A stretch of 40,171 bases of DNA from a virus: positions 1-40,171 of IMG/VR virus record IMGVR_UViG_3300029922_000148; one strand, 5' to 3'. A model generated the notes under the pieces. The model saw only the letters and a list, made by a program, of their open reading frames with translations. It did not search any database and was not told the origin of the DNA. Shown piece by piece: positions 1-40,171 of the stretch (positions within the stretch are counted from its first letter, which is position 1; each line of letters starts with the position of its first letter). Made by a program: the position numbers and the translations under genes.

Positions 1-1433
1 TTAATCAGGGGCATACCAAATTGAATAACCGAGTTTGTGCTTCCGGCCTCTGCGGTTGCGTTCTCTACGGACGACGCCCCAGCCGAATTGGAGAATCCGG
101 TTGCGGTTGAGGAGGAATCATTGAGCGTCGGAGACCCTCCCACGTAGGCCACCGAAGAGGCCGTGGTGGAAAGGTAAGTCGATTCGGTATAGTAGCCCGT
201 AACACCCGAGGTACTTTCGTGCCCTCCATCCGTTGAATTAAATATCGTGGCTGCGGTAAGAGAACCTAGCCGCGTAGTGGATACGGTTGTCGAATAGTAA
301 GACGCCAAGGTAGCCCACCCAGCCCCTATCACCGCCGCCGACGTTGGAGAGGACGCAAGTGTCACCGTGGTATTGCTACTGCTTTGGGCAATCGTTGTCA
401 CCGTCACCGTCGATAAGCCGTCTTGCATATCCGAGAAAGGATAGGTCGTGCCAACTCCCGAATAGCTTTCCTCTTGGTAGATATTCGTGTTGGCATTTTG
501 CGCGATACTGGACATCGTTCCGGTTGAGCCAATAATCGTAGTTCCATCAAATGTCCCATCGGAATTGGAAAAGGTAGTCGTTTGCGATGTAACCACAGAT
601 AATGCGGTATAGGTCGTAAAACCCTGACCTACATAAGCCGCGCTAGCGGAGTTACCCGCCCCAAGCGTCACAAAACTATTGCTGATTGTTATCGGAGCCG
701 AGGCGGAAAGAAGCGCGGAAACTTCCCCACTTCCCAAGGACATATTTGGAGTTGTGTAATAGAGTATTTCCCCGTTCTCTGGCACGAAGACATAGACGGA
801 TTGGACTGGATCGTAGAGGGGCGGGGCAGTCGTCGATACCAAAGTTAAGCAGGTCGTGAAATTACTAATATACGTCTCGGCAATATTACTATATGTGGTG
901 GAGGACGTAATGGTGGCAAAGCTCGTGGTGGTAGACGTAGTTGTGGATGCAGTGGTCGTTGCGGTCGAGGTCGGATAGTATGAGGTGCTAATGGAGTTTG
1001 TTGTCGTCGATGTCGTATAGTCATACTCGTAGCTATTGGAAGTAGTAGTATAGCCGCTCAAATATGTTGTAGCCGTCGTCGATTGCGTCAAAGGGGAAAA
1101 GGAAGTGGAGCTTGAAGAGCTTCCCACATTATTGGCCGAGAAATAGCTTGAGCCTGCATCGTTTACAGCAATGGATTCCGAAAAAGAAGAAGAATCTGTC
1201 GACACTACCACTGTGCTCGATGGCGCAGAGGACGGCCCCGTAGTAGAATCAGCCGCTCCGTAACCACTTCCACTGGCATACTGAATGGTGACATACTTAT
1301 CTTGATAAAGAGACGCGCTAGCCTGCTCGCTTTGAGTTAATCCGCTGGATGAGGTAGAAGAAGCATTTGATTCACTGGATGCGTAGGAGGAGGAGTCCGC
1401 ATTGTTAGTCGTGTAGTACATCCAATAGATCAT
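1..1433 (-). CDS. Ser/Thr-rich probable virion (tail-tip or fibre) protein, C-terminus beyond left edge
   Basis: A reading frame opens at the ATG at 1433-1431 and stays open for 477 codons to the window edge, so the C-terminus lies outside. It begins MIYWMYYTTN and is dominated by Ser, Thr, Ala, Tyr, Gly and Asn; a more ordinary stretch (YDPVQSVYVFVPENG) sits near residues 205-225. No membrane segment, coiled coil or catalytic motif is visible. The ATG overlaps the stop of the gene before it (ATGA) and a G-rich AGGGGG lies a few bases upstream. Being last in the tail operon, after the tape measure and two small proteins, it is inferred to be a tail-tip, fibre or host-contact protein. The low-complexity composition makes homology weak; a mucin-like adhesive surface is one alternative. 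The frame is secure; the role is inferred from position only. Confidence 0.75.
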   Translation of the reverse strand, partial: MIYWMYYTTNNADSSSYASSESNASSTSSSGLTQSEQASASLYQDKYVTIQYASGSGYGAADSTTGPSSAPSSTVVVSTDSSSFSESIAVNDAGSSYFSANNVGSSSSSTSFSPLTQSTTATTYLSGYTTTSNSYEYDYTTSTTTNSISTSYYPTSTATTTASTTTSTTTSFATITSSTTYSNIAETYISNFTTCLTLVSTTAPPLYDPVQSVYVFVPENGEILYYTTPNMSLGSGEVSALLSASAPITISNSFVTLGAGNSASAAYVGQGFTTYTALSVVTSQTTTFSNSDGTFDGTTIIGSTGTMSSIAQNANTNIYQEESYSGVGTTYPFSDMQDGLSTVTVTTIAQSSSNTTVTLASSPTSAAVIGAGWATLASYYSTTVSTTRLGSLTAATIFNSTDGGHESTSGVTGYYTESTYLSTTASSVAYVGGSPTLNDSSSTATGFSNSAGASSVENATAEAGSTNSVIQFGMPLI

Positions 1434-2053
1434 GACGCCGCCCCCTGTATATTCCAGAAATAATAGTTTATGTAGTTTAGATCAAATGGCCCAGCCGCTG
1501 GCCTTGTCGTTGTCGTCCAAACGGCGGGAGATGCCAGCAAATCGGTATCAACCATTTGATAAACGATGACGTTTCCGCTCACATAAAAAAGAATTCCGAT
1601 GATTACATAAAAGGTTCCGGGCGGCAAATCGCCCGTAGCGGACATTGGCGTAGGTGCTGACGATTCCAGCGAAAGCGAGCAGCCAGACACATTATATCCG
1701 TCGCTTGTGCAAGTCAGAACGACGTAATAAGTGGAACTAATTGCCTGGTTGATCGTCGAGAACATATTCGATGGTATGACCTGATTGATGTTCCCTGGGT
1801 AAAAAGTAACGTCATGCGTTCCGTCCCACGTTGGAGGCGATCCCGTAAAATGCTTGTTACAATAAATCTGGAATGGCGTAGGTGCGGCGGATGACGATGC
1901 CGATGCATTAAATTCGACTAAAGTGCCTGCCCGCGAGCGCTTCGTTCGCACGTTGCTTCCCGGCTTGATCGTGCCGCTTTCCACCTCATCAAGAATGCGG
2001 TTGGCCATCTCAACCAAAATTTTTGGCCCGCGCGTAAATCGTTGGACGGCCAT
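1430..2053 (-). CDS. Hypothetical tail-region protein (207 aa)
   Basis: I do not recognise this protein. It has a basic N-terminus (MAVQRFTRGPKILVEMANRI) with a short predicted helix, then from about residue 45 a Ser/Thr/Tyr/Pro-rich region that looks like beta structure, ending in aromatic residues (YINYYFWNIQ). There is no clear membrane segment. It lies between the 230-aa protein downstream of the tape measure and the Ser/Thr-rich protein, and its stop overlaps the next start (ATGA). Position suggests a baseplate or tail-tip component; this is inference. Confidence 0.7.
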   Translation of the reverse strand: MAVQRFTRGPKILVEMANRILDEVESGTIKPGSNVRTKRSRAGTLVEFNASASSSAAPTPFQIYCNKHFTGSPPTWDGTHDVTFYPGNINQVIPSNMFSTINQAISSTYYVVLTCTSDGYNVSGCSLSLESSAPTPMSATGDLPPGTFYVIIGILFYVSGNVIVYQMVDTDLLASPAVWTTTTRPAAGPFDLNYINYYFWNIQGAAS

Positions 2054-2059
2054 AAAAGG

Positions 2060-2752
2060 TTAGGATTGAACGGCTGGCGTAGCTGGATTCTGCTTGGCAA
2101 GCTGAGTAATCAAATTCGGCGTTTGGATCAGCACCGCCCATGTCTCCTTGTAATTAAAGACGTTGCCCTTTTGCGTCGAGGTAAACGAGGTGCAGACCGC
2201 GTACATTTGATAGACCCATGTGCCGGTTATCACGTAACCGGGTTGCTGATTTCCCGGCCCTGGATTCGGATAAAAATCCATGATCGTTATTGTTACCGGA
2301 TTGGCTGTGCTGTTCGTCTGATATTGCGGCGTGACGAAAACTTGCGACGTGCAGTATCGATAGGTGATGGTGGGACAAAAATAATTGACCGTGAAGGTGC
2401 CGTCTATTGAGGCCGATGTTCCAAGGCTCGCGCTGCGCGGCTCCCAAACAATATCGGACAACAAATCAACCGGGTTGTAGGGATCAAGATAGCCATCGGG
2501 ATCGCCATAATAAATAAGCTTCACCTTGGCTGTAGGCCCGTCTTCCGTCGCAATCTTCTGATCTAGCACCATATTTCGATACTCATAATCAGTTGACTGC
2601 CCGGTCACGTATTGCGCCAGAAAAGCCGAGAGATATGTAACGTTGCCCTCGAATGGCCGCGTAAGTTGCGAAGCTTCGCCGCGCTTGAAGACGACAACCG
2701 CGCCGGGAACTTCCTCAATTTGCGTGTCTCCAACATAAATAGGCGTGCTCAT
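2060..2752 (-). CDS. Hypothetical minor tail protein (230 aa)
   Basis: Unrecognised protein directly after the tape measure gene, with an ATGA overlap. It starts MSTPIYVGDTQIEEVPGAVV and is rich in Tyr, Thr, Pro and Val throughout, with repeated short beta-like segments and four scattered Cys residues. In phages with lambda-like order this slot holds distal-tail or minor tail proteins, so a minor tail role is likely, but no family motif was seen. Confidence 0.7.
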   Translation of the reverse strand: MSTPIYVGDTQIEEVPGAVVVFKRGEASQLTRPFEGNVTYLSAFLAQYVTGQSTDYEYRNMVLDQKIATEDGPTAKVKLIYYGDPDGYLDPYNPVDLLSDIVWEPRSASLGTSASIDGTFTVNYFCPTITYRYCTSQVFVTPQYQTNSTANPVTITIMDFYPNPGPGNQQPGYVITGTWVYQMYAVCTSFTSTQKGNVFNYKETWAVLIQTPNLITQLAKQNPATPAVQS

Positions 2753-4659
2753 GATGGGGCGGTAATATCGGTAAGCGTGTTATGAATCGAGCCGAGAATC
2801 ATGTTTGTTTGCGCGGTGTTTTGCTCAACGGTGTGCTGCGGCTCCATGAGCCTACCGGCGCGGCGCGACATTCCGCCTTCGATGGAAACCGGGCCTTGCT
2901 CAAACGCATGAACTCCTTGCCACCCTCCACCGCCCATGTGAATCCCGGTGATTTCCTTGCCAGCGCCAAATGCGAGTCCAGGATTCTGTCCGCCCCCAGA
3001 TGGCGGCGCTTCGACCGAATTGGCGGTTCCTTCGCCCTTAATCGCTTTGTTCAGACTTGAGATTAGATCAGAAAGTTTTTTGGAATCGTCGCCAAGCACA
3101 TTAATCGGAGCGGACGCCTTAATATCAGAAAGGAATTGTTGGAAGGTCGAGTTGACCGCGCCCGCTATATCGCTCTTCCCCAAAGCAGTCTCCCCTTTTC
3201 CCATTTCAGCTTCGCCGCCCGCCATTTCTGAAAACAAGTTTTTTTCGCCCAGAGATTTTTTGAGATCGGCTTGTCCCTGATCCAAAGTGCTTTTGCCCGT
3301 AAAATCAAATCCCAGAATCCCGGATAGCGCCGATATATTTCCCGATGCTTGAGCAGCGGCCACTGCGGCATTTACGGGATTTTTTTCTCCGTCTTTCGCA
3401 TATTCGTAAAGCTCTCCCGCTTGCTCTAAAAGACCGGGGATTTTGGAAAAAATGCCAGCAATCTCCCTGCCGAGTGAAAACGCTGAATTCATAAGAACAC
3501 TGCCAAGTACCTCGCCAAAATTGAAAGCGATTTCGATCAAGCCCTCCTGAAAAACAGTGAAGCCGCCAAGAGCTACCTCTGCGATGCCTTTCCAAAAATC
3601 GGTGTTCGCCAAAATGGCGATGCTTTCAGCAATTTTACCGCCAAATTCCTCGGCTTGTCCCAAAAGCAATTCGCCCCATCCTAGAATGAGTCCGGGGCTG
3701 AAAACACCCAAAATAATATCGCCGATTCCATGAAAAGCCGCATAGAGTCCGCCCGCCAAGGTATTGACGGCTTTTTCAAATCCCACCGTTAGAGAAAGTC
3801 GCGTCAATTCAGAAAGTTTTCCGTCCTCAAATGCATTGTAAAAAACTCTCACCGCATCCGCCAGGGAGTTTCCTATTCGTTGCCCCCATGCGACGAAGTC
3901 GAAACTTTCAAATGCTTTCAGCACCGGCAAAATAACGCGGCCCAGAGGTTCAGCCAATCCCACAAAAAAGCCTTGAATTTTGATCCCCGAAACCTCCATG
4001 AGGCCCGCGATTTGTTGGAACGTGTCCGCATTCTGGGCAAGGATGTCCGCTTGCGCTCCCAGCGCGTTGGCCGCTTCCTCGCCAATGCCCTTGTCGCGAA
4101 AAAGTGAAAGCATCTCCGCACCTTGCTTGCCAAAAAGCTGCATGGCCACTTGCGCTCGCCGCGCCGGGTCTTCGATCCCCGCAATGCTCTGCCGTATCAA
4201 GTCGAATTGCGCTGCGGGATTCAAGCCGCGAAGCTCGTAAATGTTGATACCGAGTCGGGCGAATATGGTAGCCGCTTCGCCTCCCTTGTCCGCTGCATTC
4301 TCAATCGACCGCTGCATACGATTGATGGTCTGTCCAACCTCTTCCGCCTGTAACCCAGAAAGCTTGAATTCAGTTTGTAATTGAACCAAATCTTTTGTCG
4401 CGATGCCGGTGCGATCACTCAGATGCTCCAAATCTTTCGATAACTCGAATATGCCCTTCACTCCCTCGAAAGTCCGGTCAAGAGCCTCCTTGATCGATTC
4501 CACGCCGATAACGAGACCCGCGATTTCCGCGAGCGTTTCCCGCATCCGGTCTTTGAATTCGTCGGCGAACTCCTTAGCCGAGTCTATTCCTTCGCGCATG
4601 GAGCGTTGAAACTCCGCGCTATCGCCGGTTAATTTGGCCCTGAGTGTCGCTTCTGGCAT
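2749..4659 (-). CDS. Tail tape measure protein
   Basis: 636 residues. The N-terminal 220 residues are helical with heptad-like spacing, and the stretch around residues 80-190 (LSDRTGIATKDLVQLQTEFK, then AAQFDLIRQSIAG) matches the N-terminal domain of phage tape measure proteins (TP901/lambda H class). The middle (about 290-400) holds several long hydrophobic Gly/Ala-rich segments typical of the membrane-active part; the C-terminus is polar. The protein sets tail length and is ejected with the DNA. At the usual 0.15 nm per residue this implies a tail of roughly 95 nm, short for the class. The start codon follows the stop of the preceding gene directly (TAA then ATG), and the gene lies right after the frameshifted chaperone module, the canonical order. 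Confidence 0.9.
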   Translation of the reverse strand: MPEATLRAKLTGDSAEFQRSMREGIDSAKEFADEFKDRMRETLAEIAGLVIGVESIKEALDRTFEGVKGIFELSKDLEHLSDRTGIATKDLVQLQTEFKLSGLQAEEVGQTINRMQRSIENAADKGGEAATIFARLGINIYELRGLNPAAQFDLIRQSIAGIEDPARRAQVAMQLFGKQGAEMLSLFRDKGIGEEAANALGAQADILAQNADTFQQIAGLMEVSGIKIQGFFVGLAEPLGRVILPVLKAFESFDFVAWGQRIGNSLADAVRVFYNAFEDGKLSELTRLSLTVGFEKAVNTLAGGLYAAFHGIGDIILGVFSPGLILGWGELLLGQAEEFGGKIAESIAILANTDFWKGIAEVALGGFTVFQEGLIEIAFNFGEVLGSVLMNSAFSLGREIAGIFSKIPGLLEQAGELYEYAKDGEKNPVNAAVAAAQASGNISALSGILGFDFTGKSTLDQGQADLKKSLGEKNLFSEMAGGEAEMGKGETALGKSDIAGAVNSTFQQFLSDIKASAPINVLGDDSKKLSDLISSLNKAIKGEGTANSVEAPPSGGGQNPGLAFGAGKEITGIHMGGGGWQGVHAFEQGPVSIEGGMSRRAGRLMEPQHTVEQNTAQTNMILGSIHNTLTDITAPS

Positions 4660-5259
4660 TTACTTTGAAGAGTATTCTTTTGCGGTTTCTTCCAGCTTTT
4701 TATGAGCGAATTCTATCATGTCGCGACTCGTATCAACAAGAGCCTTTTCGAGAGCTTCGGAGCCTACCTTGCCTGCTCCCGCGGCGGCATTTTCGAGGAT
4801 GGCAACCAATTCCTCCGAACTGGCTAGTTGATTGTTGGCCTGGTTTATCTTGCTCTTGTTGCTGATATGCGCCCGCGTGTGACCGCCAAACTTGACGATG
4901 GCGGGCGTCCACCCGGCGGCGATATAGGCGCGGGATGACCGGCGCTGCTTGAGAAAATCCGTCGCAGGAGCGCTCATTAAAGCCCCGCCGACAGGAGGCA
5001 AACCCTTGGCCTTGCGCTTGGCGTTCGTCAGTACGAAAAGGAAAGGACTTCGCTTTGTTCCCGGAGCGATTGACCGCATTTCGGAATTGATCTCGGCTAC
5101 CGTGGCGCGAGGCGTGTTGTGCGATGCCTTAGTCGCCACATTGCGCCCCGCTCGATTGAGGATGTAGGGCAGGTCGTGATTCGTGACGGCTTTTTCGTAT
5201 TCCAGCAACGCACGCTGAAATTCTGGAAAATTGACGGTTACGGAGATTGCGTCAGGCAT
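4660..5259 (-). CDS. Hypothetical tail assembly protein (199 aa) between chaperone and tape measure
   Basis: Starts MPDAISVTVNFPEFQRALLE and resembles the general layout of HK97 gp10-type minor tail proteins: an N-terminal helix with a basic RAGRNVATKASHNTPR segment and a C-terminal amphipathic helix rich in Ala, Glu and Lys. Family membership could not be proved by eye. Its start lies inside the end of the frameshift-extended chaperone (ATG at 5259-5257, the GT stop at 5254-5252), so translation is probably coupled. It is basic overall, which would fit a chaperone or connector that binds other tail proteins. Confidence 0.65.
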   Translation of the reverse strand: MPDAISVTVNFPEFQRALLEYEKAVTNHDLPYILNRAGRNVATKASHNTPRATVAEINSEMRSIAPGTKRSPFLFVLTNAKRKAKGLPPVGGALMSAPATDFLKQRRSSRAYIAAGWTPAIVKFGGHTRAHISNKSKINQANNQLASSEELVAILENAAAGAGKVGSEALEKALVDTSRDMIEFAHKKLEETAKEYSSK

Positions 5260-6012
5260 GGCCTAAAGCCCTCCTGAGCTTCTTTCTGGCAGCGCCGCGC
5301 CCGATCTTGAGCGCCGCTATCCCGTTCCCCATTCCGCGAGGCTTGGCCCACCAAAGCGCATGAAATTGATGTCCTTTTGCCATGGGTATATCGTTCTCAG
5401 CTTCGCGGATTGAACAATTGGCCATCTCAGCTACGGCAACTGCATACTCTGCCCAGCGAGACGGCCTTAAGAGTTTCCCTTTGGAGCCTTTCCTTCCGGC
5501 TTGGGAAGCCGAAAACGGTTAATGATTTCTTCCTTCAAAATTTGGCTCATGATCTTCGATGCCTCGGCCAAGGTGGGAGACATCATCTCAATGCCCTGAT
5601 CTTCGGCCCAATCAAGCATCCTACGGCGGACCTTCTCGCGCTGCCCTGGATTGCACGCCGCATAGCTCTCCTCGATTGATTCGCTCATTCCGGTATGGGC
5701 ATTGACCTTGCCGCGCGGAAAACAGAGGTACAGCACGATTACAACGTCTTGGATCATATCGGGATAACCGCGTCCTTCCAACCCCGCTTCCATCTCTTCC
5801 CGGCTGAGATTGCCGAATCGAAGTCCAAGGCAGGTGGCCGCATTCTGGCGCTTGCTGGAAAACGGTTCGAGCTTCTGGCCTGCCCAATAATGGCAGTCGC
5901 TTTCGAGATACGAATTATCGGCCTGTTGAATTTCCGTAATGTCCGTCTGTTCGCCCGGAATGACGCCTAGCTCTTTCGCTTCCGCTTCGCTGATTTCCAC
6001 TCGTTCGCTCAT
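5252..6012 (-). CDS. Frameshift product of the tail assembly chaperone (GT-like, about 253 aa)
   Basis: Predicted fusion made by -1 slippage at 5479-5473. Residues 1-180 are the 181-aa chaperone; after GGA-AAC the ribosome steps back one base and reads CTC TTA AGG and so on for 73 more codons, ending with TGA at 5254-5252. The extension contains the stretches WAEYAVAVAEMANCSIREAE and KGHQFHALWWAKPRG and ends strongly basic (RKKLRRALGHA). No stop interrupts it, and the segment would otherwise be an unexplained gap of about 200 bases. The arrangement (short G-like form, longer GT-like form, then tape measure) is the one known from lambda and many siphophages, where the two forms guide tail-tube polymerisation around the tape measure. 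Confidence 0.75.
5467..6012 (-). CDS. Tail assembly chaperone, short form (G-like, 181 aa)
   Basis: Begins MSERVEISEAEAKELGVI and is an acidic, helical protein without membrane segments, as expected for a G-type chaperone. Its C-terminus (KPEGKAPKGNS) covers the slippery heptamer, so most ribosomes stop at TAA 5469-5467 while a fraction continue into the -1 frame. Gene position, two small tail genes after the putative tube protein and just before the tape measure, agrees. The start overlaps the stop of the upstream 187-aa gene (ATGA). The assignment rests on the frameshift and gene order more than on sequence similarity. Confidence 0.75.
   Translation of the reverse strand: MSERVEISEAEAKELGVIPGEQTDITEIQQADNSYLESDCHYWAGQKLEPFSSKRQNAATCLGLRFGNLSREEMEAGLEGRGYPDMIQDVVIVLYLCFPRGKVNAHTGMSESIEESYAACNPGQREKVRRRMLDWAEDQGIEMMSPTLAEASKIMSQILKEEIINRFRLPKPEGKAPKGNS
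5473..5479 (-). promoter_or_regulatory. Programmed -1 ribosomal frameshift site GGGAAAC
   Basis: Reading minus strand, the codons are AAG GGA AAC TCT TAA, so the heptamer is placed exactly as X XXY YYZ (G GGA AAC) in the zero frame, two codons before the stop. Both tRNAs can re-pair after slipping (GGG, AAA). Lambda uses the one-base variant GGGAAAG at the same place in its G gene. No strong downstream stem-loop could be identified by eye. Confidence 0.8.
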
Positions 6013-6572
6013 AGCAATGCCTCCCTAACGCTTTCGCTTGGATTTTTTGTCACATGGGTTTCTGTCGCGCCGTCCTGCACGCTCACGATGTCCGGACCAG
6101 AGCCGGTCTTTTTCGCCTGGTCGTAAGCCTCCTTGAGCAACGGCAAAAAGAGCCGTTCCCGATTGGCCTCAAAAAACTTCATGTAGCCCGCGAGAACGAA
6201 GGGTAGGGCATCCTTAAGCCTCATCCATGCGACGGCAAAAGATTGATGATCCTTGGCCGCAATCGCCTTGTCGATATCCGCTATGTATTCGTCAAGCTTT
6301 GCCGCTTCCGCGCCATCGTAAAATTCTCGCGTGGCCTTCTTGGTAAGAATTGGTTTACCAGCCGATTCCGCTTCATCGCTCGCCACTTCAAACCGCCATC
6401 GAAGCGTTCCCGGATACCAGCGCGGATGGCCGAAAGGAACGGCGGGTACGGGCTTTCGCTCGGAGTAGCAATTAATGATGGGCGCATCCTTCTTGAGCGG
6501 GAATCCCAGGGTGGCAAGACATGCCGCCAACCCGCGATTTGTCGTCTGAAAAAAGCTATCACCGATATGCAT
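6009..6572 (-). CDS. Hypothetical tail-module protein (187 aa)
   Basis: Unrecognised. Starts MHIGDSFFQTTNRGLAACLA; a Trp/Pro/Arg-rich segment follows (PFGHPRWYPGTLRWRF, about 46-61), then a helical C-terminal two thirds rich in Ala, Lys and Glu. It ends with an ATGA overlap onto the chaperone. The slot between tube protein and chaperone suggests a tail assembly role, but nothing in the sequence proves it. Confidence 0.65.
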   Translation of the reverse strand: MHIGDSFFQTTNRGLAACLATLGFPLKKDAPIINCYSERKPVPAVPFGHPRWYPGTLRWRFEVASDEAESAGKPILTKKATREFYDGAEAAKLDEYIADIDKAIAAKDHQSFAVAWMRLKDALPFVLAGYMKFFEANRERLFLPLLKEAYDQAKKTGSGPDIVSVQDGATETHVTKNPSESVREALL

Positions 6573-6614
6573 GATTTTATATGCCGGGTTAACCGCCGGA
6601 CGCGGGGATCAGGG

Positions 6615-6980
6615 TCAGAGGGAAAACGCGATAATTTGAAGGGAAACGTTGGCAGTGTTGGCCAGCACGTAAATGTTGTTGCCGTTCCACTTGACGAGAC
6701 CTATGTCGCCAGCCGCAAGGTTGCTGCACCATTGGCCGCTCGCTGCCCCAACTTGAACAAAATTGGTAGGATCGAGGTTGCGGAAAAACACATAGCCCAA
6801 AGAAGTTACGCCGGGCGTCGTCGGCTGGGTAATGCTCGTGGTAGCATTGTAAACTTGCGCATTGAAGCTTGATCCGGTGGGAACGGTCGTAACCTGCAAA
6901 CTGGCCTGCTGTTGAAGCGTTTGGCTTCCGGCGGGAGCTTGGAAAAGGAGAGAACCAGTGACTTGAAATGTGTTGGCCAT
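6615..6980 (-). CDS. Small beta-rich virion-like protein (121 aa)
   Basis: Begins MANTFQVTGSLLFQAPAGSQ and consists of alternating Thr/Val/Asn/Gly-rich segments with almost no charged residues, the composition of a small beta-sandwich structural protein. It follows the putative tube gene by 13 bases. It may be a tail-tube accessory, a decoration protein, or part of a receptor-binding structure. No Shine-Dalgarno sequence is evident before the ATG. Confidence 0.65.
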   Translation of the reverse strand: MANTFQVTGSLLFQAPAGSQTLQQQASLQVTTVPTGSSFNAQVYNATTSITQPTTPGVTSLGYVFFRNLDPTNFVQVGAASGQWCSNLAAGDIGLVKWNGNNIYVLANTANVSLQIIAFSL

Positions 6981-6993
6981 GGGATTTTAGTGG

Positions 6994-7362
6994 TTACGAG
7001 ATTTGGGGATCAATGGAAGCTTTCATCGAAAACATTTGGAGCTTTTCCCGGTTGTTCGTGATGTTGATTTCATCGACGTAAACGCCACCGGTAGTGATTC
7101 CGAATCCGTAAACGGAATTGGCCAAGGAAACGGAAGCGCCGATTGTGCAGGCCATCAAACCTGATGCGCCCGCCACTTCGCCATCGATGGAAAGATCGAT
7201 GGTAAAATCGTAATAGACCTTGCCGCGAGCAGAGCCTTGTTTATCGGGAACGCGGATTTTTTTCGCGGTGTACTTCCGAGCAATCGAATCGATATTGATG
7301 CCCGATTCGTCGTAAAGGACGCCAAAGGCGAAGCCGGTCAGATTTACCAAAACGGGACTCAT
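6994..7362 (-). CDS. Putative major tail (tube) protein, 122 aa
   Basis: Begins MSPVLVNLTGFAFGVLYDES. The segments YYDFTIDLSIDGEV and VYVDEINITNNREKLQMFS look like paired beta strands, and the size and place (upstream of chaperone and tape measure) suit a tube protein. The start was chosen at ATG 7362 rather than the TTG at 7371 because GGAG lies just upstream and because this places the conserved 29-nt element exactly 31 nt from the start, as for the capsid gene. Sharing that element with the capsid gene suggests high late expression. Family assignment by homology was not possible by eye. Confidence 0.55.
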   Translation of the reverse strand: MSPVLVNLTGFAFGVLYDESGINIDSIARKYTAKKIRVPDKQGSARGKVYYDFTIDLSIDGEVAGASGLMACTIGASVSLANSVYGFGITTGGVYVDEINITNNREKLQMFSMKASIDPQIS

Positions 7363-7392
7363 TAACTCCAAACATGGAGAATGAGCCTAAGC

Positions 7393-7421
7393 GCGTCACC
7401 GGCTAAACTGTGTAAAACTGT
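7393..7421 (-). promoter_or_regulatory. Conserved late element, copy A (upstream of putative tail-tube gene)
   Basis: In plus orientation it reads GCGTCAC, a variable stretch, then AACTGTGTAAAA and TGT. It matches the element at 14728-14756 at 24 of 29 positions and ends 31 nt before the start codon in both cases. On the coding strand the core is TTTTACACAGTT. It is likely a phage late promoter or activator site, though no standard -35/-10 pair is obvious. Confidence 0.55.
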
Positions 7422-7457
7422 AGAATTTCTGTCACAAGCAGAGCGTGATGAATCAAT

Positions 7458-7816
7458 AAAAATGGATCGGCGTTAAGGCTGTCTCCCCCTCGAAAGAGGG
7501 GGAGATGCGTTTGCCATGCCTAGCCACGCCTGGCCACGCCACGCCTAGCCGCGCCGAGCCTGGCCGTGCCGCGCAAAATCATTCCAAAATGGATCGGCGT
7601 TAAGGCTGTCTCCCCTCTTTCGAGGGGAGATGCGTTTGCCGCGCCTCGCCCTGCCTCGCCGAGCGTTGCCCTGCCTCGCCTTGCCAGACTTCTTTCGACT
7701 GTTTCCAATCGAAAGTATGTCTAGCCGAGCCGTGCCCTGCCTCGCCCCGCCGTGCCGCGCCTCGCCCTGCCGCGCCGAGCATTGCCACGCCGGACCGAGC
7801 ATTGGCTCTCCAAGAA
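7458..7816. repeat. Two hairpin-plus-GCCNN repeat modules in tandem
   Basis: No gene is supported here. Module 1 starts with AAAATGGATCGGCGTTAAGG at 7458, then a 10-bp stem hairpin (7482-7505, loop GAAA), then 12 pentanucleotides of the form GCCNN (7513-7572), then ATCATTCCAAAA. Module 2 repeats the same leader at 7586, a 9-bp hairpin (7609-7630, loop TTTC), ten NNGCC units (7636-7685), an imperfect stem-loop at 7686-7722 (AGAC and CTTTCGA arms), 18 further units in register (7722-7811) and again ATCATTCCAAAA. The last copy of that tail supplies the stop codon of the 156-aa gene. Translated frames across the array are repeat artefacts. Confidence 0.85.
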
Positions 7817-7817
7817 A

Positions 7818-8288
7818 TCATTCCAAAAGCTTCCTGTCCGCACCCTTCAATATCCTCTCGACCTGAGTTGAGCGTTTTGTGAGCGCGAGCCGGATTGCGA
7901 CTCGACTCAGCACCTTATCGTGCTTCCGCTTTTCTTCATCGGTCAACGCCGAAACATCCGTCATACTTCCGAGGATCACGGCGCGGCGAAATGAATCCAT
8001 CGCCTGCCGTTGATACCGCTCCATGACTTTGTGATTATCGCGAGCATGAAGGATTTGATAGCTCTCCCCATTTTGGCCGTAGCCGTTCAGGTAAAAGCCG
8101 TCTTGTTCCAACTCGCGACGGATGTCACTTATCGCGATTCCGAACGCCATCGAATCAGCATCGAAACGAAGTGTCTTTGCCAGCCATTCGACCGTAAAAA
8201 CTTTCTCGTGTTCGATGCCCTGTTCTCGCATTGCCTCAAGGCATGATTTCCACGCCGGAAGGACTTGAGGTTTAGATTCTGTTTCCAT
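7818..8288 (-). CDS. Hypothetical protein flanked by repeat arrays (156 aa)
   Basis: Unrecognised, soluble and helical; begins METESKPQVLPAWKSCLEAM. A segment near residues 31-80 (FTVEWLAKTLRFDADSMAFG ... IRRELEQDGFYLNG) resembles a winged-helix-like fold in spacing, but this is a weak impression. A good ribosome site (AAAGGAAAT) precedes the ATG. The gene stands alone, bounded by GCCNN repeat arrays on both sides, and its stop codon lies inside the conserved end of the repeat module (TTTTGGAATGA). This isolated, repeat-bounded setting in the tail operon looks like an added cassette. Confidence 0.7.
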   Translation of the reverse strand: METESKPQVLPAWKSCLEAMREQGIEHEKVFTVEWLAKTLRFDADSMAFGIAISDIRRELEQDGFYLNGYGQNGESYQILHARDNHKVMERYQRQAMDSFRRAVILGSMTDVSALTDEEKRKHDKVLSRVAIRLALTKRSTQVERILKGADRKLLE

Positions 8289-8309
8289 ATTTCCTTTCTA
8301 AAACTGATA

Positions 8310-8325
8310 CCGCCCTTTCGGGCGG
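8310..8325 (-). terminator. Possible terminator hairpin CCGCCC-loop-GGGCGG
   Basis: On the minus strand a 6-bp GC stem with a GAAA loop is followed by TATCAGTTTTAG, just upstream of the 156-aa gene's ribosome site. It could end transcription coming from the 195-aa gene and the repeat array. The T-run is short and displaced, so activity is uncertain. It shares the GAAA/TTTC loop of the nearby repeat hairpins. Confidence 0.35.
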
Positions 8326-8335
8326 CATTGTTGTT

Positions 8336-8520
8336 GCCAAGCGCCGCCGTGCCTAGCTCCGCTGGGCAACGCCGTGCATTTCCGCGCATTTCCGAGCCAT
8401 AAAATTCCTTCAAAAGCTGTCTCCCCTCTTTCGAGGGGAGTTGTTATTTGCCCCGCCTCGCCTGGCCACGCCATGCAATGCCACGCCGGACCGAGCCACT
8501 GCCAAGCCGGACCCAGCCTC
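8336..8520. repeat. Third hairpin-plus-GCCNN repeat module with a preceding array
   Basis: Positions 8336-8400 hold 13 degenerate 5-base units (GCCAA GCGCC GCCGT and so on). After AAAATTCCTTCAAAAGCTGT comes the perfect 8-bp hairpin CTCCCCTC-TTTC-GAGGGGAG (8421-8440), then about 14 NNGCC units (8448-8518), one carrying an extra base. The array begins immediately after the stop codon of the 195-aa gene. There is no coding evidence. Confidence 0.8.
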
Positions 8521-8524
8521 AAAA

Positions 8525-9112
8525 TTATTTCTCCACCTCCACGATGAATCGCCCAAACTTCGGACGCCAATCGCCAAGGCCAACAAGCGAACCTGCCTCT
8601 TGCATCGCTTTTTCGACCTGACTCGGATTCAGAATCGATTCGTCAAACTCGACCGCAAAAGAAATCGTCCAACCAGTCGGAACCATCGGGCGAACAGAAA
8701 TCACGCGCGATTGTTGGATTTTGACGCCTTTGCGAATTTGATACCGCTCGTCGGCGTAGATTTGATCTTTCGACTTTCCCTTGAGCGCGTGCTCAACCGG
8801 AATTTCAGGCTCGACACAAAAGAGCGCGGCGGCGAAATCTTTGCCGAGCCGGTTCTTTTTCGCGCCCTCCAAAATCGTACGTTCGATGTTGTCGGATGGA
8901 ATGTAAAATCCCTTAATGTCATCCGACCAATAAAGACCGCCCTCCCATTTCAGACGATCAAGTTTTTCGTAATCGTCATCCGTCATTTTCTTACTTCCCT
9001 TGGAAGTGATCGCCTTGCATTGGCGAACAAAGGGATTTGTGGGATCGGCCAAAAGGCCATTATGCATTATCAGCGGTCGAATTCCTGTCCATTTTGCGTT
9101 TAGCGTTTTCAA
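8525..9112 (-). CDS. Conserved-looking phage protein of unknown function (195 aa)
   Basis: Begins MKTLNAKWTGIRPLIMHNGL and ends with GLGDWRPKFGRFIVEVEK. The MHNG..ADP..P start and the Gly-rich GDWRPKFGRF end recall a small hypothetical family often seen in phages, but I cannot name it or its role. It is soluble and slightly basic. Its start lies inside the small 57-aa gene upstream (53-base overlap) and its stop abuts a GCCNN array. Confidence 0.75.
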   Translation of the reverse strand: MKTLNAKWTGIRPLIMHNGLLADPTNPFVRQCKAITSKGSKKMTDDDYEKLDRLKWEGGLYWSDDIKGFYIPSDNIERTILEGAKKNRLGKDFAAALFCVEPEIPVEHALKGKSKDQIYADERYQIRKGVKIQQSRVISVRPMVPTGWTISFAVEFDESILNPSQVEKAMQEAGSLVGLGDWRPKFGRFIVEVEK

Positions 9113-9233
9113 TTTTAGCTTTCCGAGCTTTTTTGAGATTGTTTCGCACCGCGCTCATCTTGGACTCGCTTGTGGAGCATCCGCCCCGGCGACCAATTTC
9201 AGAGAGGTACTTTTTTATCTCTTTTTTGCTCAT
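9060..9233 (-). CDS. Small basic IGR(R/K)GG protein, copy 1 (57 aa)
   Basis: Begins MSKKEIKKYLSEIGRRGG and continues into a Lys/Arg-rich helix (NNLKKARKAKIENAKRK). It is a clear paralogue of the 42-aa product at 25926-26054: SK.EIKKYL..IGR.GG followed by a spacer and NLKKAR. Such short IGRKGG proteins occur in phages and bacteria and may bind nucleic acid, judging from charge only. The start was set at ATG 9233 because the paralogue begins at the same residue. It overlaps the 195-aa gene by 53 bases. Confidence 0.6.
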   Translation of the reverse strand: MSKKEIKKYLSEIGRRGGCSTSESKMSAVRNNLKKARKAKIENAKRKMDRNSTADNA

Positions 9234-9477
9234 TTGCGTAACTTTACAGAAAGCGGCTTTAAGAAGCAAGAATTATTTTTGAGCATTCATGCAATCACCG
9301 CATGAGCTACAAATAACGATCCATGGATATTTTTGTAACTGACCATTAACTTCCGCCCGAAGGCTCCATGCATTCAGGAAAATGCCATCACCGCAAATAA
9401 GTCATTTGCGATTATCTTCCGGCTTAACCTTAGTCCAAAAGGTTCGCAAGGATATTTTGACGGAAGCGCCCATGAAA
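9234..9477. other. Intergenic stretch without a supported gene
   Basis: Contains a 7-bp inverted repeat CGCAAAT-AAGTC-ATTTGCG (9392-9410) and a 6-bp one AACCTT/AAGGTT (9426-9444), and the words ATCACCGCA twice. No T-run follows either stem on the minus strand, so neither is a convincing terminator. A promoter for the 57-aa gene could lie here but none was recognised. Confidence 0.4.
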
Positions 9478-9675
9478 TTATTTTTGCCGTCTCTTCACTT
9501 CCCGAATCACCTGCTTAATCGACCGACATTTCTTCGTCCAAGCGATGCTGCCGTCATTGTTAAAGGCGGTAAGATTTGAAAAATCTCGCATGATGTCCAG
9601 TACGAAAAGCTCCGTGCTGACGCCGGATTTGTTTGTGACGATCATGTTGCCATTGCCATAGCAACAAGTGCCCAA
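9478..9675 (-). CDS. Small hypothetical protein, start or frame uncertain (65 aa)
   Basis: The frame from TTG 9675 gives a product ending KKCRSIKQVIREVKRRQK. The start is doubtful: the first ATG in this frame is at 9645 (MIVTNKSGVSTELFV), while an ATG at 9704, overlapping the previous stop as ATGA, opens a different frame (MKKKLRDFASWALVAM) that ends after 20 codons. A -1 shift at AAAAAG or a homopolymer error would join them into one coupled gene starting MKKEIERFCLLGTCC. Function unknown. Confidence 0.4.
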   Translation of the reverse strand: MGTCCYGNGNMIVTNKSGVSTELFVLDIMRDFSNLTAFNNDGSIAWTKKCRSIKQVIREVKRRQK

Positions 9676-9700
9676 GAGGCAAAATCTCTCAATTTCTTTT

Positions 9701-10162
9701 TCATGGCAACGCCTGCGTATTTTTCAGAATCGCCAGAAACGAAAACGTCTTCATGAGCTTGCGCCTTTGCTCGTCATTTTCGCGGCTGTTTTGAAGGTCA
9801 ACCTTTGGAACAAGGAAACTGAAAAATGAGAGCGCCGGAATGCTGGCATAAGTCAGCCCGTCCATGTTTTCGAGAACCTGACACATCGTCCCGTAAGCCG
9901 TGTGAATTTCCGGCGCGGTCATTTCGCCCAGAGACGCCCGGATCAGCACGCGCATATCGACCCGCCGCACGTTCAATTGCGGATTGCGCGGATTCGGAGC
10001 TTCCGGGAACACGCCGTCAGCCTTCACCACGATTCGGATGTTGTCCGTAGGCGTGTCCTCGTCCGCGTGCTTTGGATTGAGAGCCGCAAGCGCCGGGTTC
10101 TGCTGTAAAATCTGGATGATGACAGCCTCGCAGCACCATCCAATATCAAGGGATTGGCTCAT
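9701..10162 (-). CDS. Putative tail terminator/completion protein (153 aa)
   Basis: Begins MSQSLDIGWCCEAVIIQILQ. An N-terminal helix, a strand-rich centre (NVRRVDMRVLIRASLG) and a helix with the pattern APEIHTAYGTMCQVLENMDG match the general plan of siphophage tail terminators, and the gene sits just before the tail tube region. The start is placed at 10162 because it forms an ATGA overlap with the upstream gene; an upstream extension reads as a shadow of that gene. Assigned by layout and fold impression, not by a diagnostic motif. Confidence 0.5.
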   Translation of the reverse strand: MSQSLDIGWCCEAVIIQILQQNPALAALNPKHADEDTPTDNIRIVVKADGVFPEAPNPRNPQLNVRRVDMRVLIRASLGEMTAPEIHTAYGTMCQVLENMDGLTYASIPALSFFSFLVPKVDLQNSRENDEQRRKLMKTFSFLAILKNTQALP

Positions 10163-10386
10163 ATGATTGGACGATAGACGGTGAAGGTTACTTTCGACGG
10201 CTGCCTCGAAAAGCCGCCGTCGCCGCCCCATTGCTCTACTATGTGGTCAACGTAGGCACATCCTTCAAAATCGAATCGTTCCCCTGTATCTGTGACGATT
10301 GGAGAGCCAAACGGGCCATAGCCGCTGAAAAATTCTTTTGGTATGCGATTGTAATGCGCAACCATTTTTATCGTTTTAGATTTCAA
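10159..10386 (-). CDS. Small hypothetical connector-region protein (75 aa)
   Basis: Unrecognised. It starts with TTG at 10386, supported by a strong AGGAG seven bases upstream and a TTGA overlap with the stop of the preceding gene. The protein begins (M)KSKTIKMVAHYNRIPKEFF and ends VTFTVYRPII, suggesting a small beta-rich fold. It lies in the head-tail connector group. Confidence 0.6.
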   Translation of the reverse strand: MKSKTIKMVAHYNRIPKEFFSGYGPFGSPIVTDTGERFDFEGCAYVDHIVEQWGGDGGFSRQPSKVTFTVYRPII

Positions 10387-10649
10387 GACATCTCCTCGTA
10401 AATAATGCGCGGCCTATAGTGTCGCGTCCGGCCTTCCTCGCGCGACAAAGTTAGATCATAAGCTCTCTCGACCCATCGCAACCAAGCCCATTTGCCACAC
10501 TTCAATTTACGTGGAACCCAAAGAAAACAGCGACTGCGGAGACCTGTCGAGAATTCAATTTCTCTCAGCAAAGCGCGACCAAATGCGTGCGCGGGCGTCT
10601 CACCCGGCATCGGCGCGTTCCATTGTTTTTCAGGTATGATGACGCTCAT
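10383..10649 (-). CDS. Small basic Trp-rich hypothetical protein (88 aa)
   Basis: Begins MSVIIPEKQWNAPMPGETPA and holds a Trp/Arg/Lys-rich centre (CFLWVPRKLKCGKWAWLRWV, about residues 42-61). AGGAT precedes the start at suitable spacing. Gene order puts it among the connector proteins; function unknown. Confidence 0.6.
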   Translation of the reverse strand: MSVIIPEKQWNAPMPGETPAHAFGRALLREIEFSTGLRSRCFLWVPRKLKCGKWAWLRWVERAYDLTLSREEGRTRHYRPRIIYEEMS

Positions 10650-10651
10650 AT

Positions 10652-10987
10652 TTAATCCTGATTCTTCCGCCCAAAAGCAATCGCGATGGCCGCGCCAAAA
10701 TCGTCCACCGTGACGCGCAAGATTCGCTTTTGCATCTTGTCCAATTGCACAATTTCGTCGCCAACCGGTTTCGTTGGAAAGTCCGAAAAAACGAACGTGG
10801 CGGTTATGTCCGCCTGCTCATAAATCCCGCCGCCATCGCTATCAAGATCGGCGCTGTTAACTAAGTCTCCTTTCGTGCCCTGGATAGGCTTGCCGTTGAA
10901 GACCAAGTTCACGAGGGCGTCAGAGTCCATCTGAATGATGTCTCGCAAATCTGCGGACATTAGGGCGCGTTGGGAAGTGTTGCTCAT
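10652..10987 (-). CDS. Putative head-closure / head-tail joining protein (111 aa)
   Basis: Begins MSNTSQRALMSADLRDIIQM. The layout NGKPIQGTKGDLVNS, an Asp/Gly loop (DLDSDGGGIYEQ), then beta strands ITATFVFSDF and a Gly/Asp-bounded C-terminal strand matches lambda FII-type joining proteins in length and order of elements. These proteins close the portal before the tail docks. It follows the glycosyltransferase gene with an ATGA overlap. Assignment is tentative. Confidence 0.45.
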   Translation of the reverse strand: MSNTSQRALMSADLRDIIQMDSDALVNLVFNGKPIQGTKGDLVNSADLDSDGGGIYEQADITATFVFSDFPTKPVGDEIVQLDKMQKRILRVTVDDFGAAIAIAFGRKNQD

Positions 10988-11667
10988 GGCTTTACGACAG
11001 GCTCAAGTAACTGCGGAACGACAGGAAAAGTAACCTTCCCGGTGTGGCCAAGAATGATGTTGGTATCGGCGTAAATTTTGCCGCCCATCTCGCGCCAATC
11101 TGCGCAGAAATTCCAGTCTTCACTAAGCCAACGCCGATCCTTGATCTTTCCCCCAAAAAAAGCCCACATCGTGCCAAGCTTGCCGTCAGAATCGTCCTCA
11201 TACTCAATCTCCGGCTTGGATTCGATGAACTTTTCAAAGACTTTGCGGGCGATCAGCACGAAGCCAGTGCCAACAAATTTGCATTCGATCAACCCGGTAT
11301 GATCAGGCTGTGGAACTTCCGGCAGCATCTCCATAACCCATTTCGGCTCGCCAATTTCCTTTTTCGGGTAGAGACCACCGACGATTTCAACGTCTCGCGC
11401 GAGAAGAGCGTCTATTTGTTGCGGAGTAAATCCAATGTCCGAATCAATGAAAAAAAGATGCGAGCAGTCTGTGTTTAGGAACGCTTTTACAATGCGATTC
11501 CGCGCCCGGTCCACATGGCTGTCTCCCACGCAAATATATTGATGCACTTCCGCCCGGATCGATTCATCCGCCGATTTATGGTTGAGAATGAATGACTGCA
11601 AGGCCATACACGTTCCGGCAGACAGCGTGCCGTCATACGCTGCTATGCCGAGCATGATCTTTTTCAA
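10984..11667 (-). CDS. Glycosyltransferase, GT-A fold (227 aa)
   Basis: A nucleotide-sugar dependent glycosyltransferase with the DxD-type metal/nucleotide motif in LFFIDSDIGF (D75-S76-D77), preceded by the helix DRARNRIVKAFL and followed by VGTGFVLIARKVFE and SEDWNFCADW (182-191); H208 in ILGHTG is a likely metal ligand. This series is typical of a family-2-like phage glycosyltransferase. The start is the TTG at 11667, backed by AGGAGG and a TTGA overlap; ATG 11655 is the alternative. It sits between capsid and connector genes, so a virion protein is a plausible acceptor, but the acceptor is unknown. Confidence 0.8.
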   Translation of the reverse strand: MKKIMLGIAAYDGTLSAGTCMALQSFILNHKSADESIRAEVHQYICVGDSHVDRARNRIVKAFLNTDCSHLFFIDSDIGFTPQQIDALLARDVEIVGGLYPKKEIGEPKWVMEMLPEVPQPDHTGLIECKFVGTGFVLIARKVFEKFIESKPEIEYEDDSDGKLGTMWAFFGGKIKDRRWLSEDWNFCADWREMGGKIYADTNIILGHTGKVTFPVVPQLLEPVVKP

Positions 11668-11861
11668 ACACCCTCCTCAATCAAGGTCACTTCGCGCACC
11701 AGTTCAGCCTGAACTGACCGAATGATTTCTTCCCGGCCTCCCACCTGGCCAGTGAAGGTAAAAAAACCGTTTTCCAATTCGACGGACGACGCCGTAAAAT
11801 CGATCGTCGGTGGCATGGGACAGTTATGGGTTGGACGGAGAGTGATTCGATATATGTTCAT
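11664..11861 (-). CDS. Small hypothetical protein (65 aa)
   Basis: Begins MNIYRITLRPTHNCPMPPTI and reads as a short beta-rich domain ending in an acidic helix (RSVQAELVREVTLIEEGV). It is the first gene after the intrinsic terminator that follows the capsid group. Upstream codons in frame fall inside that hairpin, so ATG 11861 is preferred. Its stop overlaps the TTG start of the glycosyltransferase. Function unknown. Confidence 0.6.
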   Translation of the reverse strand: MNIYRITLRPTHNCPMPPTIDFTASSVELENGFFTFTGQVGGREEIIRSVQAELVREVTLIEEGV

Positions 11862-11865
11862 AGTC

Positions 11866-11900
11866 AAAAAGAAAGCCGCATGGCGGTTAAACCATGCGGC
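11866..11900 (-). terminator. Intrinsic terminator after the capsid gene group
   Basis: On the minus strand a perfect 9-bp stem GCCGCATGG / CCATGCGGC (11900-11892 and 11883-11875, 8-base loop) is followed directly by TTTCTTTTT. It lies 24 bases after the stop of the 136-aa gene and separates the protease/capsid operon from the connector operon. Confidence 0.85.
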
Positions 11901-11923
11901 CAATGGAACAGCTAAGAATTGTG

Positions 11924-12334
11924 TTAGGCGTTTTTCTGGGGATACACGGCAACAACACTGACAACGAAACCGGGCGTTGTTCCTGTAACCGTGGCATAGA
12001 TGCGGTTGTATTGGCTCAGTGAAGCCGTGTCAACGAAAATCGACTGAACGCCTCCGGTGGTCGAAACGTTGGTCACCGTGGCGAATTGCGCCCCGGAAAC
12101 GTTGCTCCACGTCGCATTGTCCGTTGCGGTTTGGAGCGTGACAATCAAGGTTGGCCCGATGACGCTGGCGGAGGCGGAGGCGGCGTCGAGATAAAACGCC
12201 ACGCGGCCTTGCGCCTGGGAAGTAATCAGGTTGAAAATACCGCCTCCAACCAAGCCCGTTCCGGCAGCGGAACTGTTCAGGGTAGTGGGTGAAACGACTT
12301 CAAAGAAGCCGAGGTTTGATACGCGATCAATCAT
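11924..12334 (-). CDS. Small beta-rich head protein (136 aa)
   Basis: Begins MIDRVSNLGFFEVVSPTTLN; Ala/Ser/Thr/Val/Gly-rich with few charges, giving a beta-sandwich-like pattern. It is third in the capsid operon, before the terminator, and probably strongly expressed, which would suit a decoration or minor head protein. No motif confirms this. ATGA overlap with the 120-aa gene. Confidence 0.65.
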   Translation of the reverse strand: MIDRVSNLGFFEVVSPTTLNSSAAGTGLVGGGIFNLITSQAQGRVAFYLDAASASASVIGPTLIVTLQTATDNATWSNVSGAQFATVTNVSTTGGVQSIFVDTASLSQYNRIYATVTGTTPGFVVSVVAVYPQKNA

Positions 12335-12693
12335 TTGGAGCCTGCTTTCTGTAACTGGTTAGATTTGGGAAAATCCTCGGCTTCGTCCATGAGGCTGACG
12401 GCCTTGATGAGGGAACGCACAACACGCATGTCTTCCGGCGTAATTTTGTCCGCCGGTGCCGAGCCGATGACGGCGGGAGCAGTGTACTTTGTCAGCACCT
12501 CCGGCTCATCGTCCTTGGCGCGAACCGCCTTGATGGAAGCAAAAAGGTCATTCGCTTCGTGAGGACGAACGTTCAGCACGCTGCCCGTATAAAGCAACAC
12601 GCCGCGCCCATCGCGCGTCACGACCGTATCGGCGATGATGCGCACCTTGACGGCCTTAACCTTGGGGTCGTCAGCATTGAGAATTGTAAGCAT
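12331..12693 (-). CDS. Hypothetical head protein downstream of capsid (120 aa)
   Basis: Begins MLTILNADDPKVKAVKVRII with a beta-rich N-terminal half (VVTRDGRGVLLYTGSVLNV) and a helical C-terminus (PEDMRVVRSLIKAVSLMDEA). An AAAGGAAA ribosome site precedes the ATG. Position right after the major capsid gene suggests a head accessory or connector protein. Family not recognised. Confidence 0.65.
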   Translation of the reverse strand: MLTILNADDPKVKAVKVRIIADTVVTRDGRGVLLYTGSVLNVRPHEANDLFASIKAVRAKDDEPEVLTKYTAPAVIGSAPADKITPEDMRVVRSLIKAVSLMDEAEDFPKSNQLQKAGSK

Positions 12694-12702
12694 AATTTTC
12701 CT

Positions 12703-14697
12703 TTAGACGAGTGAGTTGGTGGAATAGCAGAACGAGCCGGGGTGCCGAATTCCGATGTCTGTGAAGTTGAAGATGACGATTCGGATTTCCTGTTGCGTGG
12801 CTAAGGTGTAGGGATCGACGATGACCTGCCAGCCTTCCCAATCGGCAATAACCAGGTCTTCCCAATTTCCGAAAACGCTCTTGTTGCCGTTCAGAGCCGT
12901 GTTGAGCTGGTTGGTGGCAAGCGCCCGGTAGCCGTTAATCGTTCCTTCGCCCTCCGAGGATTTGGAGGCATCAATCGGCGCTTCCCAAATGTAAATCGGG
13001 AAGGCTGAAGACGAAATCTTCGGAGTCTGCTTGAGAATGCCCCTGCCTTGAGCGGAGACGATATAAGCGAGAGCGCCAAAATCCGCATTGGCAGCGGCCA
13101 CGGTGGTTTCAAAACCAACCGCCTGCGCCCACGTGGGCGCGCCGGAAGTCCAGGATGTCGTGCCAACGCCCGTGGTATTGAAGATACCAATCGGCTGAGC
13201 GCCCCCAGACCCGGAATAAGCCGCGAGGTCTTTGGCCAGCGCAAGCTGCTTCATCAAATCCATGCGAACAAACGCCTCTGCGTCCAGGGTAGCCTGAGCG
13301 AGGAGGAGATTCGAGTAATTCGTGGTTGCGGCCAAACGGTGCGGCGTCAGCAAAAGCTGCTGCAAGGTCTGATCGCTTTCCGAGACAGCGGAAATTTCGG
13401 AAAGCCAATAAGCGGTCGAGGCAGCGGTTTGGCGCGGAATAGCAACGTTGTTGCGGAGACCTGCCATCGTGGTTGCGCCCGCATTGACCACCTGCATTTT
13501 GTTGCGGAGCAATTCAATGAGAGAAGAGCCGAGCACTTCCGTTTCCACGAATGCGCCGCCTTGCGAAAAGACGCCTGCTTGCATGTCGCGCGTCATGGCT
13601 TTGCGCTGCCAGCCTTCGCCCCGGAATTTGGAGCGAACCACGTCTTCCGGAATGCAAAATCCGAGCGGCCCTTCCAGGCCGCGACCGCTGCGCTTGAGGG
13701 CAGCTTCGCTGGCTTCCTTTTCAAGGCCGCTGAGAGAACCACGGCCCTTGTTGTCGGAAAGCTCGCGAATGGCCTTGAGGATGGAAAATTGCTGAGTCTC
13801 CCTGTCGTTCATGCCGATGATACCATCATGCATGGCGGCTGCCGGGATCGGCTTCGCGTTGGTCCGCTTTTCGATAATGATCTTGAGGAAATCATCGGCG
13901 GTCTTGGCGGGATCGGCAACGTAAGCGCGGGCTTGCTCGGCGAATTCGCCCGGGCTGTCCTTGCGCTCGTACTGCTTGGCGTATCCCAAAATGTCGGCCA
14001 CGCGAAGGCGATCCTTCTTGACCGTCTCGTCAACTCGCGTCTGGATTTCTTCCGGCGTGAGTGAAATTCCATTGCCGCCCGCACCGTCTGCGGTGAGTTG
14101 GCGTGAACGAGTTTGAGTGATCATGATTTTGGGTGCCTTTCGTTTTATCGGAACTGAAATTTGGGGTTGGGTTTGTAGGTTGCGGTTCGCGCCGACAGTG
14201 TGATCCGCCGGAATTGATTCGAGGGAAACTTCAATCGGCTCCCAGCGGCACCGATAATTCGGCACGCCTTCATCGTCTTCGGGGTCGTCCTCGTCCTGAT
14301 CCATGGAGTGGACTTGATAGCCAACGGAAGTTGCGCCTCGGATGCCTTCATCGACATCCTTCATGATTTCCTGGCCGCGCGTGCTGGAAGAAAAACGGAC
14401 TTGGCAGCGACCGACTTTCCCGTCGAGCCGGGCGGAATCAACGACGCCAACTTGATCTTTGGGATCATGGTGCATGAGCAACGGCGCGGAGCCGGAAGCT
14501 AGTCTGCCGATAATCACGCTATCGGTCGCGTGATCCAGAATTTCATTATAAATGTCGCCAGTCTCAGTTGTGCGGCGCACGGGCGTTTCGCTGGAAAACG
14601 ACATTGGAACCGTGCGCGTTTCCTTATCGACAGTTCCTTTGCGAACTTCACATTTGCGGTAAAGCGTCTGCGGAATTTTGATGCTGTCGGCTGTCAT
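12703..14697 (-). CDS. Prohead protease fused to HK97-fold major capsid protein (664 aa)
   Basis: One uninterrupted frame. Residues about 1-170 form a peptidase S78-type prohead protease: LLMHHDP gives the catalytic His (H76 or H77), GATSVGYQV the Ser (S124) and EPIEVSLESIPADH the third conserved segment. Residues about 220-340 are helical and charged like a delta (scaffold) domain. From about 350 the chain is a HK97-fold capsid protein: QGGAFVETEVLGSSLIELLR, the AIPRQTA strand, the long spine helix region with AYSGSGGAQPIGIFN, and a C-terminal IVIFNFTDIGIRHPGSF. The protease would cleave the delta domain and release itself. It is preceded by the conserved late element 31 nt upstream of the ATG. 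Confidence 0.92.
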   Translation of the reverse strand: MTADSIKIPQTLYRKCEVRKGTVDKETRTVPMSFSSETPVRRTTETGDIYNEILDHATDSVIIGRLASGSAPLLMHHDPKDQVGVVDSARLDGKVGRCQVRFSSSTRGQEIMKDVDEGIRGATSVGYQVHSMDQDEDDPEDDEGVPNYRCRWEPIEVSLESIPADHTVGANRNLQTQPQISVPIKRKAPKIMITQTRSRQLTADGAGGNGISLTPEEIQTRVDETVKKDRLRVADILGYAKQYERKDSPGEFAEQARAYVADPAKTADDFLKIIIEKRTNAKPIPAAAMHDGIIGMNDRETQQFSILKAIRELSDNKGRGSLSGLEKEASEAALKRSGRGLEGPLGFCIPEDVVRSKFRGEGWQRKAMTRDMQAGVFSQGGAFVETEVLGSSLIELLRNKMQVVNAGATTMAGLRNNVAIPRQTAASTAYWLSEISAVSESDQTLQQLLLTPHRLAATTNYSNLLLAQATLDAEAFVRMDLMKQLALAKDLAAYSGSGGAQPIGIFNTTGVGTTSWTSGAPTWAQAVGFETTVAAANADFGALAYIVSAQGRGILKQTPKISSSAFPIYIWEAPIDASKSSEGEGTINGYRALATNQLNTALNGNKSVFGNWEDLVIADWEGWQVIVDPYTLATQQEIRIVIFNFTDIGIRHPGSFCYSTNSLV

Positions 14698-14727
14698 TGA
14701 GTGAACGCTAATACCTGCTGGCGGCTA

Positions 14728-14756
14728 GCGTCACTTGCCTAACTGTGTAAAAGTGT
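14728..14756 (-). promoter_or_regulatory. Conserved late element, copy B (upstream of protease-capsid gene)
   Basis: Second copy of the 29-nt element, sharing GCGTCAC, AACTGTGTAAAA and TGT with 7393-7421 and having the same 31-nt distance to the start codon. Only these two copies were found in the window. It lies between the HTH gene and the capsid gene, suiting a promoter or activator site for the most abundant virion proteins. Confidence 0.55.
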
Positions 14757-14773
14757 GAAGGATACGCCGATAA

Positions 14774-15031
14774 TCAGCGAACGATAATACGCTGATGCCC
14801 GAACCTGGGCACGGATGGATCGGCTTGAATGACGCCGCGACTCAGCCAATTATAGACTGTCTTTCGCGAGACGCCGCGCATAAAACAAAACTCTTTGACG
14901 GAGATGGAACGCGCGTTCTCCGTGATTTTCATCTCGACTATTTTTCGCGCCGCCGCACGCGGATTTGGACTTGCGCGAATAATGCTCTCAACCTCGTGAA
15001 TTATTTTTTGGGAATCGCCTTCCATGGTCAT
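14774..15031 (-). CDS. Helix-turn-helix protein between portal and capsid (85 aa)
   Basis: Starts MTMEGDSQKIIHEVESIIRA. Residues about 44-75 (SVKEFCFMRGVSRKTVYNWL, then RGVI) form an excisionase/MerR-type helix-turn-helix, ending with a basic tail (RFGHQRIIVR). Start set at ATG 15031 because it overlaps the portal stop (ATGA). A DNA-binding protein in the middle of the head operon, directly upstream of the conserved late element, is a candidate regulator of late transcription. A role in packaging is an alternative. Confidence 0.75.
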   Translation of the reverse strand: MTMEGDSQKIIHEVESIIRASPNPRAAARKIVEMKITENARSISVKEFCFMRGVSRKTVYNWLSRGVIQADPSVPRFGHQRIIVR

Positions 15032-17136
15032 TTTTTCTTTATTCCGCGCCTGACTTTTCCAGTTCCATTGGCATGAGGAATTTCCGCAATTCCAAGCGCG
15101 TGACTCGCGGTCAATTCCGGCGTCCAAGCAATATTCGCCAAATCGATATTGCGAATGGAAGAATCAATCATCGCTCGCACGTCGTCTGCGCTTAGAAGAT
15201 CGACCGGCGGCGCGGCATCCTTGGAAATATCCACGAGCGGCGGGGCTGTTTTTTTGTTCAGCAAGTCTTGTACAAGCTTCAAAATCGAATCGACTTTCTT
15301 CTCCGTTTCCAAGAGCTTTTCGTCTTCGATCCATTGCCCCGTTTCAGGATGGCGCGGTTGCTCGGCGTGTTTCGGGTTGAGGCGAGTTTCGAGAGTCTTG
15401 ATGAGATTTTCCACGCGCGTTTCCAGCGCATCAAATCGCGCGTCCGATTGTTCGCCCAAACGAAGCTTGCGCCCCTTCAGTAGCGCCTGTAGTTGCTTCG
15501 TCTTCTTGAGGTCATCATCGCCGTCTTCCGACTTGTCATCATCCGGGAAATTCGGTTTTGCAGTTGATGGTTGCGCCCCAGAAAAATCAAGCCCTTGCTC
15601 TTCCTGATAATTTTTTTCGTAAACCAATTCGGACATGACATCTTCATAATCGCCTCCCTTTTGGCCAATGACATTGGAGCGCGTATCAAGGCCCGCCTCG
15701 ATGGCCGTGACAGCCGCGTTGATGTCCTTAAGCGGATCGACCCAATCCCAGCGACGTGCCTTGAATTGTTTCTGATTGAGCCTCTGGAAATCTTTCGGTC
15801 GAAGCGTGATACCGAGGAAGCCGTTAAGCAAAACCCATTCGAGCCAATCCTCGAAAACTTGGTTTTTCACGTCCTGAATATAAAAGGTCTGGACTCCCTT
15901 GTAGGTCTCTCGCTCGTCGAGAAGCCCCGCTCGAATGGAAGAAAAATTGACTCCCTCAAGATCGTTTGCCAGCGACACATAAGCCACGCCGACGGACGAC
16001 GCGACGGCGCGAAGCTGTTGTTTTGAGAACGCCGGAAAATTCGAGTGCGGATGTTGCGGATCATTCGGCTGATATTTCATGCCGATAGGCAAGGTCTCGT
16101 TTACGCCAGGCTCCATGTTTTCCATTGGCACCCGCTGATCGGTCTCTTGCCCGGCATAGCCTCCGTCCATCTGCCCCATTTGCGGGCGATCAGTGATATA
16201 GAAACCGCCCTTGCAAGCGGCCAACCGAGCGGCGACAAGTTCGGCCTCCTCGTAACCGCCGAGCATATTAACTCGATTCATTGCCGCAACTAGCCATGGG
16301 ATGCCGCGCGATTGGCCAGGCCTCTCCGTTACATATGGATGGATAATCTCGTCTGCCTCAATTCGTATCCGCTTAAATTGCTGTTCGACTCCATAAGAAA
16401 AGTCTCCAGGGTGCTCCGTCAGCATCCAGTAGGCGATAGGACATTTCCATCCGTCAACCTCGACGCCCATGCGTACTTGGTTGCCATTGGAAAGCGTTAT
16501 CGAGTCATTGTAAAAATCGTCGAGATAATCCGCCTCCATAATATCGACGGAATATTTGAATTTATTCGAGTAGCCGCGAATTTTTCTAACGAGCAGATCG
16601 CCATCGCGCACGATGGAACGCATGATAAGTTTGTCAGCCGCTATGTCCGAAAGCCTGCGCGTGACGGTATAATTCTCCGTTTTGCATTGCTCCTGCCATG
16701 CTGCCTCTATCAGTTCGCACGAGCGGGAATCAAGCTGACGAATCATCTCTTTCGTCATCGGGTCTTTCACCATGTCGTAAATTTTCATTTGCAACTTGAT
16801 GCCCGTTGACGACACGACGTTATCTTCAAAAAGAGAAAGTAGCTTGCGCGTCCAATCGCTGTTACGCTCCAAATCCCGGCACCGGAACCGAAGGTTGCGA
16901 AGCGCATAGCGAAGTTCGGAATCCGCGCTCTGCGGCGAACGCCACCAATCAGAATTTAGGCGCGTGACGTTGGCACCAGAAAATCCAAAGGCCCGTTTTT
17001 GATCCTGCTCTTTGCGCCGGTCAACGACGCGCTGACGAGCCAGAGCGGTAATGTCGATGGATTCTCGCTCGCGGCTTGATCGGCCATCGGGCAGACGCTT
17101 GACTTGTGGCTTGTAGCTTGAGGCAAAATTCGGCAT
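15028..17136 (-). CDS. Portal protein, lambda GpB type (702 aa)
   Basis: Long for a portal (lambda GpB is about 530 aa). Family signatures include WWRSPQSADSELRYALRNLR near residues 64-83, DLERNSDWTRKLLSLFEDNV, the VRDGDLLVRKIRG segment and SVGVAYVSLANDLEGVNFSS RAG, all typical of lambda-type portals. After about residue 520 the chain becomes charged and coiled-coil-like (repeated Lys/Glu helices), possibly an internal C-terminal extension. Portals form the dodecameric DNA gate and the terminase docking site. The start overlaps the upstream stop by one base (TAATG). Confidence 0.9.
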   Translation of the reverse strand: MPNFASSYKPQVKRLPDGRSSRERESIDITALARQRVVDRRKEQDQKRAFGFSGANVTRLNSDWWRSPQSADSELRYALRNLRFRCRDLERNSDWTRKLLSLFEDNVVSSTGIKLQMKIYDMVKDPMTKEMIRQLDSRSCELIEAAWQEQCKTENYTVTRRLSDIAADKLIMRSIVRDGDLLVRKIRGYSNKFKYSVDIMEADYLDDFYNDSITLSNGNQVRMGVEVDGWKCPIAYWMLTEHPGDFSYGVEQQFKRIRIEADEIIHPYVTERPGQSRGIPWLVAAMNRVNMLGGYEEAELVAARLAACKGGFYITDRPQMGQMDGGYAGQETDQRVPMENMEPGVNETLPIGMKYQPNDPQHPHSNFPAFSKQQLRAVASSVGVAYVSLANDLEGVNFSSIRAGLLDERETYKGVQTFYIQDVKNQVFEDWLEWVLLNGFLGITLRPKDFQRLNQKQFKARRWDWVDPLKDINAAVTAIEAGLDTRSNVIGQKGGDYEDVMSELVYEKNYQEEQGLDFSGAQPSTAKPNFPDDDKSEDGDDDLKKTKQLQALLKGRKLRLGEQSDARFDALETRVENLIKTLETRLNPKHAEQPRHPETGQWIEDEKLLETEKKVDSILKLVQDLLNKKTAPPLVDISKDAAPPVDLLSADDVRAMIDSSIRNIDLANIAWTPELTASHALGIAEIPHANGTGKVRRGIKKK

Positions 17137-18155
17137 TAGTCGCGCTCTCCGTTATCTTTTTCGTTCAGCGCGATCCATTTATCTAGGGCTTCGCCTTGGG
17201 CCTTTTCGTAATCCTCAGTGGCCTTATCTGCGGCTGCTTGATATTTCGCAGTTATCTCCTCAACGCTTTTTTCGTCGGCATCGTTTTGCGCAATTCCCTT
17301 TTGCTTTTCCTCAGCAATGGTTTTTTTAAGCGCCAATTTCGAGTTAACCATGGCCTCTTTTAGTTCCTGCTTCATGGAGGCCAGTCTTTCTTTAACCTCT
17401 GGCTGATGATCCTTTGCGAATTTTTCGGCCTCATCGTCATTCTCAATTTGGTCGTACTGCTTTCCAAGCTCGCTGATTCGCGAATCGTTCGCGATTTCCC
17501 AGCCATCCGGCTCTTTGTGATCCTGTCCATCAACGTCATCTTGTTTTGATTGAAGATCGCTTTCTTTATCATGCGAAAGACTCCAGGTAGAAGGATTGTC
17601 TGGCTCGAAATCTTCAAGCACGGAAGAAGCCACCTCGGCCTTTGTGGCCGGGTACTCCTTATCTCCTAATTTTACGGTTTCTGTTTGTTCGCCCCATGTC
17701 GCAGGATCAGATTTATCGAAATTATCAATTCTCTCTTGCGCACTTTTTGCTGATTCAATTTCGTCATCGCTTGCGCCTAGCTCTTTCCACGAATCGGGAT
17801 CGCTCTCGTCAAAATTGTCGGCGGCATCTTTCATCCCTAGCAAATGTTCTTCTAGGGTGCCATATTCTGAGCCTTCTGGCGCTGGGTTTGCGCCGCCGCC
17901 TAATACCCATGATTCCGGGTCATCTTCATCGAAATTATCCACGAAATCTTGCTCATCACTGGAAAGATTTGGTTTGATTTCCGCCGCTTCTTTCCCCTCT
18001 TTTTGTTCTTTTTCATCCTTGCCCTCGCCGCCGCTCGTCCACTCACCGTGCGCGTCTCGCGGTTCGTTTTCATCAAAGCGCAATTTCGCTCCCTCAAGAA
18101 ATCCCTCTATCCTCGCCAGCTTCGTTTTGATTCGCATCTCAATCTCATTCACCAT
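17136..18155 (-). CDS. Acidic repeat protein with PRDxxGEW tag (339 aa)
   Basis: Start ATG 18155 has GGAGG six bases upstream. Near residue 25 it carries LRFDENEPRDAHGEWTSGG, the same tag found twice in the kinase two genes upstream. Residues 73-191 contain four copies of an acidic motif close to DNFDESDPxSW (about 73-83, 113-123, 144-154, 182-191). The C-terminal third is a Lys/Glu/Ala coiled coil. No enzymatic motif is seen. Lying between portal and putative connector, it may be an internal head or ejected protein or a scaffold-like component; this is inference. Confidence 0.75.
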   Translation of the reverse strand: MVNEIEMRIKTKLARIEGFLEGAKLRFDENEPRDAHGEWTSGGEGKDEKEQKEGKEAAEIKPNLSSDEQDFVDNFDEDDPESWVLGGGANPAPEGSEYGTLEEHLLGMKDAADNFDESDPDSWKELGASDDEIESAKSAQERIDNFDKSDPATWGEQTETVKLGDKEYPATKAEVASSVLEDFEPDNPSTWSLSHDKESDLQSKQDDVDGQDHKEPDGWEIANDSRISELGKQYDQIENDDEAEKFAKDHQPEVKERLASMKQELKEAMVNSKLALKKTIAEEKQKGIAQNDADEKSVEEITAKYQAAADKATEDYEKAQGEALDKWIALNEKDNGERD

Positions 18156-18790
18156 GACGGACCTCCCGGCCAAAAAGGATATGGCCCGTAAAGTCCTCCC
18201 GGTCTCGTGAATTGCGCTCTTGTCTGGCGAGCGTTGCCCAGGCCCTTCCGCGCGGCCTCGGCTTGCTCTTCTTGCTGTACGTACCCTTGATATTCCCGCC
18301 AGAGCATTTGCACTTGCATGATGCTCATCTTGGAAATCGAGCGTTGCATCATCGTGTAGTGCTCAATATTTTGCGGGAGACGGTTCGTCAAAACTTCCTG
18401 GCACGTATCGCGAATTTGTCGCACGTAAGAACGCGGATCAGCCGGATCATCCGCCGAAAGATTGGGGGCTATTGTTATCGCGCCCCAATTGATCGTCACC
18501 CGATCCGTCGTTACAGAGTTGGTAACGTAACTCTGCCATTTGTATAGCCCCGGAATCCACGTAACTGTCACAGCGGGCAGGATTTGAATCAGATGATTCT
18601 GGCCGTTTGGCGAAGGAATGACCTCCGAAAAATTAATGTACATTCCGTCATTCGCCCCGCGAAGCGAATAGCTCAAGACCCAATTCGGAGGCGGATAATT
18701 TCCGAGCAATAATTGCCATTCGGCGGTGTCGCCTGCCACGATGGTACGCGGCTCGTACCACTGAATTTGCGGGAGTTCGGGAGTGCTCAT
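18149..18790 (-). CDS. Putative head-tail connector / gpW-like C-terminal domain (213 aa)
   Basis: Begins MSTPELPQIQWYEPRTIVAG. The N-terminal 115 residues are beta-rich. The C-terminal helix (SISKMSIMQVQMLWREYQGY ... EEQAEAARKGLGN) matches the helical pattern of small phage connector proteins related to gpW that follow the terminase and precede the portal. It ends in a Pro/Gly/Trp tail (YGPYPFWPGGPSW). ATGA overlap with the kinase gene. Confidence 0.6.
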   Translation of the reverse strand: MSTPELPQIQWYEPRTIVAGDTAEWQLLLGNYPPPNWVLSYSLRGANDGMYINFSEVIPSPNGQNHLIQILPAVTVTWIPGLYKWQSYVTNSVTTDRVTINWGAITIAPNLSADDPADPRSYVRQIRDTCQEVLTNRLPQNIEHYTMMQRSISKMSIMQVQMLWREYQGYVQQEEQAEAARKGLGNARQTRAQFTRPGGLYGPYPFWPGGPSW

Positions 18791-19740
18791 GCAGTTCCTC
18801 CTCCTGATGAAAACTCACCGGTTTTAGGATCGTGGTTTTCATCAAATCGCAATTTTTTCCCTCGTGATTTTGCGATTCCAGCCGTCATCGCCGATTCGAG
18901 CGCGGTTGAATCCGCCCGTCGAACGATAATATCGAGCGGAACAATATGCCCTGAGTCCGTCTTTACAAAATTATCGTTTTTTATATCCGTCGCGATGATT
19001 TTATGCTCTGGGTTGTACCAGGTTTTGTCGGCGATATGATTTCCTACTAAATTATCCTCGCTCACCTTGAAAAATCCCCGCGATTTCATCTCGGCTTCGA
19101 CTTCTTTGCCCGTTGGTGCTTCGCCATGAATGAAACTTTGCGATGTCACGATGGACGGTTTGCTTATCCCGCCCATTCCCGCGCTTAATCCCTCAATTCT
19201 GTTATCAGTCCCGAAAACTTCATTTTGCAAATGAGTCCGCTCAACGTATTCGCCTGGCGAGGCCGTTCGCAGCTCGGCGTAGCTTCCAAAAGGAGCGGAC
19301 GTTCCCTCCAGCGTGTAGCCGTAACCATCAACTGTGAATTTGTTGACGCGCGATGGATCATCCGAATGCTCAACCAAGTGCTCTCCACCCTGAGCTAAAA
19401 ATTTGTCGGGGTCAGATTCAACCCGATATTTTGTCAGAATTTTGGCTAAATCTGATTTTTCTTGAGCATCTCTTGCCGCGATGTCGCCGCTCCCAAATGC
19501 TTTTGCACTTGCAGTCTTGCTTGCTTCAAGGACGGCGGTGATTTCGCGTTCTGCCTGCGGATTTCTGCCCTTGTTTCCCGCGCTTTTTCCAGTAGTGACA
19601 TCCTTCCCCAGATTATCAGATTCTGGCCCGTCTGTAAAGCGTCCGTCTTCGTCTCGCGGCTGATTTTCTGAATATCTCAGCAAAGTTTCAGCCGTTGGCA
19701 AAAAGGTGCGCCTTTCGCGCGGACTTAAAAGCCGGTTCAC
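18787..19740 (-). CDS. Polyvalent-protein kinase-like protein with PRDEDGRF tag (317 aa)
   Basis: Matches the Ser/Thr/Tyr kinase family found in phage polyvalent proteins. GGEHLVEHSDDPSRVNKF (about 118-135) corresponds to the glycine loop and lysine strand, YVERTHLQNEVFGTDNRIEG to the family helix, SIVTSQSFIHGEAPTGKEVE to its middle, and ATDIKNDNFVKTDSGHIVPL plus DII (about 251-272) to the catalytic and metal-binding loops (D252, N257, D270). N-terminal residues about 20-38 (RYSENQPRDEDGRFTDG) and the C-terminus (LRFDENHDPKTGEFSSGG) carry the tag shared with the 339-aa neighbour. Start is GTG 19740 (GTGA overlap, GGAAGG upstream). Such kinases are thought to be packaged and injected. Confidence 0.75.
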   Translation of the reverse strand: MNRLLSPRERRTFLPTAETLLRYSENQPRDEDGRFTDGPESDNLGKDVTTGKSAGNKGRNPQAEREITAVLEASKTASAKAFGSGDIAARDAQEKSDLAKILTKYRVESDPDKFLAQGGEHLVEHSDDPSRVNKFTVDGYGYTLEGTSAPFGSYAELRTASPGEYVERTHLQNEVFGTDNRIEGLSAGMGGISKPSIVTSQSFIHGEAPTGKEVEAEMKSRGFFKVSEDNLVGNHIADKTWYNPEHKIIATDIKNDNFVKTDSGHIVPLDIIVRRADSTALESAMTAGIAKSRGKKLRFDENHDPKTGEFSSGGGTA

Positions 19741-19922
19741 AAAATCGCTTCCTTCCTGCACTGGCAAATAATGCGGGCGCAACCGCGAATCTTTTCCTCG
19801 TCATGTTGCCGCTGCAATCCTTCGTGCTTGTCGAGCTTCATCTCGTTGCCGAAAATTAGCCGTCCATAAACCTGGCGAGCAGCCTTGAGCGCCCATTCTG
19901 GGATTTCGTCGCTCACGCGCAC
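19737..19922 (-). CDS. Small hypothetical protein after terminase (61 aa)
   Basis: Starts with GTG 19922, 12 bases after the terminase stop, and ends in a GTGA overlap with the kinase. Helical and basic, with two Cys in RGCARIICQC. Unrecognised; the slot after TerL often holds a small connector or head-completion protein. Confidence 0.5.
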   Translation of the reverse strand: MRVSDEIPEWALKAARQVYGRLIFGNEMKLDKHEGLQRQHDEEKIRGCARIICQCRKEAIL

Positions 19923-19934
19923 CCCGCAATCGTT

Positions 19935-21881
19935 TTACCAAGCCTTTGCCCATGATCGGCCTGGAAGCCGAGCGGTGCCCTTGAGGGCATAAGGTTGGCC
20001 CGCATGGGCGGGGTGCGGCGATCTTGGCGCGGGCTGAGACGGCGGCGGTGCCTCATTTGCGGTAACTTGCACGATTTCACTTGGCTTAACAAGATTTTTT
20101 GCGAGCGCCTGCCAATTTGGGTTTAACATCTCCTTAGCCGCCAGAGCGTAAACTCTTTTGTCCAGTGCTTCGTTTGGTCGCTCGTGCGGGTTGATAAACC
20201 GCCGCACTTTTTTCCCTTTGTGGTAGGTAATTTCCACCTGTTCAGCCGTAAGTTGCTGGAAAAATTCGTCGTCATAGCCTAAATCGTCCGGCTCCACGCG
20301 ATAGCCAAAATGCGAGTAGCCCGGTCCCGGTTCTTGAATCGTCAGCGAATTATAAATCTCTTCCTTTGCTGACTCGGTGCCCACGATGACAAGCCCCCGG
20401 CGCGTCTGCGAGTAGGTGACGAGGGGTGAGCCGGGAATGGACGAGCCTTTGCACGGGTAGATGTTTCTAAACCGATTGCGCTGGCACCAATCGTAGACAT
20501 AATTTGGAACGTGGCCTGAGTCGAGCAACCCGGCGGCTATCTTCATGACGACGCCATCGGCTCTAACCCTGGTTTTGCCCCACCATTCCGTCATTTCCGC
20601 CCATGGTTTCGGGCCGGAGGTGTTGCCGCGAAAGACAGCGCATTCAATGCCCCATGTTTCGTTGTCCTTAGCGTGCCCGACAATTTCCACTTCAATTCTA
20701 TCTTTCTGCACGTCTCCCCCGAATGTCAAAATCAGCGGCCCCATAGGCACGTCAGCATCGTATCGTTCGTTGCGATTGTTGATGTCGCTGGCTTCGATGA
20801 CCTCGACATCTTCGACGGACGCCTCGGCCAAAAACGTGTTGATCCAAACCTTTAGCGTTTCCCGCCCTTTCCGCTTCGCCTCCAAAAATTTCGCGACCAT
20901 CTCGCCCATGCGCGTTTTGTAACCCCGTTGCGGCTTGCGCAGCGAATAAATGCCGTTCAAGTGAAAGCCTGCCACCCCTCGAAATTGTGCCGTCGCTCGC
21001 CACCGGCCCTTGCGAATCGCGGTGGACCTTTGCTCATCTGTCCACGTCGAATCGCAATCCCGATTTTCACACACATACAGCGGTTCATCAATCGTTCCCC
21101 GCCCACGTTCGCCCCAATCAAGCTGCCCCCATTTCAAATGCTGTTGTCTCGAACAAAAAGGACAATCGACGTGCCAATACCTCTTGTCGCTGGCCTCGAA
21201 ATCGCTCTCAATCGGCGATGCGCCCTTGACGGTGGGCGTGCTTGATTCAATCTTTACCGCGTCCGCAAATCCCGCCGCGCGGTTCCAGAACAGCTCCAGC
21301 GGGTCGCCCTCTTTCGCCACGGCTTTCTTGTAGCGGTCAATCTCGTCCGCCCAGAGCACTTTAGCCGAGTCGCCAGCCAGCCCTTGAGGCGTTCCAGCGC
21401 CGCCCACTGACACGAAGCCGCCAGGGAATATTTTGTAATTTAACGTGTTCCCTGAGCTGTTTTTCGTCCCTTTCCGAAACATCCCGCCAAAAATTGGCCT
21501 TTCGATCAGAGGCTCAAACTTGTTCAGCATCCATTTATCCGCCCGCGCTCCGTCAGGTTGCAAAACCATGTTGCCTGTTGGCTCCTGGACGACGTGATAC
21601 GCGATGATGCAATTACCAGCGTGCGTCTTGCCCATGACTTGGCTTGCCCCGATCCAAACCGATTTCCTCACATCCGGCGACAAGGCCGTCTCGATCATCC
21701 CGACTTCCCACGGATGGTCGTCAAACGAAAAACCGAGCCTTTCCTTAGCCCATTTCGAGGGCGTTATCTTCGGCGGACTCTTCGCCTTCGCCAGTTCCGT
21801 TCGACACAGCAAGCCCAGGGTCGTCTGAAACCGCGTTAATAATCTGGGATCGTAGTCCCGATAAAAAGTCTTCACAATCAA
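19935..21881 (-). CDS. Terminase large subunit, lambda GpA type
   Basis: 648 residues. N-terminal SPPKITPSKWAKERLGFSFD leads into the ATPase: Walker-A-like GASQVMGKT (78-86), Walker B KVLWADEID (174-182) and the linker TPTVKGASPIESDFEASD. A Cys pair (CPFCSRQ) and a later YVCENRDC make the GpA-family zinc-like element. The nuclease domain starts with LILTFGGDVQKDRIEVEIVG. It packages DNA with the HNH/TerS protein encoded just upstream, whose gene overlaps this one by 137 bases. The Pro/Ala-rich C-terminal tail is typical. A later start is possible because the first 30 residues lie within the overlap. Confidence 0.93.
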   Translation of the reverse strand: MIVKTFYRDYDPRLLTRFQTTLGLLCRTELAKAKSPPKITPSKWAKERLGFSFDDHPWEVGMIETALSPDVRKSVWIGASQVMGKTHAGNCIIAYHVVQEPTGNMVLQPDGARADKWMLNKFEPLIERPIFGGMFRKGTKNSSGNTLNYKIFPGGFVSVGGAGTPQGLAGDSAKVLWADEIDRYKKAVAKEGDPLELFWNRAAGFADAVKIESSTPTVKGASPIESDFEASDKRYWHVDCPFCSRQQHLKWGQLDWGERGRGTIDEPLYVCENRDCDSTWTDEQRSTAIRKGRWRATAQFRGVAGFHLNGIYSLRKPQRGYKTRMGEMVAKFLEAKRKGRETLKVWINTFLAEASVEDVEVIEASDINNRNERYDADVPMGPLILTFGGDVQKDRIEVEIVGHAKDNETWGIECAVFRGNTSGPKPWAEMTEWWGKTRVRADGVVMKIAAGLLDSGHVPNYVYDWCQRNRFRNIYPCKGSSIPGSPLVTYSQTRRGLVIVGTESAKEEIYNSLTIQEPGPGYSHFGYRVEPDDLGYDDEFFQQLTAEQVEITYHKGKKVRRFINPHERPNEALDKRVYALAAKEMLNPNWQALAKNLVKPSEIVQVTANEAPPPSQPAPRSPHPAHAGQPYALKGTARLPGRSWAKAW

Positions 21882-22647
21882 TAGCCGTTACTTGTTTGGC
21901 AACCGAAATCCTAGCGGATTCGTCAATAGGCAGCGATTCAATGATGCGCCGGAAGCAAATCGCCTGATGCGCCAGGACCAGTTTAACCCATTCAATGGGG
22001 ATGACCTCGTCAGCCGATTTCATCAGAATTAACTCGCTATGAGCCACTTCGTTACGGAGCTTTTTGAGTTTGAGGGTTTCCGTCGCGCCGAGGGTATGGC
22101 TTTTGGCATGAACATAGAGCGCGATGATTGTTTTGAAAAAGTCATACCCTTTTTCCGATGGAGGATCAATTATGCCCTCCTGCGAAAATTGAAATAGAGC
22201 CTTGTCCGTCGTCTGCATGTAGTGAGCCGCAACGGCGGGAGGAGCGAAGATCGTAGGTAGATCAAAGGCGTCTTTCTTTTCGCGCGTCTCGTGCAAGTAG
22301 GCTCGACCGGCGCGAATATCCAGCGGTTTGGTGATGGCTCTGGCGATTCGTTCCCTCGCGTCTTTTGAGGCAAACGACTCCACCGAATATCCGGCCTTGG
22401 CCGTGTTGCACGCCTTGCAGGCCGTCACGAGGTTTGATTCGTGGTTGCCTCCATCCTCGGCCAGATGATCCAAGGTCACCTCTTGACCATCTGCCAAACC
22501 CTCCAAGGCTTTCCCACAATAGAGGCATTTCCACTCATCGCGAATGTAGATCGCGATGCGCTTTTCGCGCCTGATCCATTCGCCATGCGCGAGGTGCTTC
22601 CTCTTGCCTTTGGCCTTTCTGGAAGAATCGCTCAACACTCCCCCCAA
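21745..22647 (-). CDS. HNH endonuclease fused to Nu1-like terminase small subunit (300 aa)
   Basis: Residues about 30-90 form an HNH nuclease: CLYCGKA (C41, C44), LDHLAEDGGNHESNLV (D60, H61, N72) and CKACNTAK (C77, C80). Residues about 145-180 (LFQFSQEGIIDPPSEKGYDF F) resemble the end of a Nu1 winged helix, followed by the typical TerS helix TLKLKKLRNEVAHSELILMK SADEVIPIEWV. So the packaging initiator appears fused to an HNH nuclease. HNH proteins beside terminase genes are known to aid packaging in HK97-like phages; a fusion is less usual. Start unclear: TTG 22647, GTG 22638 and TTG 22635 all lie near GGGGGGAG. Confidence 0.75.
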   Translation of the reverse strand: MGGVLSDSSRKAKGKRKHLAHGEWIRREKRIAIYIRDEWKCLYCGKALEGLADGQEVTLDHLAEDGGNHESNLVTACKACNTAKAGYSVESFASKDARERIARAITKPLDIRAGRAYLHETREKKDAFDLPTIFAPPAVAAHYMQTTDKALFQFSQEGIIDPPSEKGYDFFKTIIALYVHAKSHTLGATETLKLKKLRNEVAHSELILMKSADEVIPIEWVKLVLAHQAICFRRIIESLPIDESARISVAKQVTAIDCEDFLSGLRSQIINAVSDDPGLAVSNGTGEGEESAEDNALEMG

Positions 22648-22945
22648 TTATCGACATACGCAGAACTTGTATGCTTTGTCGGGGGCGTTTTTGCAAAACT
22701 TGTATTACTAAAAAACCAACGAACCGGAACCTGCCCGTTGCGCGGCCCCCGAGGAAGTACCTTGCAAATCCTTGAACGCCAAGCACATGCCAAAGCACAT
22801 ATGCATACATACAACGCCAATACAATCCCTATAGTTTTACTTGGCAAGACTTGTATCACTGAATTTAATTTGATTTTGTCAACTTGTATCATTACTGGAA
22901 TTATTGTGATTTTCCTTGCTTATGGCTTGACATGATTTAGTACAA
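22648..22945. promoter_or_regulatory. Control region with four ACTTGTAT direct repeats upstream of packaging genes
   Basis: About 300 bases with no convincing gene. Four same-orientation copies of (A/G)ACTTGTAT lie at 22664, 22697, 22848 and 22881; copies 2 and 3 agree over GCAARACTTGTATYACT. The last overlaps TTGACA (minus strand, 22882-22877), a possible -35 box whose -10 partner (GTGATA at 17 bases) is poor. Probably an operator/promoter region for the HNH/TerS-terminase operon. An 86-codon minus ORF (22892-22632) crosses it but has no ribosome site and contains the repeats. Confidence 0.5.
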
Positions 22946-23248
22946 TCATTTCCGAAGAGGGGAACTGAGTGTTGCGCGGAGCGCAACGTGAGAGGAGATG
23001 ACCGCTGCCGGTATACCGTTTCCCGCTTGAATAGACTCACCTAAGCGCTTGGTGAGAACCGGTATTGGATCTCTTACTGGAAGTGGGAGCTTCGATAGAG
23101 CAATGATGTGCTCGCATTCTTTTGCCGTGATGTTGATGCAAAGCTCTGGCTTGTCGGGCTGGGTACTGTCGATTTGGCAAAGCATCATAAGGCCACGGCT
23201 GTTGATTCGCAGTGAAGTGGTTGGATTGATTTGGTAATGATTGACCAT
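22946..23248 (-). CDS. Hypothetical protein (100 aa)
   Basis: Begins MVNHYQINPTTSLRINSRGL; a soluble alpha/beta-looking protein containing CINITAKECEHIIALSKLPL. ATG 23248 is preferred because it lies one base after the stop of the upstream 47-aa gene with AAGG eight bases before it; the longer reading from 23344 overlaps that gene. Near its C-terminus the DNA has the inverted repeat GTTGCGC-GGA-GCGCAAC (22971-22987). Function unknown. Confidence 0.55.
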   Translation of the reverse strand: MVNHYQINPTTSLRINSRGLMMLCQIDSTQPDKPELCINITAKECEHIIALSKLPLPVRDPIPVLTKRLGESIQAGNGIPAAVISSHVALRATLSSPLRK

Positions 23249-23249
23249 A

Positions 23250-23393
23250 TCAATCGCCTTGGCTTTCCAGTTCGTCTTTGAGCCGAGCGCGTGAGATTTT
23301 TGGCGCGTCGAGGCGCTTACCCTCGCGTGATTTTGGCTGCTCAATTTCCTTGCGGATTTGGTCGGTGGTGAGTTTGCGTTTTGTTTTGCTCAT
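23250..23393 (-). CDS. Small basic protein (47 aa)
   Basis: Begins MSKTKRKLTTDQIRKEIEQP and is almost entirely charged and helical. ATG 23393 overlaps the stop of the upstream glycosyltransferase (ATGA), which fixes the start. Unrecognised; could be a small nucleic-acid or protein-binding factor. Confidence 0.55.
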   Translation of the reverse strand: MSKTKRKLTTDQIRKEIEQPKSREGKRLDAPKISRARLKDELESQGD

Positions 23394-24115
23394 AAAGTTG
23401 GGAGTAAAAGTGGGATGAGTCCAAGCCTGAAATGGAGCGGCTTGCCGCCCATGTGAAGCATAAAGGTGTTTCGATCCCATTCCAAGAATTTCGGCACAGT
23501 ACGATGAAAACCGTCATGAATCCATGCGAGGTCTCCAAGCATTTTGGCGGGATTGGAAAATGGTCCGTGAAGCTTGACGCGAAGTCCGTAAGGATTTTGA
23601 TTGAGGATAGCTTGAGTTTTTTCGTAATGCTCTGGGGTATGAATTGGCCCGGGGTTAAGGCGTAAATAATCGTGGTGTGTTTTTGCTCCGCTCAGCAGGC
23701 AGCTAAAGCCGATTTGTTCGTTCGCGAATCGCCAAGTCATTGCGAGGATGCAATCGCCGATAATCTGCCTATTCGCTGGACAATTGCGAAGCAAGAGCCA
23801 GTCACCAAACACCACGCGAAAATCGAGTCCGCAAATGAAATCGAAGCCTTCGTCGATAAAATCCTCAATGCGATACTGCGGGCGCGTGATAAAGGCGTCG
23901 GTGCCCGTGAATAAAAACCAGTCATTGGCGGTCGCTTCCTCCATTTGGGCGACGAGAAAGGCGAGGCGATCCCACAGAATCTTTTTGGGTTCGCCGTGAA
24001 CGATGCAATGGGCCTGATAACCGTTTTTTTTGGCATAGGGCAGCTTATTGGCGAACCAGGTCAGGTCGGCAAGCGGCTGATATTCGGCTGACCAGGTGGA
24101 GACGAGATGGATCAT
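23390..24115 (-). CDS. GT34-like glycosyltransferase (241 aa)
   Basis: Shows the plan of galactosyl/mannosyltransferases of the GT34 (GMA12/MNN10) type: N-terminal strand MIHLVSTWSAEYQ, a region ILWDRLAFLVAQMEEATAND, the nucleotide-sugar motif WFLFTGTDAFITRP (D73), and a C-terminal RNTFMLHMGGKP with a His that normally binds metal. It transfers a hexose to an unknown acceptor. Third gene of the sugar island, coupled to its neighbours by ATGA overlaps. The DxD is reduced to TD, as in some relatives. Confidence 0.75.
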   Translation of the reverse strand: MIHLVSTWSAEYQPLADLTWFANKLPYAKKNGYQAHCIVHGEPKKILWDRLAFLVAQMEEATANDWFLFTGTDAFITRPQYRIEDFIDEGFDFICGLDFRVVFGDWLLLRNCPANRQIIGDCILAMTWRFANEQIGFSCLLSGAKTHHDYLRLNPGPIHTPEHYEKTQAILNQNPYGLRVKLHGPFSNPAKMLGDLAWIHDGFHRTVPKFLEWDRNTFMLHMGGKPLHFRLGLIPLLLPTL

Positions 24116-24768
24116 TTTCTCCCCGTAATAGACTTTGGCAAACCGATGTAAGTTCCGTCACCCACGAAGGGCAAATACGTGCTGATAATCTCGATTCGCT
24201 TTTGAGGCGTTCTGGCGTCCACGGCGTGCAAAATCCAGTCGCCTAATTTCCATTTGCCGGGGCCTGGTTGCCAGCACGAATTCATCTCTCGGGCTTCAAC
24301 GAGTCTAATGCCCGCTCGGACAAATTTATCGCATTGAATCAAGTCCCAAAGGTATGCCTGCCAAAGCCAGGGATAGGTCAACCAGGTTGATGCGTTTTCG
24401 ATCAGGATTCGGAGCAGGTTTTCGGAGTGCGAGCCTCGGGGCCAAATCATAACGTCGTTATTAATCGGCCACCAACTGATTTCTTCCTTGGCAACAATGA
24501 CGCGGGCGTCGTCATCCATCCGGTGCTCAATCTTGACCTGGTGATTCATAAATAGCACGTCACAACCCACGGTCATAACGACATCGTAACTCTCGTGAAG
24601 TTGAACAATATACCTGAGCCATTCAATATGGTTTACGTCTGAAAATTCAGCTTTGCGATTGATGAAATCGTAGCTGTGTCGCTCGCAATATTTTTCCTTG
24701 ACTGGAGCGGTAAGCGCATTGAGGTTAGCGATGTTGTCGCTCCAATTTGAGATGACGACAATTTTCAT
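24112..24768 (-). CDS. Second GT34-like glycosyltransferase (218 aa)
   Basis: Begins MKIVVISNWSDNIANLNALT with the early YCERHSYDFINRKAEF segment typical of GT34-like enzymes. YDVVMTVGCDVLFMN (61-75, D70) is the metal/nucleotide motif, and GDWILHAVDARTPQKRIEII near residue 176 supplies the C-terminal His. It is distantly similar in plan to the next gene, suggesting an old duplication or a paired sugar chain. Acts with the C-methyltransferase gene upstream; acceptor unknown. Confidence 0.75.
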   Translation of the reverse strand: MKIVVISNWSDNIANLNALTAPVKEKYCERHSYDFINRKAEFSDVNHIEWLRYIVQLHESYDVVMTVGCDVLFMNHQVKIEHRMDDDARVIVAKEEISWWPINNDVMIWPRGSHSENLLRILIENASTWLTYPWLWQAYLWDLIQCDKFVRAGIRLVEAREMNSCWQPGPGKWKLGDWILHAVDARTPQKRIEIISTYLPFVGDGTYIGLPKSITGRK

Positions 24769-24771
24769 CGG

Positions 24772-25929
24772 TCAGTAAAGTTTGATGATCTTGCCCTTGT
24801 AGCCCAGATCGAGCCTTAACTGTTGCTCGATTTCGTCCTGATAGACCTCGGAAGAGATGAGGATTTGTATCTTCGATTCCTCAATTATACGCATGGTTGT
24901 CAAGCTTGGGATTTCGATGGGCACTTGACGCGATCCGACTTTAAGCGTAAGTCCCTGATAATTAGTGTTTGTATCGAGAAAAAATTGGATGATGCATTTG
25001 TCCAACCCGCAGGCAGAAAGAAGGCGAAGTGTATGGGTGCCCGTTCCCCAAACTGCGATGGGGGTTCGATTGCGGACCAGTTCCCCGATTTTTTCGACAA
25101 CTGCTTCTTCCTTTTTCTTGGATTTAGCGATGTAAACTCCCACCTCTTTTCGCGCCTCATCATCCGAATAAATCTTTTTTGCTTGGGGCAAAAAGGCTAA
25201 GACGCTGAGGGTTGGTTCGATGGATTTTGGGCTGAGAAACCGATCAATTTGGTCAATATATGAAATCTGGAATCCGTGGCGCTCAAGTAGTAGTCTGATC
25301 GATGTCGGGGAAAAATAGTTGATGTGCTCCATGGAGAATAGGCCGAAACCGGCTCCGTTGGTTTCGTGGTATCTGGTCACGTCGGGCACTTCGATGTATA
25401 ATCGCGATCCGAAAGCCATGCGAGCCTTGATGGCTGAGAGGAAAGGGCCAACGTCGCGAATATGCTCCAGGACGCTCGTGCAACATGTCAGGTCGAAAAG
25501 GGTATTGATTTCCGCACTCATCTCGTCGCGACCAATGTCGAAACCGAATAGGTGCTTGCAACCGTGCTTGCCAAACTCGGCAAGTAATCCACCCGCCGCG
25601 CATCCCGCGTCACGAATCATGGCCTCTCCGCGCTGAGTATAGCGAATCAATTTTGAAACAATGTCGCGATACCGCAACACATCGACTTCACGAGGCACAC
25701 CCGCATATTTGGACATACGAGCATAGTATCGGTCGAAATCCGACTGCTCAGGAATGCCGTCAGCGAAAATACATCCGCATTCGAGGCACTGGACAATGTT
25801 ATACCCGTCAAGCAACGAATTATGCGAGAAGGTCGCGAATTCCTGTCGGAAGATGAAATCGCGGCTGGTAGCAGCAAGACAGATGGGGCAAGGACGACTT
25901 TTCTCGGATTGAATTTCTTCTGCGGTCAT
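24772..25929 (-). CDS. NDP-sugar C-methyltransferase-like SAM enzyme (385 aa)
   Basis: Three-domain layout of the TylC3/NovU type. N-terminal zinc domain: CPIC (14-17) and CLEC (48-51). Middle SAM-binding domain: MIRDAGCAAGGLLAEFG (motif I, 104-120), acidic FGFDIG, and CCTSVLEHI (149-157). C-terminal domain: TPIAVWGTGTHTLRLLSACG, as in the Methyltransf_14 region. Such enzymes methylate a sugar-ring carbon of a dTDP- or GDP-keto sugar. An AGGAGATC site precedes the ATG. With two glycosyltransferases downstream, it implies a methylated sugar placed on phage or host material. Confidence 0.85.
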   Translation of the reverse strand: MTAEEIQSEKSRPCPICLAATSRDFIFRQEFATFSHNSLLDGYNIVQCLECGCIFADGIPEQSDFDRYYARMSKYAGVPREVDVLRYRDIVSKLIRYTQRGEAMIRDAGCAAGGLLAEFGKHGCKHLFGFDIGRDEMSAEINTLFDLTCCTSVLEHIRDVGPFLSAIKARMAFGSRLYIEVPDVTRYHETNGAGFGLFSMEHINYFSPTSIRLLLERHGFQISYIDQIDRFLSPKSIEPTLSVLAFLPQAKKIYSDDEARKEVGVYIAKSKKKEEAVVEKIGELVRNRTPIAVWGTGTHTLRLLSACGLDKCIIQFFLDTNTNYQGLTLKVGSRQVPIEIPSLTTMRIIEESKIQILISSEVYQDEIEQQLRLDLGYKGKIIKLY

Positions 25930-26054
25930 GATCTCCTTTTGCTCCTGGCCTTTTTCAGGTTTTCGGTTATGGCGGCGAGTTTCAATGGGCTTTTGGAAAG
26001 CCCTCCCTTCCGCCCAATTTTGGCGAGGTATTTTTTGATCTCAGCTTTGCTCAC
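25926..26054 (-). CDS. Small basic IGR(R/K)GG protein, copy 2 (42 aa)
   Basis: Paralogue of the 57-aa product at 9060-9233: (M)SKAEIKKYLAKIGRKGG, then NLKKARSKRRS. The start is placed at GTG 26054 because it aligns with the start of the other copy; a TTG at 26123 would add 23 residues not shared by the paralogue. It ends inside the ribosome site and ATGA overlap of the methyltransferase gene, so it probably leads the sugar operon. Its basic charge suggests nucleic-acid binding. Confidence 0.55.
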   Translation of the reverse strand: MSKAEIKKYLAKIGRKGGLSKSPLKLAAITENLKKARSKRRS

Positions 26055-26128
26055 TGACGGTATGATGCCCAAAGGCGCTTTGCCGCGCAAGCCCAAACTG
26101 AGTGTCAGGAGGATGTCGCACAAATGAC

Positions 26129-26250
26129 ACTATGTACTACATCAAGACAGTGCATTACACTCTGAGATTTGCTAGCTTGCGTAAGTCGTTGTAGGACAGA
26201 GTGCCATTTTCTTATAAAAGTTGGCACGGCCATTGCGTACATAGTACTAT
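26129..26250. promoter_or_regulatory. Divergent promoter/operator region
   Basis: Separates leftward and rightward genes. ACTATGTAC at 26129-26137 recurs inverted as GTACATAGT at 26237-26245, where it runs into the perfect palindrome CATAGTACTATG (26239-26250). CACTCTG (26158) pairs with CAGAGTG (26197). GTGCCA (26201) and TGGCAC (26222-26227) frame TTATAA. Rightward promoters: TTGTAG, 17 bases, TTATAA; and TTGGCA, 18 bases, TACTAT, the latter inside the palindrome. The HTH protein at the end of the rightward operon is a natural candidate repressor. Confidence 0.6.
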
Positions 26251-26287
26251 GCGAGAGATTAACCAACTCGCAAAAAGGAAACAAAAT

Positions 26288-26473
26288 ATGACAACCGATG
26301 AAATCAGAGCAACGCCAGATGGTGGAAAAATCTACCTGCGCTTTTACGACATTTACGCCGAAGTTATTCACAAAAACCGATTAGGAGTTTGGGTTTTGCC
26401 CGAACAATCCAACGAGTGGTATGGCATTGTTGCGGGAAAAGACTTTTTCGTTCGCAACAACAACCTTTATTAA
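26288..26473 (+). CDS. Small hypothetical protein, first rightward gene (61 aa)
   Basis: Begins MTTDEIRATPDGGKIYLRFY and contains a compact aromatic-rich domain (RLGVWVLPEQSNEWYGIVAG). AAGGAAAC precedes the ATG; an earlier ATG at 26249 lies in the promoter palindrome and is unlikely. The leader (AAACAAAATATGACAA) is almost repeated before the next gene. Function unknown. Confidence 0.6.
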   Translation: MTTDEIRATPDGGKIYLRFYDIYAEVIHKNRLGVWVLPEQSNEWYGIVAGKDFFVRNNNLY

Positions 26474-26495
26474 CCACCTCAAAAAGAAACAAAAT

Positions 26496-26810
26496 ATGAC
26501 AAATACTACTGCCATGAAAACAAAACTGATTATCTCCACCACGCCAGATGCCTACGGTATCTCTACGGATGCGGATATTGCAGCCGTACAAAATCGCCTC
26601 AAACACGTCGCTGACAAGATGCGATGGGACTGGGAAATGCGAGACACGCAACTGAGTGAACAGGATGAACAGGAAACTGACGGCGGCGCGACAGATCGCG
26701 CTTGGGAGCTTTGCATGGAATGCGAGCATCCGCGTAAAACCGACTCGCCTAAACTGTTGGCGGCGGTGGCTCAGGCAGCGGAACTCTATCCCCTGACTGG
26801 AGCGTACTAA
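26496..26810 (+). CDS. Hypothetical acidic protein (104 aa)
   Basis: Begins MTNTTAMKTKLIISTTPDAY; the middle is acidic and helical (LKHVADKMRWDWEMRDTQLS) and contains two Cys in LCMECEHP. Rightward operon, second gene, preceded by the A-rich leader AAAGAAACAAAATATGACAA. Unrecognised. Confidence 0.6.
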   Translation: MTNTTAMKTKLIISTTPDAYGISTDADIAAVQNRLKHVADKMRWDWEMRDTQLSEQDEQETDGGATDRAWELCMECEHPRKTDSPKLLAAVAQAAELYPLTGAY

Positions 26811-26863
26811 TCGTGACTGCCGCCGAATACAAAGATAATAACAAGCAACCAAAGAAAGAAAAT

Positions 26864-27247
26864 ATGAAGACTACAACTATTAAATGCACTGGCGGACTTT
26901 TTAGCTTCAAACTCCACACGCACCAATTTTGGATGACGATTTGCGATGATGTGTTTTTGGACAAGGCTGACATGGACGAAAAAATTGCGGCGAAATGTGA
27001 AGAGGGATGGGATGATGATCGCGGAGGTCACTCTGGCCCGACTACCCGCATAACCGTTAGAAAAGCCTCTTTTGAAATCGTGCTGCCAGATGGCCAGAAA
27101 ATCGAGGTTGAGCAAGACGAAGAAGCGGAATCGCTCGTAGATCGCCTGACCTTCGACTATGAGATGAGCGACCAGCAGGCGGAAGAGGTTGCGAAGGATA
27201 TTCGCAATGGGATTGACACCGAAATTGATCGTCTGGAGGTCGTATGA
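26864..27247 (+). CDS. Hypothetical acidic protein (127 aa)
   Basis: Begins MKTTTIKCTGGLFSFKLHTH and is strongly acidic towards the C-terminus (EVEQDEEAESLVDRLTFDYE). An alternative GTG start at 26813 would add 17 residues (MTAAEYKDNNKQ) that resemble the start of the next gene; the AAAGAAAG before ATG 26864 favours the shorter form. Ends with an ATGA overlap onto the HTH gene. An acidic partner of a DNA-binding protein, possibly a DNA mimic, is conceivable but unproven. Confidence 0.6.
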   Translation: MKTTTIKCTGGLFSFKLHTHQFWMTICDDVFLDKADMDEKIAAKCEEGWDDDRGGHSGPTTRITVRKASFEIVLPDGQKIEVEQDEEAESLVDRLTFDYEMSDQQAEEVAKDIRNGIDTEIDRLEVV

Positions 27248-27426
27248 CCTCCTCCGAATACAAAGCGGCCCGATCAAAAATCGGGTCGCAGGCGGCGGTA
27301 GCGAAGCTCCTGGGCGTGTCGCTATCGTGCCTGAGCAAGCGGGAGCAGGGTACGCGCGTGATCAACGAAGAAGCGCGACTTGCGATCCTGGCGGTCAATG
27401 ACAAGCGCTACGGCGCGGGGTCGTAG
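27244..27426 (+). CDS. Cro/CI-type helix-turn-helix regulator (60 aa)
   Basis: GSQAAVAKLLGVSLSCLSKR EQGTRVINEEARLAI (about residues 14-48) is a classical helix-turn-helix of the Cro/CI class: QAAVAKLLGVS is helix 2 with turn, and SCLSKREQG the recognition helix. Single small domain, translationally coupled to the previous gene. It ends convergently with the DnaB gene, overlapping its 3' end by 19 bases. It may bind the inverted repeats at 26129-26250 and control its own operon; this is inference. Confidence 0.8.
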   Translation: MTSSEYKAARSKIGSQAAVAKLLGVSLSCLSKREQGTRVINEEARLAILAVNDKRYGAGS

Positions 27427-28739
27427 AGGGGGCGCTGAGCCGGAAGTTGGAAATCCTCGAAACGATGGCGAGCCATGTCAAAGATCATGACGATTTCTCC
27501 AGCGGCTCCGTTGCGGTATTTTGCGACATCCACGACGACATGGGGCTTGAGCGATTCATCGTCCGGCGTCTTTTTTCGCAGCACGATAACCACGTCGGCA
27601 TCGTTGCCTATGCTGTCAGACTCGCGCAGATTGTGAAGCCCCTGCTTGCCCCCGGCGTCGAGCCTGTTCAGTTGCGATCCAACAAGGATGGCGATGCCAA
27701 ATTCCAGCGTCAATCCCTTGATGGTTCTGGACACCTCAGCCAGGGCTTGCTCGCGGTTGCCGTACTTTGTTTCGAGCGATTTAGCCAGTTGCAAATAGTC
27801 CAGCATGATTACCTTGCAACCCTTGGCGACGAGGGCGCGAATAGATCGTCGTATTTTGTTGATGTCGAATCCCGCGCCGCACTCGATGAACATCGGCCAT
27901 TTTGAGGCCTCGGTCTCGCTGGAGTAGACCCTATCCCATTCCGGCAAAGTCATGGGAGCGTGGAAGCGACGGGAATCGATTGAAGCTTCATCGGCCATAA
28001 GTCGCTCGATCATCATGCCTTCGGTCATTTCGAGTTGGAGAATACCCACCGGCACGCCCCTTTTTGCGATGTTGCGAATAGCACAAAACATGAAATCGCT
28101 CTTGCCTGACCCCGGCCTGCCCGCAATCACGTGCATTCCCTCCGGCATCAAACCCCCATTCATAGCGTCAAATTCGCGGAAACCGGTGGCCAATCTACTC
28201 TGAATTTCTCCTAATTGCACTTTTCGTTGCTGCTCAGTCCACCTACTTATCGATTCCCCCACAATAGAGATTTTTTCGGACGTGTCGTGGTTTCGCGTAA
28301 TTTTTATGATTTGCGCTTCCGAGCGTGCTAACATTTCTGAGATTTCTCCAATACCATCCTCGCTTATTTCAGTTAAAATCTTCGAACATGTGTGAGAAAG
28401 AGCGCGGATGAGACTGAATGATTTTATCTCTCGCGCGTAATGAGCTACGTTTGATGACGACGCATAGGCTGTGAGAATTTCCGCGAGGATACCGGGGCTT
28501 CCAACGCTTTCCGCTGTGCCACGCGAGACAAGGCACCCATGAAGAGCCAGAACTTCAATCGGTTTTTTATCAGAAGCTAGAGAAATTAGAGAAGAAAAAA
28601 TCTCGCGATGAGAAGGCACAAAAAAATCATCCACTCCTACCAAAGCCAAAACCTCCTCTATAACGGAGGGATCGCCCAACACGGAACCAAGCACAGCCTT
28701 CTCAGACTCCTCTGAATATGCAACCCTCATTGCGCCCAC
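27408..28739 (-). CDS. Replicative DNA helicase, DnaB type (443 aa)
   Basis: N-terminal DnaB domain (SEKAVLGSVLGDPSVIEEVL ... FVPSHREIFSSLISLA) followed by the RecA-like ATPase with Walker A GRPGSGKS (207-214), Walker B VIMLDYLQL (310-318), the SQLNR motif and the RESDSIGNDADVV arginine-finger region, then AKYRNGAAG. Length is normal. It unwinds the phage DNA at the fork as a hexamer. Two ATG codons three residues apart could start it. Neighbours are the replication-initiator-like gene and methyltransferases upstream. Confidence 0.95.
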   Translation of the reverse strand: MGAMRVAYSEESEKAVLGSVLGDPSVIEEVLALVGVDDFFVPSHREIFSSLISLASDKKPIEVLALHGCLVSRGTAESVGSPGILAEILTAYASSSNVAHYAREIKSFSLIRALSHTCSKILTEISEDGIGEISEMLARSEAQIIKITRNHDTSEKISIVGESISRWTEQQRKVQLGEIQSRLATGFREFDAMNGGLMPEGMHVIAGRPGSGKSDFMFCAIRNIAKRGVPVGILQLEMTEGMMIERLMADEASIDSRRFHAPMTLPEWDRVYSSETEASKWPMFIECGAGFDINKIRRSIRALVAKGCKVIMLDYLQLAKSLETKYGNREQALAEVSRTIKGLTLEFGIAILVGSQLNRLDAGGKQGLHNLRESDSIGNDADVVIVLRKKTPDDESLKPHVVVDVAKYRNGAAGEIVMIFDMARHRFEDFQLPAQRPLYDPAP

Positions 28740-28808
28740 TCCTTGTTATGCGAGATTACAACAACAGATTTCACAGCGTCACCTCACCTGAATCAGTGAT
28801 CACCATGA

Positions 28809-29531
28809 TTACTCCTTCGCGGCGAGCATGCGGTCCACGAGGTCAAGAGCGCTGACCTGCTGGTCAGCGCGAATCTTACGAGCCACCGCCGCCCCCTCCG
28901 CCTCCGCCGCCGCCTCCGCCACCGCCACCACCGTCGCCGCCACCTCCGCCACCGCCGCCCCCTCCGCCACCGCCACCTCCGCCACCGCCGTCGCCGCCAC
29001 CGCCGTCGCCGTCGCCGTCGCCGCCGCCGCCGTCGCCACCGCCCAATAGCTATACGGCCATCCTGATTTGCGGCGCGCGAAGCGCGCCGCCTCAAGAGCT
29101 TTGTCCAGAACAGGTCGAGCGATGGCGAGGGTGTCGAGATCGGTGATTGGCGCGATCTTGCTCAAGGCCGTCGCATGCGCGGCGAGCTTCGCGGCCCGAA
29201 GGGCAATCGGTACGGCGACGCGGATCGACCAATCCAACGCCAGGTAGGCGCGAATGCGCTCGACTTTCGGCGTGCTCTTGCTGCCGATTAGAGGCACGAT
29301 AAAGCGCTTGAGTTGCTGGCGCTCGGTGTCGTTCATTTGGTCGTTCAAGCGGCGAAGCATGGCGGAGACGACCGGGCAAGCGCACTCGGGGTGATCGCTG
29401 TGAGATTCCTTCGCCAGGAAGGCGACGGCTTCCATGATGCACAATCCTTTGTCGGGGCTGGAATGACTGCCTTTGGCAAGGCAGAGGGTTTCGAGGTTGA
29501 GCGGGGATTCGATTTTTGGGGGGGTTTTCAT
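28809..29531 (-). CDS. Imm5-like alanine-repeat protein (240 aa)
   Basis: Begins MKTPPKIESPLNLETLCLAK (another ATG lies at 29558). Residues to about 150 are a conserved helical domain (LCIMEAVAFLAKESHSDHPE, then CPVVSAMLRRLNDQM and RQQLKRFIVPLIGS) well known in hypothetical phage and actinobacterial proteins and related to predicted Imm5 immunity proteins. Then follows an Ala/Val/Thr/Glu tract (about 172-224) and a terminal helix (SALDLVDRMLAAKE). The tract is encoded by a GCC-type triplet repeat. In relatives this part contains Ala-Ala-(Tyr/Asp) repeats, so here it seems expanded or simplified. Role unknown. Confidence 0.7.
   Translation of the reverse strand: MKTPPKIESPLNLETLCLAKGSHSSPDKGLCIMEAVAFLAKESHSDHPECACPVVSAMLRRLNDQMNDTERQQLKRFIVPLIGSKSTPKVERIRAYLALDWSIRVAVPIALRAAKLAAHATALSKIAPITDLDTLAIARPVLDKALEAARFARRKSGWPYSYWAVATAAAATATATAVAATAVAEVAVAEGAAVAEVAATVVAVAEAAAEAEGAAVARKIRADQQVSALDLVDRMLAAKE
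28882..29044. repeat. GCC/GTC/CCG trinucleotide microsatellite within the Imm5-like gene
   Basis: About 160 bases made almost solely of CCGCC-, CCACC- and GTCGCC-type triplets on the plus strand (GGC/GGT/GGA/GAC on the minus strand). It codes for the Ala/Val/Thr/Glu tract. All frames are open, which yields an artefactual Arg/Trp-rich ORF. It is a candidate for slippage-driven length variation. Confidence 0.85.
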
Positions 29532-29544
29532 GGTGTTTTTTTTC

Positions 29545-30168
29545 TTAGAGGTTTTCATGGATGTTTTTAGCGGCATTAAGGATGTGTAGACCAACGGTTG
29601 GGTGAACGCAGTTACGAAGAATCTGAGCAGGGCAATGGCTTCCATTGTGGTAAATGTTTTCCTCATAATGGATGTCAAGCCAGTCCATGAGTATTTTCTT
29701 CCCCGCCAGATTGCAAAGATTGATAAAATTAGCCGGAGCCTTTGGCTCCTCGAATCCTGGGATGTCGAAGTTAGACCAATAAAGATGCCTGCCAATTTGG
29801 GCCGTGGGTGAAATGAGCGGCTTGTAGTAGGGAATCACATTCTCGATAACCCAAGGGCATCGCGCAAAGTTTTGAAGGAAGATGATCTCCTGATAGAGCG
29901 ACATGTCGGGGTAGGCTTTCGGCTTGTGACGTGACGCCTTAACCATTCTTCCATGACTTTGACATGGGGGACTCGACCAAATGAACCCGAAGCGCCCTGA
30001 ATGCTCGAAAAGGTATTTGTGGGCGTCATCTTCAACCATGAGGTCATGGGGATAAAGCCGACGATAAACGTCCGCTATTTGAGGATCGTGTTCTACGGAT
30101 ACAACCTCGACGCCATCCCATAGCTTCCGGTTCCCGCCAAGCCCCGCATATAAGTTAAGTATTTTCAT
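29545..30168 (-). CDS. C5-cytosine DNA methyltransferase, short form (207 aa)
   Basis: Begins MKILNLYAGLGGNRKLWDGV (SAM motif I region with AGLGGN), then VEHDPQIADVYRRLYPHD (motif II-III), IWSSPPCQSHG (motif IV, catalytic Cys) and WVIENVIPYY (motif VI, ENV). Lacks a long target-recognition region, as do several short phage enzymes. It would methylate cytosines in phage DNA, commonly to escape host restriction. No restriction partner is nearby. An AGAG site precedes the ATG. Confidence 0.85.
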   Translation of the reverse strand: MKILNLYAGLGGNRKLWDGVEVVSVEHDPQIADVYRRLYPHDLMVEDDAHKYLFEHSGRFGFIWSSPPCQSHGRMVKASRHKPKAYPDMSLYQEIIFLQNFARCPWVIENVIPYYKPLISPTAQIGRHLYWSNFDIPGFEEPKAPANFINLCNLAGKKILMDWLDIHYEENIYHNGSHCPAQILRNCVHPTVGLHILNAAKNIHENL

Positions 30169-30238
30169 CGCTCTATTCTCGCATCAGTTGACTTACCTTT
30201 TTGATTAGAACGGTTGTTCGACCGTGGTGGGTTTGACT

Positions 30239-31042
30239 TCACAAAGTAACCTCCGGGGGCGGAGCGGTGCGGAGCTTTTCGGGGTTGTTTGGTTTGGATT
30301 TGAACGATCCTCTCTCGAATTGTCCTTGGCGACTCTTCCAAGAGCGCTGAAGAGCCTTCCAGTCAACGCACGGGCCGTCCTTTAGCATCCATCCTCTGGC
30401 CTCGTAATGGTCGTAAAAAGCCTTTGACTCGGATTCGCTCAGTCCGCATGTCGGACTTTTCCCGTAGGCGATTGCCTCCGTCTCAGTTTTTGGATGCGAG
30501 GGCGACCGACTCCCCTGTCTTTTTTCTGCTTCTGCTTCTGCTTCTGCTTCTGCTTGTGTTATGGGCGTAACAATAACGCCGTTACGCTTGTTACTTTCCG
30601 TTACACCCAACATTTTAGCCTCGGCTTTTCGTGCGCGGTATCTAGCCTGCCTCACGGCGTTGGAGTAATCCTTCTGCCGGTATTTATCGTAGTTCAACAA
30701 AATGAAACCTCCATCGACGCGGACCAGTCGCCTACCTTCGAAATCCGGCGTCCTGCTTTCACTTTCAGGAGCGCCTAGCCTTTCCAGAGCGGCAAGTCCA
30801 AGTTCTTGTGTTATTCCACTCTGACGCACGATTCCAACACCGGCGGCCTCGACAAAGCCATACCAGCCAGGAGGCACGAAAAAACCGGTTTGGCGCAAGG
30901 TGCGAACTTCGTATTGCGGAACCGCCTCTAAAAGCTCATGTGGTGAGGCCATGAGCAACGCCGTGATGAAAACAGTTCTGGCGTCCGCGTCCAACCAGAG
31001 TGTTGAGTTTAGAATGCCACAATCCAGCTTTACGAATGCCAT
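30239..31042 (-). CDS. Phage replication-initiator-like protein (267 aa)
   Basis: The N-terminal domain MAFVKLDCGILNSTLWLDAD ... VFITALLMASP and the strand FILLNYDKYRQKDYSNAVRQ match phage replisome-organiser/winged-helix proteins. A linker holds AEAEAEAEAEK, encoded by a TCTGCT microsatellite. The C-terminal FYDHYEARGWMLKDGPCVDW KALQRSW is the tail domain seen in many O-like replication proteins that recruit the helicase. It lies upstream of the DnaB gene in the same direction. Exact family unconfirmed. Confidence 0.65.
   Translation of the reverse strand: MAFVKLDCGILNSTLWLDADARTVFITALLMASPHELLEAVPQYEVRTLRQTGFFVPPGWYGFVEAAGVGIVRQSGITQELGLAALERLGAPESESRTPDFEGRRLVRVDGGFILLNYDKYRQKDYSNAVRQARYRARKAEAKMLGVTESNKRNGVIVTPITQAEAEAEAEAEKRQGSRSPSHPKTETEAIAYGKSPTCGLSESESKAFYDHYEARGWMLKDGPCVDWKALQRSWKSRQGQFERGSFKSKPNNPEKLRTAPPPEVTL
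30525..30554. repeat. Five tandem TCTGCT hexamers
   Basis: Perfect 6-base repeat on the plus strand, coding for the AEAEAEAEAE linker of the replication-initiator-like protein. A change in copy number would keep the frame. Confidence 0.8.
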
Positions 31043-31084
31043 AAAGTAACGATGTAACGGCGTTTGGCGTAAGTCAAGCCCAAC

Positions 31085-31204
31085 CTAATGCGTTCCTTTT
31101 CGGTACGGGTGGGCGCACCGCACACAACGATGGCCAGCGGCTTCTACGGCCCGAGCCTGAACAGCCTTCCAATCCTTCGTGTATTCGCCGCTAAAACGAT
31201 TCAT
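31085..31204 (-). CDS. Truncated HNH-like zinc protein (39 aa)
   Basis: ATG 31204 has GGAG seven bases upstream and overlaps the stop of the 37-aa gene (ATGA). The product is MNRFSGEYTKDWKAVQARAV followed by EAAGHRCVRCAHPYRKGTH and TAG. This equals the N-terminal part of phage HNH nucleases whose first zinc knuckle is CVRC, but the catalytic His-Asn-His part is absent. It could be a remnant or a minimal zinc-knuckle protein. Confidence 0.5.
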   Translation of the reverse strand: MNRFSGEYTKDWKAVQARAVEAAGHRCVRCAHPYRKGTH

Positions 31205-31314
31205 AACCCATCTCCAAAAGTCTCAGCACCGCGCTTCACCCAGGTAAAGAGCGACATGAAAATGTCGTGGACACCTGACGCGATGCTGAGATTTTTATAG
31301 ACGGGTTTGTCCAT
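31201..31314 (-). CDS. Small hypothetical protein (37 aa)
   Basis: MDKPVYKNLSIASGVHDIFM then SLFTWVKRGAETFGDGL and TGA, which overlaps the next start. It follows a promoter-like sequence at 31377-31350 by about 35 bases. The coupling supports it as a real gene; function unknown. Confidence 0.5.
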   Translation of the reverse strand: MDKPVYKNLSIASGVHDIFMSLFTWVKRGAETFGDGL

Positions 31315-31349
31315 GCTCTTTTTATTGGAGGCGGTGAAAGCCTGCTCTT

Positions 31350-31377
31350 TTTATCTCACTCCCCGCGCGAGTGTCAA
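31350..31377 (-). promoter_or_regulatory. Sigma70-like promoter TTGACA / GATAAA
   Basis: On the minus strand TTGACA (31377-31372), 16 bases, then GATAAA (31355-31350); with 17 bases the box is ATAAAA. The -35 box overlaps the stop codon of the 70-aa gene. It would drive the 37-aa, 39-aa, initiator-like and downstream methyltransferase genes. Confidence 0.5.
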
Positions 31378-31586
31378 GATTGTGTTTCATTTTTCCCCCT
31401 CAAATCTTCGACTCTGGCGACGTGATAAGCCCCGTTTTTTGATTTCACGGTGGCAAAGTCTTTCCTGTGTTCAGTTAGGCTCACAAATTCGACCTCTTCT
31501 TCCGGCCAGTGCCGCACCTTCCAAATCAGCTTGTCGCCGGGTTCTGCGCTGTAGAGGAGTTCAGGTTTCACGAGAGGATGGTCCAT
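31374..31586 (-). CDS. Small hypothetical protein overlapping the methyltransferase end (70 aa)
   Basis: Begins MDHPLVKPELLYSAEPGDKL and looks like a compact beta-barrel domain (KLIWKVRHWPEEEVEFVSLT). Its start lies in the third frame over the last codons of the two overlapping genes upstream. Unrecognised. Confidence 0.55.
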   Translation of the reverse strand: MDHPLVKPELLYSAEPGDKLIWKVRHWPEEEVEFVSLTEHRKDFATVKSKNGAYHVARVEDLRGKNETQS

Positions 31587-32526
31587 GCGAGAGCAACCAC
31601 TGCTGGAACCTGTCCGTCTCCAATGGACTCAGTGCGGTCCACTTGATCGGCCATCCCATGAACCACTCTGTCCAGTCTGGGTTCAAATTCCCAGGGCGAT
31701 CCTTGGCCACTTGCGACAGCATCATTTGCTTTCCCGCCTTTGCTCGTTTCGCGATGCACGGAGTCGTCACCATGTTGCCACGGTCTCGATTGTCGGATGT
31801 CTGTGGCGTTGGCATCCGTCTGCATTCCCCCAGAAGCGATAGAATTATTCCTCCATCTTTTTGATTGTGCCGGTCTCGACCGTGAGCGTCTTGTACCGTT
31901 GGCGTCTGAAGCCTTTGAATTCCCTGCATCAGCTTCATCGCATGACGGGAACTGCCATCGTATTCTTTCCCGATAAGCATAGGCGCCATCGCGTCGAACG
32001 CCGTCAACGTCGGAAGTCTTTGTGCCCTTGATCCAGATTCGAGCACGCTCGTGATCCAAGCACGGTGTTCCTCTAAGCCAAATGGCATCGGCAGCGGAAA
32101 GAACTCCCCAGACCAAATCATACCCCAGCGCGGCCAAGTTTCCGAGTACGATTCCAAGCCCCCGAGAAGTGAGGATTGGCGAGTTTTCCACGAAGACGTA
32201 TTTGGGTCGTACTTCGCCAACGATCCTTGCGTATTCGGACCACAATCCAGATCGCTCGCCTTCAAGCCCCGCGCCTCGGCCGGCACTGCTGATGTCTTGG
32301 CAAGGGAATCCTCCGCAGACGACATCAACGAGTCCCCGCCAAGGTCTACCGTCAAATGTTTTGACGTCGTCCCAGATGGGGAACTTTGGCAAGATTCCGT
32401 CCCTTTGTCGGGAGAGCAAGATTTGCTGGCGGTAAGGTTCAACCTCGACAGCACAGACGCAGGTATGTCCGAGAAGGATGCCACCGAGGATACCGCCCCC
32501 CCCTCCTGCAAAAAGATGTAGCTCAT
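31561..32526 (-). CDS. Second ORF overlapping the dcm-like gene over its whole length (321 aa)
   Basis: Frame +1 relative to the methyltransferase, starting four bases later (ATGAATGAG holds both ATGs). Residues 1-100 are Ser/Thr-rich and look like a frame shadow. From about 105 the sequence matches a recurrent phage protein family: KYDPNTSSWKT (105-115), LESYSETWPRWGMIWSGE (124-141), a PTPT/D repeat region and LNPDWTEWFMGWPIKWT (281-297) ending PLETDRFQQWLLSHG. I know this Trp-rich ending from many phage proteins annotated hypothetical or methyltransferase-associated. Both frames appear to be under protein-level constraint; function unknown. Confidence 0.6.
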   Translation of the reverse strand: MSYIFLQEGGAVSSVASFSDIPASVLSRLNLTASKSCSPDKGTESCQSSPSGTTSKHLTVDLGGDSLMSSAEDSLAKTSAVPAEARGLKASDLDCGPNTQGSLAKYDPNTSSWKTRQSSLLGGLESYSETWPRWGMIWSGEFFPLPMPFGLEEHRAWITSVLESGSRAQRLPTLTAFDAMAPMLIGKEYDGSSRHAMKLMQGIQRLQTPTVQDAHGRDRHNQKDGGIILSLLGECRRMPTPQTSDNRDRGNMVTTPCIAKRAKAGKQMMLSQVAKDRPGNLNPDWTEWFMGWPIKWTALSPLETDRFQQWLLSHGPSSRET

Positions 32527-32530
32527 TCAT
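31568..32530 (-). CDS. C5-cytosine DNA methyltransferase, Dcm-like (320 aa)
   Basis: Begins MNELHLFAGGGGGILGGILL (SAM motif I), then AVEVEPY (II), WDDV (III), VVCGGFPCQDIS (motif IV, Cys77), YVFVENSPIL (VI, E115) and ERARIWI (VIII). The C-terminus DRTESIGDGQVPAVVALAWT is motif X, with Asp replacing the usual Asn of GNGQVP. The region about 170-290, the target-recognition domain, is unusually hydrophilic and is where the overlapping frame is best conserved. Methylates cytosine, probably for anti-restriction. GAGGGG upstream may serve both overlapping starts. Confidence 0.88.
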   Translation of the reverse strand: MNELHLFAGGGGGILGGILLGHTCVCAVEVEPYRQQILLSRQRDGILPKFPIWDDVKTFDGRPWRGLVDVVCGGFPCQDISSAGRGAGLEGERSGLWSEYARIVGEVRPKYVFVENSPILTSRGLGIVLGNLAALGYDLVWGVLSAADAIWLRGTPCLDHERARIWIKGTKTSDVDGVRRDGAYAYRERIRWQFPSCDEADAGNSKASDANGTRRSRSRPAQSKRWRNNSIASGGMQTDANATDIRQSRPWQHGDDSVHRETSKGGKANDAVASGQGSPWEFEPRLDRVVHGMADQVDRTESIGDGQVPAVVALAWTILS

Positions 32531-32742
32531 TGCCCCTCATGCCTTGCGTAGAGTTCATCCTTGGTAGCTCGGAGCATGTTGGCCGCGATGAGGCAGGCTT
32601 TGGCTCGGTGATGGATTAGGCAGCTAAGCAGGCGAAGCTCCCGGACAATCTCGGAATTGGATCGGTAAAAGCGGTACTGGCTGTCCTTGGCGTCAATGTG
32701 CGCCGCCGAATGCGAGTAGAGGCATAGCGGGTTGTGGGTCAT
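32527..32742 (-). CDS. Small hypothetical protein (71 aa)
   Basis: Begins MTHNPLCLYSHSAAHIDAKD; the C-terminal half is helical (ELRLLSCLIHHRAKACLIAA). Linked by ATGA overlaps on both sides. Unrecognised. Confidence 0.55.
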   Translation of the reverse strand: MTHNPLCLYSHSAAHIDAKDSQYRFYRSNSEIVRELRLLSCLIHHRAKACLIAANMLRATKDELYARHEGQ

Positions 32743-32963
32743 GCGTTTATCGAGTGAGACTTACCGTTTCCAGCAATGTGCGCACGATTCCAGCCCTCGC
32801 GCCAAGCCGAAAACTCCGCAGTGCCGAAGGGAAATGGGTTTTCTGGAACCCAGACATTAACAAGATACCCGGTAGCGATCTTTCTTTCGTGCCACGAAAG
32901 AAAGGCTTCTGCGCCAAGCATCGCCGAGTCATCAACAACGTAAAGCTCAAATTTCGCGCTCAA
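32739..32963 (-). CDS. Small protein with Rmf/CrpP-like motif (74 aa)
   Basis: Starts at TTG 32963 (TTGA overlap, GAGG upstream). The end contains NPFPFGTAEFSAWREGWNRA (about 42-61), which resembles the NP.P.GTA...AW..GW motif of ribosome-modulation-factor/CrpP-type proteins common in phages. The N-terminal part (MSAKFELYVVDDSAMLGAEA) is extra. Role unknown; family resemblance only. Confidence 0.55.
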   Translation of the reverse strand: MSAKFELYVVDDSAMLGAEAFLSWHERKIATGYLVNVWVPENPFPFGTAEFSAWREGWNRAHIAGNGKSHSINA

Positions 32964-33124
32964 GCGGCCTCGCTTTCGTCGCCGTAGACGGCTAGTTTGA
33001 GCACGCGATTTGCCCTCTCCAATTCAGCAATTTTCTTTTCCTGGGTCATGTTTTGTTTCCTCAGTTTTGAGATTATGCCCGCTCGGATGTCGAGCAGGCG
33101 GTTCATGTATTTTACCGATTTCAT
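32960..33124 (-). CDS. Short coiled-coil protein (54 aa)
   Basis: MKSVKYMNRLLDIRAGIISK followed by LRKQNMTQEKKIAELERANR and an acidic end (DESEAA). The Leu/Ile heptads predict a coiled coil. Start ATG 33124 overlaps the upstream stop (ATGA); its own stop makes a TTGA overlap. Function unknown. Confidence 0.5.
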   Translation of the reverse strand: MKSVKYMNRLLDIRAGIISKLRKQNMTQEKKIAELERANRVLKLAVYGDESEAA

Positions 33125-33375
33125 GGCTTCGTGAGAAATTCTGCGATCCTCTCTATATTATTTATCGCGCCATCGCGATTTCGGAAGAAAAGATCGTACA
33201 ATTCGTGCGCAGTTTTGCCTTTGAATTTTTTGACAGGACTCGGCTTTAAGGTCCGGTCAAACTGGAAAAAAGGCGTGGCTCCTTCCATCATCTCACGAAA
33301 GGAATTATCGTCAGCGCAAATGCGATGATTTTCCACAGCATGTGGAAACAAGTCTCTTACTAAGATAGTTTTCAT
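33121..33375 (-). CDS. Hypothetical protein (84 aa)
   Basis: Begins MKTILVRDLFPHAVENHRIC. ATG 33375 overlaps the nuclease stop. Alpha-helical C-terminus (HELYDLFFRNRDGAINNIER). Unrecognised. Confidence 0.55.
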   Translation of the reverse strand: MKTILVRDLFPHAVENHRICADDNSFREMMEGATPFFQFDRTLKPSPVKKFKGKTAHELYDLFFRNRDGAINNIERIAEFLTKP

Positions 33376-33827
33376 TCTCGATGCAGCCTCATTTTTGGTT
33401 GAGTTGAATTTGGCGAGATGACGGTTTCTGTCCACTCGCCTTTTTTATACTGAGCCAAAACGAATTTGAAGTTGGAAAAAGTACGGGCGGCAACTTTCAG
33501 CTTGATCCAAGAATCCTCAAATACGTGAGCGCCCTTGACCTCGTAACAAGTCACAATGCAGTATCCCCCCGCACCCAATTGTATTACGGAAAAATCGGGC
33601 GTGTATTTGCACCTATAAGCTAGCTCCAACGTCAGCCCAAAAGGGAATATGTCGCGAGGGTCGTATCGCCGTCTCAGAATCTCAAAAAACGACGCCTCAG
33701 TTTTGTTCATCCTGGGCTTCAAAAAGGTTTGGCCCTTAGTCGCAGCGATTTCTTTCACGGAGATATTCGACATGCGAGCCTTGAGTTTTTCAAACTCCTC
33801 CCGGCTCATGCGCAGGTTCTGGCTCAC
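33372..33827 (-). CDS. PD-(D/E)XK nuclease, DUF1064-like (151 aa)
   Basis: MNKTEASFFEIL (E44) opens the nuclease core, followed by LAYRCKYTPDFSVI (D78) and TCYEVKGAHVFED (E96, K98), then SWIKLKVAARTFSNFKFVLA. This matches the DUF1064 phage family in order and spacing. The first 35 residues are a basic helical extension. Such proteins are predicted to cut DNA during phage replication or recombination. Neighbours are small early genes and the recombination pair. Confidence 0.8.
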   Translation of the reverse strand: MSQNLRMSREEFEKLKARMSNISVKEIAATKGQTFLKPRMNKTEASFFEILRRRYDPRDIFPFGLTLELAYRCKYTPDFSVIQLGAGGYCIVTCYEVKGAHVFEDSWIKLKVAARTFSNFKFVLAQYKKGEWTETVISPNSTQPKMRLHRE

Positions 33828-34012
33828 GCGATCACCCCTTCCTTGCGCAGCGCATCGCGAAGCGTGATAGTCTGCCTATCGATGCACTCGTGAAGCTTCC
33901 CCTTGGTAGTAAAGCACTGCATATTCTGGTTCTCGACGTAGGCTTCAAAAAGAGCGGAGAGCAGTTCCGATCGGGTAACTTTGGGCGCGGGCTTGGCAAT
34001 GGCGAGGATCAT
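33824..34012 (-). CDS. Hypothetical protein (62 aa)
   Basis: MILAIAKPAPKVTRSELLSA then LFEAYVENQNMQCFTTKGKL. ATG 34012 has AAAGGAAG upstream and an ATGA overlap with the 48-aa gene; the longer reading frame upstream is a shadow. Helical; function unknown. Confidence 0.6.
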   Translation of the reverse strand: MILAIAKPAPKVTRSELLSALFEAYVENQNMQCFTTKGKLHECIDRQTITLRDALRKEGVIA

Positions 34013-34155
34013 GGCTTCCTTTCTTGTGAAAAAGCAACCAGGACGCCTCCCGTAAGTGCCATTATGACGGTGAACCACAACGGGCCGTTGCCTGCGACGG
34101 CATCGCAGCCAAAAGACAGTGCTATTATTCCGTAAACGAGAGCAAGCGTTCTCAT
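34009..34155 (-). CDS. Small membrane protein (48 aa)
   Basis: MRTLALVYGIIALSFGCDAV then AGNGPLWFTVIMALTGGVLV AFSQERKP. It has two hydrophobic segments (about 3-16 and 26-41), the first ending FGC, which could be a lipobox. ATG 34155 follows the same GAAAGGAAGCC ribosome site as the next gene. Function unknown; inner-membrane localisation inferred. Confidence 0.55.
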   Translation of the reverse strand: MRTLALVYGIIALSFGCDAVAGNGPLWFTVIMALTGGVLVAFSQERKP

Positions 34156-34394
34156 GGCTTCCTTTCTCCCGGCCCTTGATGGTCGCGAAAACGGTTGATG
34201 ATGGCTTGGCGCTGGGCGTGACTTCGTTGTTCCTCCTGGTCGTCGGCTTCAACGGGCGGCTCAGGCACGCAAAGCTCCTTGCGGATGATTTTCTCAATGT
34301 CATCCGCGCTCTTTGGCCCATCCGGCCCGTCCAGAATCCTGTCCCAGATGGCTTGCGCGGCGTCCAATATGCCGTCTTCAATATTTTTGCTCAT
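34152..34394 (-). CDS. Hypothetical acidic protein (80 aa)
   Basis: Begins MSKNIEDGILDAAQAIWDRI and is acidic, Gln- and Arg-rich at the end (EEQRSHAQRQAIINRFRDHQ). Ends in ERKP, as does the following 48-aa gene, because the stop/ribosome-site junction is duplicated. Function unknown. Confidence 0.6.
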   Translation of the reverse strand: MSKNIEDGILDAAQAIWDRILDGPDGPKSADDIEKIIRKELCVPEPPVEADDQEEQRSHAQRQAIINRFRDHQGPGERKP

Positions 34395-35545
34395 GATTCC
34401 TCCTCCTCCTCAATAGCCGCGCCTTTCGGCACGAGTTGTTTTTTGCCTTCCTTGGCCACGATGACGGGATCGAGCAGCGCGTTAATCCGATTCTCAGCGG
34501 TCTTGCCTTTTATATTTTCGCGCTCTTTCAGGTACGCCTTGAGCGATTGCAGGAGCCTCGTCTTGTGAACCTTGAGGCACTTCTGATACTGCTCGGCTTC
34601 CAGAATTTCGGACACTTGCTGGTAGCAGGCCGACACGTCCTCGATATTCTTGGCTGTTTTGCCCTTGGCGAGTTCCCAGCCCTCGACGGCGTTGGGATCA
34701 ATTTCAAGCTCCTCGTAAAGCCGCTCAGTGAGAGCTTTAATGTTCCCAGCGACGATCTTGGTTAGGGAAAGTAGCTGGCCTTTTTCTGCGGGCGATAGGT
34801 CGATTAGGGATGGCATGGATTTGAGTTTTTCGGGTGGATATAAGGTTTCAGGGCAACGAGACGTGGCGCGGGCCAGGCAGAAACGACATGCATCGACAGA
34901 AGGCGTCCGCACGGCTTTCGCATCGCGGACAGCCTCGTCAATCTCCGCGAGGTCTAGGAGGGCTTGAGGCAGTGACTTGGCGTCATAAAGTACCGGCGTG
35001 GGTAATCCGTATCTCGGAATGATCGAGGCGTAAACCTCGTCAATCGCAAGTTCGGGATTGTCCATGCGTTCAGCCAAGGCGACAGATTCTTGCCAGACGG
35101 CCACGGAATACGATCTGATTTGATCGTTAACTTCGGGGGACGGCACGTCGAGAAATCCAGACTTGAAATCGAGGATCAGGGCAACCCTTTTGCCGTAGAT
35201 CATGCCGTACTGGATAAAATCGGGATGTCCTGAAATGATCCGCTCGCCGTTGTGGATAACGTAGAATGGTTCCTCCCGTTCTCGCACCACCTCGCCTCTC
35301 TCGATTCCCTCGGCATCCGGTGGGAATATCTTGTCAACAATGTAAGCGGCGGTATCCGCCAGCCTCGCGGCCACGTCGAAAAGCTCGTCAGTCAACAACG
35401 GCATTTTCGATTCGTCTTTTAGTGCGTCGTGAATAAGTCTGCCGTCGCCAGTCCACGACTTTTCCTTGCTCTGGGGGATGCCGCTTTCGGCGGCGGGTGC
35501 CCCAGAGCAATTGCGGTAACGGTGAATTGAGGAAGCTCTGATCAC
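34391..35545 (-). CDS. Cas4/RecB-like Fe-S nuclease, DUF2800-like (384 aa)
   Basis: C13 in YRNCSGAPAAESG and the trio C220, C223, C231 (CRFCLARATSRC) form a Fe-S cluster as in Cas4/AddB-type nucleases. The nuclease core has HPDFIQY (D109) and LILDFKSG (D126, K128). The C-terminal helical region (QSLKAYLKERENIKGKTAEN) is typical of phage DUF2800 proteins. It probably degrades one DNA strand and works with the annealing-like protein encoded just upstream. Starts at GTG 35545 with a GTGA overlap. Confidence 0.85.
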   Translation of the reverse strand: MIRASSIHRYRNCSGAPAAESGIPQSKEKSWTGDGRLIHDALKDESKMPLLTDELFDVAARLADTAAYIVDKIFPPDAEGIERGEVVREREEPFYVIHNGERIISGHPDFIQYGMIYGKRVALILDFKSGFLDVPSPEVNDQIRSYSVAVWQESVALAERMDNPELAIDEVYASIIPRYGLPTPVLYDAKSLPQALLDLAEIDEAVRDAKAVRTPSVDACRFCLARATSRCPETLYPPEKLKSMPSLIDLSPAEKGQLLSLTKIVAGNIKALTERLYEELEIDPNAVEGWELAKGKTAKNIEDVSACYQQVSEILEAEQYQKCLKVHKTRLLQSLKAYLKERENIKGKTAENRINALLDPVIVAKEGKKQLVPKGAAIEEEEES

Positions 35546-36669
35546 GGCGCGGAGTCTCCTCTCTCGCCAAGGATCACATTTTTGTACTCAGTCCACGACG
35601 CGATTGCGTCGGCGAGTACGTCGTCGGCCAGGTCACCCGGCCCGCTGAACGCACGCGGAATCCGCTTCCCAAAGCTTTTCAGGCAACGGCCAAGCTCGTC
35701 GGCGGTGATGGCGGGAGTCTCTGAATTCATGAGGAATTGCAGCTTTTGCTCTGGCGTCTCCGGTTTGTTCTCCTCGGAAGTTTGAGCACTCCCCGTCTCA
35801 TCGTTTTTCCCGCCGGATTGCGGTACTGGCGCGTCGGGGGTCTGGCCGGTGCTCGCGGCTTTTTCAGGGGAAGTCTTTTCTTTGGCTGGCTTCGTAAAAA
35901 TCGGCTTAGCAGCGATTGGAGCCGGAAAAGCCTCGTCAATGGTCGTATCGTTCTCACGGATGGCCGTCTTAAGACCCGCCAGCGTTTCGAGGTGTTCGGT
36001 CTGCAAGTCTCCCTCACCTTGGATGCCCAGAGACGCCCAGACGCGCTTAGGGTCGATCTTGAGAACCGTCGTGATCCATTTTACCACGGCGTTGCGACGC
36101 TGTTCAAAAGTCTGGATAGACTCGTTCGACAACAATTCGCGCACTGCTCTTTCGACCGGGCGGGCAATGGCGCGGGGAACAACTTGGAACGTGGCATCGC
36201 GACGAGCCTTGGCGACAGCGGCTTTTGCCACCGTCACGCGCATCCGAGGATCAAACGGCGTCTTGCCGTCCTGCTTGAGCGTTGATTCGATGATGTCGGA
36301 GGACGAGGCGAAGTTCGTTTCAAGGTCATGGGCCACGCCACGCGCCTTCACGTAGGTTTCGGTCTGCTCAAGGATGATGGCTCCCACGCGGAGATTGCCG
36401 TAGCACGAGCCGACGATTTCGGCCATGCGGACGGACATTCCTTCCGCGTACTTTCCCCCGCCAACCGGGCGCGAGTAGAGGCAGCTTTCGGCAGTTTCCG
36501 TATCGATGGTGGCCATCGCAATCGCCCGCTTTTTGTAAAGGTCAAGTGAGCGCGGGTAGCGGTGGGCTGTTGCGACCTGTACGTCAATCTCCCCGCGCGT
36601 GATTGCCTCTAATGCAGAGGCTGGCATGACCTCTAGAGAGGCCGTGTTATTTTCGGTTTCGTTGTTCAT
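35542..36669 (-). CDS. Putative single-strand annealing protein, RecT/Erf-like (375 aa)
   Basis: Conserved core about 20-180: YPRSLDLYKKRAIAMATIDT, CLYSRPVGGGKYAEGMSVRM, AEIVGSCYGNLRVG and MRVTVAKAAVAKARRDATFQ VVP. I know this family from phage genomes next to Cas4-like nucleases and take it as an annealing protein; the homology is remembered, not tested. A Pro/Lys/Thr-rich linker (about 245-310) leads to a C-terminal helical tail. With the DUF2800-like nuclease it would make a recombination pair. Confidence 0.65.
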   Translation of the reverse strand: MNNETENNTASLEVMPASALEAITRGEIDVQVATAHRYPRSLDLYKKRAIAMATIDTETAESCLYSRPVGGGKYAEGMSVRMAEIVGSCYGNLRVGAIILEQTETYVKARGVAHDLETNFASSSDIIESTLKQDGKTPFDPRMRVTVAKAAVAKARRDATFQVVPRAIARPVERAVRELLSNESIQTFEQRRNAVVKWITTVLKIDPKRVWASLGIQGEGDLQTEHLETLAGLKTAIRENDTTIDEAFPAPIAAKPIFTKPAKEKTSPEKAASTGQTPDAPVPQSGGKNDETGSAQTSEENKPETPEQKLQFLMNSETPAITADELGRCLKSFGKRIPRAFSGPGDLADDVLADAIASWTEYKNVILGERGDSAP

Positions 36670-36890
36670 AGGTTGTTTTCTTTCAAAAGTTTTTCCGCCG
36701 CTTCCTTCTCCACCTCGCGAATCTGGGCGATGTGAGATTCCAGATTGGCAAGTATAGCCGGGCCAAGGACAATAACGTTTTCGGCGCAGTGCATTCGACT
36801 ATCTCCGTCGGTCAGCACAAAGCATCCAGAGGACGGATTATACGTGCAATAAGTCTCCTCCCCCAATCTTCGCACAAGCTCGACTTTCAC
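36666..36890 (-). CDS. Hypothetical protein (74 aa)
   Basis: Starts at GTG 36890 (GTGA overlap). Begins MKVELVRRLGEETYCTYNPS, has two Cys in a short beta region (GCFVLTDGDSRMHCAENVIV) and a terminal helix rich in Glu and Lys. Unrecognised. Confidence 0.55.
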   Translation of the reverse strand: MKVELVRRLGEETYCTYNPSSGCFVLTDGDSRMHCAENVIVLGPAILANLESHIAQIREVEKEAAEKLLKENNL

Positions 36891-37261
36891 GGCGTCACCT
36901 CGACTTCGATCTCCAAGATTTCGAGCTTCACATCATCTTCGCTATCGACCCATCGGCCACCATGGATGTCCTTCAACCTCTCTTCCGCAGAAAATTTGCT
37001 GTCGAATTGTAGCTTGAAAGGGCTACCGAAGAGTGTTCCGGTAAGCTCCCATTTTTTGACCTTTTCAGGCGGCGCGGTAAAAGTGACTTGCAAACGACCG
37101 CAATTGTCGCAACCAATGCGCAGCTTCTTCCCATTGGCGTTAATTTCGATTGAGAGTGGTACGTTGTATTGATCGTGCGATGTGTTGATGTCCGCGCCGG
37201 GGATGAAATACCAGAGGGCTTCCGTGATGTCTTTTGATGAGGTGATGTGTATGAGTTTCAT
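36887..37261 (-). CDS. Hypothetical protein with CDNC motif (124 aa)
   Basis: Begins MKLIHITSSKDITEALWYFI. Contains LRIGCDNCGRLQVTFTAPPE, a Cys pair that could bind zinc, and an acidic C-terminus (VKLEILEIEVEVTP). Soluble. Function unknown. Confidence 0.6.
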   Translation of the reverse strand: MKLIHITSSKDITEALWYFIPGADINTSHDQYNVPLSIEINANGKKLRIGCDNCGRLQVTFTAPPEKVKKWELTGTLFGSPFKLQFDSKFSAEERLKDIHGGRWVDSEDDVKLEILEIEVEVTP

Positions 37262-37267
37262 ATTTTT

Positions 37268-37375
37268 TTAGGGTGTGGTTGAGAAGGCGTGGTTGTAGAT
37301 TTGATCCAGACCGCACATGGCCAGGATAAGCAAGGCGAGCAGGAGGATTAGTATGTTGAGTTCAGAGCGGGTCAT
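37268..37375 (-). CDS. Very small membrane protein (35 aa)
   Basis: MTRSELNILILLLALLILAM then CGLDQIYNHAFSTTP. Residues 7-20 form one hydrophobic helix. ATG 37375 overlaps the upstream stop (ATGA). Small single-span peptides of this kind occur among phage early genes; function unknown. Confidence 0.5.
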   Translation of the reverse strand: MTRSELNILILLLALLILAMCGLDQIYNHAFSTTP

Positions 37376-37575
37376 ATCGCAAAAGCGGTTTGAAGAGCTT
37401 CCAGTTGCTCGGATTCGGTTAGGAGAATGTCTTTGCCGTCGTGCGTTGTTCCGTACTCGTCAGCGCGGTACTCTGAGGGATCGTCGATTGATTCTGAGCC
37501 GTTGTACGTCTTCAAAATCTCGACGCTAACCTCGACGGCTTCTTCATTGCGGAAGATGGTTATGTGCTCGTACAT
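37372..37575 (-). CDS. Hypothetical acidic protein (67 aa)
   Basis: Begins MYEHITIFRNEEAVEVSVEI and is acidic (YNGSESIDDPSEYRADEYGT). ATG 37575 lies two bases after the previous stop. Function unknown. Confidence 0.55.
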   Translation of the reverse strand: MYEHITIFRNEEAVEVSVEILKTYNGSESIDDPSEYRADEYGTTHDGKDILLTESEQLEALQTAFAI

Positions 37576-37577
37576 GG

Positions 37578-37784
37578 TCAATAACTCGCTTTCGATGCCG
37601 CCAGATCGCGGACTAAGGTTTTCACGAATGCCTTCCCTCGAAGCTCCATAGCAGCCGCTTCGGCGCACGATTTCATGCTGACCAGGGGAATGTCCTCGCC
37701 CGTCGGACGCACGCTGCTACGGAATCGCGGGATGCCGGTGAATTTGGAAGGCTTGACCTGCTCGTTATTATTCGTATTGTTCAT
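37578..37784 (-). CDS. Hypothetical protein (68 aa)
   Basis: Begins MNNTNNNEQVKPSKFTGIPR; basic, with a short helical C-terminus (CAEAAAMELRGKAFVKTLVR). First gene after the hairpin at 37802-37835. Unrecognised. Confidence 0.55.
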   Translation of the reverse strand: MNNTNNNEQVKPSKFTGIPRFRSSVRPTGEDIPLVSMKSCAEAAAMELRGKAFVKTLVRDLAASKASY

Positions 37785-37801
37785 TGTGGTTGATGTTTCC
37801 T

Positions 37802-37839
37802 AGCCGGGAGTGCTTAGAGGTGGGCGCTCCCGGCTTTTT
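37802..37839 (+). terminator. Intrinsic-terminator-like hairpin, oriented rightward
   Basis: A 9-bp GC-rich stem AGCCGGGAG / CTCCCGGCT with a 16-base loop, followed on the plus strand by TTTTG (the stem's last T makes it TTTTTG). On the minus strand, the direction of all neighbouring genes, no T-run follows. It may stop antisense transcription or act as a leader structure. Confidence 0.5.
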
Positions 37840-37843
37840 GTTA

Positions 37844-38347
37844 TTACTTGAGTGGCAATAGAATCTGCCCGTGTTCATCGATCAAGTGTTTGACCGATTG
37901 ACATTCGACCGCCGCCATACCGTGTCTTTGGGCCACCTCAATAAAGCCCCATACGATAAAATCCTCGTCCCGCATTTTGATCTTCGGACGCATCAGATCG
38001 TCAGTATTTCCCGTTGGCCGAATGTGGGTTAGTTCGTGGTCAAGAAGCGCAATCTTTTGAGACTCGGTCTTCTTGGGCCATGAATCGCCATCAATCAAAA
38101 GTTCCACGTCGTAACCTTTAGTCAGTCGATCTTTCAGCGGAACGACCTTTACGCAAGCGGCAGCAGGAGCGCCTGCGTGCCCCTTAATCGCAGTTCCTTT
38201 GATTTGTCCGGTCTTTTCATCGACCGGAGCGTGAGCGAAAATCGTACCGATCTTTATCCGCTTAAGCCGTTCGTCGTGATATTTCTGACGAGTGGATTCC
38301 AGTAGGTCAACGACTTCTTGAGGTGCTATTCTGTAGGTTTTAGGCAT
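37844..38347 (-). CDS. Putative phage zinc metallopeptidase (167 aa)
   Basis: Contains HELTH (104-108) in KIALLDHELTHIRP, a HExxH zinc motif, preceded by strands VVPLKDRLTKGYDVELLIDG and followed by MRDEDFIVWGFIEVAQRHG. This layout matches the putative phage metallopeptidase family. No signal peptide; acts in the cytoplasm or in the virion. Substrate unknown. Confidence 0.8.
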   Translation of the reverse strand: MPKTYRIAPQEVVDLLESTRQKYHDERLKRIKIGTIFAHAPVDEKTGQIKGTAIKGHAGAPAAACVKVVPLKDRLTKGYDVELLIDGDSWPKKTESQKIALLDHELTHIRPTGNTDDLMRPKIKMRDEDFIVWGFIEVAQRHGMAAVECQSVKHLIDEHGQILLPLK

Positions 38348-38359
38348 AGATTTTCTTGT

Positions 38360-39076
38360 TTAAATTTCCTCCGCAGCCCTAGCCTCGACAAAGGCCATGA
38401 TCGCGTCTTCCGGGGCATTTGAATCGAATCTAGGCAAAGGCGCTCCCGGCCTGCTCGCCATCAAAATCAGTCGCGCGGCTGGACCCGTTCCGATTTCTGC
38501 TTCAAGTTCCTTGCCCATCGGAGCCTTCGTCACCGTCCAGCCCGCAATGCAATGCGTCGTTTCACAGGTATGCCATGTTTTCATTTTGAGAGCACAGCCA
38601 GGAGAATTAATTGCCGCAAGTAAATTTGTGTAGGGCTTTTTCCACTCGTATTTTTTGAGGAGCTTGGCGATGGAAGGATATTCGCGAGAAAGCCATCCGA
38701 TTTGATCGGGAGAAAGCCATCCGATTTGATCGGGAGAAAGCCATCCGATTTGAGCGCGAGAAAGCCATCCGATTTGATCGGGAGAAAGCCCTCCGATTTG
38801 ATCGGGAGAAAGCCCTCCGATTTGAGCGCGAGAAAGCCATCCGATTTGATCGGGAGAAAGCCATCCGATTTGATCGGGAGAAAGCCATCCGATTTGATCG
38901 GGAGAAAGCCCTCCGATTTGAGCGCGAGAAAGCCATCCGATTTGATCGGGAGAAAGCCATCCGATTTGATCGGGAGAAAGCCCTCCGATTTGAGCGCGAG
39001 AAAGCCATCCGATTTGAGCGCGAGAAAGCGACGACGGGCAAGTAGCTTCTAAAATGAGTTGGTCTTTGGTTTTCAT
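38360..39076 (-). CDS. Protein with fourteen 8-residue LS(P/R)(D/A)QIG repeats (238 aa)
   Basis: Starts at ATG 39076 (MKTKDQLILEATCPSSLS). Residues about 20-131 are fourteen octads of the form IG(W/G)L-S(PD/RA)Q. The C-terminal domain (NSPGCALKMKTWHTCETTHC IAGWTV ... ARLILMASRPG) is a phage family with a CxxxHCxAGW motif. The repeats resemble those in which LTPEQ-like units form a helical or solenoid surface. Each octad varies at only two places, which points to copy shuffling. Function unknown. Confidence 0.7.
   Translation of the reverse strand: MKTKDQLILEATCPSSLSRAQIGWLSRAQIGGLSPDQIGWLSPDQIGWLSRAQIGGLSPDQIGWLSPDQIGWLSPDQIGWLSRAQIGGLSPDQIGGLSPDQIGWLSRAQIGWLSPDQIGWLSPDQIGWLSREYPSIAKLLKKYEWKKPYTNLLAAINSPGCALKMKTWHTCETTHCIAGWTVTKAPMGKELEAEIGTGPAARLILMASRPGAPLPRFDSNAPEDAIMAFVEARAAEEI
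38686..39021. repeat. 24-bp tandem repeat, 14 copies
   Basis: Unit on the plus strand: GAGAAAGCC, then A or C, TCCGATTTGA, then TCGG or GCGC. No stop codon occurs in any frame on either strand, which produces artefactual ORFs. The two variable sites occur in different combinations along the array. Confidence 0.9.
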
Positions 39077-39086
39077 GAGGTGGTTT

Positions 39087-39245
39087 TTATTTCTGTGGTT
39101 TGGTTGTGATCTTTCCGACGCGCTCGGTGTCACGAGCTTCACGCCCGATGTTGATGATGTCCTGGGCGGTGAGATTGCTCACAGGCCACGCGGCGGACGC
39201 GATGCCGAGGTTCCGGGCGCGGGCAGGCAGGCGGGAGGGGATCAT
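39087..39245 (-). CDS. Small hypothetical protein (52 aa)
   Basis: MIPSRLPARARNLGIASAAW then PVSNLTAQDIINIGREARDT. ATG 39245 overlaps the previous stop (ATGA). Helical, basic start. Unrecognised. Confidence 0.55.
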   Translation of the reverse strand: MIPSRLPARARNLGIASAAWPVSNLTAQDIINIGREARDTERVGKITTKPQK

Positions 39246-39490
39246 TTGACGGCCTTTCGCGCTTCGATCATGGCGTCGGCAATATGATACGCCTCGGCTG
39301 CAACCAATTCTGCGTCTGTGGTGCAACTCGCGTCTTGCCATAATTTCGTAAGAACCGGAAGACTCGCCGCCGCAAAATAATCTCGCAGCGTCATGCCGTT
39401 TTCTTTGAAAACGGTAATCACACGACCTTCATTATCGTACATCTCGCTTGACGGGAACGCCGCTCCGCCGTCAGCAATAGGCGCACTCAT
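39242..39490 (-). CDS. Conserved phage protein of unknown function (82 aa)
   Basis: Begins MSAPIADGGAAFPSSEMYDN. Contains GMTLRDYFAAASLP and ends AYHIADAMIEARKAVK, a pairing common in small phage proteins. Probably regulatory or structural; no known activity. Coupled to the neighbouring gene by a short overlap. Confidence 0.65.
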   Translation of the reverse strand: MSAPIADGGAAFPSSEMYDNEGRVITVFKENGMTLRDYFAAASLPVLTKLWQDASCTTDAELVAAEAYHIADAMIEARKAVK

Positions 39491-39693
39491 GACGCGCTCA
39501 CTTTCTTGTCCTTCTTTTTCAGCAAGTCGGAGACTCGCAAAGGTGGGTTGGCGTTGTAAGCCTTACGCAAAAGGAGAACGTAATCAGTGAAAGTCTTGCC
39601 GAGCTTCGCGCAGTCGCTCTTGATTGACCTGTGCTCGTCCTCGTAAAAAAATCCCGTGAGCTTCTTCGTTTTTGGGTCTGTGCTTCGTGACAT
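39487..39693 (-). CDS. Small basic hypothetical protein (68 aa)
   Basis: Begins MSRSTDPKTKKLTGFFYEDE with the helix EHRSIKSDCAKLGKTFTDYV, then Lys-rich end (DLLKKKDKKVSAS). The strand/helix/helix pattern could be a ribbon-helix-helix DNA-binding fold, but this is weak. Confidence 0.5.
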   Translation of the reverse strand: MSRSTDPKTKKLTGFFYEDEHRSIKSDCAKLGKTFTDYVLLLRKAYNANPPLRVSDLLKKKDKKVSAS

Positions 39694-39697
39694 AAAT

Positions 39698-40171
39698 TTA
39701 TTTCAGTAAAGATTCAAACTCGTCTATCCAGCCAACAACGATTTTGGAAATCTGATTCGTTTCCGGCGTGTCCCCGGTTTTAATTCCCATAAAAAAGCAT
39801 TCGATTGGCCTGGTTGAATCGGGTTTTAGCGCCTTAATTTCGTCATATTTACAATGCTTGATATTAGCTATCGTGCCCACCAAGCAAGCACACTCACCTT
39901 CATAAACCGAGCCGTCTACTTTCCCTTCGACCAAATGCTTGCGAAGTTCAGGGATTTCATGCCGTGCCCGAATCAGTACGTCCCAAAAATCGTTCCTAAT
40001 GGAATCGAGGCTGGCACCGTCGAGGTTGGCACCGACGAGGCTGGCACCGTCGAGGTTGGCACGGACGAGGTTGGCACCGACGAGGCTGGCACCGTCGAGG
40101 TTGGCACCGACGAGGTTGGCACCGACGAGGTAGGCACCGTCGAGGTTGGCACCGTCGAGGCTGGCACCGTC
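39698..40171 (-). CDS. Pentapeptide-repeat protein, N-terminus beyond right edge
   Basis: The frame is open from the right edge to the TAA at 39700-39698 (157 codons visible). It starts with pentapeptide repeats [15 protein letters not shown] and so on (about 11 units visible), forming a right-handed beta-helix. The C-terminal domain [20 protein letters not shown], then [20 protein letters not shown] and [17 protein letters not shown], belongs to a phage family often joined to such repeats. The start lies outside the window, and ORFs in other frames across the repeats are shadows. Confidence 0.8.

Follow-up and report, generated by a model that had tools for sequence, protein, structure and literature searches.

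A probable type II-like VIPR locus with five guide-type repeat arrays in an uncultivated tailed phage

Genes and repeat arrays at the locus

The DNA analysed here (the window) spans one entire virus record of IMG/VR, 40,171 bp long. Between its head genes (major head protein, 12703–14697) and its tape measure gene (2749–4659) lies a locus that, read along the minus strand (which also codes for the surrounding operon), runs in the order vipr, guide A with its tail, guide B with a hairpin, a vap1-like gene, guide C1, a GNRA stem-loop, guide C2 with its tail and guide D with its tail (Table 1). We read five guides in it (A, B, C1, C2 and D). On this strand, the arrays are (GGC-NN)n tracts that follow stop codons, the tract of guide A beginning 7 nt past that of vipr, and on the 3′ side of each stands a hairpin cap, whose loop is GAAA in four of the five hairpins.

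Table 1 Features of the locus, with positions in the window
Feature	Position	Strand	Evidence
vipr gene, 195 aa, RAMP/Cas7-like, predicted guide-RNA-binding; phrog_4652	8525..9112	-	Profile, single-sequence and fold matches
vrRNA A repeat tract, ~14 units, one 3-nt spacer, one TGC unit	8448..8518 (plus-strand GCCNN tract 8450-8518)	-	Sequence
vrRNA A 3′ tail, GAAA-loop hairpin 8421-8440, then ACAGC	8412..8447	-	Fold z = -2.35
vrRNA B repeat tract, 13 units, relaxed GGY (GGC, GGA, TGC, AGC, CGC)	8334..8398	-	Sequence
GAAA-loop hairpin behind vrRNA B, upstream of vap1 start	8307..8328	-	Fold z = -1.56 (weak)
vap1-like accessory gene, 156 aa, probable N-terminal winged helix	7818..8288	-	Vap1 profile, L015 homologue, AF2
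vrRNA C1 repeat tract, ~15-18 units	7722..7811 (plus-strand GCCNN tract 7724-7800)	-	Sequence
GNRA-loop (GAAA) stem-loop splitting array C in two	7686..7721	-	Fold z = -6.1
vrRNA C2 repeat tract, 10 units, one CGC	7636..7685 (plus-strand GCCNN tract 7638-7687)	-	Sequence
vrRNA C2 3′ tail, hairpin 7610-7629, nearly the same as D tail	7586..7635	-	Fold z = -4.5
vrRNA D repeat tract, 12 perfect GGC/NN units	7511..7570 (plus-strand GCCNN tract 7513-7572)	-	Sequence
vrRNA D 3′ tail, hairpin 7483-7504	7462..7510	-	Fold z = -4.1

The arrays, which read GCCNN on the plus strand, are real and of strict period, as the first-pass annotation of this DNA had proposed, and they far exceed chance: region 7458–8520 holds a longest perfect run of 12 units and 27 in-phase triples, whereas 1,000 dinucleotide shuffles of that sequence never gave a run of more than 4, and triples averaged 0.06. 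The rest of the window (39 kb, both strands) contained no in-phase GCCNN triple. An assembly artefact, raised in the same annotation, is argued against by a second IMG/VR record (54,266 bp) that carries the same DNA at 100% identity over 1,204 bp, the two samples possibly being related.

Hypervariable NN beside a fixed GGY is the pattern of the arrays; the NN series of guide D reads AC CA TC GC TA GT GT CA GT TA AT AA. The C2 and D tails are identical except for the stem length and loop of the hairpin, and fold far better than shuffles. Three modules of common leader, hairpin and array had initially been described here. Perfect hairpins with 4-base loops do occur in all three (the A, C2 and D tails), but an identical 30-base stretch is found in only two of them (7459–7488 and 7586–7615); a fourth module (8310–8398, in which the units are relaxed and a separate hairpin is present) and the hairpin within the middle array at 7686–7721 had been missed; and the order was backwards, the ‘leader plus hairpin’ being the 3′ tail and the ‘ATTCCAAAA end’ the 5′ start. 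Similarly, the arrays directly follow stop codons on the minus strand but not on the strand originally read. Strictly speaking, the remark that a period of five excludes coding for a repeat protein is inaccurate, as a 5-base repeat gives a 5-codon cycle, but the point is immaterial here. An Rfam search returned nothing with E < 0.7, and no DNA similarity to named phages was found.

Other repeats occur elsewhere in the window. A 24-bp tandem repeat at 38682–39029 encodes the octapeptide LSPDQIGW/LSRAQIGW in a minus-strand protein, and 15-bp tandem repeats at 40005–40171, coding a five-residue repeat, run off the contig end, which may have been cut at 40171 by this repeat. At 28882–29043, a minus-strand open reading frame contains an alanine-rich GCC low-complexity tract of period 3, not 5, unrelated to the arrays.

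The vipr and vap1-like genes

VIPR is a CRISPR-related phage system, reported in an April 2026 preprint from the Doudna lab and proposed as a possible forerunner of CRISPR (PMC13142463). Its protein, Vipr, is an early-branching RAMP; its vrRNAs consist of 9–16 GGY/NN units and a structured 3′ tail, and their NN pairs specify double-stranded DNA while skipping single bases, which usually fall at the codon wobble position; and VIPR loci carry vap accessory genes and have a role in phage–phage conflict (PMC13142463).

The product of the 8525–9112 gene matched PDB 36pp, ‘SUSP1 Vipr protein’, with E = 1.4e-43 in a profile search and 3.1e-32 from the single sequence. Its AlphaFold2 model (pLDDT 97.5) found as best solved folds in Foldseek the Csm3-type RAMP subunits of Csm complexes (E = 1.5e-5), and its C-terminus, G-x-G-D-W-R-P-x-x-G-R-F, is common to it and to the gene that recurs beside arrays elsewhere. 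By homology and predicted fold, this protein is a member of the Vipr family and a RAMP homologue.

Between the arrays, the gene at 7818–8288, previously noted only as an isolated gene, is by profile similarity a homologue of the Vap1 accessory protein: its product entered a profile grown from phage wV8 Vap1, with E = 3.3e-4 prior to inclusion, and another array locus (L015) has a homologue at the same position. Its AlphaFold2 model, of modest confidence, has a winged-helix-like N-terminus with weak MarR-like matches. Library searches with this product gave no Cas homologue. Pfam, NCBIfam and PADLOC hold no family for Vipr or Vap, and PHROGs only phrog_4652 (for Vipr), where its function is listed as unknown.

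Vipr resembles the RAMPs of class 1 CRISPR systems (Cas7/Csm3) in its RRM-like fold and Gly-rich C-terminal loop. The locus differs from those systems in having one small protein, a noncontiguous guide code and no adaptation genes; no CRISPR repeats or spacers were found in it, and it does not qualify as CRISPR–Cas class 1.

A triplet-plus-two periodicity in messenger RNA is also known from TRAP, a ring protein that binds a (G/U)AGNN × 11 leader RNA next to its own gene and controls translation. Autoregulation of this kind, with NN as meaningless spacers, would account for the geometry, and arrays begin a few nucleotides past the vipr stop codon or end just ahead of an SD sequence. We nevertheless consider it very improbable, since the triplet is another one, the protein is unrelated to TRAP and is a RAMP/Vipr homologue, and unit number varies here from 10 to ~18. 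Moreover, NN has no coding role in TRAP. For the SUSP1 Vipr homologue, NN is the target code, activity being lost when NN is changed with the GGY triplets kept (PMC13142463).

Arrays and Vipr in viral and bacterial genomes

As the first-pass annotation had suggested, we searched phage and prokaryote genomes for the array, using the pattern and not the sequence. (GCCNN)7GCC retrieved at least 120 stretches from IMG/VR, nearly all with varied NN among the matches listed; GCCNN × 10 in one genome per prokaryote species gave, among the matches listed, mostly single-unit repeats or 15-nt cycles and ~7–10 with varied NN. The variable-NN form is therefore phage-associated. Where a locus held two or more arrays, these all lay on one strand (48 of 48 loci), with flanking genes mostly opposite to the GCCNN strand, so that the transcript would be (GGCNN)n; at array loci, this tract usually begins directly behind a stop codon.

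A profile grown from the 8525–9112 gene detected Vipr homologues in 91 of 131 array loci and in none of 150 controls (40 viral loci of other kinds and 110 genome loci with simple repeats), and the nearest array was in the Vipr sense in 90 of 92 cases. When eight bacterial genomes were checked in full, Vipr was present in five of the six with variable-NN arrays and in neither of the other two. Among phage loci read as yardsticks, those of SUSP1, wV8, LittleE, Medea1 and LESphi2 have GGY/NN arrays running in the vipr sense; in phiHSIC there is a Vipr homologue and no array above the threshold used.

Mobile palindromic (REP/MITE-like) elements or recombination sites had been among the natures first proposed for the arrays, alongside RNA structures. 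Hairpins, several copies and the identical 30-nt ends of two modules would suit such elements, but the fixed orientation, the single partner gene family, NN that is hypervariable with GGY fixed, and the lack of copies elsewhere in the window make this reading scarcely credible. RNA structures came close, as the arrays are better explained as putative guide RNAs with hairpin tails.

Several further observations concern the distribution of these elements. Some 20 IMG/VR records have variable GGC/NN arrays with no Vipr detectable on the record (L007, L011 (105 kb), L017, L034, L045, L056, L077, L093, L105, L107 and others); candidate readings are that they are fragments, have divergent Viprs or are solo guide arrays acting in trans. 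A search for a gene common to these loci clustered only array translations. At array loci (for example, L018, L020 and L100), apart from the 2-nt spacers, in-phase blocks are separated by a single nucleotide (GGCaGGC) in 79 instances, compared with 6 for 3 nt; the 1-nt spacing may mark guide boundaries or staggered arrays. In LittleE (L311), phiHSIC (L312) and Medea1 (L313), the vipr homologue is likewise surrounded by head or tail genes, as if repeatedly inserted there, and in two of the three it runs against the late operon. Six Azospirillum and Bradyrhizobium plasmids (matches H51–H56) carry Vipr homologues at 31–36% identity. In the host search, Vipr matches were found in 3 of 289 genomes from the phylum to which an Opitutus MAG belongs and in 0 of 297 from that of a Solibacteraceae MAG, and the portal protein had at most 37% identity to matches in the same 289 genomes.

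Assignment to VIPR and predicted guide function

At this locus we find a Vipr homologue, variable-NN GGY tracts, a vipr-sense array beside vipr, structured 3′ tails and a vap gene. Array anatomy, strand, association with a Vipr gene, the homology of both proteins and the hairpin tails are all directly supported here, and this tailed phage almost certainly carries a VIPR locus of a type II-like kind. Some units that are not GGY, the array-bearing records without detectable Vipr, and the target searches and NN composition described below weigh against this assignment. The fit to type II is judged from the homology of the accessory gene to Vap1 and from the five guides, formal type criteria aside.

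The closest comparison is SUSP1 VIPR (type II; PMC13142463, PDB 36pp), with which the locus shares a phage-borne Vipr homologue (~35% identity), a Vap1-type gene and several GGY/NN tracts of roughly 9–16 units with structured 3′ tails, all in the vipr sense. Units are mostly GGC here and mostly GGT in SUSP1; the tail here is a GC-rich, mostly GAAA-loop hairpin (compared at the hairpin level); vipr and vap1 are separated here by guides A and B, whereas the SUSP1 guides flank an adjacent vipr–vap1 pair; and the locus stands between head and tail genes, that of SUSP1 beside DNA ligase. Peculiar to the present locus are this placement of guides A and B, a guide with relaxed GGY and a GNRA hairpin between two guides.

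For expression, guide loading, the 1-nt skip code and interference, we infer from the published system (PMC13142463) how the locus would work. The minus strand would be transcribed into vrRNAs of alternating GGC and NN, each with a 3′ hairpin tail; Vipr would coat the tract of repeats, with a subunit on every 5-nt unit; and the NN pairs would base-pair with double-stranded DNA as NNxNNxNN, with Vap1 as a putative DNA-binding helper. The outcome may be repression of a gene of a competing phage or satellite. Under the 1-nt skip rule, the predicted target of guide D is ACNCANTCNGCNTANGTNGTNCANGTNTANAT.

Six scans of IMG/VR with one-base-skip seeds of 8 or 9 units (two each for D and C1, one each for B and A) yielded no natural target for guides A, B, C1 or D, matches being absent or extended at chance level. 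Cross-searching 210 guides in 2.1 Mb, a very small set, gave no excess of skip 1 over skips 0, 2 and 3. NN composition fitted codon positions 1–2 better than 2–3 or 3–1, and a uniform model slightly better still. Given these three results, the targeting rule used here is taken from PMC13142463.

The lack of a target in the seed scans would also suit a decayed VIPR remnant, with vipr intact and guide B (perhaps also A and C1) degenerating and nonfunctional, as would the non-GGY units in A, B, C1 and C2 and the 3-nt spacer in A. We regard such decay as unlikely: vipr, vap1 and guide D are intact, and in guide B the middle G is retained in every one of the 13 units. Units other than GGY are present in the SUSP1 guides too, and across 96 loci they make up 7% of the 2,565 in-phase units, so the relaxation of guide B is unusual in degree, not in kind. 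Tentatively, and with more doubt than confidence, we suggest that guide B (GGY relaxed to NGC/GGA) and the GNRA-split C1–C2 pair might be working guides that widen the vrRNA rule and that, beyond the window, arrays lacking Vipr might act in trans or as decoys.

As a VIPR locus, this region adds to the system an uncultivated phage, seen only in metagenomes, with five guides that form a compact and readable set. Searching IMG/VR with a plain DNA pattern for variable GGY/NN arrays brings up VIPR loci by the dozen, and the targets of many such guides could reveal conflicts among environmental phages, that is, who fights whom.
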